DNA from: Flammeovirgaceae bacterium UBA976
GTDB taxonomy: Bacteria; Bacteroidota; Bacteroidia; Cytophagales; Cyclobacteriaceae
Direction of reading: 5' to 3'
NCBI GenBank assembly: GCA_002292365.1
Contig: DBBU01000044.1
Coordinates: 62,001 to 126,000 of the forward strand
DNA: 64,000 nt
Part shown: piece by piece, positions 1 through 64,000 of the stretch
How the letters are laid out: each line of letters begins with the position of its first letter
How positions within the stretch are numbered: the first letter of the stretch is position 1
Translations under genes and position numbers: made by a program
The notes under the pieces: generated by a model
Database searches by the model: none
What the model was told of the DNA's origin: nothing
The model's input: the letters and a program-made list of their open reading frames with translations, nothing else

Positions 1-1442
1 CAGTATTGGTAGGTACCACTTCAGTTGAAATATCTGAGTTGCTCAGTAGGATGCTAAAGTTGAAAAATATCAAGCATCAAGTATTGAATGCTAAGCAACA
101 TGCTAAGGAAGCAGACGTTGTTGGAGAAGCTGGAAAACCAGGAACGGTAACCATAGCGACCAATATGGCGGGTCGGGGGACAGATATAAAACTAACTTCA
201 GAGTCAAAGGTAGCAGGGGGGTTGGCTATTATTGGAACCGAGCGGCATGAATCTAGACGCGTGGATCGTCAGTTGAGGGGACGATCAGGAAGGCAAGGAG
301 ATGTGGGGTCTTCACAATTTTTTGTATCACTTGAAGATAATTTGATGCGGCTTTTTGGCTCCGATCGCATGGCAAAAATCATGGATCGATTAGGTCTTAA
401 AGAAGGTGAGGTAATTCAGCACAGTATGATTACTAAATCTATCGAAAGGGCACAAAAGAAAGTCGAGGAAAATAATTTTGCGACAAGAAAGAGATTACTT
501 GAATACGATGATGTCATGAATTCGCAGAGAGAGGTCATCTATAAACGTCGAAAAAACGCATTGTATGGTGAGCGATTGCAATTCGACATTATGAATATGC
601 TCTATGACATTTGTGAGGACATGACTCATATTAATAGAGAAGTGATTGATCCAGACGAACTGAGACTTCAAGCGATCAGTAATTTGGGAATAGATTTTCA
701 AATGAGCGCTGACAAATTACAGAAAATATCAGAATCTGCATTGGCAGAAAAGTTATATGATCAGGCGTATGCAGCCTATTTGTCTAAAAATAAAGTAATT
801 GTAGACAAAACCCTTCCCTTGCTCAAGCAATTGTTGAAAAATAGAGGGGCAGTCGTTCAAAATATTATGGTCCCTTTTACGGATGGGATCAAACAAATTG
901 GTGTGAGTGTCAATTTACAAGAATCAGTCAATTCAAATGGTTTAGTCGTCGTTTCAGAAATGGAAAAAATCATTACTGTAGCGATTATTGATCAAATTTG
1001 GAAAGAGCATTTAAGAGATATGGATGACTTAAAACAGTCGGTCCAAAATGCTGTTTATGAGCAAAAAGACCCACTTCTCATTTATAAATTCGAAGGCTTT
1101 GAAATGTTCAAACTTTTTATTGGTAAGGTGAATCAAGAAACGATGTCATTATTGATAAAATCAGAAATTCCAATTCAAAATGAGTATGAAGTCAAGGAGG
1201 CGAATCAATCTAAATCGGCTCAGAAATACAAAGAATCAAAAGCAGAGACCAAATCAGCATTGGCTTATCAAGAATCTAATAGGAAACCAGTGGAGAAGAC
1301 GGCACCGATAAAGACACAGAAAATAGCGAGTAGAAATGCTAGAGTATCCGTTAAGTATACAGATGGAATGGTCAAAAGGGACATAAAATATAAGTTGGTG
1401 GAAGATGATTTGAAATCAAATAAATGCGTTTTTGTAGACTGA
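1..1442 (+). CDS. secA: Preprotein translocase ATPase SecA, C-terminal part (5' truncated by window)
   Basis: SecA is the ATPase motor that pushes unfolded preproteins through the SecYEG channel at the inner membrane. The reading frame is open from the first bases, so the gene begins upstream and roughly the last 480 residues are here. Visible are the second nucleotide-binding fold (TNMAGRGTDIKL, nt 159-194), the arginine-rich motif VI starting GTERHESRRVD (from about nt 234), and the helical scaffold region with KDPLLIYKFEGFEMF (about nt 1060-1110). The C-terminus ends in KYKLVEDDLKSNKCVFVD and lacks the zinc-binding CxCxSGxxYxxCH tail that binds SecB in proteobacteria. The last 19 bases overlap the next gene. 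Identification is very secure. Confidence 0.96.
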   Translation, partial: VLVGTTSVEISELLSRMLKLKNIKHQVLNAKQHAKEADVVGEAGKPGTVTIATNMAGRGTDIKLTSESKVAGGLAIIGTERHESRRVDRQLRGRSGRQGDVGSSQFFVSLEDNLMRLFGSDRMAKIMDRLGLKEGEVIQHSMITKSIERAQKKVEENNFATRKRLLEYDDVMNSQREVIYKRRKNALYGERLQFDIMNMLYDICEDMTHINREVIDPDELRLQAISNLGIDFQMSADKLQKISESALAEKLYDQAYAAYLSKNKVIVDKTLPLLKQLLKNRGAVVQNIMVPFTDGIKQIGVSVNLQESVNSNGLVVVSEMEKIITVAIIDQIWKEHLRDMDDLKQSVQNAVYEQKDPLLIYKFEGFEMFKLFIGKVNQETMSLLIKSEIPIQNEYEVKEANQSKSAQKYKESKAETKSALAYQESNRKPVEKTAPIKTQKIASRNARVSVKYTDGMVKRDIKYKLVEDDLKSNKCVFVD

Positions 1443-1918
1443 TTTTTTTATTTTCATTACTCGTGTTTGCTTGTAAAGCGAGTAAACCAGTAAATAAGGC
1501 CTATAATGAAGACTTAAGTGTGTATCGGTTGGAGCTGCCTAAGGTAATCGATGTGGTACCATTACCTAAAACCTTCAAAGAGCCCGTGGAATTATATGGG
1601 CACATAACCAAAGAAATTGACAGCATTAGTCATTTAATGGTGGCTCAAAATAAAAAACTCAATCTAAGAGACGGTTTTGTTATCCAAGTCTATTCCAATA
1701 CCAATCGAGATGAAGCCCTCGATATCCATAACTATTGCCAAGATATTTTTCCAGAGTTGTTAATTAATTTAACCTATAATCAGCCTAATTATAGAATAAA
1801 AATTGGTGCTTTTCATGAAAAATTAACCGCTACTAGGTTTTTAAATGATATTAAAAAGACCTTTCCTAAATCTATAGTAATAGCAGAAAAAATCCCAATT
1901 ATAGGACCAGATGAGTGA
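1424..1918 (+). CDS. Lipoprotein with SPOR-like C-terminal domain
   Basis: A 164-residue protein. Residues 1-17 form a lipoprotein signal peptide ending VFAC, so Cys17 should be lipidated. After a variable linker, residues about 83-155 look like a SPOR-type fold: GFVIQVYSNTNRDEA, then YRIKIGAF and a closing ARRFL-like TATRFLNDIKKTFP segment. SPOR domains bind denuded peptidoglycan, so a cell-envelope role is likely, but the specific function is unknown. The gene starts inside the 3' end of secA (19 bases) and its stop overlaps the next start by 8 bases, suggesting translational coupling in one transcript. SPOR assignment is from pattern only. Confidence 0.8.
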   Translation: MRFCRLIFLFSLLVFACKASKPVNKAYNEDLSVYRLELPKVIDVVPLPKTFKEPVELYGHITKEIDSISHLMVAQNKKLNLRDGFVIQVYSNTNRDEALDIHNYCQDIFPELLINLTYNQPNYRIKIGAFHEKLTATRFLNDIKKTFPKSIVIAEKIPIIGPDE

Positions 1919-3101
1919 ACTAGTTAAAAGCATTAAATCCATGTCTGAGTCTTTTTTTGAGGAAATTCGGACATGTAGAAGACATTTACATCAGCATCCT
2001 GAATTGTCTTTTGAAGAGTACCATACGGCAGATTTTATTGAGAACAAACTGAGAGAAATAGGGATAGAGAATATTCAAAGAATTGCTAAAACTGGGGTTA
2101 CTTTTCTACTTGAGGGATCGAAACTAGGTAAAAACATTGCCTTAAGAGCAGATATAGATGCACTTCCCATTTTAGAAAAAAATGAAATTGATTATAAATC
2201 TAAATATGAGGGTCTCATGCACGCTTGCGGACATGATGTCCATACCTCATGTTTGATAGGGGTGGCAAAGATTCTGTCCCAATTAAAATCTGAATTTAAG
2301 GGAAGCGTCAAATTCATTTTCCAACCGGGTGAGGAGAAAACTCCTGGGGGAGCTTCCTTATTAATCAAAGAAGGGATTCTAAAGAATCCAATTCCCAAAA
2401 TTATTTTAGGACAGCACGTCATGCCTTTTATAGAGGTGGGAAAAGTAGGTTTTCGTTCGGGGAAGTACATGGCAAGTTCTGATGAAATTTACCTGACGAT
2501 TGAGGGGAAAGGGGGCCATGCGGCCATGCCCGAAAAACTCGTGGATCCTGTCATTATCACCAGTCATATTTTAATTGCTTTGCAGCAGATTGTGAGTCGT
2601 AAGTCTAGTCCTAAAACACCTTCTGTACTTTCATTTGGAAATATATCAGGTAAAGGAGCCACGAACGTGATCCCTGATTTTGTCGATGTGGCGGGAACCT
2701 TCCGAACGTTTGATGAAAAATGGCGGGCTGAAGCCTTGGTGTTAATTACTCATATGGCAGAGGGGGTCGCAGCGTCTATGGGAGCAAAATGTAAAGTGAG
2801 AATTGAGAAGGGTTATCCCTATCTATTCAATGATCCTGCCTATACTGATAGGAATAGATCAGCTGCTCAAGAATATTTAGGGGCGGAGAATATCGTTGAT
2901 TTAGATTTATGGATGGCCTCTGAGGACTTTTCTTTTTATTCTCAAAATGTCGAGGGGTGCTTTTATAGGTTGGGAACCCGAAATGAAACGAAATCTATCG
3001 TCTCCGGTGTCCATACCCCTCATTTTAATATAGATGAAGATGCCATGAAGATCGGTATGGGCTTAATGAGCTGGTTAACTATTCAAGAGCTTAACCATTA
3101 A
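1911..3101 (+). CDS. M20-family metal-dependent amidohydrolase
   Basis: A 396-residue member of the M20D amidohydrolase group (N-acyl-amino-acid amidohydrolase, hippurate hydrolase and IAA-amino-acid hydrolase relatives), which hydrolyse the amide bond of N-acylated amino acids. Di-metal ligands are visible: Cys106 and His108 in HACGHDVH, Glu141-Glu142 in QPGEE, His169 in GQHV and a late His in GVHTPHF. The dimerisation insert starts at GKGGHAAMPEKLVDP. Length is normal for the family. There is no signal peptide, so the enzyme is cytoplasmic. It overlaps the SPOR-lipoprotein gene by 8 bases. Family is certain; the physiological substrate cannot be told from sequence. Confidence 0.92.
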   Translation: MSELVKSIKSMSESFFEEIRTCRRHLHQHPELSFEEYHTADFIENKLREIGIENIQRIAKTGVTFLLEGSKLGKNIALRADIDALPILEKNEIDYKSKYEGLMHACGHDVHTSCLIGVAKILSQLKSEFKGSVKFIFQPGEEKTPGGASLLIKEGILKNPIPKIILGQHVMPFIEVGKVGFRSGKYMASSDEIYLTIEGKGGHAAMPEKLVDPVIITSHILIALQQIVSRKSSPKTPSVLSFGNISGKGATNVIPDFVDVAGTFRTFDEKWRAEALVLITHMAEGVAASMGAKCKVRIEKGYPYLFNDPAYTDRNRSAAQEYLGAENIVDLDLWMASEDFSFYSQNVEGCFYRLGTRNETKSIVSGVHTPHFNIDEDAMKIGMGLMSWLTIQELNH

Positions 3102-3181
3102 TGCTCAAGAGATAGATTTATTTTAGCTGAAAAAAGGTAAAACGTCGCGAAAAACAATTACATTTTCGTAAAATAATTAAA

Positions 3182-3517
3182 GTGAATTCCCTGATAGACA
3201 AAATAATCTCATTAATAAAGATCAAAGGTGATCAGGTAAAACTTGAGTTTATATCAAGATTTTCTACCTTTTTGGCAATTTCTATTTTATTTTTAATGCT
3301 GGTATTTTTGTCATTACTGATGCTGATTTTTTTATCTCTGGGGATAGCAGTTATTTTTAATGAGTTTTTAATGAGTGCTTATTGGGGATATCTTATTGCG
3401 AGCGCCTTTTTTTTCTTAATGATCATCATGGTTCTATGGATGGCTAGATCTGGAAAAATTCAAAGTTGGTTGGAGGAAGTGATCATTGAATCTAGTTACA
3501 AAAAAAACCATGAGTAA
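3182..3517 (+). CDS. Phage-holin-family (Holin-X type) small membrane protein
   Basis: A 111-residue protein starting at GTG. Two hydrophobic segments (about residues 27-61, which may be a hairpin, and 66-88) are flanked by a charged N-terminal helix and a charged tail. This layout matches the phage holin superfamily III / Holin-X group, which in Bacteroidota is a chromosomal housekeeping pair with an envelope-associated partner rather than a prophage gene. Its stop overlaps the next start by 8 bases, so the two are probably co-translated. A role in envelope stress is only an inference from families with similar layout. Confidence 0.7.
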   Translation: MNSLIDKIISLIKIKGDQVKLEFISRFSTFLAISILFLMLVFLSLLMLIFLSLGIAVIFNEFLMSAYWGYLIASAFFFLMIIMVLWMARSGKIQSWLEEVIIESSYKKNHE

Positions 3518-3848
3518 GCATTCTAGCAAGTACGAGAATATAAAAGCGCAATTGAAATCAGATGAGGAGTTGTTGCGTTCAAACCTGGTTAAGACATCTC
3601 AGAGATTCGAAAAGAAATGGTATTCGAGACTGTTAGGCATTAGTTTGGTTACAGCTATTATAGGGGTGGGATATTTACTGTTTGGGACCCAAAAAAAGGC
3701 TGCGAAGAAAGTGAAAAATAAAGAAAATTGGTCTTACAGAAGTCGCTCTTTAGGAGGTGTTCTATATGCCTTTATACTGAATCAGATGCCCCTAATTTTC
3801 GAAAAAATATATAAGGAGATAAAAGGGACTAATAAAACTAAGGGTTAG
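3510..3848 (+). CDS. Small membrane protein paired with the holin-family gene
   Basis: A 112-residue hypothetical protein read from ATG at 3510. An upstream in-frame TTG at 3486 is possible, but the ATG gives the usual short 8-base overlap with the upstream stop. The N-terminal third is charged and probably helical. One transmembrane segment lies at about residues 46-60 (SLVTAIIGVGYLLFG), followed by a lysine-rich stretch and a second moderately hydrophobic segment near the C-terminus. It resembles the partner proteins found beside Holin-X genes in Bacteroidota. No catalytic motif is visible. Confidence 0.65.
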   Translation: MSKHSSKYENIKAQLKSDEELLRSNLVKTSQRFEKKWYSRLLGISLVTAIIGVGYLLFGTQKKAAKKVKNKENWSYRSRSLGGVLYAFILNQMPLIFEKIYKEIKGTNKTKG

Positions 3849-4439
3849 TTAGGGATGAATCATTAATTCTTTGTTTCTCATTTTCAGCGCAGTGATACTA
3901 AACATCATTTTGAGTTGCTCGCAAAAACAGGCCGTATCTTTTCACCCTAGTTTTTTTAATATCTTGGATCGATTTTTTCATTGTATTCAGTAAGACAACT
4001 GCCTTTTCCATGCGCTGACTGACTATATAATCCAGTGGATTAATTCCGGTAAGTATTTTGAAATATTGACCCGCATAATCTTCAGAAATACCTACTACTT
4101 TTGCCTTAAAGCTAACGGTAATGAAAAGGTGCCTAGTATTTGATCCATTAGGGCCACGAATAAGATTTTGAAGACCCGAGATCCTCTCACTCATGAAATT
4201 TTCTAGGTCTTTATAAGCCCATCTTTAGCGCCATAAGCAATGTTTATTGGCTTACCTCTCGGAATAAAAAGAATCTCATCTGGACGTATTACATTTAAGT
4301 TTTCACCAAAATATAATGCACTAGACTTTGCCAGTATAAGCGTGTTATCAACATCATAAAAATCTGTAATGCATAAAGGATATAAAATATTAATATCATA
4401 AGAATAGGCAAATTTAACTGAGAGGGCATTGATGACACC
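3849..4439 (-). pseudogene. Decayed AraC-family transcriptional regulator
   Basis: Three reading frames on the minus strand together spell an AraC-type regulator with an N-terminal cupin. Frame one (4439 to stop 4203) has ALYFGENLNVIRPDEILFIP, a cupin-like segment. Frame two (from about 4210 through 3898) has SFKAKV followed directly by ISEDYAGQYFKILTGINP, the AraC helix-turn-helix, so the region normally between them is missing. Frame three (about 3927 to stop 3849) restores DTACFCEQLKMMF, the second helix-turn-helix end. At least two frameshifts and one internal deletion are needed, so this is a pseudogene. The regulated target is unknown. Confidence 0.8.
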
Positions 4440-4581
4440 ATTTTATTATTCCATGAATGCAGTAAATAGTAAAATGATTTTTTTGATAGCTGGATCTTAT
4501 TAGTATGTGTTTATCAGCGAAACTCAAATAAATAAAAACTTTATTTGAAATAAAATAAATCTGTACAAGGGTAAAATATAA

Positions 4582-5724
4582 TTATTTCAAGAGATTACGC
4601 GCAATAATTATTTTTTGAATTTCCGAGGTGCCCTCATAGATTTGTGTGATTTTGGCATCTCGCATCAAACGTTCAACATGGAATTCTTTCACATAGCCAT
4701 AACCTCCATGAATTTGCACGGCATCAGTGGAAACTGACAAGGCAACCTCAGAGGCATACAGTTTAGCCATTGCAGATGCTTGGGCGTAGTTTTCATTGGC
4801 ATCTTTAAGTTGCGCCGCTTTCAAAGTAATAAGCTGAGCCGTCTCCACCTTTGTTGCCATTTCGGCTAATTTAAATTGGATACCTTGATGTTCACTTATT
4901 TTTTTATTGAAAGAAGACCTTTCTTTCGTATAAGCAATGGCACGTTCAAGGGCACCACTCGCAATACCGACGGCTTGAGCGGAAATGCCTAAACGACCGC
5001 CATCTAGGGTTTTCATAGCAAAAGTAAATCCAAATCCTTCATCTCCTATTCTATTTTCTTTGGGAACCCTTACATCTTGAAACATTAAAGAATGCGTATC
5101 AGAACTACGAATACCCATCTTGTCTTCTTTTTTACCCACCACAAAGCCAGGCATTCCTTTCTCTAAAATGAAAGCATTAATGCCTTTATGTTTTTTGGAA
5201 GGATCACTTTGAGCCATTACCAAATAATAGGTAGCTGATTGTCCATTTGAGATCCAATTTTTGGTACCATTCAAAAGATAATAATCACCACAATCGACCG
5301 CTGACGTTTTTTGGGCAGTAGCATCTGAGCCGGCCTCGGGTTCGGAAAGGCAAAAGGCTCCAATGGCCGTTCCTTTGGCCAAAGGAATTAGGTATTTTTC
5401 TTTTTGTATTCCAGTACCGAAGTGCTCAAGTCCCCAGCAAACTAAAGAATTGCAGACCGACATGATTGTCCCCACTGAGGCCTCAACTTTACAGATTTCT
5501 TGTATGGCTAAAACATAGGAGACTGCATCTAGACCGCAACCGCCATACTTGGGATGTACCATCATACCAAGGAAACCTAATTGGCCCAATTTTGCTATTT
5601 GATCAGTTGGAAAAATTTGTTGATTGTCTCTATCAATTACTCCTGGGAGTAATTCTTTTTCAGCGAAATCTTTGGCTGCTGCTTGTACATTTTTCTGTTC
5701 TTCAGTGAACATAATTTGATTCAT
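4582..5724 (-). CDS. Acyl-CoA dehydrogenase
   Basis: A 380-residue flavoprotein of normal family length that oxidises acyl-CoA to trans-2-enoyl-CoA, passing electrons to ETF; it acts in beta-oxidation or branched-chain amino-acid breakdown in the cytoplasm. Visible are the FAD-binding CLSEPEAGSDA motif, NWISNGQSA, the DGGRLGISAQAVGIA segment, and the catalytic Glu364 in QIYEGTSEIQ. The position of this Glu is that of short/medium-chain enzymes (butyryl-CoA dehydrogenase type), not of isovaleryl-type ones. It is a monocistronic-looking gene separated from the next minus-strand gene by 68 bases. Chain-length preference is uncertain. Confidence 0.93.
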   Translation of the reverse strand: MNQIMFTEEQKNVQAAAKDFAEKELLPGVIDRDNQQIFPTDQIAKLGQLGFLGMMVHPKYGGCGLDAVSYVLAIQEICKVEASVGTIMSVCNSLVCWGLEHFGTGIQKEKYLIPLAKGTAIGAFCLSEPEAGSDATAQKTSAVDCGDYYLLNGTKNWISNGQSATYYLVMAQSDPSKKHKGINAFILEKGMPGFVVGKKEDKMGIRSSDTHSLMFQDVRVPKENRIGDEGFGFTFAMKTLDGGRLGISAQAVGIASGALERAIAYTKERSSFNKKISEHQGIQFKLAEMATKVETAQLITLKAAQLKDANENYAQASAMAKLYASEVALSVSTDAVQIHGGYGYVKEFHVERLMRDAKITQIYEGTSEIQKIIIARNLLK

Positions 5725-5792
5725 CTATAAAAAGTAAGTCTTTTTCATTATGCATGCATAATAAATTCAGGGTAAGTTTTGTTAAACGTATT

Positions 5793-6488
5793 TTAATCAC
5801 GACTCCCACCGAGGTAAATCATTATCCAATAAAATAAGGTCGCCAATGAACTCAGTGCAGCAATCAAATAGGTTTGCGCAGCAGTGTCCAGGGCATCTTT
5901 TGCCATCGCATGTTCTGATTTAGTGACTATATTTCGACTCTGGATCCATGCCAAAGCTCTTTTACTGGCATCGTATTCGACAGGAAGGGTCAAAAATGCA
6001 AATAAGGTGAAAATGGTATAACAGGCAATGATGATCAGAATACTGGATTCCATAGAGAATAGATTATTCATGAACATGCTCCCAAAAAACATGGTCAAAA
6101 AGATAAAATTAATTACCTTGGCACTGATGTTTTGAACAGGAACCATTACAGATCTCAAGGTGAGATATTTGTAAGCTGTAAGGTGCTGGACAGCATGCCC
6201 ACACTCGTGCGCAGCCACAGCCGCTGCTGCTGCTGACCTCCCATGAAAGACATCAGCACTCAAATTCACTGTTTTCTGTTCAGGGTTGTAGTGGTCGGTC
6301 AGTTGCCCTTCCACGGAGATTACATGTACATCTACTATTCCGTTATCTCTTAGCATTAATTGTGCAATTTCATGGCCTGATAGATTACTTGATAAGGTGG
6401 TTTGACTGTATTTTTTAAATTTATTCTTGAGTCGTTTACTGACTACCCAGCTGGCAATCATAAAACCTATAATTATTATAAAAAGCAT
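5793..6488 (-). CDS. Membrane zinc metallopeptidase (YugP type)
   Basis: A 231-residue membrane protein of the neutral zinc metallopeptidase 2 family. A hydrophobic anchor lies at residues 1-16, the zinc site HECGH is at 94-98 inside AVAAHECGHAVQH, and further transmembrane segments lie at about 125-140, 150-168 and 208-226. The gene begins three bases from the next minus-strand gene, suggesting one transcript. The physiological substrate of this family is not known; a role in membrane protein turnover is an inference. Confidence 0.88.
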   Translation of the reverse strand: MLFIIIIGFMIASWVVSKRLKNKFKKYSQTTLSSNLSGHEIAQLMLRDNGIVDVHVISVEGQLTDHYNPEQKTVNLSADVFHGRSAAAAAVAAHECGHAVQHLTAYKYLTLRSVMVPVQNISAKVINFIFLTMFFGSMFMNNLFSMESSILIIIACYTIFTLFAFLTLPVEYDASKRALAWIQSRNIVTKSEHAMAKDALDTAAQTYLIAALSSLATLFYWIMIYLGGSRD

Positions 6489-6491
6489 CTG

Positions 6492-6947
6492 TTATTTTTT
6501 AAGTTGATCAATCAATTTAGTAGTCGAATATCCGTTTGTGAATTCAATGACTGCGACGGTTCCCCCAGCAGCTAAAACACTTTTGGCACCAACGATATTC
6601 TCTCTGGTATAATCTCCACCTTTCACTAAAACATCTGGTCGTAGGGTATTGATGAGCATCAAAGGGGTATCCTCATTAAATTCAATGACCAAATCAACGA
6701 ATTCAATGGCAGCCAACATTCTAGATCGTGCCATTAAATGATTAATGGGTCTTTGATTCCCCTTCAATTTTCTGGCTGAATTATCTGAATTTAATCCGAT
6801 GATTAGTTTGTCCCCTTTTAGCTTAGCTTTCTCCAAATAATCAATATGACCTAAATGTAATATATCAAAACAACCGTTGGTGAAAACCACACATTGTTGG
6901 TTTTTTTTCCAAGTGTCGACAGCATTTTTGGCCTGTCTGAGATTCAT
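6492..6947 (-). CDS. rfaE2: D-glycero-beta-D-manno-heptose 1-phosphate adenylyltransferase (RfaE2 domain protein)
   Basis: A nucleotidyltransferase that activates heptose-1-phosphate to ADP-heptose for lipopolysaccharide inner core. The cytidylyltransferase-like signature VVFTNGCFDILHLGH is present with its HxGH nucleotide-binding site, followed by GLNSDNSARKLKG and the VLVKGGDYTRENIVGA segment. It is a stand-alone domain, not fused to the RfaE1 kinase as in E. coli HldE. I use the ATG at 6947, which places 18 residues before the core and leaves a 4-base gap to the upstream gene; in-frame ATGs at 6965 and 6983 would overlap that gene. Heptose versus another sugar phosphate as substrate cannot be excluded. 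Confidence 0.88.
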   Translation of the reverse strand: MNLRQAKNAVDTWKKNQQCVVFTNGCFDILHLGHIDYLEKAKLKGDKLIIGLNSDNSARKLKGNQRPINHLMARSRMLAAIEFVDLVIEFNEDTPLMLINTLRPDVLVKGGDYTRENIVGAKSVLAAGGTVAVIEFTNGYSTTKLIDQLKK

Positions 6948-6951
6948 GATT

Positions 6952-7938
6952 TTATTTGAGGTCATTACGATTGTTTTTTTCAATACCTAAAGTTATCACT
7001 AAAGAGATTCCGCCAAAAATAACTATGGATAAAATTTGAGAACTATGCAGTAGCGTTGCGAGAAAAAGGCTCGTTGTATTTTCAATACCGTATAAGCCCA
7101 GCATCATTGCAATCATGGCGTGGTAGGTGCCAATACCCCCTTGGACCGGTAAAGCCAAAGCGATGCCTCCACTCACTAAAAGCATGAATCCAGTAGTTAA
7201 AGAGAGGCTTGAGGTTTCTTCTAGCGCAAAAAATATCATATAGGACATTAAAAAATAGGTGAGCCACATCACCGTTGTTGTGATTAAAAAAAGAGATTTG
7301 CTCTGAATAGACTTGATGGTCAAGATACCTTTGAGTACTTCTAAAGCCATTTTTTTAATGCGTTGGGACAAGGACTTATTTGTTCTTAAAATCACAAAAA
7401 TAAGAGTGCTAACAATCATTATAACGATTAGTGTAGCATAGAGTATTCCATCTAAGGGAATATGGTAGGTGCTGAAAATGTTCTCAAAGTAGGTAACAAT
7501 TAAATCAAACTCTAAAAGGAGGGCGATGTTCAGAAAAAAGAATAAGACCAAGCTGTCGATAATGCGTTCTGTCACTACGGTTCCAATACTGAGACTCACG
7601 GGTATCTGATTGGTTTTCTTTAAAACCGCACAACGTACCACTTCTCCTAATCTTGGAAAAGCGATGTTGGCTAGGTAACCCACAAAAACGGCTAAAGTCA
7701 ATCTAAAAGTACTGATTTTTTGATCCGCGGCCCTCAGTAAAAGCTGCCATCGATAAGCCCTAGAGACATAGGCCACTAAGGACAGGAGCATTGACCCAAT
7801 GATCCATCCATAACGAGTCAGGTTTAACTTAGATAAGAAATCATCCAGTTGAACATTTATAAAAGCATAGAAAAGCAACACTAATCCTAATAATAGTGGA
7901 AGAGAGAATTTTAAAAAAGGGATCATTTTTCTCATCAA
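6952..7938 (-). CDS. Lysylphosphatidylglycerol synthase TM-region / flippase-like membrane protein (UPF0104)
   Basis: A 328-residue integral membrane protein with about eight transmembrane segments. It shows the family pattern of RAYRWQLLLRAADQ near residue 60, FPRLGEVVRCAVLKK near 96-110 (conserved arginine and glutamate), TERIIDSLVLF, and a late GGIALALPVQGGIGTYHA motif. The family covers the membrane half of MprF and relatives with flippase or glycosyltransferase-associated roles. The soluble synthetase half of MprF is absent. In the same direction as the heptose gene, it may take part in envelope lipid biosynthesis; that is inference. Confidence 0.85.
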   Translation of the reverse strand: MMRKMIPFLKFSLPLLLGLVLLFYAFINVQLDDFLSKLNLTRYGWIIGSMLLSLVAYVSRAYRWQLLLRAADQKISTFRLTLAVFVGYLANIAFPRLGEVVRCAVLKKTNQIPVSLSIGTVVTERIIDSLVLFFFLNIALLLEFDLIVTYFENIFSTYHIPLDGILYATLIVIMIVSTLIFVILRTNKSLSQRIKKMALEVLKGILTIKSIQSKSLFLITTTVMWLTYFLMSYMIFFALEETSSLSLTTGFMLLVSGGIALALPVQGGIGTYHAMIAMMLGLYGIENTTSLFLATLLHSSQILSIVIFGGISLVITLGIEKNNRNDLK

Positions 7939-8066
7939 ATAGGGATGCTTTCACTCATAAAATGTAAGAATAAATGGACGGGTATGCTTTTATGATTGAT
8001 GCCATCCGGAAATAACGATAGCTAACTTCTGATATTTAAAAACTTTAAAGAACATATTTTGTCAAA

Positions 8067-8915
8067 CTATTCCCGTAAAAATATATTATCAATCAGCCTT
8101 ATACCTTCAACATATGCTGCGACGCACAGTATTATTTTTTTTCCACTTTGTAAGGATTTTAACGGCTTGAATGTATTCAAATTTAATATTTCACAATATT
8201 CTATGGATAATTCTTCGTGTGTTTGGTAAAAATTATTGAGCTGAATTTTTAATGCTTCTGAGGCATGAAAGGTTTCGAAATTATTTTTTGCCCAAATCAA
8301 GCCTTTATAAATTTGAGCCGCAATTTTTATGCCTGATGGAGACAGAAGGGTATTTCTAGACGACAAAGCCAGGCCATTTTCTTCCCTGACAGTAGGAATA
8401 CCTTCTAATTTTATGGGGTATGAAAATTCTTTGATAATATGCTTTATTAAGATGAACTGTTGTAAGTCTTTTAAACCAAAAAAGGCAAGATTGGGTTTGA
8501 TGAGATTAAAGAGTTTCATAACCACGAGTCCAACACCTTCAAAATGGCCCAGCCTGAAGCGACCTTCGAGTTTGTGCGAAAAACTTCCAAAATCAATTTT
8601 CACAGAAGGTTTTTTTGGATAAATCAGTTTTACATCTGGATTGAACAGGAGATTCACGCCGGCATTTTTGAGTTTATCGGAGTCCTTCAAGAGGTTGGAC
8701 GGATAATTCATAAAATCCTCAGCTTGGTTAAATTGTAAAGGGTTGATGAAAATACTGACAATAACATAGTCGGAGCGTATGCGAGCTTGCTTGATTAATT
8801 CCATATGGCCATTATGTAAAGCACCCATCGTGGGAACAAGGCCTATTTTCATTCCCTTTTTAGATACTTTTGACAATTCTTCCTCAAGAGAAGTTAATTT
8901 GTTTATGTTGAGCAT
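8067..8915 (-). CDS. panC: Pantothenate synthetase (pantoate--beta-alanine ligase)
   Basis: PanC joins pantoate and beta-alanine with ATP to make pantothenate, the precursor of coenzyme A. The 282-residue length is normal. The HxGH site is at residues 34-37 in TMGALHNGHMELIKQAR, followed by SIFINPLQFN, GHFEGVGLVVMKLF, FFGLKDLQQFILIK and the KMSKS-equivalent ALSSRNTLLS. panD, which in many Bacteroidota follows panC, is not in the 128 bases downstream nor elsewhere in the window. The gene is divergent from the glgA-like gene with 116 bases between the two starts. Confidence 0.95.
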   Translation of the reverse strand: MLNINKLTSLEEELSKVSKKGMKIGLVPTMGALHNGHMELIKQARIRSDYVIVSIFINPLQFNQAEDFMNYPSNLLKDSDKLKNAGVNLLFNPDVKLIYPKKPSVKIDFGSFSHKLEGRFRLGHFEGVGLVVMKLFNLIKPNLAFFGLKDLQQFILIKHIIKEFSYPIKLEGIPTVREENGLALSSRNTLLSPSGIKIAAQIYKGLIWAKNNFETFHASEALKIQLNNFYQTHEELSIEYCEILNLNTFKPLKSLQSGKKIILCVAAYVEGIRLIDNIFLRE

Positions 8916-9031
8916 AAAAGGATCTAAAAAATTTATTATGGTTTTTTATAAGAAATCAATTAATTGATAATGCCGTAAAAATATCGTAATTTTACACTCT
9001 TTTAAGAAAAACAGTATTAAATATCTAAGTT

Positions 9032-9844
9032 ATGTCAAATTTTAAAATCTTATATGTTGCTAGCGAAATTAATCCTTTTCTTAAGACATCTGAGGTAGCC
9101 GATTTCGTCCGGAGCTTGCCACAAGCAATGCTAGAAAAAGGAATGGAAATTAGAATTCTCGTACCTAGGTTTGGTTTGATAAATGAAAGAAAAAACAGAC
9201 TGCATGAAGTGGTTCGATTATCGGGAATAAATATTTCTGTCGGAGATGAAGAAAAACCTTTAGTGATTAAAGTCGCTTCAATCCCTAATGCCAAATTGCA
9301 AGTATATTTCATAGACAATGAAGACTATTTTCATAGAAAGGCTGTTTTTTATGATAAGCAAGATAACTTTTATAAGGATAATGATGAACGCGCGATTTTT
9401 TTCTGTAAAGGCGTTTTAGAAACTGTTAAAAAGCTGGGATGGGCACCTGACGTAATCCATTGTAATGATTGGATGACAAGCTTAATTCCTCTTTATGTTA
9501 AAATAACTTACAAAAACGATCCAATTTTCCAAAATGCAAAGACAGTATTTACTGTTCATGATACCAAATTTAACTATGTATTTGGAGATGACTTACTCGA
9601 AAAAGTCAAAATGATTGATATCGAAGACAGCATGTTAGATCTCCTAAAAACTGCAGATTATGAGGGTTTTATTAAGATAGGGATGCAATATGCCGATGCC
9701 ATAAGTAATGCTGATGGAGAAACGTCAGCTAGTTTTAAAACTTTGATAAAAACCCTCTCAAAGGGAAATGATATTAATGATATCAAGCAAGATGAAAATT
9801 TCGAGGAATCTTATTATAAACTTTACAATGAGCTTATTGGATAA
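9032..9844 (+). CDS. Glycogen/starch synthase-like protein, N-terminal GT5 domain only
   Basis: A 270-residue protein covering only the N-terminal Rossmann-like half of GT5 glycogen synthase. It has SEINPFLKTSEVADFVRSLP in place of the canonical KxGGL loop, IHCNDWMTSLIPLY (the HxxDW motif form), and FTVHDTKFNYVFG. The C-terminal domain carrying much of the ADP-glucose-binding site is absent (full GlgA is near 480 residues), and the gene ends normally, overlapping the next start. Short forms of this kind followed by DUF4270 and glmS recur in Bacteroidota, so this is a clade-specific form rather than a recent truncation. Whether it is catalytic is doubtful. Confidence 0.82.
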   Translation: MSNFKILYVASEINPFLKTSEVADFVRSLPQAMLEKGMEIRILVPRFGLINERKNRLHEVVRLSGINISVGDEEKPLVIKVASIPNAKLQVYFIDNEDYFHRKAVFYDKQDNFYKDNDERAIFFCKGVLETVKKLGWAPDVIHCNDWMTSLIPLYVKITYKNDPIFQNAKTVFTVHDTKFNYVFGDDLLEKVKMIDIEDSMLDLLKTADYEGFIKIGMQYADAISNADGETSASFKTLIKTLSKGNDINDIKQDENFEESYYKLYNELIG

Positions 9845-11144
9845 GGGGAGTTTTTTAATCGTAGGGTTGCTCTTATTTATTACTTCTTCCTGCGAACAAG
9901 ATGAAAGCATCATTAATGTTAATATGGAAGGGGTTACGAATACGAGCTATATTGAATTCAACCTACCTACGAGTGAAATATTTATTGATAGTTTAAGAAC
10001 AGACGATTCTGATTTTATTTTGGTTGGTGATTATGAAGACCCGGTTTTGGGGACACTGGCTGCTGAGGCGTACTTTGAGTTAAAATATGATTCAGGTGCG
10101 GTCATAGCGGACACCTTGTTACTAGATTCAGTGATTTTTATGCTTAAAATTGAGGATCAGCTCATGAACGATGCTTCAGCAATCTTTAATATGGATATAT
10201 ACACAATGAATGACTCACTCTTTTCCGAAGCAATTTATTTAGCAACTAAGAAATTGTCTGTAGATAAGAAGGTTCAAGGTGTAACAGAAAACATCTATCA
10301 AACGGATTCTATTTTGACTTTTTCGGGGTCCGAATTTGGTGGTTATTTTTACGGCGATATTAAAAGATTAGAAGCAGTAGATTTATATAATTACAGCAAC
10401 GATTTTTCTTTTGTTCCAGCTTCCGAAAATGAAGCCTTAGTATCATTTGATTTTGCCTCAGATAAAAGTAAGGTTTTGGTCTATTTGAGGGATCCTAATG
10501 ACTCTTTATTTATCACTCAGTTTAAGTTTAGTAATCTTCATTTCACCCAGCTGAATAGAGATAAATCCAAAACAGATTTAGCAGGAATTTCAAATCTAGA
10601 TAGCTTACAATTTGCTTATGATTTCACAGTTATTAATCCTTTGCAAGGCTTATTTACGGTGTTGGATTTTTCGGAGGTTATGGATTTTTTGGATCAATCA
10701 GAGAATTTTATTATTAATAGTGCGGAGTTAGAAGTTGGTTTGACTTCAGCTTCCATAGATCCTATAAAAAGGGTAAACTTTTATACATTCAATGAGGTGG
10801 GAGGTATAAATGGGAATGCATTTGCTTCTCTTGACCGACTGAGCCAAGGCAGTTTAAATTATGTTGAGATCTTCAATCAAGCGGCCAATGATTTTTTACT
10901 CAGTGAAGAGAGCTTTATTTCCGGGACAGGTGTTTTTTCACCAGTTGTTTCTGAAATATCTGAATTAACCTATAATTCCATGATTACTCTGTCTCTAGAA
11001 GATCAATACCTTCGAAAGACATTTTTAGAAGATAATTTTTTTGAAAAATTGGTCATGATTGCAGAGGATAGATTAACGCTCAACCAATCATTTGTCGAAA
11101 GGGGATCAGTCACCGTTAAAATTTATTACACCAAAGTCAATTGA
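9828..11144 (+). CDS. DUF4270-family lipoprotein
   Basis: A protein of 438 residues read from ATG at 9828, which gives a clear lipoprotein signal (hydrophobic residues 9-18, lipobox ITSSC, Cys22). An earlier in-frame ATG at 9768 would bury the signal peptide and is unlikely. The first 17 bases overlap the glgA-like gene. The body is beta-rich, with repeated short aromatic/aspartate segments such as DSDFILVGDYEDPVLGTLAA, as in DUF4270. The family is Bacteroidota-specific, surface-exposed and of unknown function. Its fixed position before glmS suggests a transcript coupled to amino-sugar supply. Confidence 0.85.
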   Translation: MSLLDKGSFLIVGLLLFITSSCEQDESIINVNMEGVTNTSYIEFNLPTSEIFIDSLRTDDSDFILVGDYEDPVLGTLAAEAYFELKYDSGAVIADTLLLDSVIFMLKIEDQLMNDASAIFNMDIYTMNDSLFSEAIYLATKKLSVDKKVQGVTENIYQTDSILTFSGSEFGGYFYGDIKRLEAVDLYNYSNDFSFVPASENEALVSFDFASDKSKVLVYLRDPNDSLFITQFKFSNLHFTQLNRDKSKTDLAGISNLDSLQFAYDFTVINPLQGLFTVLDFSEVMDFLDQSENFIINSAELEVGLTSASIDPIKRVNFYTFNEVGGINGNAFASLDRLSQGSLNYVEIFNQAANDFLLSEESFISGTGVFSPVVSEISELTYNSMITLSLEDQYLRKTFLEDNFFEKLVMIAEDRLTLNQSFVERGSVTVKIYYTKVN

Positions 11145-11150
11145 TTTAAT

Positions 11151-12986
11151 ATGTGTGGAATTGTAGCTTATATTGGAACTAAAAATGCCTTGAAAGTGCT
11201 TATCAAAGGGTTAAGAAGGCTGGAATATAGAGGTTATGACAGCTCAGGCATTGCCCTGATCGAAGAGGGATTAAGGGTTTTTAAAAAACAAGGCAAAGTC
11301 AAAGACTTAGTAAGGGAGATCGGTGATATCAAATTACGAGGGACCATCGGGATAGGGCATACGCGCTGGGCCACACATGGAATACCCAATGATGTCAATT
11401 CACATCCACATGTTTCAAAAAACAGTAAAATATCCATCGTTCATAATGGTATCATTGAAAATTATCAAGCCATTAAAACTGATCTAGAACTACGAGGCTA
11501 TACTTTTAAAAGTGATACCGACACGGAGGTGGTGGTATGCTTGATTGAGGATATCCAAAAAAACAGCCAGCTCCAGATTGGAGATGCGGTGAGAGTAGCT
11601 TTATCCAAAATTGAGGGCGCCTATGCACTCGTAGTTTTATCAGAGGACCAACCAGATAGATTGATTGCTGCAAGAAAGGGAAGCCCTATGGTTTTGGGTA
11701 TAGGTGAAGGGGAGTATTTTATAGCTTCAGATGCTTCACCTATCATAGAATACACAGATAAGGTTATTTATTTGAATGACGAAGAAATTACTGTGATAAC
11801 CCGCGAAGGCTATGAAATTAGAAATTTACAAGATGTTCCCCAGTTGCCTTACATTCAACAGTTAGATTTGGAACTTGAGGCTATTGAGAAAGCAGGATAT
11901 GATCATTTCATGCTTAAAGAGATTTTTGAGCAACCCCAATCAATAGCAGATGCCATGCGTGGTAGACTCGCCATTGATGCCCATAAATTAGTATTGGGAG
12001 GGATTCAAAAACATGCAGAGCAACTGGTTGAAGCTAAAAAGATAGTTATCATTGCTTGTGGTACCTCTTGGCATGCTGGTTTGGTTGCCGAATACCTTTT
12101 TGAGGATTTATGTAGGATTCCAGTTGAGGTGGAGTATGCCTCTGAATTTAGATATCGAAATCCTGTTATTGAGAAAGGAGACATGATTATAGCCATATCT
12201 CAATCAGGGGAGACGGCAGATACCTTAGCGGCGATTGAACTTGCTAAATCTAAGGGGACCATTATTTTAGGAGTCGTTAATTCAGTAGGGTCTTCTATCT
12301 CCAGGATCACCCACGAAGGTGCCTACTTGCACACAGGTCCAGAGATTGGCGTTGCCTCAACCAAAGCCTTCACAGGTCAACTAACCGTGCTTATCATGAT
12401 TGCCTTGAGAGTAGCCATACGTAAGCAAACGATTTCTTTACCTGCTTATCAGGATCTTTTAAAAGCGTTGCATCAAATTCCCAATAAGATCAAGCGGGTC
12501 CTTGAGAAAAATGATCAGATAAAAGAAATTTCAGCATCTATTAAAGAGGTTCCTAATGCTTTGTATTTGGGTCGGGGATATAATTTTCCAGTCGCCTTAG
12601 AAGGGGCCTTGAAATTAAAAGAAATTTCTTATATTCATGCCGAAGGTTATCCAGCAGCTGAAATGAAGCATGGGCCTATTGCCTTGGTTGATGAAAACAT
12701 GCCGGTCATTATAATTGCTACGCGAGATAATTCTTATGATAAAATTGTATCCAACATACAGGAAATCAAGGCAAGAAAAGGGATTGTGATTGCTGTGGTT
12801 ACTGAAGGAGATCTTTTAATTTCTAAGATGGCAGATTTTATCATTGAGGTACCTGATACGCCAGAATGTTTGATGCCCTTGTTATCTGTGATCCCTCTGC
12901 AGTTGCTGTCTTATCACATCGCACTGCTTAGAGGTTGCAATGTTGATCAGCCAAGAAACTTAGCTAAGTCGGTTACTGTGGAATGA
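11151..12986 (+). CDS. glmS: Glutamine--fructose-6-phosphate aminotransferase (isomerizing)
   Basis: GlmS makes glucosamine-6-phosphate from fructose-6-phosphate and glutamine, the first step to UDP-GlcNAc for peptidoglycan and lipopolysaccharide. The 611-residue length is typical. The N-terminal MCGIVAYIG gives the nucleophile Cys1 after methionine removal, followed by the RRLEYRGYDSSGIA and HTRWATHG glutaminase motifs. Two SIS domains follow (ACGTSWHAG, ISQSGETADTL), then EGYPAAEMKHGPIAL and the C-terminal PRNLAKSVTVE. It begins 6 bases after the DUF4270 gene. No glmS ribozyme is recognisable upstream; none would be expected in this phylum. Confidence 0.97.
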   Translation: MCGIVAYIGTKNALKVLIKGLRRLEYRGYDSSGIALIEEGLRVFKKQGKVKDLVREIGDIKLRGTIGIGHTRWATHGIPNDVNSHPHVSKNSKISIVHNGIIENYQAIKTDLELRGYTFKSDTDTEVVVCLIEDIQKNSQLQIGDAVRVALSKIEGAYALVVLSEDQPDRLIAARKGSPMVLGIGEGEYFIASDASPIIEYTDKVIYLNDEEITVITREGYEIRNLQDVPQLPYIQQLDLELEAIEKAGYDHFMLKEIFEQPQSIADAMRGRLAIDAHKLVLGGIQKHAEQLVEAKKIVIIACGTSWHAGLVAEYLFEDLCRIPVEVEYASEFRYRNPVIEKGDMIIAISQSGETADTLAAIELAKSKGTIILGVVNSVGSSISRITHEGAYLHTGPEIGVASTKAFTGQLTVLIMIALRVAIRKQTISLPAYQDLLKALHQIPNKIKRVLEKNDQIKEISASIKEVPNALYLGRGYNFPVALEGALKLKEISYIHAEGYPAAEMKHGPIALVDENMPVIIIATRDNSYDKIVSNIQEIKARKGIVIAVVTEGDLLISKMADFIIEVPDTPECLMPLLSVIPLQLLSYHIALLRGCNVDQPRNLAKSVTVE

Positions 12987-12987
12987 G

Positions 12988-13299
12988 TATGATAGGGGGT
13001 ATTTAATCACCCATCTATTAGTTGAAGTAGAAGTAATTTCTCCAAAATTTTGGGTATTACCACTCACCTCATCACAAATAGAAAAATACAACTACATAAA
13101 GAAAAAAAGAGATGAGGGATATTACTATTATCAGATTAGTGATATGATGAATGAATCAAACTTCAAACCTCAAAGAACCGACATATTCACCCCACAGCAA
13201 GTATGGGGATTGGAATTTAAAATGGAAAAACGACTAAAAAGATTAGATAAAATAAAGAACCCTAAAATTCTAAAAATTAGTATTTTAGAGAAGAAATAA
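12988..13299 (+). pseudogene. Recombinase-type helix-turn-helix protein fragment A
   Basis: An open frame of about 103 codons with no ATG, GTG or TTG start before the conserved part; it begins right after glmS and ends at TAA 13297. The segment IEKYNYIKKKRDEGYYYYQI then SDMMNESNFKPQRTDIFTPQ followed by QVWGLEFKMEKRLKRL has the shape of the helix-turn-helix module at the C-terminal side of serine-recombinase-like proteins (tyrosine-rich helix, I-x-D/E-x-L/M-N turn, then F-T-x-x-x-V-x-x recognition helix). It looks 5'-truncated by insertion next to glmS. A live short gene starting at ATG 13144 cannot be excluded. Confidence 0.5.
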
Positions 13300-13322
13300 A
13301 TTTTGTAATTTAAAATAATAGT

Positions 13323-13472
13323 TTGGAGGTATTTGGAATTATTGGAATGTCGTTAGGAACGACGGGGTTTGTGTTTGGAATAATCTGTTTAAACCAAATG
13401 GGGAAACTCATAAAAACTCTAAAAGAAAAGAAAATTCTTGAAGAGGATTACAAAAATGTCGATACGTTTTAA
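13323..13472 (+). CDS. Small membrane protein, 49 residues
   Basis: A short open frame from TTG 13323 to TAA 13470 (an internal ATG at 13347 is the alternative start). Its first half is a single glycine-rich hydrophobic segment (VFGIIGMSLGTTGFVFGIIC), followed by a charged tail with LKEKKILEEDYKNVDTF. The pattern, one transmembrane helix then a lysine/glutamate-rich helix, is common in small accessory membrane proteins. It sits between the two broken helix-turn-helix genes. Function unknown; it may be a relic. Confidence 0.4.
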   Translation: MEVFGIIGMSLGTTGFVFGIICLNQMGKLIKTLKEKKILEEDYKNVDTF

Positions 13473-13492
13473 ATTAAAACTGATTTATTTGA

Positions 13493-13920
13493 ATATCAAC
13501 CCACAGATTTGTCTTTAGTGACTACAGTGGAGTAGCAGAAACAAACGGTTATCCTTACCCCTTAAACCTCATTGTAAGATTCTCATTTTCAGTTATTACC
13601 ACTAATCTTTGGGAATCAAATTATAGTGATTATCAAAAGTATTTATTCAATCGAATTTGTGGATATAAATAGAATAAATTAACCCCTATCGGTTACAGAA
13701 AGATTTCTAAATCTTCAATGATGAGGGATTAAAAACCCCTTTAAATACAGAATTTACCAACTCAAAAGTATATTCTATGTACAAAAAAGGTAAGATTAGA
13801 GAGGAAAGAATCAATAGAAAGGACATAGTTGAGGTAGGTCAAGTTTATATAGAACCAATAAAGTTTCCCATTAATGGGAAACTTACCTCAACATTAAACC
13901 TACTCCATTATTTACCATAA
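13493..13920 (+). pseudogene. Recombinase-type helix-turn-helix protein fragment B, frameshifted
   Basis: A broken gene readable in two frames. The first frame runs from about 13493, through DYSGVAETNGYPYPLNLIV, across an in-frame TAG near 13668 and into PIGYRKISK. A frameshift close to 13715 then leads to IFNDEGLKTPLNTEF, TNSKVYSMYKKGKIREERI and a TAA at 13918. The reconstructed YRKISKIFNDEGLKTPLN plus TNSKVYS is the same module type as fragment A (helix, then G-x-K-T-P-x-N, then a V-Y-S-x-x-K-K recognition helix). No start codon is seen. It is a decayed relative of fragment A, not a tandem copy. Confidence 0.55.
13861..13884. repeat. Perfect 24-base palindrome
   Basis: The half-site AAGTTTCCCATT is followed immediately by its exact reverse complement. 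Bases 13828-13835 (GTTGAGGT) and 13885-13892 (ACCTCAAC) can pair outside it, giving a larger stem-loop of about 65 bases. It lies within the pseudogene frame of fragment B, so it is either a coincidence of coding sequence, a protein-binding site, or the 5' edge of the structured segment downstream. Confidence 0.7.
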
Positions 13921-14009
13921 AATCCAACACCATTTAACACCCTTTCTGTCAAATAAAAAAACCTCTGAAATCTTAGTGTTATTAATTGTAGAATCATATT
14001 TATATATGA

Positions 14010-14400
14010 ACGAAAGTGGTAAGAAGTTACCACGGACTCAGGTGTCCAACAATGGGTAAAACACCTATCACCCAGTATCGAAGAGGTTCAAATCCTTAAA
14101 CGATATTTCGTAATGTTAATGGGTCAGACGTCGGTTAGTAATCTATAGGATTGAAATAATATCTAAACATAATGGATGAGGTTCACCGATAGGGTCGAAA
14201 GATTTGTAGTATAAATCAGATATGGGTGACAACGAACTGGTCTGAGGAAATCTACATTATTAATTGAGACTTAAAGTTCTCTGAGGGAGTAAAAATCCTT
14301 TAAGGGGATTGGTGTATTAGGTTATCAACCGATACAATATTTCAGTTAACAAGTAAACTGAAACGATGAGATGATTCTGAGAATCAGAAACACTCATCAA
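14010..14400 (+). ncRNA. Candidate structured RNA, unknown family
   Basis: A non-coding segment of about 390 bases with closely packed helices. They include GTGGTAA/TTACCAC (14016-14033, 4-base loop); AGGTGT/ACACCT (14040-14045 with 14061-14066), whose loop has TGGGT (14053-14057) able to pair with ACCCA (14070-14074), an H-type pseudoknot; GTATCG/CGATAT (14075-14080 with 14101-14106) enclosing a GG-TTCAAAT-CC T-loop hairpin; long-range TCAGAC/GTCTGA (14124-14129 with 14240-14245); GATTT/AAATC (14201-14217); a 7-pair hairpin 14294-14310; TTCAGTT/AACTGAA (14341-14362); and GATGAG/CTCATC (14365-14370 with 14393-14398) enclosing TGATTCT/AGAATCA. It ends about 20 bases before a ribosome-binding site. 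The strand is inferred from the downstream genes. I recognise no known riboswitch, intron or ribozyme core. Confidence 0.45.
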
Positions 14401-14419
14401 AGGTTAATTATTAAATAAT

Positions 14420-14425
14420 AAGGAG
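14420..14425 (+). promoter_or_regulatory. Strong Shine-Dalgarno sequence
   Basis: AAGGAG lies 8 bases before ATG 14434. Bacteroidota genes rarely use strong Shine-Dalgarno sites, so this near-consensus site decides the start of the 11-codon ORF and hints at foreign origin. Confidence 0.6.
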
Positions 14426-14433
14426 ATACAATT

Positions 14434-14469
14434 ATGAAGAAAGATTCAGGTCAACTACATGGTGAGTAA
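14434..14469 (+). CDS. 11-codon ORF (possible leader peptide)
   Basis: ATG to TAA encoding MKKDSGQLHGE, preceded by AAGGAG at ideal spacing. Its stop codon is directly followed by the ATG of the next ORF (TAAATG), an arrangement that supports termination-reinitiation coupling. It follows the candidate structured RNA by about 30 bases. It could be a regulatory leader peptide or the true translation entry point of the small operon. Peptide function is unknown. Confidence 0.45.
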   Translation: MKKDSGQLHGE

Positions 14470-14694
14470 ATGAGTAGTTTATATCAATTTACAAAGGAAA
14501 TAGGTTATCATTTACCACCTGACAAAATATTTGATACTACTACATCCTTAATTGATGTATTTGTGAGTTATGAAAGGTATAGAGAATCCATTATTTCAAA
14601 AACATCAAACTATTTAGAGGATAAGATTGGAGAATTACCAATTGAGAAACAAAAAAGATTAAAAGAAATATTTAAGAATGGAGTTAAAAAATGA
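14470..14694 (+). CDS. Hypothetical 74-residue helical protein
   Basis: Begins at ATG directly after the leader ORF stop and ends in an ATGA overlap with the next gene, so it is the middle of a translationally coupled trio. The protein is mostly helical and charged: an N-terminal YQFTKEIGYHLPPDKIFD segment, a central SYERYRESIISK, and a C-terminal ELPIEKQKRLKEIFKNG. No signal peptide or transmembrane helix is present. I do not recognise the family. Placement next to an excisionase-like gene suggests a role in a mobile element. Confidence 0.55.
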   Translation: MSSLYQFTKEIGYHLPPDKIFDTTTSLIDVFVSYERYRESIISKTSNYLEDKIGELPIEKQKRLKEIFKNGVKK

Positions 14695-14879
14695 ACGATA
14701 GATTGCTAACTAAATATGAGGTTATGGAAACCTTAAAAATCATCAGGAAACACTTTGAGAAATTGGTAAAAGAGAAAGAACTATCAATGATTCAAATAAC
14801 CCCATATAAGAGATATGTAAGAAGTTCTCACCTAAATCGATACATTGATAACATACCATCAATAAACCTCAGAAGATAA
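14691..14879 (+). CDS. Excisionase/MerR-type helix-turn-helix protein, 62 residues
   Basis: A 62-residue protein matching the layout of short helix-turn-helix 17 (excisionase) proteins: LLTKYEVMETLKI at residues 4-16 (first helix and turn), a recognition helix RKHFEKLVKEKEL, a wing with QITPYKRYVRSSH, then LNRYIDNI. Such proteins bind DNA to direct integrase-mediated excision or regulate element genes. It overlaps the preceding gene by ATGA. No integrase gene lies in the window, so it may act on one elsewhere or be a relic. Confidence 0.6.
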   Translation: MNDRLLTKYEVMETLKIIRKHFEKLVKEKELSMIQITPYKRYVRSSHLNRYIDNIPSINLRR

Positions 14880-14962
14880 CCCAAGAATCAGAAACAGATG
14901 AATTTAAATGGGAGAATATTTGGGGGAAGTGATGATAAATTAAATCACTATCCAATCACTTC

Positions 14963-15055
14963 TAACGTTTTTATTAATCTAAACTAAACGATTTTAAATT
15001 TTGTAAATTTGAAATCCATAGGAAGAATAAACATAATATGTTTATCCCCTCGTTA
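14963..15055 (+). repeat. attC-like hairpin site, left of the S41 peptidase gene
   Basis: Outer TAACG (14963-14967) and CGTTA (15051-15055) bracket a 93-base element whose 3' half contains ATAAACAT (15027-15034) and ATGTTTAT (15038-15045) with a 3-base loop. The 3' end reads GTTTATCCCCTCGTTA, closely like the right-hand site (GTTTATCCATGACGTTA). The peptidase ATG follows 10 bases after it. Length and layout fit integron attC sites, but the middle is not symmetrical. Confidence 0.45.
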
Positions 15056-15064
15056 CAACATTAA

Positions 15065-16495
15065 ATGAAATCGAAAATCAAAATATTATTTCTAACCATC
15101 CTATTGCCATTGATAGCTCTCGGTCAAAAACGACTCACCAATGAGCAGGTTTTGGAGGATTACAAGATTCTAAAAAATGTTTTAACAAAAGGACACCCCA
15201 ATTTATATGGATACACCTCTAAATCTGAATGGGACAGCCTGTTCACGGACTTTGAAGAGAATAAAATAACGACAATTGGCGACAACAATGATTTATATAA
15301 ATCTATTACCGAATTGACAGATTACGTTGGAGACGGGCACTTAATTGTTATGAGACCGCAGCTTGATTCTGTGCCTAACCTTTTTCCACTATGGTTAAAA
15401 ATAATCAATAAAAAGCTATATACCGATACTGATGATTTTGACATTCCAGTAGGTTCTGAAATAATTTCAATAGATGGAGTGAACGCAATGGAACTTAGAG
15501 ACAGGTTAATGAAATATGCTCCTTCAGATGGATTCAACGAAACTAAAAAAGACCGTCAAATAGAAATGAAATTTGGTATTCTGCACTTCTATGAGTTTGG
15601 GGCTAAACCTGCCTATCAAGTCGAATACAAAACTTCCAGTAATGAAGTTATTACAAATACTATTGAGAGCCAAACCTTTGAAAGTATAGGCAAGCGATTT
15701 ACGAAACGAAACTCATTTTTAGCACTAAAGACATTGAGTGAAAAAGGTCCTCACCTATATTTTATAGACTCACTTAAAACAGCAGTTTTAATCCTAAATA
15801 CCTTCAATTTGGATGTAGAGATGTTTAAACTAGCTTTAGTAGATATTTTTAAAAATATCAAAAGAAAGAAAGTAAAAAATCTTATCATTGATATTAGGCA
15901 GAATGAGGGAGGGTACCCTTTAAATACTATTAAGGCATTCTCTTATATAGCTAATGAACCTTTTAAACAACAGGTATCATCATACGTCACTACTGATATC
16001 CTTCCAGAAGAACAATACAGTCAAAATTTGGTCAATGGGTATACTTACGAGACTTTTTTTAAAAAATATTACCAAAATACCGAGAAGACAGAAAATGGAT
16101 GGAAATCAACAACGGACGAAAATGAGCCCCTTATGATTCCAAACAAAAAAAGGTTTGAAGGAAAAGTATATGTTCTTATTGGAGGAAAAACGTTTTCAGC
16201 TGGTTCGAGCTTTGCACTATTTTGTAAGAATCAAGGAATTACATTAGTTGGAGAAGAAATAGGTGGGAGTTACTATACGCAAACAGGAGGTTATCCGATA
16301 ATTTATACTTTACCAAATTCAAAAATTAAAGTACTAATTTCATTTGTCAAAATTAGTCGTTACACAAAAGATGAAACTGTAAAAAAAGGGAGTGGAATAA
16401 TGCCTGATATCGAAATCCCGCTGACAGTAAAGGACTTAATTAACAAGAAAGACAGTCAATTGGATTATGTGATAAAACAAATAAACAAGGAATAA
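15065..16495 (+). CDS. S41-family peptidase, exported
   Basis: A 476-residue protein with a signal peptide (residues 1-20, ending IALGQ). The N-terminal helical domain has LTNEQVLEDYKILKNVL and TDYVGDGHLIVMRP, followed by a PDZ-like IISIDGVNAMELRDRL. The tail-specific protease core is at the C-terminus: LIIDIRQNEGGYPLNTIKAF, then GGKTFSAGSSFALFCKNQG with the likely nucleophilic serine, and EEIGGSYY. It is predicted to cleave peptides in the periplasm or extracellularly. The coding region starts 10 bases after one attC-like site and its stop overlaps the next one, the tight packing expected of an integron cassette. Substrate unknown. Confidence 0.85.
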   Translation: MKSKIKILFLTILLPLIALGQKRLTNEQVLEDYKILKNVLTKGHPNLYGYTSKSEWDSLFTDFEENKITTIGDNNDLYKSITELTDYVGDGHLIVMRPQLDSVPNLFPLWLKIINKKLYTDTDDFDIPVGSEIISIDGVNAMELRDRLMKYAPSDGFNETKKDRQIEMKFGILHFYEFGAKPAYQVEYKTSSNEVITNTIESQTFESIGKRFTKRNSFLALKTLSEKGPHLYFIDSLKTAVLILNTFNLDVEMFKLALVDIFKNIKRKKVKNLIIDIRQNEGGYPLNTIKAFSYIANEPFKQQVSSYVTTDILPEEQYSQNLVNGYTYETFFKKYYQNTEKTENGWKSTTDENEPLMIPNKKRFEGKVYVLIGGKTFSAGSSFALFCKNQGITLVGEEIGGSYYTQTGGYPIIYTLPNSKIKVLISFVKISRYTKDETVKKGSGIMPDIEIPLTVKDLINKKDSQLDYVIKQINKE

Positions 16496-16549
16496 CGTGT
16501 GGTAACAAAACCTAAACTGCATCAAAACGCAGTTTATCCATGACGTTAG
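16493..16549 (+). repeat. attC-like hairpin site, right of the S41 peptidase gene
   Basis: A 57-base element: outer TAACGT (16493-16498) pairs with ACGTTA (16543-16548), and inner TAAACTGC (16513-16520) pairs with GCAGTTTA (16529-16536). The unpaired sides differ in length, giving an asymmetric imperfect hairpin typical of attC. The first bases form the peptidase stop codon. It shares its 3' sequence (GTTTATCC, 3-4 bases, CGTTA) with the left site in the same orientation. Confidence 0.5.
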
Positions 16550-17196
16550 TAGAAGATAATTTAAAGTAATTTTTCAACTTAAATAGTTATTTAAATCGTA
16601 ACCAACAAAGTTCCTTTCCAATACATCACAAACCTTCCCTACATTACCGTTACTGTGGAGTAAGATTAACGAACACAGAAAATTAATCTCCTGCAGTGGA
16701 GTGAGGTTTAATAGTTTTTTCAGGTGATATAAAAAATTAATATTTTGTGTAAATGAAGTACATGAAAATTTTAAATAGGAAAATATTTTATATTTCAATT
16801 AGTCTAATAGTGATAACTTTTCTTATTAGAAATTATTTTCCCCACCAAGTGATTCAGTATATTATTTATTCATTTGGATGTGTCCTAATGAGTTTTTCTT
16901 TTTTTGAAAGATTTTCTGACCAAAAAATAAATTTATAAACGGTACTGGACTATCAAACCATTAAGTATCACGGTGGAGTAAATCTTAAGAATCTGACTTC
17001 TGCTCGTGATTATAAACTTAAGTTATAGCTTAACTTCCAAGACTCAATCAAGTCGCACTTTTTGTGATCTGTGAAATCTATGGATTCTTTAACTAGGATT
17101 CCCTCAATCAAATTTCCAATTCATTTGAGCCTTAGCTCACTCGAGATCGTTATCTTTATGGCTAGGAGAACTAATTGTTAAATCAAATCAAGTATT
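16550..17196. other. Gene-poor remainder of the island
   Basis: About 650 bases with one doubtful small ORF (16753-16938). The motif TGGAGT(A/G) recurs at about 16656, 16690 and 16974. Translated around this motif, short runs such as CGVRLTN and CSGVRFN appear, possibly scraps of decayed coding sequence. No tRNA, terminator or promoter is recognisable. Confidence 0.4.
16753..16938 (+). CDS. Possible 61-residue membrane protein
   Basis: ATG to TAA frame with two hydrophobic segments (about residues 10-24 and 35-50) joined by RNYFPHQ, and a charged C-terminus. There is no homology I can name. It lies in a gene-poor A+T-rich stretch where chance frames of hydrophobic composition are frequent, so it may not be real. 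Confidence 0.3.
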   Translation: MKYMKILNRKIFYISISLIVITFLIRNYFPHQVIQYIIYSFGCVLMSFSFFERFSDQKINL

Positions 17197-17574
17197 ATGA
17201 AAATAATTTACTCAGAAAATGCACCAGATCCCATTGGCCCTTACAGTCAAGCGGTATTGGTGAATGGTCTACTTTATGTCTCAGGTCAAGTGGCTATTGA
17301 CAGCAAAACACAAGATTTAATAACAGGAAGTATTGAAGCAGAAACTACCCAGGTGATGGAGAATTTAGGGGCGATACTTAAGGAAGCGTCAACTGATTTT
17401 TCTAAGGTGATAAAATGCAGTATTTTCATAAGGAATATGGATGATTTTGTGAAGATCAATGAAATTTATGGAAAATACTTTAGCAAAAATCCTCCTACTC
17501 GCGAGACTATAGAAGTCTCAAAATTACCGAAAAATGGAAACATTGAGATTTCATGTATTGCCTCAGTACATTAA
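17197..17574 (+). CDS. ridA: RidA-family enamine/imine deaminase
   Basis: A 125-residue RidA protein, which hydrolyses reactive 2-aminoacrylate and related imines released by PLP enzymes, protecting the cytoplasm. Visible are GPYSQAVLVNGLLYVSGQVA near the N-terminus, the LGAILKEA segment, and the active-site arginine in PPTRETIEVSKLPKNGNIEI. Full normal length. It ends 24 bases before gltX in the same direction, so co-transcription is likely. Confidence 0.95.
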   Translation: MKIIYSENAPDPIGPYSQAVLVNGLLYVSGQVAIDSKTQDLITGSIEAETTQVMENLGAILKEASTDFSKVIKCSIFIRNMDDFVKINEIYGKYFSKNPPTRETIEVSKLPKNGNIEISCIASVH

Positions 17575-17598
17575 GATTATAAGAAACTAGCGTTATAT

Positions 17599-19146
17599 AT
17601 GAGTCAGGTAAGGGTAAGATTTGCGCCTAGCCCAACGGGAGGATTGCATATCGGAGGATTGAGAACAGCTATTTTTAATTATCTCTATGCAAAAAAAATG
17701 GGAGGTACTTTTATTTTACGAATAGAAGACACCGATCAAGCACGATTTGTCGCTGGAGCCGAGGCCTATATTAAAGAAACACTTTCATGGTGTGGTATTG
17801 ACCCCAAGGAAGGTCCGGATATTGGAGGTGATTACGGTCCTTACAGGCAATCTGAAAGGAAAAACATTTATCAAAAATATACACAACAGCTGATTAATGA
17901 AGGAAAGGCTTATTATGCCTTTGATACACCTAAGGAAATTGATCAAATGCGCGAAAAATTAAAAGTTGCAGGCGTATTAAACCTTAATTATAACTCCGCT
18001 TCACGGAAGATCATGAAGAATTCATTGACTTGCTCAAAGGAAGAAGTGAAGGAAAAAATACAAGCAGGGATACCTTATGTGGTACGTTTCAAAATGCCCG
18101 ATAAAAGAGAAATCAGATTCCATGATATGGTCAGGGGTTGGGTATTGGTTCACTCTTCAACTCTCGATGACAAGGTACTCTTAAAATCTGATGGACTAGC
18201 TACCTATCATTTAGCCAATGTCATAGATGACTATTTAATGAAAATCACACATGTTATTCGTGGAGAAGAATGGCTCCCATCAGCTCCGCTTCATGTTATG
18301 CTATATGAAGCGTTTAATTGGGAGGCAGACATGCCAGATTTCGCACACTTGCCTTTGATCATGAAACCAGATGGCAATGGAAAACTGAGTAAAAGAGCAG
18401 CAGATAAGGGAGGATTTCCAATTTTCCCACTTAATTGGACCGATCCTACTTCGGGAGAGACTCTTCAAGGATTTAGAGAAATGGGATTCTCTTCAAATGC
18501 ATTAGTGAATTTTCTGTCTTTGTTGGGATGGAATCCAGGTGGGGATCAAGAAATTTTTGATCTAAAGGCCCTGATTGCAAATTTTTCCATTGAGCGCATT
18601 GGTAAGTCGGGTACAAAATTTGATTTCGATAAAGCGAAATGGTTCAATCAGCATTATCTAAAAAATACGGAGATTGAAGTGCTTGCACTTAAACTAATAA
18701 AAGATATACATAGCCTTTACGACCTTGAGTGCTCTCTCGAACTAGGTAAACAGATTGTAGAATTATTTATTCAAAGAGTTACTTTTCCTCAAGAGTTTGC
18801 CAGTGTAGCCCAGTTCATTTTTCATGAGCCTCAATCATATGATCAAAAAGTGATTCATAAAAAGTGGAATGAAGAAAGTAAAATGGCGCTGAATGCATAT
18901 GCCAATAAACTGGCTGTTTTGTTTGAAATTAATGGTGACAGTGCACATGAATTATTTCAAGAAACTATGGCGTCGATCCAAATGAATCCGGGAAAGGTGC
19001 TTCAATTGCTGAGAGTATCCATCATGGGCGAGGGGTCCGGACCTGATTTAATGAAAATTATTGAAATTTTGGGTCCTGTTGAAATATCAAAAAGGATTCA
19101 AAATGCCATAGTACAATTTGACCAAATCAAAATAGTCTTACCATGA
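17599..19146 (+). CDS. gltX: Glutamate--tRNA ligase
   Basis: Class I aminoacyl-tRNA synthetase charging tRNA-Glu. The 515-residue length is normal. The HIGH motif is HIGG at residues 17-20 in FAPSPTGGLHIGGLRTA, and the KMSKS motif is KLSKR within DGNGKLSKRAADKG at about residue 262-266. The zinc-binding insert of some GltX proteins is not apparent. The C-terminal helical anticodon-binding part is intact. Its stop overlaps the next start by 4 bases (ATGA). Confidence 0.96.
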   Translation: MSQVRVRFAPSPTGGLHIGGLRTAIFNYLYAKKMGGTFILRIEDTDQARFVAGAEAYIKETLSWCGIDPKEGPDIGGDYGPYRQSERKNIYQKYTQQLINEGKAYYAFDTPKEIDQMREKLKVAGVLNLNYNSASRKIMKNSLTCSKEEVKEKIQAGIPYVVRFKMPDKREIRFHDMVRGWVLVHSSTLDDKVLLKSDGLATYHLANVIDDYLMKITHVIRGEEWLPSAPLHVMLYEAFNWEADMPDFAHLPLIMKPDGNGKLSKRAADKGGFPIFPLNWTDPTSGETLQGFREMGFSSNALVNFLSLLGWNPGGDQEIFDLKALIANFSIERIGKSGTKFDFDKAKWFNQHYLKNTEIEVLALKLIKDIHSLYDLECSLELGKQIVELFIQRVTFPQEFASVAQFIFHEPQSYDQKVIHKKWNEESKMALNAYANKLAVLFEINGDSAHELFQETMASIQMNPGKVLQLLRVSIMGEGSGPDLMKIIEILGPVEISKRIQNAIVQFDQIKIVLP

Positions 19147-19340
19147 AGAAAAAGCGAAAACTAAAGGAGCATGAGCAACCTCAAGTTCATGAAAAATTAA
19201 AAGGATTAGATTTGAAAATAGATAAATTTGGGGAGATAAAATCTAGCTTTAATATTGATCAAATCAATCAGTTTTTAAATGAAAACGTCAAAGATAAGAA
19301 GTTAAGTGATCAAGACATCCCCCATAAAAAAACTAAGTGA
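19143..19340 (+). CDS. Small conserved-looking protein coupled to gltX
   Basis: A 65-residue, strongly charged protein. It starts with a lysine-rich run, then has QVHEKLKGLDLKIDKFGEIK and FNIDQINQFLNENVKDKKL. The composition and regular spacing look like a genuine coding sequence, and the ATGA overlap with gltX implies translational coupling. I believe similar small proteins follow gltX in other Bacteroidota, but this is from memory of pattern only. Function unknown. Confidence 0.65.
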   Translation: MKKKRKLKEHEQPQVHEKLKGLDLKIDKFGEIKSSFNIDQINQFLNENVKDKKLSDQDIPHKKTK

Positions 19341-19409
19341 AAAGCTTAATTTGGTAATGAGATAACCCTTCAAAAACCGTATTTTCATGATGATAATGAA
19401 CCGGATTCA

Positions 19410-20618
19410 ATGATACAGATAGGAATAATAAAGGAAGAAAAAGTTCCGATAGATCATCGCGTGCCCATTACGCCTGCCCAGTCCGCACAGATTCAGAGAG
19501 ATTTTCCAAAGGTGCGGATAAAGGTCCAAAGTAGTAGCATCAGGTGTTATCCTGATGAGGACTACAGAAAGGAAGGTATAGAGATTGTTCCTTCTGTTAA
19601 GGATTGTGATATTTTGATGGGCGTTAAAGAAGTACCTATACCTTCTTTAATTGCTGATAAAACCTATTTATTTTTTTCTCATACGATTAAAAAACAGATC
19701 TACAACCGGAATTTATTGCGTGCCATTTTAGAAAAAAACATTCGAATTATTGATTACGAGGCATTGATCAATGAGCATGGCCATCGAATTGTAGCCTTTG
19801 GGAGATGGGCAGGGATCGTAGGTGCCTATAATGCTATATGGACTTATGGAAAGAGGTATAATATGTTCACAATCAAACGGGTCCATGATTGCTTTGATTT
19901 CGAAGATTTAAAAACCGAATACTCAAAAGTGAGGTTACCCTCCATTAAAATTGCCGTTACGGGCGGAGGCCGCGTATCAAAAGGCGTAATGGAAGTCCTT
20001 TTGGCGATGAACATTAAAATGGTATCTCCTGCTGCTTTTATAGAACGTGTATTTGATGTTCCTGTATTTTGCCAACTCAATACAAGAGATTATTGTAAGC
20101 ACAAATCCGGAGAATCGTTTGTCAGATCTTCTTTTTATAGTTCTCCAGAAGATTACCAAGGGGATTTTTTAAAATATGCACAAGTAGCTGATGTATTGAT
20201 TGCTGGTGCCTATTGGGACCCTAGGGGGCCCGTTTTGTTTGAGCGGGAGGATGTATTAAAAAATAACTTCAAAATCAGAATCATTGCTGATATTACTTGC
20301 GATATTCAGGGGTCTATCCCTTCTACGCTGCGCTCATGCACGATTGATGAGCCTATTTACGATTATAATCCAAGTGAGGATGTCGTAGAATTACCCTTGA
20401 CTGATGAGGCGAATATTACCGTAATGGCTGTAGACAATTTACCTTGTGAACTTTCAAGAGATTCTTCAGAAAGTTTTGGGGATGAGCTTATTAATAATGT
20501 TTTGCCTTATTTAATAGGGGAGGATACATTTGGCAGGATTGCAAATGCAACGGTAGCAGAGAGGGGCCGGTTATCTGGCAAATATGATTACTTGAAAGAT
20601 TATGTAGAGGGGAGATAA
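19410..20618 (+). CDS. Saccharopine/alanine dehydrogenase-like NAD(P)-dependent oxidoreductase
   Basis: A 402-residue member of the alanine dehydrogenase / PNT and L-lysine-forming saccharopine dehydrogenase fold. The N-terminal domain begins IGIIKEEKVPIDHRVPITPA, with the conserved lysine and arginine of the family, and VPSVKDCDILMGVKEVP. The NAD-binding domain starts at KIAVTGGGRVSKGVMEVLLA (glycine-rich loop). ADITCDIQGSIPSTLRSCTI and LPLTDEANITVMAVDNLPCE lie in the closing substrate domain. It probably acts on a lysine- or alanine-derived substrate; which one cannot be said. It lies 69 bases after the small gltX partner. Confidence 0.82.
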   Translation: MIQIGIIKEEKVPIDHRVPITPAQSAQIQRDFPKVRIKVQSSSIRCYPDEDYRKEGIEIVPSVKDCDILMGVKEVPIPSLIADKTYLFFSHTIKKQIYNRNLLRAILEKNIRIIDYEALINEHGHRIVAFGRWAGIVGAYNAIWTYGKRYNMFTIKRVHDCFDFEDLKTEYSKVRLPSIKIAVTGGGRVSKGVMEVLLAMNIKMVSPAAFIERVFDVPVFCQLNTRDYCKHKSGESFVRSSFYSSPEDYQGDFLKYAQVADVLIAGAYWDPRGPVLFEREDVLKNNFKIRIIADITCDIQGSIPSTLRSCTIDEPIYDYNPSEDVVELPLTDEANITVMAVDNLPCELSRDSSESFGDELINNVLPYLIGEDTFGRIANATVAERGRLSGKYDYLKDYVEGR

Positions 20619-20646
20619 AAAAGGCCGTTTTCATTGATCACGGGTT

Positions 20647-22266
20647 TTATCCGTTCATAGAAACCAGAAATTCATCATTATTTCGAGTACCTTTCATACG
20701 ACTCAATAAGAATTCCATCGCTTCAGGACTGGTCATGTCATTCATAAATTTGCGTAAAATCCAAACACGACTAAGCTCTTCTTTATCCATTAATAGATCT
20801 TCTCTTCTCGTACCAGAACCTGGAACATCAATGGCCGGATAGACCCTCTTATTAGATAACTTTCTATCTAAAACAAGCTCCATATTGCCTGTTCCTTTAA
20901 ATTCTTCAAAAATGACTTCATCCATTTTGGATCCGGTATCAATTAGCGCGGTTGCTATAATGGTTAACGAACCTCCATTTTCAACATTTCTAGCAGCACC
21001 AAAAAATCTTTTGGGTTTATGTAATGCATTGGCATCAACCCCACCTGAGAGTATTTTTCCTGAAGAAGGAACGACGGTATTGTAGGCTCGCGCCAAACGC
21101 GTCAAAGAATCAAGTAAAATCACGACATCATGACCACATTCTACCATTCTTTTGGCTTTTTCCAACACCATTGAGGCCACCTTCACGTGTCTTTCTGCTT
21201 GTTCATCAAAAGTAGAGGCAATGACTTCTGCTTTCACAGAGCGCGCCATATCGGTGACTTCCTCTGGTCGTTCATCAATAAGTAATATGATCAGGAAGCA
21301 TTCTGGATGATTTTCAGCAATCGCATTGGCAACATTTTTGAGTAACACGGTCTTACCTGTTTTTGGCTGAGCGACAATCATACCTCGTTGCCCTTTTCCA
21401 ATGGGAGCGAACAAATCTAAAATTCTGGTTGAATAATTATCAGATTTCGTACTGAGGTTAAGCTTTTCTTGTGGAAATAATGGAGTCAAGTATTCGAAAG
21501 CAACCCGATCCCTTATTTCTTCAGTAGTTTTACCATTTACAGAGGATACTTTCAATAAGGCGAAATATTTTTCTCCGTCTTTGGGGGGTCTAATTTCACC
21601 TTTGACTGTATCACCTGTTTTCAAACCGAATAGTTTGATTTGAGAGGGAGATACATAAATATCGTCTGGAGAGGCCAAATAGTTGTAATCACTCGATCTT
21701 AGAAAGCCATAGCCATCTTGGAGAGTTTCAAGAACACCTTCGTTTTCAATAATACCTTCAAACTCTTTTATATTTTTAAGATATTCATCTTTTTTGGCTC
21801 GAGCTTCATCTCGGGCCATATCCCGTTCATTTTTCTCTCTCTTTTCAGGTTTTTTTTCTGTTTTTTCTTGATTTAAGGGCTTTAGCTCTCTTGCTTCTAC
21901 CTTTGCCACAGGAGTATTGGTTGTAGCAGGTTGAATTTCTTTTTTATCTCCGTCCTTCAAATTAAGATCTAAGGAAGCCAATAGTTTTGAGGTACCATCC
22001 TTTGCTTCTGTAGAGCGAGATGCTGCTGTTGGTTGGTTTATTTTTTTGATATTGGGATTTGGCGGTCTCTTTTTAGGAGTTGTTTTTATTTCTTTTTTAG
22101 CAATAGGCGCGCTGACTTCACTTTCGGGAAGGGTAGCTTGTATATCTAAAATTTTATAAATAAGGTCTTGTTTGGACTCTTTTTTGGCATTTTTGAGGCC
22201 GAGTCCCTCGGCGATTTCTATTAATTCAGAAAGCAACCGAACGGTTAATTCATCTAATGTGTGCAT
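20647..22266 (-). CDS. rho: Transcription termination factor Rho
   Basis: The hexameric RNA helicase that ends transcription at Rho sites. At 539 residues it is longer than E. coli Rho (419) because of a lysine/proline/alanine-rich low-complexity insert (about residues 50-165) between the N-terminal SAP-like helices ([20 protein letters not shown]) and the RNA-binding cold-shock fold ([20 protein letters not shown]). The ATPase core is complete: Walker [13 protein letters not shown] near residue 298, Walker [17 protein letters not shown], and the Q/R-loops in [20 protein letters not shown]. Long inserts are usual in Bacteroidota. Confidence 0.96.
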
Positions 22267-22379
22267 AAAAGGTAACTAGTGGATATAAAAAATCTCGATG
22301 TGTGTAAAGATATGGTCTGACCTAGGATATTTTGGTCTTAGATCTTTATTAATTAGAGTTGCAATAATATAGCAAGTTG

Positions 22380-22387
22380 CAAATATA
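22380..22387 (-). promoter_or_regulatory. Candidate -7 element upstream of rho
   Basis: Read on the minus strand this is TATATTTG, matching the Bacteroidota TAnnTTTG -7 element, 114 bases upstream of the rho start. No clear TTTG -33 element is at the right spacing. Confidence 0.35.
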
Positions 22388-22492
22388 AACAAATATTAAG
22401 ATTTTTTTATATATCTATAAGATTGAGGGTATATATTTTCGCTTTATTGCCATTCTAAGGTTTTCTTTGTAACCTGTAAAAAAATTAAGGAA

Positions 22493-23770
22493 ATGCTGTT
22501 AGTCCGTGAGATTAAAGAAAATTTTGGAAGATATGTTTTAGGCCTCAGGAAAAGGGGTTTTCTGGACCCTGATGAGCAATTAAGGCATGTTATTGAGTTA
22601 GATGAACAACGAAAGGGAGTACAAGGGACACTGGATGATATATTGAGCCGTTCGAATCAACTTTCGAAGAAGATAGGGGTTTTAATGCAGTCGGGATATA
22701 AAGCGGAAGCTCAAAAAATAAAATTAGAAACTGCTGAAATTAAAGAGCGTGGTAAGGTTTTATCTGAACAACTTCAAGATATTGAAAAGGCGTTGAAGGA
22801 GAAATTATATGAGTTGCCTAATATTCCAAATGAAAAAGTGGTGGCAGGTCAAAGTGAGGAGGACAATGAATTAGTCTTTCAAAAAGGCGATTTTCCACAA
22901 TTAGAAATAGATCATCAACCTCATTGGGAATTGATCAAGGATTATGGATTGGTTGATTTTAATATAGGTAATAAAATTACGGGTGCAGGATTCCCATTTT
23001 ATAAGGCACAAGGAGCACGATTGGTCAGGGGTTTGGTTAACTATTTTTTGGATAAAGGGATTGCCGCGAATTATCAAGAGGTTCAGCCACCTATCTTGGT
23101 CAATGAGGTATCAGGTTTAGCTACGGGGCAATTGCCTGATAAAGAAGGGCAAATGTACCATTTATCTGACACTAACCTTTACTTGATACCAACGTCAGAA
23201 GTACCTCTTACCAATATTTATAGAGATACTTTATTAGTAGAAGCTGATTTTCCCATTAAAATGATTGGATATACACCTTGTTTTAGAAGAGAGGCGGGAT
23301 CATGGGGTGCTGATGTGCGAGGTCTCAATAGACTCCACCAGTTTGATAAAGTGGAGGTAGTGCAAATTGCAAAACCAGAAAATTCTTATGCGGTCTTAGA
23401 GGAAATGAAACTACATGTGGAGGATTTAATAGCTTCATTGGAATTACCTTTTCGAATGTTAAGATTGTGTGGCAAGGATTTAGGATTTACCGCTGCGATT
23501 ACGTATGATTTTGAAGTATACTCTGGGGGTCAGCAAAAATGGCTAGAAGTAAGTTCAGTTTCAAATTTTGAGAATTATCAGGCCAATCGGCTAAAACTGA
23601 GGTATAAAACTAATGGAGGTGAAAAGCAACTCGCACATACCTTAAACGGAAGTGCTTTGGCGGTACCACGAATTTTAGCTTCAATACTTGAAAATAATCA
23701 AACAAGTAAGGGCATTAAAATGCCTGCTGTACTGCAGCCTTATTTGGGATTTGACTTTATTGAAAAATAG
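22493..23770 (+). CDS. serS: Serine--tRNA ligase
   Basis: Class II aminoacyl-tRNA synthetase charging tRNA-Ser and tRNA-Sec. The 425-residue length is typical. The N-terminal long coiled-coil arm that grips the tRNA variable arm spans about residues 25-105 (IELDEQRKGVQGTLDDILSR, EIKERGKVLSEQLQDIEKAL). Motif 2 is at PCFRREAGSWGADVRGLNRL and motif 3 at LNGSALAVPRILASILENNQ. It is transcribed divergently from rho with 226 bases between. Confidence 0.96.
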   Translation: MLLVREIKENFGRYVLGLRKRGFLDPDEQLRHVIELDEQRKGVQGTLDDILSRSNQLSKKIGVLMQSGYKAEAQKIKLETAEIKERGKVLSEQLQDIEKALKEKLYELPNIPNEKVVAGQSEEDNELVFQKGDFPQLEIDHQPHWELIKDYGLVDFNIGNKITGAGFPFYKAQGARLVRGLVNYFLDKGIAANYQEVQPPILVNEVSGLATGQLPDKEGQMYHLSDTNLYLIPTSEVPLTNIYRDTLLVEADFPIKMIGYTPCFRREAGSWGADVRGLNRLHQFDKVEVVQIAKPENSYAVLEEMKLHVEDLIASLELPFRMLRLCGKDLGFTAAITYDFEVYSGGQQKWLEVSSVSNFENYQANRLKLRYKTNGGEKQLAHTLNGSALAVPRILASILENNQTSKGIKMPAVLQPYLGFDFIEK

Positions 23771-23912
23771 CTATGTTTTTTTACTGGAACAAATCCTCCC
23801 AATGTGAATTGATTACTCTTAACATATGAATAAATTTTATTGAAGAAGGTGTTGGTGATTTATGGAAACCTATCCCATTTTATTTTTATGATAACTTTTT
23901 AATTTTTAAAAT

Positions 23913-24362
23913 ATGATTTCGATCAGGAAAGGGGTACAAAAAGATTTAACTCAAGTTTTAGACTTGATCAAAGAATTGGCCATTTATGAAAAAGCATTGG
24001 AGGAAGTTGAAAATAGCGTAGTCCAAATGGAAGTGGACGGCTTTGGTGAATCCGCTATCTTTGATTTTTATGTTGCGGTTAATAAAGGCTTTATTGTTGG
24101 GATTGCTATTTATTACACGAGATATTCGACCTGGAAAGGAAGGCGTCTTTATTTGGAAGACCTGGCCGTAAAAGAGTCTTTGAGGAGACAAGGGATAGGT
24201 AAGATGTTATTTGATGAGGTTTTAAAAACGGCAAAGGCGACACAATGTACGGGTATGATGTGGCAAGTTCTTGATTGGAACCAGAGTGCTATTAATTTTT
24301 ATAAAAAGTATTACCCCACTCAATTTGGGCATGGATGGATTAATTGTAATATTGATTTTTAA
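23913..24362 (+). CDS. GNAT-family N-acetyltransferase
   Basis: A 149-residue GNAT enzyme that transfers an acetyl group from acetyl-CoA to an amine. The acetyl-CoA pyrophosphate loop is at LRRQGIGKMLFDEVLKTAK, preceded by the beta-4 LYLEDLAVKES. The segment MMWQVLDWNQSAINFYKKY is typical of the polyamine (spermidine/diamine) acetyltransferase subgroup. The C-terminus is slightly short but ends at a natural stop. It converges with the DUF4286 gene, sharing 4 bases. The actual substrate is unproven. Confidence 0.88.
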   Translation: MISIRKGVQKDLTQVLDLIKELAIYEKALEEVENSVVQMEVDGFGESAIFDFYVAVNKGFIVGIAIYYTRYSTWKGRRLYLEDLAVKESLRRQGIGKMLFDEVLKTAKATQCTGMMWQVLDWNQSAINFYKKYYPTQFGHGWINCNIDF

Positions 24363-24664
24363 ATTTCCTCTAGAAGGCTTGTGAATGACAATACTTTTTC
24401 GCCAAACTTAGCCCTCAGTTCGTTTTGTAGTATGGTGCCTTGGTTGGCCAAGTATTGTTGAACATGATCAATATTTGTTGCTGTAAATTGAACGGCATAA
24501 GTAGTTCCTGAGGCATCAGGATGTTCGTTAATCAGCCTTAATAAACGATGTTCAGTAAAATGTTGAGTGCCGAGGATATCTAATATATGTTCGTTTTTCA
24601 TCCACTCTAGCCATTCGGATTCGATTGGGGATTCTACATTGAAGGTAATATTGTAGACGAACAT
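24359..24664 (-). CDS. DUF4286-family protein
   Basis: A 101-residue cytoplasmic protein matching the Bacteroidota DUF4286 pattern: MFVYNITFNVESPIESEWLEW at the start (split here by the 20-residue limit it is MFVYNITFNVESP then IESEWLEWM), HILDILGTQHFTEHRLLRL, and a C-terminal NELRAKFGEKVLSFTSLLEEI-type helix. It has a ferredoxin-like alpha/beta dimeric feel, but there is no known function. Its end overlaps the acetyltransferase gene end by 4 bases (convergent). Confidence 0.8.
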   Translation of the reverse strand: MFVYNITFNVESPIESEWLEWMKNEHILDILGTQHFTEHRLLRLINEHPDASGTTYAVQFTATNIDHVQQYLANQGTILQNELRAKFGEKVLSFTSLLEEI

Positions 24665-24884
24665 ATTCTATGAATTCAGTTAGGTTACAAAGTTATTTAA
24701 AGTTTTAAAGGACAGGTTATGAATTAAAAATAATCTGATTAATATTTCTTAAGGATACATAGACGCCCTTCAACTGAGAGGAGCCATTATTTGAAATCAA
24801 AAAAGCATATTTATTATAAAATAATTCATACACAAGTTTTTTTGCTAAAATTAATTCGAGTTTTTCAATTCACTTAAACTAAGG

Positions 24885-25367
24885 ATGAAAATCTCAAAAT
24901 CAAAAGAAAAATGGGGTCAAATCCCAAATTTTAAAAATTATTTAATTTCGAATCAAGGTAAAATAAAAAGTACTGCTCGAAAAGTATGGCATTCAGGGAG
25001 TAAAACTGAAATGACATAAAAAAGTAAAATTATGCGTCAAATATGGAATAAGAAATGTAAGTGTTACTTTCTTGATCTGATGAGTGATGACAAAAAGAGG
25101 AGGACAATTTATCTCCATAAAGAAGTGGCTAATTTATATGTGCCTAATGATGATGAGACAATAATAATGATTATTCATAAAGACAATAATCCCCGAAATA
25201 ATAAAGCAGAAAACTTCTTGTGGATGACCGCATCACAACATATGAAATGGTAATTTGAGATGGGAAATAAGAATAATTTTAAAGTTTGGAAAACGAGAAA
25301 GAAGTTATGTGCCAACGGATTTAAAGAAATCACGGTTTTACCCGGTAGGACAAAAGAAGTACCCTGA
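24885..25367 (+). pseudogene. NUMOD4-HNH endonuclease with two in-frame TAA codons
   Basis: One frame of 161 codons is open from ATG 24885 to TGA 25365 except for TAA at 25017 and TAA at 25251. The first part has the NUMOD4 motif (WGQIPNFKNYLISNQGKIKS), the middle the HNH core (IYLHKEVANLYVPND, MIIHKDNNPRNNKAENFLWM), and the last part KNNFKVWKTRKKLCANGFKEI. Such enzymes are homing-type endonucleases carried by phages and mobile DNA. Because frame is kept throughout, decay is by point mutation and probably recent. The middle piece alone (from ATG 25032) would lack the DNA-recognition part. Confidence 0.75.
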
Positions 25368-25390
25368 GCATCTTGATATAAGATCAAAAT

Positions 25391-25421
25391 AAAAAATGAG
25401 ATTCATTGAATCTCATTTTTT
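25391..25421. terminator. Bidirectional intrinsic terminator
   Basis: A 14-pair perfect stem (AAAAAATGAGATTC / GAATCTCATTTTTT) with a 3-base ATT loop. T-runs on both strands allow it to end both the rplU-rpmA transcript and anything crossing the HNH relic. Confidence 0.8.
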
Positions 25422-25442
25422 ATTTATTTTTAAATTTGTTTC

Positions 25443-25700
25443 TTAACTCACAGCTTCAATGTGAACGTAAGATCTGTTTTGCCGACCTTTTTTGAATTGA
25501 ACCAACCCATCAGAGAGTGCAAATAACGTGTGATCTTTACCCATTCCGACGTTGTTACCGGGATGATGTTTGGTTCCACGTTGACGAATGATGATATTCC
25601 CGGCAATGGCTTTTTGGCCACCAAAGATTTTCACACCCAATCGCTTACTTTCGGATTCTCGACCGTTATTTGAACTACCTGCGCCTTTTTTATGTGCCAT
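25443..25700 (-). CDS. rpmA: 50S ribosomal protein L27
   Basis: An 85-residue ribosomal protein whose N-terminal tail reaches the peptidyl-transferase centre. The start [20 protein letters not shown] and [20 protein letters not shown] are diagnostic. The N-terminus begins directly with the mature AHKKG sequence, so no Prp-cleaved leader as in Firmicutes. It follows rplU by 9 bases in one operon and ends 22 bases before the strong terminator. Confidence 0.97.
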
Positions 25701-25709
25701 CTTTGATAA

Positions 25710-26018
25710 TTATTTTATATCTTCTATTAGTATTTTAGTAAACTGTTGTCGATGTCCTTTTTTGACACGGTAGCCTTTGCGCCGCTTCTTTTTGAAAACA
25801 ATGACCTTATCTCCTTTGACGTGTTCTAGAACTTTCCCAGACACACTGGAACCTTTCACCGAGGGAGTACCTACTTTTACCTTTCCATCGTCTTCCGTCA
25901 GGAGTACCTGAGAGAAATTTAAAGAAGTCCCTGCTTCAGCATCCATTAAGGGGGCGTACAAGAATTTATTTTTTTCTACTTTGAATTGCTTACCAGCAAT
26001 GTCGACTATTGCGTACAT
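25710..26018 (-). CDS. rplU: 50S ribosomal protein L21
   Basis: A 102-residue ribosomal protein that binds 23S rRNA domain II. Diagnostic segments are MYAIVDIAGKQFKVEKNKFL, VKVGTPSVKGSSVSGKVLEH, and the basic KKKRRKGYRVKKGHRQQFTK tail. It is first in the rplU-rpmA operon, behind a near-consensus Bacteroidota promoter at 26042-26072. Confidence 0.97.
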   Translation of the reverse strand: MYAIVDIAGKQFKVEKNKFLYAPLMDAEAGTSLNFSQVLLTEDDGKVKVGTPSVKGSSVSGKVLEHVKGDKVIVFKKKRRKGYRVKKGHRQQFTKILIEDIK

Positions 26019-26041
26019 TCTTACTATTTTAAAAAGGAATG

Positions 26042-26072
26042 CAAATATAGGATTTTTGATTTAAAACGCAAA
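26042..26072 (-). promoter_or_regulatory. Promoter of rplU-rpmA
   Basis: On the minus strand TTTG (26072-26069) is followed after exactly 19 bases by TATATTTG (26049-26042), matching the Bacteroidota primary sigma pattern TTTG/TAnnTTTG, about 24 bases upstream of the rplU start codon. Confidence 0.7.
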
Positions 26073-26479
26073 AGGATTGGCCTTACAATAATTGGAATCG
26101 GTTGTGGATAATTTTTTTTAAAAAAAAAGATTTTTTTTTTCAACCTCATTGAGATGTGAAAAAGATACAAGGTTTTTCATTTAAACGACTCTTAATATAT
26201 TATATATCAAATAGATATGTACTTATCCACAGTCTTGATCATCCATGGTATTCCATGGAATACGATTTGTATTTTAGGTGTGATTTGGGCACATTTGTAT
26301 ACCGAGTTAGAAAAAGTAAATCACCACAATGCTTTTGTTTACACGACTGACTTTGGTTACACAAATTTTAGATAGTTATTATGCAGTACCACATGCCCAA
26401 AAACCAAGGTTAAAGGGTTTGGGAAAAATATTGCTATCGCACAACAACGAAAAAATAATAAATGAAAAAATAATAAATA
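26073..26479. other. Intergenic region with two perfect DnaA boxes
   Basis: About 400 bases between rplU and nrdB. TGTGGATAA lies at 26103-26111 and TTATCCACA at 26223-26231, both exact E. coli-type DnaA boxes in opposite orientation. The first is followed by a T-run and an A-run (26112-26140). It may regulate nrdB by DnaA, as occurs for nrdAB in E. coli, or simply be spaced by chance. The 64-codon frame at 26156-26350 is not convincing. Confidence 0.45.
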
Positions 26480-27472
26480 ATGAGCAACCCTGTAGCAGAA
26501 ATTAAAAACGAACCCATTTTAAAAGAGAACAATAATAGATTTGTTCTCTTTCCTATCGAGCATGATGATATTTGGAGTTATTATAAGAAAGCAGAAGCTA
26601 GTTTTTGGACGGCCGAAGAAATAGATTTAGGACAAGATCTAAAAGATTGGGATACGCTGACAGGGGATGAGCGACATTTCATTAAGCATGTTCTAGCATT
26701 TTTTGCAGCAAGTGATGGAATTGTAAATGAAAATCTCGCTGAAAATTTTGTTTCGGAAGTACAATATACCGAGGCAAAATTCTTTTATGGTTTTCAAATT
26801 GCTATTGAGAACATCCATTCTGAGACTTACTCACTTCTTATAGATACGTATGTAAAAGATGTAAAAGAAAAGGATGCTCTTTTCAATGCATTAGATACTA
26901 TGGACTGTGTAAAGAAAAAGGCAGATTGGGCGCTTCGGTGGATAGATGAGGGTAATTTTGCGGAAAGATTAGTTGCATTTGCCGCAGTCGAAGGCATATT
27001 TTTTTCAGGAAGCTTTTGTTCTATATTTTGGTTGAAAAAAAGAGGATTGATGCCGGGTTTAACTTTTTCAAACGAATTGATTTCTAGAGATGAGGGGCTA
27101 CATTGTGACTTTGCATGTTTACTATACAACAATCATTTGGTTAACAAGTTGAGTAATGAAGCCATACAAACTATTATAGTGGATGCTGTAACTATTGAGA
27201 AAGAATTTGTAACCGATGCGCTTCCAGTAAGATTAATTGGTATGAATGCGGAGTTGATGTGTCAATACATTGAATTCGTAGCAGATAGACTTTTGATGGA
27301 ATTGAACTGTTCCAAAATCTATCACGCAACTAACCCATTCGACTTCATGGAAATGATTTCGCTTCAAGGGAAAACGAATTTCTTTGAAAAAAGGGTGGGA
27401 GAATATCAAAAAGCAGGTGTTTTGAATTCCGAAAATGACAATGATAAATTCAGTCTTGACCAAGACTTTTAA
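26480..27472 (+). CDS. nrdB: Ribonucleoside-diphosphate reductase class Ia, beta subunit
   Basis: The radical-generating subunit of aerobic ribonucleotide reductase. All iron ligands and the radical tyrosine are visible: Asp79 (AASDG), Glu110 and His113 (ENIHSETY), Tyr117, Glu171 (AAVEG), Glu205 and His208 (RDEGLHCD). The segments [38 protein letters not shown] and [18 protein letters not shown] are strikingly like eukaryotic R2 rather than E. coli NrdB. The C-terminus [10 protein letters not shown] is the peptide that docks on NrdA. It precedes nrdA by 25 bases. Confidence 0.96.
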
Positions 27473-27497
27473 TAGAAAGAAATATAAGAAATCAACC

Positions 27498-29876
27498 ATG
27501 TTAGTACTAAAGAGAGACGGCCGAAGAGAATCAGTTAAGTTTGATAAGATTACCGCTAGGATTGAGAAGTTATGCAAAGGGCTCAATAGAGATTTTGTAG
27601 AGCCAGTCAAAATAGCCCAGAAAGTTATAGATGGTTTATATGATGGTGTAAGTACTGTCCAGCTAGATGATTTGGCAGCAGAAATTGCAGCTTCCATGAC
27701 CACACGCCATCCAGATTTTGCCAAATTGGCAGCGAGAATTTCCATTTCCAATTTGCACAAAGTAACATCGGAATCCTTTTCTAATACGATGAAGCATATG
27801 TACACCTATGTGGATGCAAAAACAGGAGAGAATGCACCTTTACTTTCTTCAGAGACCTATGGAGTAATCAAAAACAATGCGAAAAAATTAGACGAGGCCA
27901 TCGAATATGATCGTGATTTTAATTATGATTTTTTTGGTTTTAAGACTCTAGAAAGGGCTTATTTGATGCGGTTGAATGGTAAGATCGTAGAACGACCCCA
28001 ACACATGTTGATGCGGGTATCCGTGGGTATTCATGGGGATGATATTCAAGCAGCCATAGAAACCTATCACTTAATGTCAGAAAAGTGGTTTACGCACGCA
28101 ACTCCTACTTTATTCAATGCGGGTACTCCAAAGCCACAACTTTCCTCTTGTTTCTTGTTGACCATGCAGGATGATAGTATTGATGGAATATATGATACCC
28201 TAAAGCAATGTGCTAAAATATCACAATCTGCAGGCGGTATCGGTTTGAGTATCCACAATGTAAGAGCGACTGGAGCTTACATTAAAGGAACCAACGGTAC
28301 TTCAAATGGTATCATTCCGATGCTTCGGAATTTTGATATGACCGCCAGGTATGTCGATCAAGGAGGAGGCAAAAGAAAAGGAAGCTTTGCTATTTACCTT
28401 GAGCCTTGGCATGCCGATATATTTGAATTTCTTCAGTTGAAGAAAAATCACGGAAAAGAAGAGTTAAGGGCGAGAGATCTGTTTTATGCTATGTGGATTT
28501 CAGACTTGTTCATGCGTAGAGTTGAGGAGAATGGAGAATGGTCTCTTTTCAGTCCTGATGAAGCGAAGGGTTTGGAAGACAGCTATGGAGAGACGTTTGA
28601 AAAATTATACGAGAAATACGAGCAAGAGGGAAAAGCTAGAAAGGTAGTGAAGGCTCAAGATCTTTGGTTTGAGATCTTAGAGGCACAAATTGAAACAGGA
28701 ACACCTTACATTTTATACAAGGATCATGCTAATCGTAAGTCTAATCAAAAGAATTTAGGTACCATTAAGTCGAGTAATCTTTGTACCGAGATAATGGAAT
28801 ATACCTCTAAAGACGAGGTCGCTGTTTGTAATTTGGCCTCTATTTCTCTTTCTAAGTTTGTGAAGGAGGATAAAACCTTTGATCATGACAAACTTTATGA
28901 AATAACCAAAGTAGCGACGAGAAATCTTAATAAAGTGATAGATGTCAATTATTATCCAGTTGATGAAGCTAGGACTTCAAACATGAGGCACAGGCCCATA
29001 GGTCTAGGCGTGCAAGGTTTAGCAGATGCATTTGTGATGATGCGACTTCCTTTTGAATCTGAAGAAGCACAGCGCCTCAATAGCGAAATTTTTGAAACTA
29101 TCTATTTCGCCTCTATGGAGGCCTCCATGGAGTTGTCACAAGTTGATGGGTCCTATCAAACGTATAAAGGATCACCTATATCCAAAGGCATATTCCAATT
29201 TGATATGTGGGGTGTGACACCCGATTCAGGCCGATGGGATTGGTATGAGCTCAAACAAAAAGTAAAGAAGCATGGGGTTAGAAATTCTTTGTTAGTAGCA
29301 CCTATGCCAACGGCTTCTACCTCGCAGATACTCGGTAATAATGAATGCTTTGAGCCATTTACATCTAATATGTACGTACGCAGAGTGCTGTCCGGTGAGT
29401 TTATTGTAGCGAACAAGTATTTGATGCACGATTTGATTGGTTTGGGGCTATGGAATGAAGGTATGATGAATAAAATCAAGGCTGAAAATGGTTCTATCCA
29501 AAATATAGCTGAGATTCCAGCTAATATCAAGGAGCTTTATAAGACGGTTTGGGAGATTTCTCAGAAAACTATTATTGATATGTCTGCGGATCGGGGGGCG
29601 TACATCTGTCAAAGTCAAAGTTTGAATATTCATTTGATGAATGCCAACTTTGGTAAAATGACCTCTATGCATTTTTATGCATGGAAAAAGGGCTTAAAAA
29701 CAGGCATGTATTATCTGCGGACTAAGGCGGCGACAGACGCGATCAAATTTACCGTTACTAAAGAAGAAAACGTACAACCCAAAGCGGAAGAGTTGGCAAA
29801 AGCTACGGACCAAAATCAGCAAGCCATACAATGCTCCTTAGATGACCCAGAAGGATGTGAGATGTGTGGGAGTTGA
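27498..29876 (+). CDS. nrdA: Ribonucleoside-diphosphate reductase class Ia, alpha subunit
   Basis: The catalytic subunit, 792 residues from ATG 27498 (an upstream frame to 27435 overlaps nrdB and lacks family sequence). Residues 1-90 form an ATP-cone ([20 protein letters not shown]). Redox Cys about 217 (PQLSSCFLL), the thiyl Cys about 427 (SSNLCTEI) and its partner about 443 ([11 protein letters not shown]) are in place, as is the C-terminal shuttle CEMCGS. The length and the [14 protein letters not shown] tail match eukaryotic R1 almost exactly. The ATP-cone suggests dATP feedback inhibition. Operon order is nrdB-nrdA. Confidence 0.96.
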
Positions 29877-29897
29877 TTTTTAATTGATAATGATGAA

Positions 29898-29933
29898 ACG
29901 GGAATATTATTTGACGGTATTTCCGTTTTTTTT
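29898..29933 (+). terminator. Intrinsic terminator of nrdBA
   Basis: Stem ACGGGAAT (29898-29905) with ATTTCCGT (29919-29926), one G-T pair, followed by an unbroken T-run. Convergent with acs, whose stop is 6 bases further on. Confidence 0.75.
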
Positions 29934-29938
29934 ATAGC

Positions 29939-31840
29939 TCAATTTTTGTCAAATCCCTTTTGGAGGTCATCGATTATTTCTGGGTTGAGCAGTGTAGAAG
30001 TATCGCCCAAATCATCCGTATCTCCACTGGCTATTTTTCGCAATATTCTTCTCATAATTTTCCCTGAACGTGTTTTGGGCAACCCTTTGACAAATTGAAT
30101 TTTGTCAGGTTTGGCAATGGCACCGATGGTTGTAGCCACAAGCTTTCGTATTTCCGTAATTAATTCATCGGTTTGGATGACCCCATCATAGGTGATTACG
30201 TAGGCATATAGGGCATTTCCTTTGATGTCATGAGGGAATCCCACCACTGCACTTTCAACAATGTCGTCATGCTCATTAATTGCATTTTCTATGGGCGCCG
30301 TACCTAGGTTATGTCCAGAGACAATGACTACGTCGTCTACTCTTCCAGTAATCCTATAATTTCCGAGCGCATCTCGCAACGCACCATCTCCTGGAAAATA
30401 ATAATTAGGGTAGGCAGAGAAATAGACATTTTTATAGCGTTCATTATCTCCATAGATGGTTCTTGCCAACGAGGGCCAGGGTTGTTTAATGGCTAAAATT
30501 CCTTCTCCTTTTATATCAGTAATCTCTGCCCCATCGGCGTTCAATAAAACAGGCTGAATTCCGGGTAAGGGAAGGGTTGCAAATGTAGGTTTGTCTTGGG
30601 TCACACCTGCCAAAGAAGAAATCATCATTCCACCCGTTTCTGTTTGCCACCAAGTATCTACTATTGGGCATTTATTTTTACCAATATTATCGTCATACCA
30701 GTGCCATGCCTCTTCGTTAATAGGCTCGCCTACAGTTCCTAATATTCTCAGACTACTGAGGACATGGTCATTAACGAACGATAACGGATGTTTTGCTAAT
30801 GCTCTAATGGCAGTAGGAGCAGTATAAAATTGAGTGACTTTATGCTTCTCACAGACTTCCCAAAACCTTCCATAGTCTGGATAACTAGGAACGCCTTCAA
30901 ACATGACCGTAGTGGCTCCAGTAGCCAAAGGCCCATAAACAATATAACTATGGCCTGTAATCCAACCTATATCTGCTGTACACCAATAAATATCGTCGGG
31001 TTTATATTGGAAAACATTTAAAAAAGAATAGGCAGCGTAAACCATATAACCACCGCAAGTATGGACCATTCCCTTGGGCTTTCCAGTAGACCCAGAAGTG
31101 TATAGAATGAAAAGCATATCTTCCGAATCCATCACTTCTGCAGGACATGAATCATCTACTTTTGTTAATTCTTCATGCCACCAGACATCTCTGCCTGACG
31201 TCCAGGCAATGGTTTGCTTTGTTCTTTGAAAAACGATTGATTTTTTAATGGAAGGGCAGGTCTTTAAGGCTTCATCGGAAATATCTTTTAATGGCGTCAC
31301 CTTATCCCCCCTAAAACTGCCGTCAGAGGTCAATAAGACCTTACATTTGGCATCGTTTATTCTTGCCGCCAATGCCCTAGAAGAAAACCCGGCAAAAACT
31401 ACAGAGTGAATGGCACCAATTCTGGCGCAAGCAAGTACAGCTACCGAAAGTTCAGCAACCATTGGCATGTAAATACAAACACGATCACCTTTAACTACGC
31501 CATTGTTTTTTAAAACATTAGCAAAGGTGCAGACCTTGCTATGAAGTTGTCTGTAGGTAATGTATTGTGCTGCATCATTTGGATCATTAGGTTCCCAAAT
31601 AATGGCAGTTTGATCCCCTTTTGATGCTAGATGGCGATCCAAACAATTTTCTGTAATATTTAATTTACCCTCCAAAAACCATTTTGTTTCAGGGACACTC
31701 CAATCATAGGTTAATGTTTGGGTCCATTTTTTTCTCCATAAAAAGTTTTTGGCAATGTTATCCCAAAACTCTGAAGGGTTTTCAACACTGGACTGGTACG
31801 CTTTATGATAATCTTCCAGAGAATTTATTTGTAATGACAT
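29939..31840 (-). CDS. acs: Acetate--CoA ligase
   Basis: Acetyl-CoA synthetase converts acetate, ATP and CoA to acetyl-CoA through acetyl-AMP. It is 633 residues from ATG 31840 (an earlier in-frame ATG would overlap the transporter gene and adds an unrelated hydrophobic leader). The P-loop is YTSGSTGKPKGMVHTCGG, followed by WWQTETGGMMIS and GRVDDVVIVSGHNLGT. The lysine in KTRSGKIMRRILRKIA is the site acetylated in other bacteria to switch off activity. It lies 10 bases after the acetate permease-like gene, so uptake and activation are co-transcribed. Confidence 0.96.
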   Translation of the reverse strand: MSLQINSLEDYHKAYQSSVENPSEFWDNIAKNFLWRKKWTQTLTYDWSVPETKWFLEGKLNITENCLDRHLASKGDQTAIIWEPNDPNDAAQYITYRQLHSKVCTFANVLKNNGVVKGDRVCIYMPMVAELSVAVLACARIGAIHSVVFAGFSSRALAARINDAKCKVLLTSDGSFRGDKVTPLKDISDEALKTCPSIKKSIVFQRTKQTIAWTSGRDVWWHEELTKVDDSCPAEVMDSEDMLFILYTSGSTGKPKGMVHTCGGYMVYAAYSFLNVFQYKPDDIYWCTADIGWITGHSYIVYGPLATGATTVMFEGVPSYPDYGRFWEVCEKHKVTQFYTAPTAIRALAKHPLSFVNDHVLSSLRILGTVGEPINEEAWHWYDDNIGKNKCPIVDTWWQTETGGMMISSLAGVTQDKPTFATLPLPGIQPVLLNADGAEITDIKGEGILAIKQPWPSLARTIYGDNERYKNVYFSAYPNYYFPGDGALRDALGNYRITGRVDDVVIVSGHNLGTAPIENAINEHDDIVESAVVGFPHDIKGNALYAYVITYDGVIQTDELITEIRKLVATTIGAIAKPDKIQFVKGLPKTRSGKIMRRILRKIASGDTDDLGDTSTLLNPEIIDDLQKGFDKN

Positions 31841-31850
31841 AAGTAACTTC

Positions 31851-33539
31851 TTAATGATTATGAGCAGCGCCTGCGCCACTTGGAATTCTAATATTTTCAA
31901 CAATTTCTTGAACCTCTTTTGGCGGGTCAGGAGTAAACTTTGATACGATAATTGAAACTATGAAATTAGCCATCATAGCGATACTTCCAAATCCTTCAGG
32001 GGAAATACCAAACCACCAATCTTCTTTGGAGCCTCCAAACCACCAACCAAATTTGAATTTAGTCATGTAAAATAGCATCAATAGAATTCCGATAATCATC
32101 CCTGAAATAGCACCTTGTTTATTCATTTTATTATAGAAAACACCCAAAACAATGGCAGGAAAAAAAGAAGAAGCAGCCAAGCCAAAAGCCAAAGCGACTA
32201 CAGCAGCAACAAAACCTGGGGGATTGATACCAAAATAACCAGCCACACAAACAGCCACCACGGCAGCGGCTCTTGCAGCGATCAATTCACCTTTCTCAGA
32301 GATCCTAGGATTGACCATTCTTTTAATTAAGTCATGGGCAACGGAAGAAGAGATAACCAACAATAAGCCTGCTGCGGTAGACAGAGCAGCTGCCAAACCT
32401 CCAGCCGCTACGAGTGCAACTACCCAATTGGGTAGACTAGCTATTTCTGGATTGGCCAATACCATTATATCACGATTTACTTCAAGTTCATTCAATTCTT
32501 TATTAGCTACATATTGGATCACCTGATCCTGATTTTTGTCTATAAAAGTAATTAAGCCAGTAGTTTCCCATTTTTTAAACCATTTTGGCATGTCAGCATA
32601 CTTTTTATCACTGACCGTTTCAATTAAATTCGTTCGTGAAAACACGGAAATAGCTGGAGCAGTGGTATATAATATGGCTATAAATAGTAATGCCCAACCT
32701 GCTGATTTACGTGCATCAGCTACTTTTTTTACTGTGAAAAATCGAACAATTACATGGGGTAAGCCAGCGGTACCAACCATTAATGCTGCCGTAATACAGA
32801 AAACATCTAGCTTAGACTTACTTCCTGTAGTATAAGATGAAAAACCTAAATCTTTATGCAGCCCATCCAATTTATCTAATAAATAAATACCATTTCCATC
32901 GGTACTTCCGAAACCTAATTGAGGAATGAAATGGCCTGTCATTTGAATAGAAATAAAAATAGCAGGCACCATAAAGGCAAATATCAGTACGCAATACTGC
33001 GCTACTTGTGTATAGGTAATTCCTTTCATTCCTCCTAAAACGGCATAAAATAATACGATGACCATTCCTATGATCACACCGGTAGTAATGTCCACTTCTA
33101 AAAAACGTGAGAAAACAATACCCACTCCTTGCATTTGTCCGGCTACATAGGTAAAAGAGACCAATAATGCACAAAAAACAGCGACGCTTCTAGCCATATT
33201 GGAATAATATCTATCGCCTATAAAATCAGGAACCGTAAATTTTCCAAATTTTCTTAAGTAGGGAGCGAGTAACAATGCCAATAACACATAACCTCCGGTC
33301 CAACCCATGAGATAGACAGAACCATCATAGCCTTCAAAGGAAATGATTCCCGCCATGGAAATAAATGAAGCTGCCGACATCCAATCTGCCGCAGTAGCTA
33401 AGCCATTTGCCAATGGAGATACGCCCCCCCCCGCTACGTAGAACTCTTTTGTGGAACCTGCCCTTGACCAAATAGCAATACCGATATACAGGGAAAAAGT
33501 AACACCTACTAAAACCCAGGTCCACATTTGAATACTCAT
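31851..33539 (-). CDS. Sodium:solute symporter, acetate permease ActP-like
   Basis: A 562-residue integral membrane protein of the SSS family with about 13 transmembrane segments. Visible are EFYVAGGGVSPLANGLATAA, AADWMSAASFISMAGIISF, GMKGITYTQVAQYCVL and GTAGLPHVIVRFFTVKKV, the pattern of ActP/DUF4212-linked transporters. An inserted soluble loop (about residues 320-370, DKKYADMPKWFKKWETTG) is longer than in E. coli ActP. Context with acs suggests acetate or another short-chain acid as substrate. Confidence 0.9.
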   Translation of the reverse strand: MSIQMWTWVLVGVTFSLYIGIAIWSRAGSTKEFYVAGGGVSPLANGLATAADWMSAASFISMAGIISFEGYDGSVYLMGWTGGYVLLALLLAPYLRKFGKFTVPDFIGDRYYSNMARSVAVFCALLVSFTYVAGQMQGVGIVFSRFLEVDITTGVIIGMVIVLFYAVLGGMKGITYTQVAQYCVLIFAFMVPAIFISIQMTGHFIPQLGFGSTDGNGIYLLDKLDGLHKDLGFSSYTTGSKSKLDVFCITAALMVGTAGLPHVIVRFFTVKKVADARKSAGWALLFIAILYTTAPAISVFSRTNLIETVSDKKYADMPKWFKKWETTGLITFIDKNQDQVIQYVANKELNELEVNRDIMVLANPEIASLPNWVVALVAAGGLAAALSTAAGLLLVISSSVAHDLIKRMVNPRISEKGELIAARAAAVVAVCVAGYFGINPPGFVAAVVALAFGLAASSFFPAIVLGVFYNKMNKQGAISGMIIGILLMLFYMTKFKFGWWFGGSKEDWWFGISPEGFGSIAMMANFIVSIIVSKFTPDPPKEVQEIVENIRIPSGAGAAHNH

Positions 33540-33551
33540 TTTGCGCTTGTT

Positions 33552-33803
33552 TTAAAGGTTATTTTCTTCCTGAAAACCATATTTTTTATCCAGCTTATTC
33601 ATGAGTCTTATGTAGACCAGGATTAAGATGACAAAAGTATAGATGGCACCTTGTTGCGCAAACCAAAACCCAAGTTTAAAACCACCTATTTTTATTAAGT
33701 TCAATTGATTTACAAAAAGTATTCCTGCTCCAAATGAGACGGTAAACCATACAATCAATAAAATGGTTAAATATTTGAGGTTTTGTTTCCAGTATGCTTG
33801 CAT
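33552..33803 (-). CDS. DUF4212 small subunit of sodium:solute symporter
   Basis: An 83-residue membrane protein with two transmembrane helices and the DUF4212 signature: YWKQNLKYLTILLIVWFTVS, GFKLGFWFAQQGAIYTFVIL and IRLMNKLDKKYG. In many bacteria it is encoded just before an ActP-like symporter, as here with a 12-base gap, and is thought to be a small subunit of it. First gene of the acetate operon. Confidence 0.9.
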   Translation of the reverse strand: MQAYWKQNLKYLTILLIVWFTVSFGAGILFVNQLNLIKIGGFKLGFWFAQQGAIYTFVILILVYIRLMNKLDKKYGFQEENNL

Positions 33804-34076
33804 CTCTTTTTTTAACTAAGTCACTAATATATTAAGTTGTAAAATAAAAAACGGTAAAAAACTTACTTCGTACATATTATTAGAGTTAAAAACAATAAAA
33901 AGGGCATCACTTTTTAGAGGGTTTCAGTTTTCATCAATAAAATAAACCATAAAAAAAGTGATTGGAGAGATTGATTTTTTTTGAATTATTGAACTCATGT
34001 AAAGGACAGGTATAATCTATTTTTATGGAAGGTGTAGGCAAAGATCAATGGGAACAGATCTGAGGGAAATACCTCT

Positions 34077-34790
34077 TTAAATATATAATTCTGTGAAAAT
34101 GGCCAATAAGGCAGCTAGGATACTGATGGCAATTTTGTTAAACCTAAATCGGTGCCCTGGACTAGATTCTACAAAAATAGTCGTAGAAATGTGTAAAAAA
34201 GCGCCACTCACAAAAGCAAATAAAAGGCTTAATTCGGCTTCGGATAGTGTTAAATAGTTATTGGCCATGGCCCCCATGGGCGAAGCTAGACTGAAGATAC
34301 TTAATACTACCCATTGTTGTCGAGAGAATTTTGATTTCCCCTTAAATACCGCCATCAGGGCAAAGGCGGCAGGGGCTTTGTGCAGAATGATACCAAAAAG
34401 TAAGGTATATGAATTATTTTGTTCATGTAATGGAGAATCATGGGTAAGTAAAGCACCTTCCATTAAAGAATGCACGACTAGGGCAATGAGTACGTAATAC
34501 TTTGATTGTGTTGATTTATGTTGGTGAAAGTGACCATGCTCCACACCCGAAGTAAAATATTCTAAAAATTGTTGGAAGAAAAACCCTAATAATATGAACA
34601 AACCAATTTTAGTAGGATCTGAGGACAAGGCAAAGAGCTCAGGAAAAACATGTATGATGGTGATGGAAAAAAGATAGGATCCACCAAAAATTAAAGGTAA
34701 AAAAATATTTTGAGGTTTGTACTCTAAGGGAATGGTGGCCCATCCTCCAATAAAGGTTCCTATGATTAACAGGGTAATAGTAAGGCTCAT
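34077..34790 (-). CDS. ZIP-family divalent metal transporter
   Basis: A 237-residue membrane protein with seven to eight transmembrane segments. The metal-binding residues of ZIP helices 4 and 5 are visible in VVHSLMEGALL and GIILHKAPAAFALM, and a histidine-rich cytoplasmic loop (EHGHFHQHK) lies between helices 3 and 4. ZIP proteins import zinc, iron or related ions into the cytoplasm. It overlaps the apbE start-side neighbour by 4 bases at that gene's end. Ion specificity is not predictable. Confidence 0.88.
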   Translation of the reverse strand: MSLTITLLIIGTFIGGWATIPLEYKPQNIFLPLIFGGSYLFSITIIHVFPELFALSSDPTKIGLFILLGFFFQQFLEYFTSGVEHGHFHQHKSTQSKYYVLIALVVHSLMEGALLTHDSPLHEQNNSYTLLFGIILHKAPAAFALMAVFKGKSKFSRQQWVVLSIFSLASPMGAMANNYLTLSEAELSLLFAFVSGAFLHISTTIFVESSPGHRFRFNKIAISILAALLAIFTELYI

Positions 34791-35836
34791 GGAGTTTCGT
34801 TTTTCGTTACAATTACAGCTGTTTTGATGCCATCGGTGATGATGTGTTCAGGACTTGATTCACCTTGATAAATCAGCAGCGCATCTAAGCGATCATCTGC
34901 TTTGAGAATGGCCATGGAAGTTTCAACCCCCAGTACCATAAAGGCCGTTGCATAGGCATCAGCAAGCATACAATTGGGCGCGAAAACAGACGCACTTAAG
35001 ATATTTTTTTTACTCATATTCCCCGTTCTAGGATCGATGATATGGGCATAGGTTTTATCATCGATCTGATAAAAATTTCTATAATTACCTGAGGTTGCAA
35101 CTGATCGATTCTCTAGGTTGACGATTGCAAAAGGGGGTTGATATTCTTCTGATTCAATCAATGGATCTTGAATACCAATCTTCCAAACTTCATTCCGGTC
35201 ATTGGTACCAAAAGTTCTGACTTCTCCACCAATCTCTACCATCGCATGTTCAATATTTTTGGATTTGAGATAATCAGCGATGACATCTACAGCATATCCT
35301 TTAGCTACGGCACTTAAATCAAGGTACGTTCCTTTGGGCATTGTAATGAGTGAGGGATTAAAATTAATTTTTGAGAAACCTACGAATTGAAGTAAAGAAT
35401 CAATAAGGGGTTGATCCAATATTTTTGAAGTCTTATCTGAGCCAAAACCATAGGCATTGATCAAAGGACCAATGGTAGGATCAAAAGCTCCTTCGGTAGC
35501 TGCATGGACTTCTTTACTAGCCAAGAGGACAGGATAAAAAACAGGGTCTTGGAAGACTAAACTACCAGATTGATTCAATCTTGAAATTTCGGATTGAGGG
35601 ATGTATGTAGATAACGACTCATTGAATTTTTTCAGAACAGAATCTATTTGTGTTTTAAAATCAATGGGTTCCAAAGTTTTATATTTAACATTATAAACAA
35701 TGGTTCCCATTGTCAATCCGGAGACCTCATTCATCAACAAATTAGGATTTTGATTTCTTACGAGCTTTACGAGCAGTAAGATTGCAGCAAAGAATAAGAG
35801 GACTCTTTGGGTTTGTTTACGTTTGTCGATATTCAA
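34787..35836 (-). CDS. apbE: FAD:protein FMN transferase ApbE
   Basis: ApbE attaches FMN covalently to threonine in flavoproteins such as NqrB, NqrC and RnfG, using FAD, on the periplasmic side. It is 349 residues with an N-terminal hydrophobic anchor (residues 12-23). Motifs are VSGLTMGTIVYNVKY, YLDLSAVAKGYAVDVIADYL, MVEIGGEVRTFG, and YAHIIDPRTG. An orphan nqrF is 20 kb away, and NqrB/C would be natural targets if present elsewhere. It is the first gene of a two-gene unit with the ZIP transporter (4-base overlap). Confidence 0.93.
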   Translation of the reverse strand: MNIDKRKQTQRVLLFFAAILLLVKLVRNQNPNLLMNEVSGLTMGTIVYNVKYKTLEPIDFKTQIDSVLKKFNESLSTYIPQSEISRLNQSGSLVFQDPVFYPVLLASKEVHAATEGAFDPTIGPLINAYGFGSDKTSKILDQPLIDSLLQFVGFSKINFNPSLITMPKGTYLDLSAVAKGYAVDVIADYLKSKNIEHAMVEIGGEVRTFGTNDRNEVWKIGIQDPLIESEEYQPPFAIVNLENRSVATSGNYRNFYQIDDKTYAHIIDPRTGNMSKKNILSASVFAPNCMLADAYATAFMVLGVETSMAILKADDRLDALLIYQGESSPEHIITDGIKTAVIVTKNETP

Positions 35837-35885
35837 TTTTATTTTTTTACAATATTAGTAAGACCTAATTAGAATATTCAATCGT

Positions 35886-35893
35886 TATATTTG
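35886..35893 (+). promoter_or_regulatory. Candidate -7 element upstream of ruvB
   Basis: TATATTTG matches the TAnnTTTG element and lies 17 bases before the ruvB ATG. The TTTG -33 element is not clear. Confidence 0.4.
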
Positions 35894-35910
35894 TTTTCTA
35901 TTTATTAACT

Positions 35911-36936
35911 ATGAGAGAGGATTATTTAAAACCAGATGATGAGGAATTTTCATCTGTTGATAAAGAGATAGAAAAAGCTTTAAGACCCCTCAGTTTTGAT
36001 GACTTTACAGGGCAAGAAAAGATAGTTGACAACTTAAAGATATTTGTCGAAGCGGCCAGTCGACGATCAGAGCCCCTCGATCATGTTTTACTTCACGGGC
36101 CTCCAGGGCTCGGTAAAACGACCCTTTCTCACATTATTGCCAATGAGCTGGGTTCTAATATAAAAATAACAAGTGGACCTGTACTAGATAAGCCGGGAGA
36201 ATTGGCAGGCCTTCTCACAAATCTTGAAGAGGGAGATGTATTGTTTATCGATGAAATACATAGGTTAAATTCGGTAGTTGAGGAGTATTTATATTCCGCC
36301 ATGGAGGATTATAAGATCGATATTATGTTGGATTCAGGGCCAAATGCAAGAACTGTACAAATTGGATTGAACCCATTTACCCTCATCGGTGCCACGACTC
36401 GTTCAGGATTGTTAACCGCGCCCTTACGTGCGCGTTTTGGAATCAATGCGAGGCTAGAATATTATGATGCCAAGCTACTGACCCGAATCGTTGGAAGATC
36501 TTGTGATATTTTAAATTGTGAATTTGAACTTGAGGCCACTTTTGAAATAGCCAGAAGAAGTAGGGGAACTCCTCGGATCGCCAATAACTTATTAAGAAGA
36601 ACCCGAGATTTTGCTCAAATAAAAGGGGATGGATCTATCAAGCTTATCATCGTAAAGATGGCATTGAAGGCCTTAAATGTGGATAATCATGGATTAGATG
36701 AAATGGATAATCGTATTTTATCTACTATTATTGATAAATTCAAGGGGGGGCCGGTGGGTTTATCGACCATTGCGACGGCATGCGGAGAGGAGGCCGAAAC
36801 GATAGAAGAGGTTTATGAACCTTTTTTAATCATGGAAGGCTTTTTGAAGCGTACGGCACGGGGGCGTCAAGCGACTGAATTAGCCTACAAGCATTTGGGT
36901 ATGATACCCCCGGCACAAATGAATACATTATTTTGA
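35911..36936 (+). CDS. ruvB: Holliday junction branch-migration helicase RuvB
   Basis: RuvB is the hexameric AAA+ motor that moves Holliday junctions with RuvA and RuvC. The 341-residue length is normal. Walker [10 protein letters not shown] is at residues 63-71, Walker [21 protein letters not shown], sensor [20 protein letters not shown] with the arginine finger, and a C-terminal winged helix ending [16 protein letters not shown]. Neither ruvA nor ruvC is nearby, as usual in this phylum. Confidence 0.97.
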
Positions 36937-37009
36937 CTAGGCGGCATGTCACGCTTCATAGGATGGTAATGAGAGGCGTCATTAGGATTCCTTTTGATCA
37001 TCTTTTTAG

Positions 37010-37936
37010 ATGATGAAATCCAACAGAGATATCGTTAAGGAGATCGCATTGGATTTGGGCTTTTCGTATTGCGGCATATCAAAGGCTGATTTTTTGGCAG
37101 AAGAGGTGGATCATCTTGAAACTTGGTTGAAAAGAGGCTATCAAGGTAAAATGAGCTATCTGGAGCGTCATTTTGATAAACGATTGGACCCCCGAAAGCT
37201 AGTAGCTGGTGCCCAATCGGTGATTTCCCTATTGTATAATTATGCACCACAAAAAGATGAAACCGATCAGACACCCTATAAGATCGCCCGATACGCTTAT
37301 GGTAAAGATTATCATTTTGTCATCAAGGATAAATTGGCTGAATTCATGAATAGGATGAAGGCGGGCATAGGTAAGATTGAGGGGCGTGCTTTTGTCGATT
37401 CAGCACCGGTACATGAGCGGGCATGGGCCTCAAAAAGCGGTTTGGGTTGGGTAGGTAAAAATACTTTGTTAATCAATAAAGATTCGGGTAGTTACTTTTT
37501 TTTGGCAGAGCTGATTATTGATTTAAAATTAGAGGCCGATGGGCCGATTAAGGATTACTGTGGTACTTGTACCAGATGTATTGACGCCTGTCCAACGGAT
37601 GCAATCTCAGAACCTTATGTGGTGGATGGAAGTCGTTGCATTTCTTATTTAACTATTGAATTGAAAGACGAAATACCCAAGGAGTTCAGTGATAAAATGG
37701 AAGGGTGGGCTTTTGGTTGTGATATCTGTCAACAGGTGTGTCCTTGGAATAGATTTTCAACCCCACATAATGAACCCCAATTTGCTCCCCAAGGCTGGGA
37801 AGAATTATCAAAAACAGCCTGGGAGGAAATGACGGAGGTAGTCTTCAATAATGTATTTAAAAAATCTCCAATAAACCGGACGAAATTTAAAGGATTACAG
37901 AGGAATATATCCTTCATCCAAACGACGGAAGGATGA
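37010..37936 (+). CDS. queG: Epoxyqueuosine reductase
   Basis: QueG carries out the last step of queuosine tRNA modification using cobalamin and two [4Fe-4S] clusters. It is 308 residues. The N-terminal part has ALDLGFSYCGISKADFL and RYAYGKDYHFVIKDKL, with the catalytic FVDSAPVHERAWASKSGLGW. The cluster motifs are CGTCTRCIDACPTDAI and CDICQQVCPWNRF. The HEAT-repeat tRNA-binding tail of longer QueG is absent; this short form is common. Confidence 0.95.
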   Translation: MMKSNRDIVKEIALDLGFSYCGISKADFLAEEVDHLETWLKRGYQGKMSYLERHFDKRLDPRKLVAGAQSVISLLYNYAPQKDETDQTPYKIARYAYGKDYHFVIKDKLAEFMNRMKAGIGKIEGRAFVDSAPVHERAWASKSGLGWVGKNTLLINKDSGSYFFLAELIIDLKLEADGPIKDYCGTCTRCIDACPTDAISEPYVVDGSRCISYLTIELKDEIPKEFSDKMEGWAFGCDICQQVCPWNRFSTPHNEPQFAPQGWEELSKTAWEEMTEVVFNNVFKKSPINRTKFKGLQRNISFIQTTEG

Positions 37937-38001
37937 CACCTATCAACTCAAAAGGGCTTCCATAATTGATTAACCACTTATAGGCGGTGAGTTACCTTAG
38001 C

Positions 38002-39303
38002 TCAATCGCTACAGTATTCCATAATACCTTCTTTGATTCGGGTAAAGATTTCAAGTTGATCCTCTAAGTCTTCTTCTAAAAGTGTAATCCTAAATCCTAA
38101 AAGAGGGGAACAGAAAGCTGAGATAGGGACTACACAGACCTGTTTAGCGGCCAATAAATAATAGACGAATCGTTGGTCCAATGGCATTTCAGGGGTCAGC
38201 CAATTTTCCAGTAGGTGTGCTATTTTTGGATCCGTAATATTTAGTTGTTGTTTGGGTTTTAATGCTCCTGCTTTAAAGATTATGGTGTTATAAAAAGCCC
38301 CGTTGGTCTGGTTGAAGTTGACATAGGGAATTTCAGCAAAAAAATCACAGAGCTTTTTACTTCTTTGACCAATTTCTTGACTAGTGCTTTTTAAAAAAGC
38401 GTCATAACGGGAATCGGTCATGATCTTGGGAATAGCCCTTTGAGGCAACGTAGTTGAACTGACCTCGATCATTTTGGCATTATCTATGGTTTGACAAAGC
38501 TTATTGAAGTCAGTATCTTGATCTCGATTGTAGTATTCTGCCCATCCACATCTTGCCCCTGGCCAAGGCACTTCTTTAGAAATCCCTTTCAATGAAATAC
38601 CAGGGACCTTTCCGATGACTTTTGCCATTGGCGCAGTACTTGCATTATTGTATATGATGTGTTCATAAATCTCATCAAAAATTAAAAAAAGATTAAAGTC
38701 TTTGGCAATGGCGACTATAGCTCTCAAGATTTTTTCAGGATAAACCATCCCGGTGGGATTGTCAGGATTGATGACCAATATACCGACAATATTGGGATTG
38801 TAGCATACTTTATTTCGTAAATCTACAAGATCTGGATACCATTTATTTTCGGGATCAAGAGCATAAGTAATTGGTTGGTGATTGGCATGAGCTGCTTCTG
38901 CAGAAGAATGCGTCGAATAGGCAGGTGAGGGCCCTATTACCCGAGCCGTTGGTAGGAGGTATTGATAAATTTTCGCAATGGCATCTCCTAGGCCATTAAA
39001 AAAGGTAATATCCTCTGCGTTGATTTGAACCCCATTTAATAAATTAGTTCTATGAGCAAGAAAGGTACGTGTCTCTAGGAGCCCCTTGGAATGACTATAA
39101 CCATAAGTAGTATCGTCTTTCAAGAGTTCAATAATAATGTCCTTGATCCAGTTGGGGAGCGTACGATGCTTTTGGATGGGATCACCTATGTTTTCCCAAT
39201 AAATTCGATGACCAAGTTGTTCAAGTTGTTCTGCTTTACGTACAATTCCCCGAATTTCATAGGAGAGTTCATCCGCACCTTCGCGAAGTAATTTTTGTCT
39301 CAT
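38002..39303 (-). CDS. PLP-dependent aminotransferase, class I/II
   Basis: A 433-residue fold-type I aminotransferase. Visible are NGLGDAIAKIYQYLLP, the INPDNPTGMVYPEKILRAIV motif, FLIFDEIYEHIIY with the PLP-contacting aspartate and tyrosine, and the Schiff-base lysine in LKGISKEVPWPGARCGWAEY. The C-terminus has a typical arginine in GFRITLLEED. It is closest to the alanine/aromatic AT group of Bacteroidota, longer than AspC (about 400). The amino-acid substrate is not determined by sequence. Confidence 0.88.
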   Translation of the reverse strand: MRQKLLREGADELSYEIRGIVRKAEQLEQLGHRIYWENIGDPIQKHRTLPNWIKDIIIELLKDDTTYGYSHSKGLLETRTFLAHRTNLLNGVQINAEDITFFNGLGDAIAKIYQYLLPTARVIGPSPAYSTHSSAEAAHANHQPITYALDPENKWYPDLVDLRNKVCYNPNIVGILVINPDNPTGMVYPEKILRAIVAIAKDFNLFLIFDEIYEHIIYNNASTAPMAKVIGKVPGISLKGISKEVPWPGARCGWAEYYNRDQDTDFNKLCQTIDNAKMIEVSSTTLPQRAIPKIMTDSRYDAFLKSTSQEIGQRSKKLCDFFAEIPYVNFNQTNGAFYNTIIFKAGALKPKQQLNITDPKIAHLLENWLTPEMPLDQRFVYYLLAAKQVCVVPISAFCSPLLGFRITLLEEDLEDQLEIFTRIKEGIMEYCSD

Positions 39304-39385
39304 AATTAGTAAAAAAAAGTGCTAATTTATTTATTTTACTATTGAAAAATGTAATTTTTCTAGCATAGAAATTAAGTTATTCTTC

Positions 39386-40561
39386 TTAGAGGTATGCACC
39401 TTCTTTTAGGTTGTATTTGCAGAATTGGACTTGTAAGGCTCCATTGAATAAAGCCATTTTTTCACTTGGTTTTAAATGTAACTGTTTGAGCGCTGGGACA
39501 TTTGAGCTCAATACCCAAGCATCGAAACTTGAAAAGTTATTTTTAAAGGAATCTCCTAGTTTTTTATAAAGATTATCGACGTCTTCTCCTATTCTTTCAC
39601 CATAGGGAGGATTGGTAATGATCATACCTGTTTGAAATTTGGGAATAAAGTCCTCAAATGCGACTTGTCTGATTTGAACATCTCGTCCCATTCTCAGTTT
39701 TTTCAAGGCTCCTTTGGCGAGGGCAACGGCATGACCATCGATATCTCCACCGGAGATCATCAAGGGGGCACTTCTGATTTTACCCTGTGCTTCTGCTCTG
39801 ATTCGATTCCACATCATGGGTTGAAAGTTATTCCAATTCTTAAAGCCAAACTCCTTTTGATTGATTTGAGGAGGAATATTTAATCCCATAAGTACCGCCT
39901 CAATGATGATGGTTCCGGTTCCACACATGGGATCAACCAGAGGGATACTTTTGTTCCAACCTGCCAACTGTAATAGACCGGAAGCCATGACTTCATTGAG
40001 TGGAGCTTGATGTCCTGGTTCCCTATAACCGCGTTGATTGAGGAGTCGTCCGGAACTGTCCAATGAAATGATGAATTTATCTTGATAACCATGTAAGTTG
40101 AAGAGGATATCAGGTTTTTCAATATCTACAGAGGGCCGCAAATTAAATTTTTCTCTAAACTGATCGGCAATCGCATCTTTCATTTTAAGTGCAGTATATT
40201 TTGAGTGTGTAAAATACTCTGAGAAAATAGTATTGTCGATGGCAAAAGTTTGCCTGACATCAAGAAATTGAGACCAATCAAATGATTTGACTTGGCCGTA
40301 AAGTTCGGTTTCATTACGGGCTGTAAATTCATATACCGGGACCAAAATACGTAAGGCAGTCCTTAAGTTCAAGTTTGCCTCATAAAGGAAGGGCAGTTTC
40401 CCTTCACATTCTACAGCGCGTTTTCTTTTTTTGATGTTTTGTCCACCTAGGAGTTCAACTTCCTTCATGAGGACCTCTTCGAGTCCATGTAAGGTTTTGA
40501 TGACTATTTTCAATGAATTTATCTTTAAGGTACGTAAAGTTAATTGAATATATTTTGTCAA
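39386..40561 (-). CDS. THUMP-domain RNA guanine-N2 methyltransferase (RlmL N-half type)
   Basis: A 391-residue SAM-dependent RNA methyltransferase of COG0116 type, corresponding to the N-terminal (G2445) half of E. coli RlmL. The N-terminal THUMP region (about residues 20-165) has TLHGLEEVLMKEVELLG and ALKMKDAIADQFREKF. The Rossmann domain has VDPMCGTGTIIIEAVLMGLN (SAM-binding) and the catalytic NPPYGER. An internal ATG near residue 15-30 could be the true start because the first residues are unlike the family. The exact target base is inferred from homologues. Confidence 0.85.
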   Translation of the reverse strand: MTKYIQLTLRTLKINSLKIVIKTLHGLEEVLMKEVELLGGQNIKKRKRAVECEGKLPFLYEANLNLRTALRILVPVYEFTARNETELYGQVKSFDWSQFLDVRQTFAIDNTIFSEYFTHSKYTALKMKDAIADQFREKFNLRPSVDIEKPDILFNLHGYQDKFIISLDSSGRLLNQRGYREPGHQAPLNEVMASGLLQLAGWNKSIPLVDPMCGTGTIIIEAVLMGLNIPPQINQKEFGFKNWNNFQPMMWNRIRAEAQGKIRSAPLMISGGDIDGHAVALAKGALKKLRMGRDVQIRQVAFEDFIPKFQTGMIITNPPYGERIGEDVDNLYKKLGDSFKNNFSSFDAWVLSSNVPALKQLHLKPSEKMALFNGALQVQFCKYNLKEGAYL

Positions 40562-40631
40562 TATGACCTTACCAATCGATCCATGAGCTTTTAAAACATT
40601 TTTTGCTCATTGTGATGGGTTTTAGATTTGA

Positions 40632-41306
40632 TCAATTTAATAAATGGGGCCGTCTTTCTTTGGTTTTCTTAACAGCTGCTTCATGCCTCCAATCATTGAT
40701 CACAGCCTTGTTACCCGATAATAGAATTTTTGGTACTTTCCATCCATTATATATAGCAGGTCGTGTATACACAGGAGGTGCCAAGAGGTCATCTTGAAAA
40801 GAGTCGGTGAGCGCGGAGCTTTCATCGTTGAGCACACCTGGGATCAGTCGGATTAAACTATCGGCAACTATCATAGCGGCTAGTTCGCCTCCAGAGAGAA
40901 CATAATCTCCGATACTGATTTCTCGGGTGATTAAATGGTCACGTACGCGCTGATCTATACCTTTGTAGTGGCCACAGAGTAAGATGATGTTTTTATTAAG
41001 AGACAATTGATTGCACGTGGATTGATTTAATTTCTCTCCATCGGGTGTCATAAAAATAATCTCGTCATAATCTGTATGCTTTTTTAGAGCACTGATGCAC
41101 CGGTCAATAGGCTCAATCATCATGACCATCCCTGCACCTCCTCCATAAGCATAATCATCAATAGATTTTTGTTTGTTGCTCGTAAAAGGTCTTAAATCGT
41201 GAATATAGAGCTCTACCAATCCTTTTTTTTGGGCCCTTTTTACAATGCTTTGATTCATGGGGCCCTCAAAGAGTTCAGGTAGACATGTGATAATGTCAAT
41301 TCTCAT
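40632..41306 (-). CDS. trmD: tRNA (guanine-N1-)-methyltransferase TrmD
   Basis: TrmD methylates G37 of tRNAs with GG at 36-37, preventing frameshifts. It is 224 residues from ATG 41306, where the family start [16 protein letters not shown] lies. The trefoil-knot SAM site is [18 protein letters not shown] and [17 protein letters not shown], with [14 protein letters not shown] upstream. It overlaps rimM by 11 bases; the operon order is rpsP-rimM-trmD. Confidence 0.96.
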
Positions 41307-41826
41307 TGCTAAAATAGATTTCCATGAAACCATTAGGAAGTTCAATATGAGCTTCTTTTTTTGTTAGATCGACTTTTTTGAATATAGCGTCTTCGATCGG
41401 AATTAACAGTTCTTGCTCTTTGTAGAAGACAGCTGCAAGATATTGTGAAGAGGGTTGATAAATTTGTGCAATTGTACCTAAAAAAGCCCCTAGGTGGAAT
41501 ATCTTAAATCCGACAAGATCGTGGAAAAAATATTCTCCGTCTCGCAGTTTTGGTAAGTGATTTAGCGGGAGATAGATTGCTTGACCTACCAGATCCTTGG
41601 CCAGATCGACGTGGTCAATATCTTCGAAATGAATGAGTGTTTTTACACCATTCATTGAGATTTGTTTAACAAAAAAAGGAATCAGATTTCCAGATTGCTC
41701 TAGAAAGACGGATTCCAATTCACTGTATTCATCTGGTTGGTCCACATCTAGTTCAATGGTTACCATACCTTTTAAACCGTGCGTTTTGACGATATTTCCC
41801 AACTGGTAACATTCATCCTTACGCAT
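41296..41826 (-). CDS. rimM: 16S rRNA maturation factor RimM
   Basis: RimM binds S19 and helps assemble the 30S head. It is 176 residues. The N-terminal RimM domain begins with [20 protein letters not shown], and the PRC-barrel follows with [20 protein letters not shown] and an [20 protein letters not shown] segment, typical of family ends. It is the middle gene of rpsP-rimM-trmD, starting 8 bases after rpsP. Confidence 0.95.
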
Positions 41827-41834
41827 GGGGATAA

Positions 41835-42569
41835 TTATTTTGAAGCTTCTTCAGTTGCTGCTGCTCCCTTGTCACTTTCTTTAGTTTTTGTTTCTGCAGG
41901 CGCATCAGCTTTCACTTCCTCTACTTTCGCTTCTTCCGCTTTCACTTCTTTTGGTGCAGCGGCTTCAGTTTTGGAAGCTTCAGGCGCTTCGGCGTTTGCC
42001 TTTTCAGCAGTTTTCTGATCTGAGATCGCTTCCTCAGCCTCTTCGGTAAGTTCTTTCTCGGAAGCAGCTACCGCAGCATCTGTTATTTCAGCAGCTAGCA
42101 CGGCTTCTGCATCTTGCTTTCTTTTCATGATGGCCGCTGCTCTTGTTTCATTGACCTTCTTTTCGGCCTCAAACTTTGTTTTGGCCACTTTGTTGTTGGC
42201 TTCAGTCAATTTATTGAGGGCTTCTTGATTCTGTTTTTCTTTGTTTTGGAACCACTCTTCAAACTTTTTGTCTGCATTTTCCTGTGTGATGGCTCCTTTA
42301 TTGACACCTACTTGAAGATGTTTTTTAAACATAACTCCTCTTTCAGATAGAATGGCTCGAGCCGTATCGGTTGGCTGGGCACCTTTCATAATCCAATCTA
42401 GGGCTTTTTCTTCGTTGATATTAATGAATGCAGGATTGACATTGGGATTATAAGAACCAATTTTTTCAATAAAGCGACCATCTCGTGGTGCTCTTGCGTC
42501 TGCGATGACCACATCATACATGGCCAATTTTTTACGTCCTCGACGTGCTAATCTTATTTTTACTGACAT
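41835..42569 (-). CDS. rpsP: 30S ribosomal protein S16 with long acidic/alanine-rich tail
   Basis: The first about 80 residues are a standard S16: [55 protein letters not shown]. The remaining 160 residues are a coiled-coil segment rich in Lys, Glu and Ala (from [12 protein letters not shown]) and then a low-complexity tail rich in Ala, Glu and Lys ([20 protein letters not shown]). E. coli S16 has 82 residues; Bacteroidota S16 often has an extension, though this one at 244 is long. The tail is expected to be disordered or to protrude from the 30S. Confidence 0.95.
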
Positions 42570-42623
42570 TGTTTGTTTTATTTATGGAACGCGTCCATGT
42601 TAAAAATTAAAAAAATAGAGCGC

Positions 42624-42631
42624 AAAGATAA
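42624..42631 (-). promoter_or_regulatory. Candidate -7 element of the rpsP operon
   Basis: Read on the minus strand TATCTTTG, a TAnnTTTG match 55 bases upstream of the rpsP start. No clear -33 element. Confidence 0.4.
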
Positions 42632-42730
42632 AGGAAAATATCTATTAAGTTATTAGGGAGATGTAATAAAAGCAATAAGATGTAATTTAAATCTTATTGC
42701 AATTTTCATTTGCATATTCGTTTACACGGT

Positions 42731-42762
42731 TTTGTAATAATTAAAAACTATTTCTATATTTG
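42731..42762 (+). promoter_or_regulatory. Promoter of sucA-sucB-lpd
   Basis: TTTG at 42731-42734, 20 bases, then TATATTTG at 42755-42762. This matches the Bacteroidota promoter pattern and lies 24 bases before the sucA ATG. Confidence 0.65.
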
Positions 42763-42785
42763 AAGGGTTATTAATACATACAAAG

Positions 42786-45500
42786 ATGGATAAATATTCT
42801 TATATCGGAAATGCAGATGTTGCGCACATTAACAGTCTATATGAATCTTATCAGGAAGATCCTGAAAGCGTTGATGCTTCCTGGAGATTATTTTTCCAGG
42901 GATTTGAGTTTTCCGCTAATAGCTATGAGGCCAGTGCAGAACCTGCTATGGGAAACTCAAAAGAAACGGCGGTCAAAAATCTGATACATGCTTATAGATC
43001 AAGAGCGCACTTGAAATCAGACACCAACCCTGTACGGGATAGAAGGAATCATGATATCAAATTAGATTTAGATCATTTCGGTTTGTTATCAGCTGATTTA
43101 GAAACCGCTTTTCAGGTAGGTAATGAAATAGGGCTAGGTGCTGCTAAGTTAAAAGATATTGTAACTAGGTTAAAGAAGATTTATTTAGGATCTATTGGTT
43201 ACGAATATTCCCACTTAAGAGAACCACATATTTTGGCCTGGTTTCGTTCTAAATGTGAAACCGAAGGGGCCAATATTAATCCTCCCGAAAAAGAGAAAGA
43301 ACATATATTGGGTAAACTCAATGAAGCCGTAGTATTTGAAAACTTTCTACATACCAAATATATAGGCCAAAAAAGGTTTTCTTTGGAAGGGGGAGAGAAT
43401 ACCATACCAGCGCTAGACAAAATAATTAGGAGGGCCGTCGAATTTGGTGTCCAGGAGGTAGTTATTGGGATGGCGCATCGTGGGAGATTGAATGTTTTGG
43501 CTAATATCATGGGTAAAACCTATGATGAAATTTTTAATGAATTTGAAGGAGGATCCAATCCAGATCTTACTATGGGTGATGGAGATGTGAAGTATCATTT
43601 GGGATTTTCAAGCCAATATGTTTCAGATTCCGGAAATATGGCCTATGTGAAACTTGCACCTAATCCTTCACATCTAGAAGCCGTGGACCCCGTAGTATTG
43701 GGAGTAACCCGAGCGCAAATAGATGACGAATATCGGGGAGACATGTCCAAATGTCTACCTATCGTCATTCATGGAGATGCTGCGGTTGCGGGTCAAGGCT
43801 TGGTTTACGAATGTGTTCAAATGGCTAATTTAGAAGGTTATAGAACCGGAGGAACGATTCATTTTGTCATCAATAATCAAGTAGGTTTTACCACAGATTA
43901 TGACGATGCTAGGTCAAGTATTTATTGTACAGATTTATCGAAAATAATAGATGCGCCCGTGTTGCATGTCAATGGCGATGATGCCGAAGCTGTCAATTTT
44001 GCAGTGAATCTAGCTGTAGAGTATAGACAGGAGTTTGGTAAAGATATTTTTATTGATTTGCTGTGCTATAGAAGACACGGCCATAATGAAAGTGACGAAC
44101 CCAAATTTACGCAGCCTAAACTTTACAATATTATCTCCAAGCATCCCAATCCACGTGAGGTGTATATAAAAAAACTCAAAGAAAGGGGTGATGAAGCTGG
44201 AGAAACTGCCGAAAAATTAGATAAGGAATTTAAAAAATTACTTCAGGATAGGCTCAATTTCGTGAAGCAAAAGCCACTGCCGTATAAGCCACAAAAAATT
44301 GATGAGGAATGGAAGTTTTTAAGAAAGTCTAAACCTGAAGATTTTCATACATCTCCCGATACCTCAATTTCTGATGCGTTGGTTCAAAAAATAGCGTATG
44401 CATTGACGACGCTCCCCGTAGGTTTTAAACCCTTAAGACAAATAGAAAAGCTGATGAAAGATCGAAAATCGGCTTTTTTTGACAAAAAAGAATTAGGATG
44501 GGGTGAAGGTGAATTACTTGCCTACGGATCATTATTGGCTGAGGGTAAAATCGTGCGCATGTCGGGTCAGGATGTCAAACGTGGTACTTTTTCCCACCGG
44601 CATTCTTTTGTGGTGGATTCAGAGACCAACGAACCTTATTGCCATCTAAATCATATTGAGGAGGGCCAACAGCCTCTTAAAATTTTTAATTCTCTATTGT
44701 CTGAGTTTGGAGTACTGGGCTTTGAATATGGTTACGCCATGTCAACCCCCAATGCATTGGTGGTGTGGGAAGCCCAATTTGGAGATTTTGCCAATGGGGC
44801 TCAGGTCATGATTGATCAATTTATTTCAAGCGCGGAGACCAAGTGGCAACGAATGAATGGCTTGGTGATGTTACTTCCCCACGGCTACGAAGGACAAGGT
44901 CCTGAACACTCCAGTGCTCGTATGGAACGGTTTCTTCAGATGTGTGCTCAGGATAACATGATTATTGCAAACATAACCAGTTCGGCCAACTTCTTTCATT
45001 TAATGCGTAGACAGGTGGCTTGGGAATTCAGAAAACCCTGTGTCGTTTTTTCCCCTAAATCTTTGTTAAGAAGTCCGAAGGTAGCCGCGCCGATAAAAGA
45101 TTTTACTGAAGGTAAGTTTTGTGAAATTTATTCAGATGATTACGTGGTCGCTGGTCAGGTGAAAAAGGTAATTATGTGTTCTGGAAAAATTTATTTTGAC
45201 CTTATAGATGAACAGCAAAAGCAAAAGGCCAAAGAAGTTGCCATTGTAAGGATAGAGCAATTGCACCCTTTTCCCAAAAAACAATTGGATGCGATTCTGA
45301 AAAAATATAAAAATCCTAAATTAATATGGGCACAAGAAGAACCTGAAAATATGGGACCTTGGTCCTACATCCTCAGAATAGCAGAGGGTTATGAATTTGC
45401 ACTCATAGCAAGAAAAGCAGCTTCGTCACCCGCGACGGGTTTTAATAAAATCCATAAGATAGAACAAGAAGATTTAGTTAACAAAGCATTTAAATTATAA
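42786..45500 (+). CDS. sucA: 2-oxoglutarate dehydrogenase E1 component
   Basis: The thiamine-diphosphate-dependent decarboxylase of the TCA-cycle 2-oxoglutarate dehydrogenase complex. It is 904 residues. The N-terminal segment ([20 protein letters not shown], then [11 protein letters not shown]) is the E2-binding arm. Catalytic motifs include [36 protein letters not shown] (TPP), FINLLCY-like [38 protein letters not shown] and [14 protein letters not shown]. Followed after 4 bases by sucB and then lpd, giving a complete complex operon. Confidence 0.97.
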
Positions 45501-45504
45501 GCAT

Positions 45505-47016
45505 ATGAGTCTTGAAATGAAAGTCCCATCCGTTGGGGAATCAATATCAGAAGTTACGGTTTCACAGTGGATGAAAAATGACGGAGATCATGTAGAAATA
45601 GATGAAGTGATTTGTGAGCTTGAATCGGATAAGGCCACCTTTGAAGTCAGTGCTGAAATTGAGGGCATTTTGAAACTTAAGGTAGGTGCGGGTGATACCG
45701 TTGAAATCGGTGGCCTGTTATGTGTTATTGAGGCATCAAGTGAAATAAAAGAGGCGATAGTTCCTGATGTGAAATCAGAAAAATTGACTGGAGGAGCCGT
45801 AAAAACTATTCAAATGCTTGTGCCCACGGTAGGTGAATCGATCAACGAGGTAACGATATCTAACTGGGCCAAGGCATCGGGTGATTTAGTAGTTTTAGAT
45901 GAGGTTATTGCAGAAATTGAATCCGATAAGGCTACTTTCGAATTAACGGCCGAAGCGACAGGGAAGTTAGAAATTTTGGCTGCTGATGGTACAACCCTTG
46001 AGATTGGAGGATTAATATGTCAAATAGCCGTTACCGATGAGGTGCAGCCTAGTACAGCGGTTATACCCTCTGAATCAGATCACGCCACAACACCGGCTGT
46101 ATCCAAAGGCTATGCCGTGGGTCATGCCCCTCCCGCCGCGACCAAAATATTGGCAGAAAAAGGAATTTCAGCAGCTGCGGTCCAAGGAACAGGTGTAGGT
46201 GGAAGAATTACCAAAGAAGATGCCATGAACGCCCAATTACAAAAAGTAGAGTCATCCCCAAAAGAGCAAGAAAAATCGATCATAAATGATCCTGTACAAT
46301 CTGCAGACCAAGGTGAGCGGTCTGAGCAAAGGCAAAAAATGTCACCTTTGAGAAAAACTGTAGCGAAACGATTGGTTTCAGTTAAAAATGAAACTGCCAT
46401 GTTGACTACTTTTAATGAAGTCAATATGCAACCGATCATGGAGTTAAGAAAAAAATACAAAGAATCATTTAAAGCAAAATATGAAGTGGGTCTTGGTTTC
46501 ATGTCCTTCTTTACCAAGGCTTGTTGCGTGGCACTGCAGGATTGGCCAGCTGTAAATGCAAAAATTGATGGAGATGAAATCATATATAGTAATTTTTGTG
46601 ATGTCTCTATCGCTGTGTCAGCACCCAAAGGTCTTGTTGTTCCTGTGATCCGGAATGCTGAAACCCTGTCCTTTGAGCAAATAGAGAGGGAAGTAGTTAG
46701 GTTAGCCACTAAAGCCAGAGAAAACAAATTAAGTATTCCAGAAATGACCGGAGGTACTTTTACCATCACCAATGGAGGAATTTTTGGCTCGATGCTATCG
46801 ACACCCATCATCAATGCCCCACAATCAGCTATTTTAGGGATGCATAATATTGTGCAGAGACCTGTAGTGGAGGATGGAGAAATAGTGGTTCGACCGATCA
46901 TGTATGTTGCACTTTCTTATGATCACCGAATTATAGATGGTCGGGAATCGGTAAGCTTTTTGGTAAGATTAAAAGAACTTTTAGAAGATCCTTCACGATT
47001 GCTCTTGGGAGTTTAA
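45505..47016 (+). CDS. sucB: 2-oxoglutarate dehydrogenase E2 (dihydrolipoyl succinyltransferase) with two lipoyl domains
   Basis: E2 transfers the succinyl group to CoA and forms the complex core. It is 503 residues. Two lipoyl domains are present in tandem: Lys43 in [11 protein letters not shown] and Lys142 in [11 protein letters not shown], about 99 residues apart. The peripheral-subunit binding domain is at about residues 205-240 ([30 protein letters not shown]). The catalytic domain has [16 protein letters not shown] [20 protein letters not shown] and the active-site [11 protein letters not shown]. Most bacterial succinyl E2 enzymes have one lipoyl domain, so the duplication is unusual. 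Confidence 0.95.
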
Positions 47017-47062
47017 GAAAATATTAAGGTTTTTGCTATTTAAACACAAAAAACACAGAATC

Positions 47063-48457
47063 ATGGATTATCAAGTAATTGTTATCGGATCAGGACCTGG
47101 CGGATATGTGGCAGCTATACGATGTGCCCAGCTGGGATTTAAAACAGCCATTATTGAAAAGTACAATTCTTTAGGAGGTACCTGTTTAAATGTGGGATGC
47201 ATTCCCTCTAAAGCCTTACTGGATTCTTCAGAACATTTTCATAATGCGACCCATACGTTCAAAACACATGGTATTGATATATCTGTGCCTAAAGTCAATT
47301 TCAAACAAATGATCGCGCGCAAGTCGGATGTGGTGAGCCAAAATACTGATGGCATCCAATATTTGATGAAAAAGAATAAAATCGATGTATTCAATGGTTT
47401 AGCTTCTTTTTTGGATCCGCATACGGTTCAAATTGTTGGGAAAGAGACCCAAAGTATAACAGGTGAAAAAATCATTATTGCTACAGGTTCCAAACCTGCT
47501 ACACTTCCTTTCATCAAAGTGGACAAAAAACGAGTCATTACCTCGACGGAAGCCTTAGAATTGAAAGAGGTCCCTACACATCTCGTGATTATAGGTGGGG
47601 GCGTCATAGGTTTGGAGTTAGGCTCTGTCTATGCCAGACTTGGGGCAAAAGTATCGGTTGTTGAATTTTTAGATGGAATTATACCCAACATGGACAAAAC
47701 TATGAGTAAAGAGCTTCAAAAAAGTCTTAAGGGGATTGGATTTGATTTTTATCTTAGTCACAAGGTTACGGGAGTCGCAGTAAAAGGGAAAGAGGTAACG
47801 GTGACGGCGGAAAATAAGACCTCTGAAATCCTCAGTCTCAAAGGAGACTATTGTTTGGTCTCCATTGGTAGAAAAGCTCACACAGAGGGCTTGGGATTAG
47901 ATAAAATAGGAGTAGTTTTAGATGATAGGGGTAGAGTAGCCGTAGACCAACATTTAAAAACAAATCTTGACCACATTTGGGCCATTGGTGATGTTATTAA
48001 AGGTGCCATGTTGGCTCATAAGGCAGAAGAAGAGGGTGTTTTTGTCGCTGAACAAATGGTAGGCCAACAGCCACACATTCATTATAATTTGATACCTGGT
48101 GTTGTTTATACCTGGCCGGAAGTAGCCAGTGTCGGGGCAACAGAGGCTGAATTAATCCAAGAAAAGCGACCCATTAAAATTGGAAAGTTCCCTTATAAAG
48201 CACTGGGTAGGGCACGGGCCTCTATGGACATTGAAGGTTTGGTGAAAATCATTGCAGATGCGAGCACAGATGAAATATTAGGTATCCATATTATTGGTGC
48301 CAGGGCGGCAGATATGATCGCAGCAGGGGTGACTGCCATGGAATTTAGGGCTTCCGCAGAAGATGTAGCTAGAATGTCTCATGCACATCCTACCTATATG
48401 GAAGCGGTTAAGGAAGCTTGCTTATCCGCTACAGAAAATCGTCCGATACACATGTAA
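47063..48457 (+). CDS. lpd: Dihydrolipoyl dehydrogenase (E3)
   Basis: The FAD enzyme that reoxidises dihydrolipoamide with NAD+. It is 464 residues from ATG 47063 (an upstream TTG at 47033 adds ten unconserved residues). FAD loop VIGSGPGGYVAAIRCAQLG is at the N-terminus. The redox disulfide is Cys41 and Cys46 in GGTCLNVGCIPSKALL. A second GGGVIGLELGSVYARLG binds NAD, and the C-terminal HAHPTYMEAVKEA provides the active-site histidine of the partner subunit. Last gene of the sucA-sucB-lpd cluster, 46 bases after sucB. Confidence 0.96.
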   Translation: MDYQVIVIGSGPGGYVAAIRCAQLGFKTAIIEKYNSLGGTCLNVGCIPSKALLDSSEHFHNATHTFKTHGIDISVPKVNFKQMIARKSDVVSQNTDGIQYLMKKNKIDVFNGLASFLDPHTVQIVGKETQSITGEKIIIATGSKPATLPFIKVDKKRVITSTEALELKEVPTHLVIIGGGVIGLELGSVYARLGAKVSVVEFLDGIIPNMDKTMSKELQKSLKGIGFDFYLSHKVTGVAVKGKEVTVTAENKTSEILSLKGDYCLVSIGRKAHTEGLGLDKIGVVLDDRGRVAVDQHLKTNLDHIWAIGDVIKGAMLAHKAEEEGVFVAEQMVGQQPHIHYNLIPGVVYTWPEVASVGATEAELIQEKRPIKIGKFPYKALGRARASMDIEGLVKIIADASTDEILGIHIIGARAADMIAAGVTAMEFRASAEDVARMSHAHPTYMEAVKEACLSATENRPIHM

Positions 48458-48553
48458 ATGATCAGTTATTTTTTTTGATAAATTGTTTGAGGGGTAGATC
48501 CTTGGAGAGGTCGGTCGAACCCACTAATTTGATTAGTTTTTTTAAAAATAAAG

Positions 48554-49618
48554 ATGGATCAAGCGCACATTTCAGGAACAGCGGTTATTATTACGGGAGG
48601 GCTCTTGCACGACAGTCACGCCAAAACAGCACACGGACTCCTCCGTTCGGGTAAAAGATTTAAAATTTTAGGTATTATAGACGAAAAACATGCGGGTTCC
48701 GATGCCAGCGATTTCGTTGAGGGGACCCCAAAAGGTATTCCTGTGGTACAGAGTATTGATGTCTTTATGCATTCCTTTGGGAAGCCCGAATACGCCATTA
48801 TTGGCATGGCTACTAAAGGAGGATTATTGCCTCGAGAGCTGTATGGAAGTGTTCAAAATGTATTGAAAAATGGAATTCACTTAGTCAATGGACTACATGA
48901 GCCTTTGAATGATTTAGATGAACTCAAGCCCTTGTTAGTAGGGGGAGCCAAAATATTTGATATTAGAAAACCCAAAGCTTTTAAAGATTTACATTTTTGG
49001 CAAGGAAAAGTAGCACAAATTACAGCATTAAAAATAGCTGTTTTGGGAATGGATTGCGCCGCAGGAAAAAGAACTACCTCTCGATTTTTAGAGGCGCAAC
49101 TTAATGCAAAAGGGCATCCTGCTGAAATGATCTATACAGGTCAGACGGGTTGGATGCAGGGGGCAGATTATGGCTTACTTTTTGATGCAACCCCCAACGA
49201 TTTTATCCCAGGAGAATTGGAACATGCTTTATATTCATGTTGGGAAGAAAAAAAGGTAGATATACTAATTATTGAAGGTCAATCCAGCCTCCGTAATCCT
49301 AGCGGACCTTGTGGGTCCGAATTCATCATATCTGGAAATTTGGATGGAGTGATCCTACAGCATGTACCCATGCGCAAAAAGTTTAGTGGTTTTGAGCAAT
49401 ATCAAGCTAATATTCCCGATATTTTAAATGAAGTAATACTTATCGAACATTTAGGAACTCGGGTGTTGGGAATCACTTTAAATGGTGAAGGAGCAGCGAC
49501 GGAACAGCTGTTAAAATATCGTGATTGGCTGGCTCAAAAAACAAGTATCCCTATAATTATTCCTATGGGTGAGCCAATGGATCCCATCATATCAAATGTA
49601 CTTAACCAGAAGCTATGA
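48554..49618 (+). CDS. DUF1611 / DgcN-like protein
   Basis: A 354-residue DUF1611 protein. Its N-terminal Rossmann-like part has ILGIIDEKHAGSDASDFVEG and a YAIIGMATKGGLLPRELY segment; the C-terminal half has a P-loop-like GMDCAAGKRTTSRFLEAQL and DILIIEGQSSLRNPSGPCGS. DgcN proteins were described as N-acetyltransferases that work with the racemase DgcA in D-glutamate use by marine bacteria. The next gene is a DgcA-like enolase-superfamily protein, joined by an ATGA overlap, which supports this reading. Biochemical activity here is inferred. Confidence 0.75.
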   Translation: MDQAHISGTAVIITGGLLHDSHAKTAHGLLRSGKRFKILGIIDEKHAGSDASDFVEGTPKGIPVVQSIDVFMHSFGKPEYAIIGMATKGGLLPRELYGSVQNVLKNGIHLVNGLHEPLNDLDELKPLLVGGAKIFDIRKPKAFKDLHFWQGKVAQITALKIAVLGMDCAAGKRTTSRFLEAQLNAKGHPAEMIYTGQTGWMQGADYGLLFDATPNDFIPGELEHALYSCWEEKKVDILIIEGQSSLRNPSGPCGSEFIISGNLDGVILQHVPMRKKFSGFEQYQANIPDILNEVILIEHLGTRVLGITLNGEGAATEQLLKYRDWLAQKTSIPIIIPMGEPMDPIISNVLNQKL

Positions 49619-50685
49619 AAATTAAGGATGTAAGAGTGTATGGTCGCGATTTAGGTACGAGTCGTCCTTATACCATCGCCTATAAAACGGTTTCAGAAGT
49701 GCTCATTGCCTTTGTGGAAATTGAGTTAGAAAATGGAATCATAGGCATAGGTGCCTCCAACTCAAGTAAGGCGGTCGTAGGAGAATCAGTAGAGGAAACG
49801 CTCAACTATTTAAGCAATGTGGATTTCAGTTATTTGATCGGTCAGAAGATTACCCAAACCGAAGGTCTACTTAGGCAGACGCATGATAAGTTTACAACGC
49901 TGCCGGGAACCCATGCGGCCATTGATATTGCCCTCCATGATGCATTTACTCAATTCCTCAAAATCCCTTTGGTTGATTATTTTGGACAGCAACAACAGAC
50001 GCTACCAACCTCAATCACCATTGGAATCAAAAATATAGGGGAAACACTTTCAGAAGCGGAAGAATATTATGGCATGGGGTTTAGGTTTTTTAAAGTTAAA
50101 ACAGGCCTTAATCCAGTATTAGATGCAGAAAGAGTGATCAAAATCGCAGAGCGTATGCCTGATGTTGTACTTCGTGTAGACGCCAACCAAGGTTATAGTA
50201 TCGTAGATCTGAACGAATTCGTAAAAAGAACGGTAAAGATTAAATTGGAACTTATTGAGCAACCGTTTTCTACAGGAAATTTCATAAAATACTTAAATGA
50301 ATTACATCCATCGATTGCTAAGTTGGTTGTGGCCGATGAATCGCTAAAGAACCCAAAAGATGGCCTGAAACTTCTTAAAGAAGCTCCAGGATGTAATATT
50401 TTTAACATCAAATTGATGAAAACAGGCGGATTGTTGGTCGCTAAGCAGGTCGCGTACATCGCTGAAGCTAGTAACGTAAAGTTAATGTGGGGTTGTAATG
50501 ATGAGAGTGTAGTGAGTATTGCGGCGGCCTTGCATTTGGCATTGTCTTCAAGAAGCACCAAATTTATAGATTTAGACGGTAGTTTGGATTTAATCAAAGA
50601 TGTGGTGACTGGAGGTTTTCTTATTAAAAATGGGATGATGGCCCTGAACGGTAAAAATGGACTAGGTGTTCACAAAGTCAGTTGA
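49615..50685 (+). CDS. Enolase-superfamily epimerase/racemase (dipeptide epimerase or DgcA type)
   Basis: A 356-residue member of the muconate-lactonizing enolase subgroup. Catalytic lysines are in FFKVKTG (KxK) and FNIKLMKTGG. Metal ligands are the Asp in RVDANQGYS, the Glu in ELIEQPF and the Asp in VVADESLKN. These match Ala-D/L-Glu epimerases and DgcA. With the DUF1611 partner it probably racemizes an N-acylated amino acid or a peptidoglycan-derived L-Ala-D/L-Glu. Distinguishing the two needs assay or structure. Confidence 0.8.
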   Translation: MKIKDVRVYGRDLGTSRPYTIAYKTVSEVLIAFVEIELENGIIGIGASNSSKAVVGESVEETLNYLSNVDFSYLIGQKITQTEGLLRQTHDKFTTLPGTHAAIDIALHDAFTQFLKIPLVDYFGQQQQTLPTSITIGIKNIGETLSEAEEYYGMGFRFFKVKTGLNPVLDAERVIKIAERMPDVVLRVDANQGYSIVDLNEFVKRTVKIKLELIEQPFSTGNFIKYLNELHPSIAKLVVADESLKNPKDGLKLLKEAPGCNIFNIKLMKTGGLLVAKQVAYIAEASNVKLMWGCNDESVVSIAAALHLALSSRSTKFIDLDGSLDLIKDVVTGGFLIKNGMMALNGKNGLGVHKVS

Positions 50686-50790
50686 CGAGTGGTATGTTCT
50701 TTTTTACTGGTTGTGCGAGCAAAATAAGATTTACGGATGACCACCTGCAGATTATTTTTAAGAGGACCGAAATTTAAGTCTTAATTCAGA

Positions 50791-50820
50791 TTAAAATTTA
50801 AGGAACAAAAGTTAACTTTG
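50791..50820 (+). promoter_or_regulatory. Candidate promoter of carB
   Basis: TAACTTTG (50813-50820) fits TAnnTTTG. A TTA at 50791-50793 stands 19 bases upstream in place of TTG. The carB ATG is 35 bases downstream. Confidence 0.4.
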
Positions 50821-50855
50821 TGTCAATTTGTTTGTCACCATAACTCTAATTGAAT

Positions 50856-53669
50856 ATGCCTAGAGACCTTAACATAAAATCAGTGCTCATCATCGGCAGT
50901 GGACCTATTGTGATTGGCCAAGCTTGCGAGTTTGATTATGCGGGATCACAGGCTGCTCGTTCCCTGAAAGAAGAAGGTATTGAGGTAACCCTCATCAACT
51001 CTAATCCAGCGACCATCATGACAGATCCCGTCATGGCTGATTATGTTTATCTAAAGCCCTTGACCAAGAATTCGATACGTGAGATATTAGAGGAACGTCA
51101 TATAGATGCTGTCCTGCCTACGATGGGAGGGCAAACCGCTTTGAACTTGGCCATTGAATGTGAAGAAGCGGGTATTTGGAAAAAGTACAATACCAAAATG
51201 ATCGGTGTGGATATCAAAGCGATAGAAACTACGGAAGATCGTGAAAAATTTAGGATTAGAATGTTGGAACTCGGGGTTGACGTGTGTCGAGGGGAGACTG
51301 CAACTTCATTTTTAAAAGGTAAAGAAATAGCACAAGAGATTGGTTTTCCGTTAGTGATCCGACCTTCTTATACGCTGGGTGGATTTGGTGGAGGCTTTGT
51401 GAATAAACCAGAGGATTTTGATGAGGCGCTAAATGCAGGGTTGCAAGCATCTCCCATTCATGAGGTACTCGTAGAGCAAAGTATCATGGGATGGAAAGAG
51501 TTTGAGTTGGAATTATTAAGAGACAACATAGGCAATGTGATCATCATTTGTTCTATTGAGAATTTTGATCCGATGGGTATTCATACTGGGGACTCGGTAA
51601 CAGTGGCGCCCGCCATGACCTTGTCAGATACGGTATATCAGAGAATGCGCGATTTGGCCATTAAAATGATGAACGGTATCGGTCAGTTTGCAGGAGGTTG
51701 TAATGTCCAATTTTCAGTGCATCCTGAAACTGATCAAATTATTGGTATTGAAATCAATCCCAGGGTCTCCCGCTCTTCCGCGCTGGCTTCCAAGGCAACG
51801 GGTTACCCGATTGCTAAAATTGCCGCTAAATTGGCCATTGGTTATAATTTAGATGAACTGCAGAATCAAATTACTAAAACAACTTCTGCCTTTTTTGAGC
51901 CAGCCATCGATTATGTGATTGTGAAAATTCCAAGATGGAACTTTGATAAGTTTAAAGGGTCTGATCGTCGTTTAGGTCTTCAGATGAAAGCGGTGGGAGA
52001 AGCCATGGGTATTGGGCGTAATTTTCAAGAAGCCTTACAAAAGGCTTGCCAATCACTTGAAATCAAGAGAAACGGATTGGGGGCTGATGGAAGAGAGCTT
52101 ACTGATCAATCCAAGATACTTTACAGTTTAGAAAACCCAAGTTGGGATCGACTTTTTCATATTTATGATGCCTTCAAACTGGGGATTCCTTTTAATAAAA
52201 TTCATAAGTTGACGAGCATCGATCCTTGGTTTTTAAGTCAGATAGAAGAATTTATTTCGTTAGAAAATGAAATTGCAGCATTTTCTTTGGAGACTTTACC
52301 TGATGCTTTGCTCAGGAAGGCCAAAGAGAAAGGCTATGCGGACAGGCAAATTGCCCATGTCCTCCATTGTCTAGAGAGTGCAGTTTTTGATAAAAGAGAA
52401 GCAGCAGGGATCAAAAGAATTTTCAAGATTGTGGATACTTGTGCCGCAGAATTTGAAGCCAAAACGCCCTATTATTATTCGACTTTCGATCACGAGAATG
52501 AGTCCATCTCATCGGATCGTAAAAAAGTAGTGGTCTTGGGTTCAGGACCCAATCGCATTGGACAGGGAATAGAATTTGATTATTCATGTGTTCATGGTGT
52601 TTTGGCAGCCAAAGAATGTGGCTATGAAACCATCATGATTAATTGTAATCCTGAGACGGTATCTACGGATTTTGATGTAGCGGACAAGCTGTATTTCGAA
52701 CCCGTATTTTGGGAGCATATTTATGAAATCATTAAATTAGAAAATCCGGTGGGTGTTATCGTACAGCTGGGCGGTCAAACGGCACTTAAACTTGCGGAAA
52801 AGTTGGAGCGCTATGGGATTAAAATTTTAGGCACGAGTTTCGATGCGTTGGATCTTGCAGAAGATCGGGGTAGATTTTCGGATCTACTGAAAGCGCAAGA
52901 AATACCTTATCCTGAATATGGCACCATTACGGATGCAGCTTCAGCGATTGAGCTTTCCAAGGAAATTGGTTTTCCGCTCTTAGTTAGACCTTCTTATGTT
53001 TTGGGAGGGCAAAGCATGAAAATAGTCATTAATGAAGATGAATTAGAACATCATGTAGTGAACTTACTGAGTCAGAAGCTTGATGGGAAAATACTGCTTG
53101 ATCATTTTTTAGAAGGAGCCATAGAAGCGGAGGCAGATGCTATTTGCGATGGAGAAAATGTTCATATCATTGGAATTATGCAGCATATTGAGCCGGCAGG
53201 AATCCATTCTGGGGATTCTTATGCTGTTTTGCCCCCTTATAATTTGGGAGATTTTATCATTCGACAAATAGAAGAGTACACAGCTAAAATTGCTGTGGCC
53301 TTAAAAACGGTTGGTCTTATTAATATTCAATTTGCCATAAAAAACGATAAGGTTTATATCATCGAAGCCAATCCTAGAGCCTCTAGAACGGTACCTTTTA
53401 TCTGTAAAGCCTATCAAGAACCCTATGTTAATTTTGCAACCAAGGTAATGTTGGGGGAGAAAAAAGTCACAGATTTTGATTTTAAACCAGTAAAAGTAGG
53501 CTATGCAATCAAGGAGCCTGTTTTCTCCTTTCATAAATTCCCTAATGTCAATAAAGAGCTTGGGCCTGAAATGAAATCAACCGGTGAGGCGATCTATTTT
53601 ATTGATGATTTGATGGATGATTATTTTCTGAAAATTTATAATGAGCGTAATTTTTACTTGAGTAGATAA
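50856..53669 (+). CDS. carB: Carbamoyl phosphate synthase large subunit, lacking the C-terminal allosteric domain
   Basis: CarB makes carbamoyl phosphate from bicarbonate, ammonia and two ATP for pyrimidines and arginine. I start at ATG 50856 because the family begins at PRDLNIKSVLIIGSGPIVIG. Two homologous ATP-grasp halves are present (GFPLVIRPSYTLGGFGGGF and GFPLLVRPSYVLGGQSMKIV). It ends at residue 937 shortly after GPEMKSTGEAIYF, so the about 130-residue MGS-like domain that binds UMP and ornithine in E. coli (1073 residues) is missing. This short form appears to be usual in Bacteroidota. carA is not in the window. Confidence 0.95.
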   Translation: MPRDLNIKSVLIIGSGPIVIGQACEFDYAGSQAARSLKEEGIEVTLINSNPATIMTDPVMADYVYLKPLTKNSIREILEERHIDAVLPTMGGQTALNLAIECEEAGIWKKYNTKMIGVDIKAIETTEDREKFRIRMLELGVDVCRGETATSFLKGKEIAQEIGFPLVIRPSYTLGGFGGGFVNKPEDFDEALNAGLQASPIHEVLVEQSIMGWKEFELELLRDNIGNVIIICSIENFDPMGIHTGDSVTVAPAMTLSDTVYQRMRDLAIKMMNGIGQFAGGCNVQFSVHPETDQIIGIEINPRVSRSSALASKATGYPIAKIAAKLAIGYNLDELQNQITKTTSAFFEPAIDYVIVKIPRWNFDKFKGSDRRLGLQMKAVGEAMGIGRNFQEALQKACQSLEIKRNGLGADGRELTDQSKILYSLENPSWDRLFHIYDAFKLGIPFNKIHKLTSIDPWFLSQIEEFISLENEIAAFSLETLPDALLRKAKEKGYADRQIAHVLHCLESAVFDKREAAGIKRIFKIVDTCAAEFEAKTPYYYSTFDHENESISSDRKKVVVLGSGPNRIGQGIEFDYSCVHGVLAAKECGYETIMINCNPETVSTDFDVADKLYFEPVFWEHIYEIIKLENPVGVIVQLGGQTALKLAEKLERYGIKILGTSFDALDLAEDRGRFSDLLKAQEIPYPEYGTITDAASAIELSKEIGFPLLVRPSYVLGGQSMKIVINEDELEHHVVNLLSQKLDGKILLDHFLEGAIEAEADAICDGENVHIIGIMQHIEPAGIHSGDSYAVLPPYNLGDFIIRQIEEYTAKIAVALKTVGLINIQFAIKNDKVYIIEANPRASRTVPFICKAYQEPYVNFATKVMLGEKKVTDFDFKPVKVGYAIKEPVFSFHKFPNVNKELGPEMKSTGEAIYFIDDLMDDYFLKIYNERNFYLSR

Positions 53670-53679
53670 TTATTATTAA

Positions 53680-53910
53680 ATGATAAAATTTTTACTCATA
53701 TTAAGTTTCATTTTCTATCTCATTTATAAGGTAGGTGGCTTTTTATTTAAAATATTATTTATTGGAGCTTCGCAGTCTAAAAGAGCATCAAATATGCGGA
53801 GCGGGCGTAAGTATTCTGCACCAGACAGTAATGTTTATATTGAAGATATACCAAAAAAATCGGAAGGGTTCAAGGGAGGCGATTACATTGATTACGAAGA
53901 AGTTAAGTAA
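53680..53910 (+). CDS. DUF4834-family small membrane protein
   Basis: A 76-residue protein with one N-terminal transmembrane segment (residues 2-28, including IFYLIYKVGGFLFKILF) and a polar cytoplasmic tail rich in Lys, Ser and Asp ending DYIDYEEVK. This fits DUF4834. It starts 10 bases after carB, so co-transcription is likely. Function unknown. Confidence 0.75.
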   Translation: MIKFLLILSFIFYLIYKVGGFLFKILFIGASQSKRASNMRSGRKYSAPDSNVYIEDIPKKSEGFKGGDYIDYEEVK

Positions 53911-53961
53911 GATAATTTGTCTTGATAAAAATATGTTTAGATGTTAACATATATTTTAATA

Positions 53962-53969
53962 TAAATTTG
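53962..53969 (+). promoter_or_regulatory. Candidate -7 element of accD
   Basis: TAAATTTG, a TAnnTTTG match 19 bases before the accD ATG. The -33 element is not clear. Confidence 0.35.
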
Positions 53970-53988
53970 TTGTTCATTTCAATTTATT

Positions 53989-54837
53989 ATGGCTTGGTTT
54001 AACAGAAAAGATAAAGGTATACAGACCTCTACAAAGGATAAAAAAGAAGTACCTGATGGTCTTTGGTACAAGACTCCCAATGGACACATTATTCACATGC
54101 GTGAACTAAAAAAAAATTCCTATGTCTGTCCAGAAGATGATTATCATGTAAAAATCGGATCGAAGGAATATTTTGAAATATTATTTGACAATAATAAATT
54201 TAAAGAAATGGACACGCTAATGTCTTCGGCGGATCCTTTGAACTTCAGAGATACAAAAAAATATCTAGATCGTATTGCGGATAGCCAAAAGAAAACAGGA
54301 TTAAAAGACGCTGTGAGAACGGCGCATGGTATGAGCAAAGGGAAGCCGTTGGTCATTGCTTGTATGGATTTTAGCTTCATAGGAGGTTCGATGGGGGCGG
54401 TAGTAGGAGAGAAGATTTCTAGGGCGATAGATTATTCTTATCAAAATAATATCCCCATCCTAATAATATCTAAATCCGGTGGGGCAAGGATGATGGAGGC
54501 TGGAATTTCTTTGATGCAATTGGCGAAAATTTCTAGTAAGATAACTTTACTCGAGCAGAAAAAAATACCCTATATTTCATTGTTAACAGATCCAACTACA
54601 GGTGGTGTGACGGCCTCATTTGCCATGTTAGGTGATTTTAACATTGCTGAGCCTGGAGCACTTATCGGATTTGCGGGGCCCAGAATTATAAGAGAAACTA
54701 TTGGTAAAGACCTCCCTAAGGGATTTCAGCGCTCAGAATTTGTGTTAGATCATGGATTTTTAGATTTTATTGTGGATCGCAGACAGCTCAAAAACAAGAT
54801 ATCAACGCTTTTAACATTGATTTTTAACGCATCATAA
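53989..54837 (+). CDS. accD: Acetyl-CoA carboxylase carboxyltransferase beta subunit without zinc finger
   Basis: With AccA this transfers the carboxyl group from biotin to acetyl-CoA, committing carbon to fatty acids. It is 282 residues. The crotonase-like core is complete: [58 protein letters not shown] and [18 protein letters not shown]. The N-terminal Cys4 zinc ribbon of E. coli AccD is degenerate: the place of the first CxxC is [10 protein letters not shown] and of the second VCPEDDYH, leaving one cysteine. From memory, other Bacteroidota AccD share this loss. accA is not in the window. Confidence 0.93.
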
Positions 54838-54895
54838 AAAAATGTGCGGGTGTAAGTTTTAAGGTTAAATGCGCTTATCGTTTACGGATATCTTT

Positions 54896-54903
54896 TATAT
54901 TTG
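54896..54903 (+). promoter_or_regulatory. Candidate -7 element of nqrF
   Basis: TATATTTG about 30 bases before ATG 54934. It overlaps the TTG at 54901, which argues that the upstream TTG is not the start codon of nqrF. Confidence 0.45.
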
Positions 54904-54933
54904 CTTTTTAAAACGCTAATCCATGTTTTTCCA

Positions 54934-56232
54934 ATGACATCTATAGTTTTAACTTCAATTTTTGCCTTCACGTTAGTGATCTTACTATTAGTTTTTGTGT
55001 TACTTTTCGCACAATCTAAATTGGTTCAATCAGGTCCAGTGAACCTGATCATTAATGGAGATACAGAGCATCCGGTGGTAACCTCAGCTGGATCTTCATT
55101 ATTGAGTTCATTGAGCTCTGAAAAAATATTTTTACCTTCTGCCTGTGGTGGTGGGGGTACTTGTGCGATGTGTAAATGTCAAATCCTTGATGGAGGTGGG
55201 GATGTTTTACCCACAGAGGTCGGTCACTTATCGCGGACTGAGCAAAAGGAAAATGTACGATTGGCCTGTCAAGTAAAAGTAAAGGGAGATATGAATATCA
55301 AAATCCCTGATGAAATATTTGGGATTAAGAAGTGGGAGGCAACAGTGGTTAGAAATTATAATGTTGCTTCGTTTATCAAAGAGTTTGTGGTGCAATTACC
55401 TGAAGATATGGATTATCGGCCTGGGGGATACATTCAGATAGAAATTCCTGAATGTGAGATAGATTTCAAAGACCTCAATATTGACGCGCATCCAGAAGAG
55501 CACGATCAGGTTGATAAGTTTCACTTAGAATGGGAAAAGTTTGGATTATGGGATCTGAAAATGAAAAACGAAGAAGTGATTACAAGGGCCTATTCAATGG
55601 CCTCTTACCCTGCTGAAGGTCGAGAAATTATGCTCAATGTACGCATTGCTACTCCGCCATTTGATCGGGCAAAAAACGGATGGATGTCCGTTAATCCAGG
55701 TATTGCTTCCTCTTATATATTTTCAAAAAAAGCGGGTGATAAAGTGACCATTTCAGGTCCTTACGGAGAGTTTTTTATTAACGAAACAGAGACCGAAATG
55801 CTGTATATTGGGGGCGGTGCTGGAATGGCGCCTATGAGATCCCATCTCTATCATTTGTTCAAAACATTAAAGACGGGTAGAAAAGTAACGTATTGGTATG
55901 GAGGAAGGTCAAAGCGTGAATTGTTTTATCTAGATCATTTTTATCGTTTGGAAGAACAGTTTGACAACTTTAAATTTTTCATTGTTTTATCAGAGCCACA
56001 AGAGGAAGATAATTGGAGAGTTAAAAAAGATGTTGCTGATGACAAAGGAGATGGATTTTTAGGATTTGTACACAAAGCGGTTATTGATCAATATTTGTCC
56101 AAACATGAAGCTCCTGAAGATATTGAACTGTATTTCTGTGGGCCCCCCTTGATGAATGTAGCTGTTCAGAAAATGGGTGAAGATTTCGGTATACCGGATG
56201 AGAATATCCGATTTGACGATTTTGGAGGTTAA
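54934..56232 (+). CDS. nqrF: Na+-translocating NADH:quinone reductase subunit F (orphan)
   Basis: NqrF is the NADH-oxidising subunit of the sodium-pumping respiratory complex. It is 432 residues from ATG 54934. There is one N-terminal transmembrane helix (about residues 6-27). The [2Fe-2S] ligands are Cys71, Cys77, Cys80 (ACGGGGTCAMC) plus the Cys in LACQV. The FAD site is TRAYSMASYPAEG and the NADH site is YIGGGAGMAPMRSHLYHL. The other subunits (nqrA-E) are not adjacent, unlike the usual nqrABCDEF operon, so this copy may be detached or serve another redox role. Confidence 0.92.
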   Translation: MTSIVLTSIFAFTLVILLLVFVLLFAQSKLVQSGPVNLIINGDTEHPVVTSAGSSLLSSLSSEKIFLPSACGGGGTCAMCKCQILDGGGDVLPTEVGHLSRTEQKENVRLACQVKVKGDMNIKIPDEIFGIKKWEATVVRNYNVASFIKEFVVQLPEDMDYRPGGYIQIEIPECEIDFKDLNIDAHPEEHDQVDKFHLEWEKFGLWDLKMKNEEVITRAYSMASYPAEGREIMLNVRIATPPFDRAKNGWMSVNPGIASSYIFSKKAGDKVTISGPYGEFFINETETEMLYIGGGAGMAPMRSHLYHLFKTLKTGRKVTYWYGGRSKRELFYLDHFYRLEEQFDNFKFFIVLSEPQEEDNWRVKKDVADDKGDGFLGFVHKAVIDQYLSKHEAPEDIELYFCGPPLMNVAVQKMGEDFGIPDENIRFDDFGG

Positions 56233-56257
56233 ATATTGAAAAAATTTGAATAATTTA

Positions 56258-56290
56258 CAAAAGGGGGAATAAAAAATTTCCCTTTTTTTT
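56258..56290 (+). terminator. Intrinsic terminator after nqrF
   Basis: Stem AAAAGGGGGAA with TTTCCCTTTT, A/T-rich loop, followed by a T-run. It lies 26 bases after the nqrF stop and 17 bases before the next gene. Confidence 0.7.
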
Positions 56291-56306
56291 GTTTTAAATA
56301 TTCTTT

Positions 56307-57452
56307 ATGGATTTAAAACTTTTTTTTGACCCTGTCGACGAGTCGATTATAGACTCAGCACTCAGTCCGAGTACATTTCAAAATATTGCGTATCTCTACA
56401 CATATAAAAAAATAAACTTGAAGGGAATACGCGTGGCCCTAATAGGATTAAATGAGGGTAGAGGATATATTGTAGAAAAGGATCTCTCGGAGGTCCCTAA
56501 TCGAATAAGAAAGTCCCTTTACCCACTTACTATTGGATTGAATCATCATGGTATAGTAGATCTGGGAGATCTGAGAAAGGGCCCTTCTTCTGAAGAAACT
56601 AATTTAAGACTCAAGGTGGTATGTGAATATTTAATAAGTCAAGAAATATTACCTATTATTTTGGGTGGGCTTCAGAACATGACTTTGGGCCAATATTTAG
56701 GTTATGAGTCCACAGGGAAATTACTTACACTCCTAAGTATAGATGCAAAATTAGATTTAGAAGAATCTGAAAATCCAACAGATTCCTATCTAGGAACCAT
56801 ATTTAAACATAACCCTAATTATTTATTTAACTACATTCATTTGGGTTACCAATCATATCTCTTAAAGGAAAGCAAGTTAAATATGCTCGAAACCTTGGGT
56901 TTTGACGCCTATCGACTGGGTGAATTTAAGGGTAATATAAAAGAGACTGAACCTATTATTCGAGACGCAGACCTTATTTCTTTTGATTTATCAGCGCTTC
57001 AGAGTATTTATTGTCCAGATACCCTAAATCCTAATGTTTTCGGTTTTTCAGGAGAGGAGGCATGCCAATTGTGTTGGTATGCCGGTTTAAATAATAAATT
57101 GAGTTCTATTGGCTTTTATAATATGACGGCAGAGTTGGTAGAGGATAATAAAACGGCTCAGGTAGTTGCTACGATGATTTGGTATTTTATTGATGGCGTT
57201 TTTAATAGGAAGGGCAATCAATATTTTACATCGAGCGATTACCTTACTTACGAAGTAACGCTGAATGAACGGGTTGGTGATATTAGATTCTTCAAGAGCA
57301 AGTTATCAGAAAAATGGTGGATGGAAATCACGGAAATCAATCATAAAAGCGTTTTTTTAAGAAATAAAATGATCCCTTGTAGTTACAATGACTATAAAAC
57401 GGCACTCAATGGGGAGCTTCCCGAACGCTGGATGAAAGCCCAGTCAAAATAG
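56307..57452 (+). CDS. Arginase-fold (formiminoglutamase-like) protein with lost metal ligands
   Basis: A 381-residue member of the ureohydrolase fold in the form common in Bacteroidota. The fold pattern is visible, but the manganese ligands are gone: GGLQNMTLGQ replaces the GGDHS motif, LLSIDAKLDLEE replaces DAHxD, and SFDLSALQSIYCP replaces the second SFDxDxxDP. It is therefore probably not a working arginase or formiminoglutamase. Homologous annotations usually call it formimidoylglutamase. In some Bacteroidota a similar gene lies near type IX secretion genes; none is adjacent here. Role unknown. Confidence 0.78.
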   Translation: MDLKLFFDPVDESIIDSALSPSTFQNIAYLYTYKKINLKGIRVALIGLNEGRGYIVEKDLSEVPNRIRKSLYPLTIGLNHHGIVDLGDLRKGPSSEETNLRLKVVCEYLISQEILPIILGGLQNMTLGQYLGYESTGKLLTLLSIDAKLDLEESENPTDSYLGTIFKHNPNYLFNYIHLGYQSYLLKESKLNMLETLGFDAYRLGEFKGNIKETEPIIRDADLISFDLSALQSIYCPDTLNPNVFGFSGEEACQLCWYAGLNNKLSSIGFYNMTAELVEDNKTAQVVATMIWYFIDGVFNRKGNQYFTSSDYLTYEVTLNERVGDIRFFKSKLSEKWWMEITEINHKSVFLRNKMIPCSYNDYKTALNGELPERWMKAQSK

Positions 57453-57523
57453 CGGATTAACTTTATTAAACTTTCTTAAGGCCGGTAAGTGAAAATTTCC
57501 ATATGTGAACTACTTGAGCAATA

Positions 57524-57715
57524 CTAGGTGAGTTGTAAAGAATTTTTTTTAGTAGATCGCATTTTTTTCTTTAACTCATCGATGATTGTGATGGCTAGAT
57601 CGGGTTCTATATCTTTAATTAATTCACGATAAACAGATGGATAAGAGTGTTCCTCATTGTAAATTTTTTTCGCAATTCTAAGATATTGTTGTTTCATTAG
57701 TTTCAAGTTTTTCAT
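57524..57715 (-). CDS. Hypothetical 63-residue helical protein
   Basis: ATG to TAA frame with good amphipathic composition: MKQQYLRIAKKIYNEEHSYP, YRELIKDIEPDLAITIIDEL, then a lysine-rich end. No signal peptide or transmembrane segment. It lies just downstream of the inverted DnaA-box pair. I do not recognise the family; a real small gene is more likely than not. Confidence 0.5.
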   Translation of the reverse strand: MKNLKLMKQQYLRIAKKIYNEEHSYPSVYRELIKDIEPDLAITIIDELKKKMRSTKKNSLQLT

Positions 57716-57785
57716 AAAACTTTCTAAACATCTTATATAAGTAATATAACCCGAGTTGGGGGAAAAAAAATCTAAAAATTAAGTA

Positions 57786-57824
57786 ATTTATCCACATTAA
57801 GCCCCTAATCACATGTGGATAAAT
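57786..57824. promoter_or_regulatory. Inverted pair of perfect DnaA boxes
   Basis: ATTTATCCACAT (57786-57797) and ATGTGGATAAAT (57813-57824) form a perfect 12-base inverted repeat with a 15-base spacer. Each arm contains the exact 9-base DnaA box TTATCCACA. It could be a DnaA-regulated operator of the 57524 ORF, part of a replication origin or titration site, or a plain stem-loop. Confidence 0.5.
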
Positions 57825-57949
57825 CATTAAACAACAATGAAACAATGAGTTAGAAACGAGCACTTAAAGTGAAATAGAATAGATTTATTCTAATAAATTA
57901 GGTACTAATGTTAGTTATTTAATTAAATATTGATTTTTGAGCCAGTTCT

Positions 57950-58100
57950 TTAACTTACTTTATAAAAATTTAAAGATTCTACCTTTTTATCAATACTGAT
58001 TGTTAAAATATAGAGACCGCGTTCTAAGGAGCCCACATCTAATTCTAGCTGATTGTCAGCACTTAAATTCATGGGGCAGAAGATTTTTTCCGTTCAGAGC
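57950..58100 (-). pseudogene. Remnant of a type IX secretion C-terminal sorting domain
   Basis: Minus-strand sequence ending at TAA 57950 reads SADNQLELDVGSLERGLYIL then TISIDKKVESLNFYKVS, a typical type A sorting domain end (GLYIL, then a K..F.KVS strand). Just upstream in another frame is VFALNGKK, the matching V-x-x-L-N-G-K turn, so a frameshift separates them. The rest of the cargo protein is not recognisable. It implies that the organism has or had a type IX secretion system. Confidence 0.6.
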
Positions 58101-58428
58101 GAATACTTTCTATATACGAGATCTATACAAAAGTTAATTTTCAAATGCACAAATAAGATATCTTATTTATTGAATTCCTAGTAATCTATGGAAGGGCTAT
58201 AATCGTTTTTAGTTTTGATCGAATGTAATTCAGCACCTTATATCAATAAAACCACAGCGGATATGAGTTTGCTTGAATAATTGAGCCCCATGAGAAGTGA
58301 GGTAAAAGAAAAGGATTCATTTAAGCGATGATCAATTGAATAACTAATGAAAATAAGCTATTTATTTTATATTAAAATTAACTTTTTTTGAAGTTGTTTC
58401 GTTTTGGTACTTTGATATAAAACAATAA
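58101..58428. other. Intergenic stretch, nothing recognised
   Basis: A+T-rich sequence of about 330 bases between the sorting-domain remnant and the lipoprotein gene. It may contain more of the decayed cargo gene, but no frame is convincing. Confidence 0.4.
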
Positions 58429-59250
58429 CTATCTCCGGTAACTGCCATTCGGAAGTGATTTAGGAAAACTATATTCAGGATTTGATAACAATAAATAAAT
58501 GGCTTTATCTGTTTTTTTTACCAATTCATTTGAATTTAAATTCCATTCTTGTGAGATTTCTTGGAGTCTATTTTCTTGTGCGCCAAGCATTGAAGTTAGG
58601 GCCCAATATATATATTCAACGGCCATACATTCGTATTCACAAGTACGATCCTCGTAAGTATACCATGCTTGGATGGGATAGGGATGGGGTATATTAATAA
58701 AATGTCCTCCTCTGGCAAGATCCATGGCCTCAGTCAATTGGGTTGGTGCTTCTTCACCAAAAATAGAGGGATAGGCCTGGGCATATCCCGAATGGCTAAT
58801 AACATGCCAAACCTCCTCCAAGGCGGCATCAAATTGACCTATATGACCATTGGTATGCCACTCCGGGCGTGATTCGTCAGCACCTAAATCTTGTGCGTTG
58901 AGATTCACTTGGGACATTTTTTTCCACATAAATAATGCCGCATTGTTCTTGATGAGCGTTTCAATGAGCAAAGGATTGTCAACTTTTCCATCTTCATCAT
59001 TGTCTAAATATTGAGCCATGATATTTGCAGCATGCAGTAATTTGACATCTTCAACCTCTGAATAGGCGTAAATGGGAATTCCAAAAACATCAACTTTTCT
59101 ATTGGTGGAGGCAAAATCTGGATCCGAATGGGCGATAATTTTAAAGTAAGGATCGCTGCCGGAAACAATAGAGGACTCTGTGATGTTCACATTTTTTTGG
59201 CAGGATACGAATGAAATTAAAGGCATCAATGCCCACAGTCGGTAGTTCAT
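58429..59250 (-). CDS. Lipoprotein of unknown function with an HxxxH motif
   Basis: A 273-residue protein with a lipoprotein signal (residues 1-17, FVSC, Cys17). It has YLDNDEDGKVDNPLLIETLI, an Asp-rich EF-hand-like or structural loop near residue 95, and FDAALEEVWHVISHSGYAQA near residue 150, where Glu-Glu and His-x3-His could bind a metal as in some metallopeptidases. CEYECMAVEYIYWALTSMLG follows, with a second conserved-looking glutamate. A metal-dependent hydrolase is a guess. It is transcribed alone. Confidence 0.6.
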   Translation of the reverse strand: MNYRLWALMPLISFVSCQKNVNITESSIVSGSDPYFKIIAHSDPDFASTNRKVDVFGIPIYAYSEVEDVKLLHAANIMAQYLDNDEDGKVDNPLLIETLIKNNAALFMWKKMSQVNLNAQDLGADESRPEWHTNGHIGQFDAALEEVWHVISHSGYAQAYPSIFGEEAPTQLTEAMDLARGGHFINIPHPYPIQAWYTYEDRTCEYECMAVEYIYWALTSMLGAQENRLQEISQEWNLNSNELVKKTDKAIYLLLSNPEYSFPKSLPNGSYRR

Positions 59251-59557
59251 GTTTTCTTGTAATTACTGGCAAACTGTATTTATTTTTGTTTTTTATAAAA
59301 ATAGTCCTTTATATACAACTTATCCTAATAAATGTTTTGCGTTACTTTCCCTTTTACCCAGCCAAAAAGGGGCGCATCACCTAAAATATCTTTGAGGATT
59401 GCTTTAATTGATCTGATAATTATCTACTACTTGTCAAGGGATTTTTCAAAATTAATCGTGGGAGCAACCCCTTTTAAGGGGGACAATAGATGTATTTGAT
59501 TTGCTCAATCGATATCTGATACTGAATTTTTCTTTTAATTTTTCTTAAGTAGATCTA
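59251..59557. other. Intergenic stretch upstream of the lipoprotein gene
   Basis: About 300 bases without a credible gene. A small hairpin CCCCTT/AAGGGG lies at 59468-59481 with only a 2-base centre. No TAnnTTTG element stands out for the lipoprotein gene. Confidence 0.4.
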
Positions 59558-59590
59558 AAAAAAGCCAGCATTTTGATACTGACTTTTTTA
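59558..59590 (-). terminator. Intrinsic terminator of tRNA-Arg
   Basis: On the minus strand AAAAAGTCAG pairs with CTGGCTTTTT (one G-T pair), loop of about 9 bases, then a T-run. It begins directly after the tRNA 3' end. Confidence 0.65.
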
Positions 59591-59591
59591 G

Positions 59592-59665
59592 TGAACCCGG
59601 CAGGATTCAAACCTGCAACCTCTAGAGCCGTAATCTAGTGCACTATTCAGTTATGCTACGGGTCC
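59592..59665 (-). tRNA. tRNA-Arg (anticodon ACG)
   Basis: Minus strand, 74 bases including the discriminator. The acceptor stem GGACCCG pairs with CGGGTTC (one G-T). The anticodon arm is CTAGA-TTACGGC-TCTAG, giving anticodon ACG, read as ICG for CGN arginine codons. The T-arm is GCAGG-TTTGAAT-CCTGC. Discriminator A. CCA is not encoded. Confidence 0.93.
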
Positions 59666-59763
59666 TTGTTGTTGAATTGCCTATTTAAAAACAATAAACT
59701 TCTGCGAAAATAGGTAATTTGTTAAATAAACTCACGTTAAACGTAGAGATTTAAAATTGCGCT

Positions 59764-59771
59764 TATCTTTG
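59764..59771 (+). promoter_or_regulatory. Candidate -7 element of the outer-membrane barrel gene
   Basis: TATCTTTG matches TAnnTTTG, 63 bases upstream of the ATG at 59835; the -33 element is not clear. Confidence 0.35.
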
Positions 59772-59834
59772 CGCAGGTTTCAGAAGCGCTTATAAAAGGC
59801 TTGAGATGCGTGAACAAATAAATTTAATATTGAA

Positions 59835-60524
59835 ATGAAAAAAGGATTTGGTTTTATCATATTATGTTTCACCTATTTTTTGGGGATTGGACAAGACGAA
59901 AAAAGACTTGAGCAGCCAGATATGCCTGGAGATATTATGTTGGATTTTGGTTTTAATTCTTTGAGAGATACCAAGGAATTAATTAATACAGAATTATTTC
60001 CCTCCCGCTCTTTTGGTATTTATTATATGATTAAGCGGAAATTGAGTGATCAGTTTATTTTTAATCCAGCGATAGGTTTTACATTTGAAAAAATTGGTTT
60101 TTCAGATCGCTCTAATTATCAAGTAGATGATTTGAAAATCACGTCATGGGACACGGTGAGTGTGGGAGAATTGAAAAGGAATAGATTGGCTATCACCTAT
60201 GCAGAATTACCCTTAGAACTTCGATTTTATCCCAACCGAACAGTAGATGGAGAAGGTTTGTTTGTAAGTATTGGAAGCATATTGGGATTCAAAATAGCAG
60301 CCAAGACAAAAATGAGGTTCAACTTAGATGGTTCCAAAATAAAAGAAATGAATACAGGTAACTTTGGTTTATCCGATTTGAGATATGGTATGGTGGCTCG
60401 GGTAGGCTTCCAGAAGGTAAATGCTTTTGTGAAATATTATTTTTCTGATGTTTGGCGTGATGCCCCTATCGATCAAGCAGCTCCCAGTCAATTTACCTTT
60501 GGAATTAATTTGACAGGATTTTAA
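59835..60524 (+). CDS. Outer-membrane beta-barrel protein (PorT-like)
   Basis: A 229-residue protein with a signal peptide (residues 1-19) and a set of amphipathic beta strands ending in an aromatic residue (TFGINLTGF), the C-terminal signal of outer-membrane barrels. Segments such as FGIYYMIKRKLSDQFIFNPA and LAITYAELPLELRFYP follow the OMP b-brl 2 / PorT family pattern. PorT proteins work in type IX secretion, but many family members do not; the assignment to that system is open. Transcribed alone. Confidence 0.75.
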   Translation: MKKGFGFIILCFTYFLGIGQDEKRLEQPDMPGDIMLDFGFNSLRDTKELINTELFPSRSFGIYYMIKRKLSDQFIFNPAIGFTFEKIGFSDRSNYQVDDLKITSWDTVSVGELKRNRLAITYAELPLELRFYPNRTVDGEGLFVSIGSILGFKIAAKTKMRFNLDGSKIKEMNTGNFGLSDLRYGMVARVGFQKVNAFVKYYFSDVWRDAPIDQAAPSQFTFGINLTGF

Positions 60525-60652
60525 TTCACGAGGATTATTTTGGGTTAAAAAATTACATTATTCAGTGATCATTTTAAGCTGTTAAATTACTAGTAGCTTA
60601 TGTACTTAGACAATATTTCAAAAAAAATAAAACCCCAAAGGCAGTTGATATA

Positions 60653-62083
60653 TTATAATTCCTTTCTCAGTCGTGCGACAGGAATGTCCAATTGTTCTCG
60701 GTATTTAGCCACAGTTCTGCGAGCAATGTTATAGCCTTCTTCATTTAATAATTTTTCAATTTTATCATCGGAGAAAGGTTTACTTTTATTTTCCTGATCA
60801 ATCAATGCGCGTAATTTATTTTTAACCTCCCTACTGCTGACATCTTCACCTGATTGTGTTGAGATACCTTCTGAGAAAAAATGTTTGAGTGGATAAATCC
60901 CGAAATCAGTTTGAATGGATTTACTGCTGGCTACTCTTGATACGGTACTGATATCCATACCGATGCGTTCGGCTATATCTTTGAGAATCATCGGTTTTAG
61001 TTTATTTTCATCCCCTTCTTGAAAATAATCGTATTGGATATTTATAATGGCTTTCATGGTATTCAATAGGGTAGCTTGTCGTTGCTTGATGGCATCTATA
61101 AACCATCTTGCTGCATCTAGTTTCTGTTTAATAAAAGAGACCGTTTCGCGCAATTTTTTATCCTTTTTTTTACTACTATCGTAAGTATTTAGCATTTCAG
61201 AATAAGATCGACTGACTCTTAATTCAGGAGCATTTTTAGCATTTAATGTGAGTTCTAGTGAACCTTCGATATTTTTCAAAATGAAATCAGGCATTAAAAA
61301 CTGTATCTTACTGTCTTCAGCGCCTGCACCTCCAGGTTTTGGATTAAGTCGAGTAATAATGCCAATGGCATTTTTTAATGCAGTACTGGAAATACCTAAT
61401 TTTTGTTCTATTTTGGCATAATGTTTTTTAGAAAATTCTTTGAAGCATACCTTAAGTACCTGGTAGGCTAAATCATTTTCACGGTCTTCGAGGCCTCTTC
61501 TTTCCAACTGAAGCATCAAACAGGTTTGCAAACTTTGTGCTCCTATTCCTGCAGGTTCAAAAGTTTGAATTTTTTTGAGTAGTTCACTTAATTCAAACCG
61601 ATCTGTTTCAATGCCTTGCGAAAAAGCAAGATCATTCACGATGGCATCCAAATCTCTTCTAAGGTATCCATCTGCATCGATGCTACCCAAAAGTTGTTTT
61701 CCTAAAATATGCTGATGTTCATTCAGCTTAAGAAATCCGAGTTGTGTCAATAACTGTTCGTGAAGGGTGGTACCGATGCTTATGGGATATTCTTTGTCTT
61801 GATCCAGAGAGTTGCTCCCATTTCCGGTCATTTTGTATCCGGTGTAGTCATCATGAAGGTAATCTTCTGTATTATGGTCTGATTCTTCTTTTTCTTCAAA
61901 TGGATCTTTAGGTTCGTCATCTGACGAGGGCAGATCGCCTTCTTCGAGGGCGGGATTTATTTCTAATTCTTCCTCAATTCGAGTATCCAGCTCAGCGGTA
62001 GGTACTTGTAAGAGTTTAATAAACTGAATTTGTTGCGGTGATAATTTTTGCTGTAGCGATTGAGAGAGAATGAGTTTTTGCAT
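60653..62083 (-). CDS. rpoN: RNA polymerase sigma-54 factor
   Basis: Sigma-54 directs RNA polymerase to -24/-12 promoters that need an AAA+ activator. It is 476 residues. Region I is the glutamine- and leucine-rich N-terminus (LILSQSLQQKLSPQQIQFIK). The acidic region II is short (about residues 50-80, PSSDDEPKDPFEEKEESDHN). The core-binding domain and HTH (DISTVSRVASSKSIQT) follow, and the C-terminal RpoN box is ARRTVAKYRE. No sigma-54 promoter is recognised in the window. Confidence 0.96.
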   Translation of the reverse strand: MQKLILSQSLQQKLSPQQIQFIKLLQVPTAELDTRIEEELEINPALEEGDLPSSDDEPKDPFEEKEESDHNTEDYLHDDYTGYKMTGNGSNSLDQDKEYPISIGTTLHEQLLTQLGFLKLNEHQHILGKQLLGSIDADGYLRRDLDAIVNDLAFSQGIETDRFELSELLKKIQTFEPAGIGAQSLQTCLMLQLERRGLEDRENDLAYQVLKVCFKEFSKKHYAKIEQKLGISSTALKNAIGIITRLNPKPGGAGAEDSKIQFLMPDFILKNIEGSLELTLNAKNAPELRVSRSYSEMLNTYDSSKKKDKKLRETVSFIKQKLDAARWFIDAIKQRQATLLNTMKAIINIQYDYFQEGDENKLKPMILKDIAERIGMDISTVSRVASSKSIQTDFGIYPLKHFFSEGISTQSGEDVSSREVKNKLRALIDQENKSKPFSDDKIEKLLNEEGYNIARRTVAKYREQLDIPVARLRKEL

Positions 62084-62290
62084 AATAATCTGTCTGGCCT
62101 CAAAATTATTAAATTATATAATTATCTAGGTTAAAACAAGTAAGATTGTCAAATTTTAAGGTCCTAATTTATCATGTAAAAAGCAATTTTTAGTTTGTTT
62201 ATTATTCAATAAAATACATGTATTCCTTATATGATTTCATCATTCCACTTATTTGTGGTTTTTTTGCTGGATACTTTATATTAAATCATT

Positions 62291-63742
62291 GTGGAGAATC
62301 AAAAAAGAATAAAAATTAAAGCCTTACTGGCATTAGCATCCTTGAGGGAGGAAATTGTCGTCAAAGGATGGGTTCGGACTAAAAGAGGCAGTAAAAATGC
62401 AGTCTTCATAGCGATAAATGATGGTTCCACCATACATAACATTCAAGTGGTGGCTGATCCCGAGCTTTTCGGCGAGGATTTACTTAAACGGATTAGCACA
62501 GGGGCGAGCATCGCGGTTACTGGTCTTTGGGTGGCTTCGATGGGATCTGGTCAGACCCAAGAGCTGCAGGCAAAAGCTATAACAGTATTGGGTGAAGCCA
62601 ATCCGGAGACTTATCAGTTGCAGCCTAAGCGGCATAGTTTAGAGTTTCTTAGAGAGATCGCTCATCTACGGCCTAGGACGAACACGATGGGCGCTATTTT
62701 ACGGGTGAGACATGCGGCAGCATTTGCTATCCATCAGTTTTTTAATGAAAAGGGATTTTTTTATTTTAACAGTCCTTTGTTAACCACCTCGGATGCTGAA
62801 GGTGCAGGCGAGACCTTCAAGGTGACCACTTTAAATCTTGAAAAAATACCTTTAGATGAGGCGGGTAAGGTCGATTACCGAGAAGATTTCTTTGAAAAGG
62901 AAACTAATTTAACTGTTTCTGGACAATTAGAGGGGGAATTAGCGGCATTGGCTTTATCTGAGATTTATACTTTTGGGCCTACTTTTCGTGCGGAAAATTC
63001 TAATACGACAAGACATTTGGCAGAGTTTTGGATGGTTGAACCTGAGATGGCTTTTTATGATCTCAAAGACAATATGAATCTGGCTGAAGCAATGTTAAAA
63101 TATTTGGTAAAATATACGCTCGATCATTGCCTTGATGACCTCACTTTTTTAGAAAAAAGAGAAATTGAAGAACAAAAAAATAAACCACTTGCCGAGCGAA
63201 GCGAGCAACCACTCTTAGATCGTTTGCGTGGTATTTTAGTGAATGATTTTGAAAGAATTTCTTATACTGAAGCCTTTAAAATATTAAGAAATTCAAAGCC
63301 TAACAAAAAGAAAAAATTTCAATTTCCGATAGATACTTGGGGTGCCGACTTACAATCAGAGCATGAAAGATTCCTTGTGGAGAAACATTTTAAAACGCCG
63401 GTCATTATATATGATTATCCAAAGGACATTAAATCTTTTTATATGCGCTTGAATGACGATAATAAGACGGTAGGGGCCATGGATGTTTTGTTTCCAGGTA
63501 TTGGTGAAATCATAGGTGGATCGCAGCGAGAAGAGCGTTTGGACGTATTAATAGAACGCATGGAAGAAAAGCAGATACCGGCTGCTGAAATGGATTGGTT
63601 TTTAGATACGCGTAGGTTTGGAACGGTGGAACACAGTGGTTTTGGCTTAGGTTTTGAGCGTATGATTCTATTTTTAACGGGGATGTCCAATATCAGAGAT
63701 GTGATTCCATTTCCACGGACTCCTGGAAATTGTGAATATTAA
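62291..63742 (+). CDS. asnS: Asparagine--tRNA ligase
   Basis: Class IIb aminoacyl-tRNA synthetase charging tRNA-Asn. It is 483 residues starting at GTG. The N-terminal OB-fold anticodon-binding domain has [20 protein letters not shown]. Motif 2 is [20 protein letters not shown], and motif 3 is [16 protein letters not shown] with [14 protein letters not shown]. The [11 protein letters not shown] segment distinguishes it from AspRS. A direct AsnS removes need for the Asp-tRNA(Asn) amidation route for this amino acid. Confidence 0.96.
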
Positions 63743-63810
63743 GCTCTTATTTATTTGATGTTTTTTTATATCTTAATAGGCTATATTTGAGTATAATCAT
63801 TATATATACC

Positions 63811-64000
63811 ATGCGCTTTATACATTTTTTCGAACAGATTACGATCCTACAGAAACTAAGTTGGGTTTTCGGATGCCTGTTTTTTTGCTGGCTTCTTGAG
63901 GCTGGAATACCCTTATTCAAGCACTCATATAATAAATGGAAGCACGATGGTATCAATCTGGTTTTTTTTTCATTTTCTGCGCTCATCAATCTGCTAATAA
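63811..64000 (+). CDS. Sterol desaturase / fatty acid hydroxylase family protein, N-terminal part (3' cut by window)
   Basis: An open frame from ATG 63811 to the window end (63 codons). It reads MRFIHFFEQITILQKLSWVF with a first transmembrane helix containing CLFFCWLLEAGIPLF, then YNKWKHDGINLVFFSFSALI. This pattern of a WLLE turn followed by Y-N-K-W-K-H-x-G-x-N-L is typical of Bacteroidota sterol-desaturase-family membrane proteins. The histidine-rich catalytic boxes lie beyond the window. Confidence 0.7.
   Translation, partial: MRFIHFFEQITILQKLSWVFGCLFFCWLLEAGIPLFKHSYNKWKHDGINLVFFSFSALINLLI

Follow-up and report, generated by a model that had tools for sequence, protein, structure and literature searches.

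Ornate RNAs borne by phages are a known, loose group. In excerpts of PMC12286853, GOLLD and ROOL are placed near tRNA islands and described as forming nanocages, and GOLLD is pulled down with ribosomes; an excerpt of PMC7567579 reports an abundant noncoding RNA of ~800 nt in the ICP1 lysis cluster. Here we describe an RNA encoded in a 64,000-nucleotide stretch of DNA from Flammeovirgaceae bacterium UBA976 (the window), for which an original prediction, made from the letters alone, had proposed a structured, non-coding RNA upstream of a small excisionase-like operon, possibly belonging to a mobile element. Its family connects two kinds of carrier: phages of Bacteroidota, part of which have crAss-like-related terminases, and bacterial integrative elements that carry restriction genes as cargo.

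The window RNA and its fold

The predicted fold of region 14000-14435 has an energy of -109.3 kcal/mol; dinucleotide shuffles average -86.6 kcal/mol (z -4.08; 0 of 100 equal to it). The region holds no open reading frame of at least 50 aa. The prediction of a structured RNA is borne out, since the fold beats 100 of 100 shuffles and compensatory change is found in the family, and its non-coding character holds as well. Fold energy taken alone is weak evidence, because the single-sequence fold of the first homologue is no better than its shuffles (z -0.27; 37 of 100 as good); the case is carried by comparison.

Helix P0 closes a multi-branch junction of a hairpin, P1 and P2/P3/P3b. The 5' end of the RNA, which forms P0, partners the bases right after a CCGATA motif, and the helix encloses the hairpin, often AUC before P1, the linker CAGAA, P2 (GUCGG/CCGAU), U-GUA, P3 and P3b. 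Where present, P3b is capped by a loop of the UGAAAUAAY type, which we take to be T-loop-like; the UAUAA/GAAA internal loop of the 3' arm presumably resembles the UAA/GAN motif. The core is about 110-190 nt long; by eye, the whole RNA measures about 280-450 nt. In the window the parts are as follows.

14016-14033: added hairpin before P0 in the window (by eye)
14034..14203, + strand: 5' core, with the bounds of covariance model R2 (E 2e-24; the window is outside the R2 seed)
14035..14039, + strand: P0 5' strand GACTC, partner GGGTC at 14192-14196
14192..14196, + strand: P0 3' strand, with covariation in the 51-sequence alignment A9
14040..14066, + strand: hairpin 1, 14040-14045 with 14061-14066; outer pair compensatory in the first homologue
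14070..14074, + strand: P1 5' strand ACCCA, partner TGGGT at 14120-14124
14130..14135, + strand: P2 5' strand GTCGGT, partner ACCGAT at 14185-14190; the most conserved helix
14141..14177, + strand: P3, 14141-14146 with 14172-14177, enclosing P3b (A9 helices 4 and 5)
within 14141..14177, + strand: P3b, 14148-14151 with 14161-14164, with the 9-nt loop TGAAATAAT
14205..14256, + strand: 3' arm, stem P4, 14205-14209 with 14252-14256
within 14205..14256, + strand: 3' arm, stem P5, 14216-14220 with 14241-14245
within 14205..14256, + strand: 3' arm internal loop TATAAA/GGAAAT between P4 and P5
14294..14310, + strand: 3' hairpin, 14294-14299 with 14305-14310, inside the AAGGGG(A)... 3' motif (by eye)

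Between the window and the first homologue (G006), 5 of 23 nested pairs are doubly compensatory, two of the compensatory pairs lying in P3 and two in P4, and none is broken. Across 12 sequences, 97.1% of cells are paired, against 30-49% in slid versions, and 19 of 28 pairs show double changes; these values were reached by 0 of 500 shuffles. Alignment A9 covers the five-helix core P0/P1/P2/P3/P3b in 51 distinct sequences and was fitted to the covariance model, which favours its pairing figures: 94.5% of cells are paired, compared with 31-44% in slid and 66.8% in shuffled controls. Double changes fill 343 cells of A9, against 41-64 in slid and 92 in shuffled controls, and occur in 23 of 28 pairs, a measure on which 2 of 500 shuffles did equally well. 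By helix, the paired cells amount to 89.8% for P0, 92.6% for P1, 99.7% for P2, 94.1% for P3 and 99.0% for P3b, the last being without letters in about half of the sequences; the innermost pair of P2 is changed on both sides in 26 sequences. A model-free rule, demanding an exact 5-base Watson-Crick partner, was also applied to 39 loci outside the seed and to mismatched trials. It recovered P0 at 22 of 39 loci versus 36 of 1434 trials (2.5%) and P1 at 30 of 39 versus 123 of 1412 (8.7%).

The 3' domain differs strongly between subgroups. The arm, scored as UAUAA opposite GAAA with 10 of 10 flanking bases paired, occurs at 12 of 50 loci, among them the window, whereas eight shuffled sets gave 0-2; the remaining 38 of 50 fail the arm test, and at some loci the two loop strands stand in swapped order. 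That this is a real RNA family, its shape kept while its letters change, is virtually certain. Widespread structured RNA classes with covariation beyond doubt are uncommon finds.

Comparison within the family also revises the helices first proposed. Of an H-type pseudoknot at 14040-14074, the hairpin 14040-14045/14061-14066 is kept, with a compensatory outer pair in a relative, and the second stem falls away, as 14070-14073 pair family-wide with 14121-14124 in the covarying P1. A long-range helix, 14124-14129 with 14240-14245, does not stand: one pair is lost in the first homologue, and the helix claims bases of P1 (14124) and P5 (14241-14245). For the hairpins put at 14310-14400, inspection by eye shows conservation in L040, a close relative, and partial conservation in L050; the family at large gave no sign of them.

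Membership of the family

The Infernal search of Rfam 15, one of the checks proposed for this RNA, returned nothing for the window at the gathering threshold or at E up to 1, in agreement with the earlier view that it is no known riboswitch, intron core or tmRNA; nor did 10 loci of the family match at E up to 5. Another proposed check, for homologues, found relatives with covariation in the 5' core helices. In a BLAST search of 195 relative genomes, a single clear homologue turned up apart from the window's own copy; its genome is of the same genus (G006, 77% over 194 bases). A covariance model made from the window and G006 sequences (R1) gave 15 matches at E <= 0.1 in 390 genomes of the family, of which six were judged real (the own copy, G006, G389, G269, G452 and G431), and in 295 genomes of the class it added G516, from another family (E 1.2e-29). 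An exact pattern of the core matched 8 loci in named genomes, three of them the same records as G269, G006 and G431, and 9 viral contigs. Looser patterns gave 40 and 22 viral stretches, which overlap, and the first, stringent viral pattern had 0 matches.

In all, 52 viral loci were found, of which 50 were kept after L060 and L074 had been dropped, together with 13 bacterial loci (the window, L027, L028, L029, L030, L031, L035, L036, L037, L038, L040, L050 and L120). Covariance model R2, built from 12 sequences with the window not among them, matched 57 of 57 sources, 55 at E <=2.1e-6 (the window at 2e-24) and L060 and L074 at 0.004; seven viral loci with a core identical to that of an included locus were left out of this run. 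In 395 genomes of the phylum, R2 met only the own copy and one match judged to be chance. The search of 291 order genomes with R3 brought in G1132, which belongs to yet another family (E 7.4e-24); two more matches fell within open frames.

Several candidates were rejected. L060 and L074 (E 0.004 with R2) are sited in a 500-aa open frame and were judged chance matches, as were L095/G857, which is without the P2/P3 core, L021 (E 1.5e-4), L118/L119 and L116, each of these inside an open frame of at least 339 aa. The weak R1 matches L018-L020 and L022-L026 missed E 0.1 with R2. The BLAST pieces L003-L012 (E 3.5e-5 to 0.008) were put down to chance or to the ribosome-binding-site region and showed no wider match. 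With blastn against annotated phages, four of five queries had no match; in the fifth, 40 bases of the flank matched an HTH gene of a Clostridioides phage. A search of plasmids with the window RNA yielded no match.

No paper naming the RNA came up in the literature searches, which took in excerpts of PMC7567579, PMC12286853, PMC2864571 and PMC8040213. Thousands of candidate RNAs are reported in the excerpt of PMC8040213, and a fragment of the family may figure in its supplementary motif lists. The family appears to be new, undescribed in the databases or literature searched, and it would be new at the level of RNA class, because no Rfam family of phage-borne ornate RNAs matches.

Settings in bacterial elements and phages

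The window copy sits in a decayed element, whose features are these.

12972..12987, + strand: att-like 3' end of glmS, with similar copies near 13527, 16655, 16696 and 16973
13524..15054, + strand: segment common to the window and L040, where it directly follows glmS (87% over 1542 columns)
14434..14469, + strand: start of ORF A, with a premature stop at codon 12 and an in-frame remainder at 14470-14694
14691..14879, + strand: ORF B, a small HTH_17-like protein (Pfam HTH_17 E 0.0074, below the cut-off)

The segment 13524..15054 is what remains of an element that had inserted at the 3' end of glmS, a site shared by four loci (the window, L040, L027 and L050); glmS itself was named from its domains and its similarity to the L040 segment. 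The helices of the window RNA are intact although the surrounding element has decayed. ORF A is intact in L040 and L050, in a relative the HTH gene reaches E 2.9e-6 for HTH_17, and no recombinase was seen in the window segment. The idea of an RNA of a mobile element gains support here, as the glmS-site segment recurs in another organism and same-site relatives carry large serine recombinases. The proposed position upstream of an excisionase-like operon is confirmed in so far as the downstream HTH gene is present, in this clade only; phage copies have other neighbours, and 11 of 25 near a terminase run against it.

In L027, a direct repeat (9230-9245 and 19962-19977) bounds an apparently complete element of ~10.7 kb with apparent attL/attR at glmS; the repeat includes the last glmS bases and recurs just after a large serine recombinase gene. 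L050 also encodes a large serine recombinase. Five same-strand copies resembling the glmS 3' end (core GTGGARTR; 12978, 13527, 16655, 16696 and 16973) lie in the window within 4 kb of the glmS 3' end and suggest repeated integrations at the glmS site; the core GTGGARTR by itself is frequent (11 matches in the window against an expectation of about 9). An S41-family peptidase (15065-16495) between the RNA element and the last att-like repeats may be cargo, and a perfect 24-base palindrome (13861-13884) stands upstream of the RNA in the element. A protein of ~170 aa looks, by sight, to be common to L050 (10194-10694), L027 (16241-16777) and the short 'viral' contig L047 (3873-4400). In L037, the likeness to the window stops at ~739, where the RNA has its 3' end (GGGGATTGGTG); recombination may have taken place there.

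Each of the 32 viral records has one clear copy, and one record adds a weak second match (E 0.11). In L072, a large protein encoded close to the RNA is a terminase large subunit; its relatives include the terminases of crAss-like phages, of Leptolyngbya phage Lbo-JY46 and of Cellulophaga phages phi4:1 and phi17:2 (22-40% identity among the matches listed). Because PF03237 lacked the sensitivity to recognise such terminases (0 of 32 records above the cut-off, 2 weak matches), we used phrog_6681, which was found in 29 of 32 records and in 0 of 14 control genomes. In 25 of 29 records, no more than 10 kb separate the RNA from TerL; in 24 of these 25 it is on the upstream side, usually 2-9 kb away, and it shares the TerL strand in 14 of 25 and is opposite in 11. 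Among records of at least 80 kb, 10 of 14 have it within 10 kb, where chance would give 18% on average (binomial P 2e-5, with no correction for relatedness). In L043, L072 and L079, the larger genes flanking the RNA on either side run opposite to it. In relatives, the region upstream of TerL also holds tRNAs; a tRNA scan of 60 loci found tRNAs in the stretch examined at 12 and none at 48, and seven stand beside the RNA in L064. In G1120 (C1:22911-25139), TGA may be recoded, since it is the only stop codon in a terminase reading frame and occurs there eight times in frame.

R2 and R3 were run over the full length of 18 annotated phage records whose terminases are related. With R2, phi4:1 and phi17:2 each had a single match (E 6.4e-5), limited to P3 and its flanks. 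A tRNA array and one small CDS precede the gap of about 0.47 kb, free of ORFs, that holds the phi4:1 match; that in phi17:2 is in the corresponding gap after a tRNA array. By eye, P0, P1 and P2 can pair there as well. R3 missed both phages genome-wide and, with filters off, found the P3 part of phi4:1 (E 0.002). The two Cellulophaga phages are probable members of the family. Two further matches, R2 in DAC15 (W16; E 0.68) and R3 in csAssE-Sib (E 0.06, inside an annotated CDS), were taken to be chance. Presence is patchy, at 6 of 390 family genomes and 2 of 18 annotated phages with a related TerL. From the few matches in related phages, in which diverged copies can be missed, the RNA looks accessory and not a fixed part of the lineage, and we hold with moderate confidence that it is an accessory gene of phages and mobile elements.

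An exact TAnnTTTG, which we take to be the Bacteroidota -7 consensus, occurs within 28 nt upstream of P0 at 18 of 51 loci, against 1.8% of background pieces, and at -10 to -13 in 17 of the 18. At a threshold of at least 5 of 6, the element is found at 27 of 51 loci, against 18.1% of background. About a third of the loci have a predicted promoter of their own, its exact -7 element about 11 nt upstream of P0. The other 33 of 51 are without an exact element, the window among them (3 of 6); by eye, the close clade has a TATTTATA-like stretch in its place, farther from P0 in the window and L040 because of the added hairpin. The case for a free-standing transcript is good.

Possible roles and known counterparts

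We consider it probable that this is a free-standing accessory RNA of large Bacteroidota phages and integrative elements, with its own transcription and forming a new family; that it is free-standing and acts in trans we hold to be highly likely. Transcription would start at P0, and the RNA, folding alone, would act in trans: it would bind a protein or a ribonucleoprotein while an infection proceeds or an element becomes established. Host machinery or defence may be the most likely target class, preferred because most bacterial copies outside glmS adjoin restriction genes. The case for any specific partner is thin.

By analogy with GOLLD and ROOL, the RNA might instead oligomerise or bind ribosomes and be abundant late in infection, with no tie to restriction. 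The setting in phages and mobile elements is of the same kind; in some cases tRNA arrays adjoin the RNA (L064 and the phi4:1 and phi17:2 candidates), and in others the terminase cluster lies downstream. However, Rfam matches neither RNA, the present one is shorter, and 48 of 60 loci are without tRNA in the stretch examined, so that we regard such a role as possible though somewhat unlikely.

A part in defence or counter-defence can be entertained tentatively. In six of the nine bacterial loci outside glmS, representing about four lineages (a raw count), restriction genes lie near the RNA: L030 has Type I R-M subunits R, S and M with PrrC; L036 has HsdM and a specificity subunit (by Pfam) about 2 kb away, with a DnaB-like gene between; L120 has Type I R, S and M together with PDC-S11, a candidate defence family; L028 and, by Pfam, the closely related L035 have a Type ISP/IIG R-M with Mrr_cat; and L029 has ResIII with Mrr_cat_2. 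Phage-integrase-type integrases are nearby in L029, L030, L036 and L120. L031 and L037 are close to contig ends, and L038 shows no restriction gene by eye. The RNA could act as a decoy or inhibitor of restriction or anticodon nucleases, or as a guard for the element's restriction system, and its accessory nature in phages and the PrrC of L030 agree with this. Yet such islands are rich in restriction systems anyway, the orientation of the RNA relative to the restriction genes varies, the glmS elements carry other cargo, and no restriction gene was seen by eye in them or beside the phage copies with listed ORFs; spelled out in this way, the explanation is rather doubtful. Narrower still, and unlikely, is a trans-acting RNA that would counter or control host restriction and tRNA-cutting defence, in large crAss-like-related phages and in integrative elements with restriction systems of their own. 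If true, RNA-based anti-defence would be exchanged between phages and mobile islands.

As a cis-acting leader, the RNA would control the genes downstream by attenuation, antitermination or as a riboswitch, here ORF A and ORF B, which follow on the same strand in the window, L040 and L050; in 14 of 25 phages the RNA is also on the TerL strand. It is opposite to TerL in the other 11, the flanks are reversed in L043, L072 and L079, and downstream genes differ between clades, a constant same-strand position upstream of one gene class not being found. Because strand and neighbours change, a leader fails as the general role, and we think it quite improbable.

Gene order makes it conceivable that the RNA would act with the terminase as a packaging RNA comparable to the pRNA of phi29, likewise a phage RNA, the present family being encoded near terminase: TerL is no more than 10 kb from 25 of 29 copies, and from 10 of 14 where the record is at least 80 kb, and 29 of 32 carriers have TerL family phrog_6681. 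A phi29-type pRNA is needed for packaging and would hence be expected in all phages of a lineage. The present RNA was found with R2 in 2 of 18 related phages searched, and Rfam has no match. The proposal is weakened by these missing matches, 16 of the 18 annotated phages with a related TerL being without a credible one, although strongly diverged copies could be missed. In addition, bacterial elements carry the RNA with no terminase noticed there, and tRNAs too occupy the region upstream of TerL in relatives. We judge packaging very unlikely.

That the RNA is a ribozyme, an intron or a guide of the HEARO/omega kind, a suggestion for which we found no evidence and to which we give almost no credence, would suit its mobile context and ornate fold, but Rfam has no match, no interrupted gene was noticed, no IscB, TnpB or reverse transcriptase was noticed by eye among the listed neighbouring ORFs, and an early idea of a group I intron core was dropped for want of an Rfam match and of fitting helices.

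For the preferred reading of a free-standing accessory RNA acting in trans, cultured material exists in Belliella buryatensis strain 5C and in the probable members phi4:1 and phi17:2.

Among described RNAs, group I and II introns and HEARO/omega RNA had no Rfam match in the window or 10 loci, and neither ARAGORN nor Rfam matched a tmRNA or tRNA in the window RNA. 6S-Flavo RNA (RF01685), too, is a Bacteroidota noncoding RNA, but there is no Rfam match. With the ~800-nt ICP1 RNA, the family shares a noncoding transcript, here a predicted one, at the edge of a gene cluster (lysis in ICP1, terminase here); host and size are different, and the two are set apart by description. Similar in setting, but unrelated, are ROOL and GOLLD. 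Like the present RNA, ROOL is encoded by phages or prophages and has no assigned function; it is often found near tRNA islands, a setting that some loci here share. Its Rfam covariance model does not match, and the core described here is about 110-190 nt. GOLLD is likewise phage-borne and built of a conserved and a variable domain, and it lies near tRNAs, as part of the loci here do; its Rfam covariance model has no match in the window or, at E up to 5, in 10 loci. Many GOLLD RNAs are longer than 800 nt, and their conserved part is the 3' end. The present RNA is conserved at the 5' end and offers a compact, tractable case for learning what large phage RNAs such as GOLLD and ROOL do.
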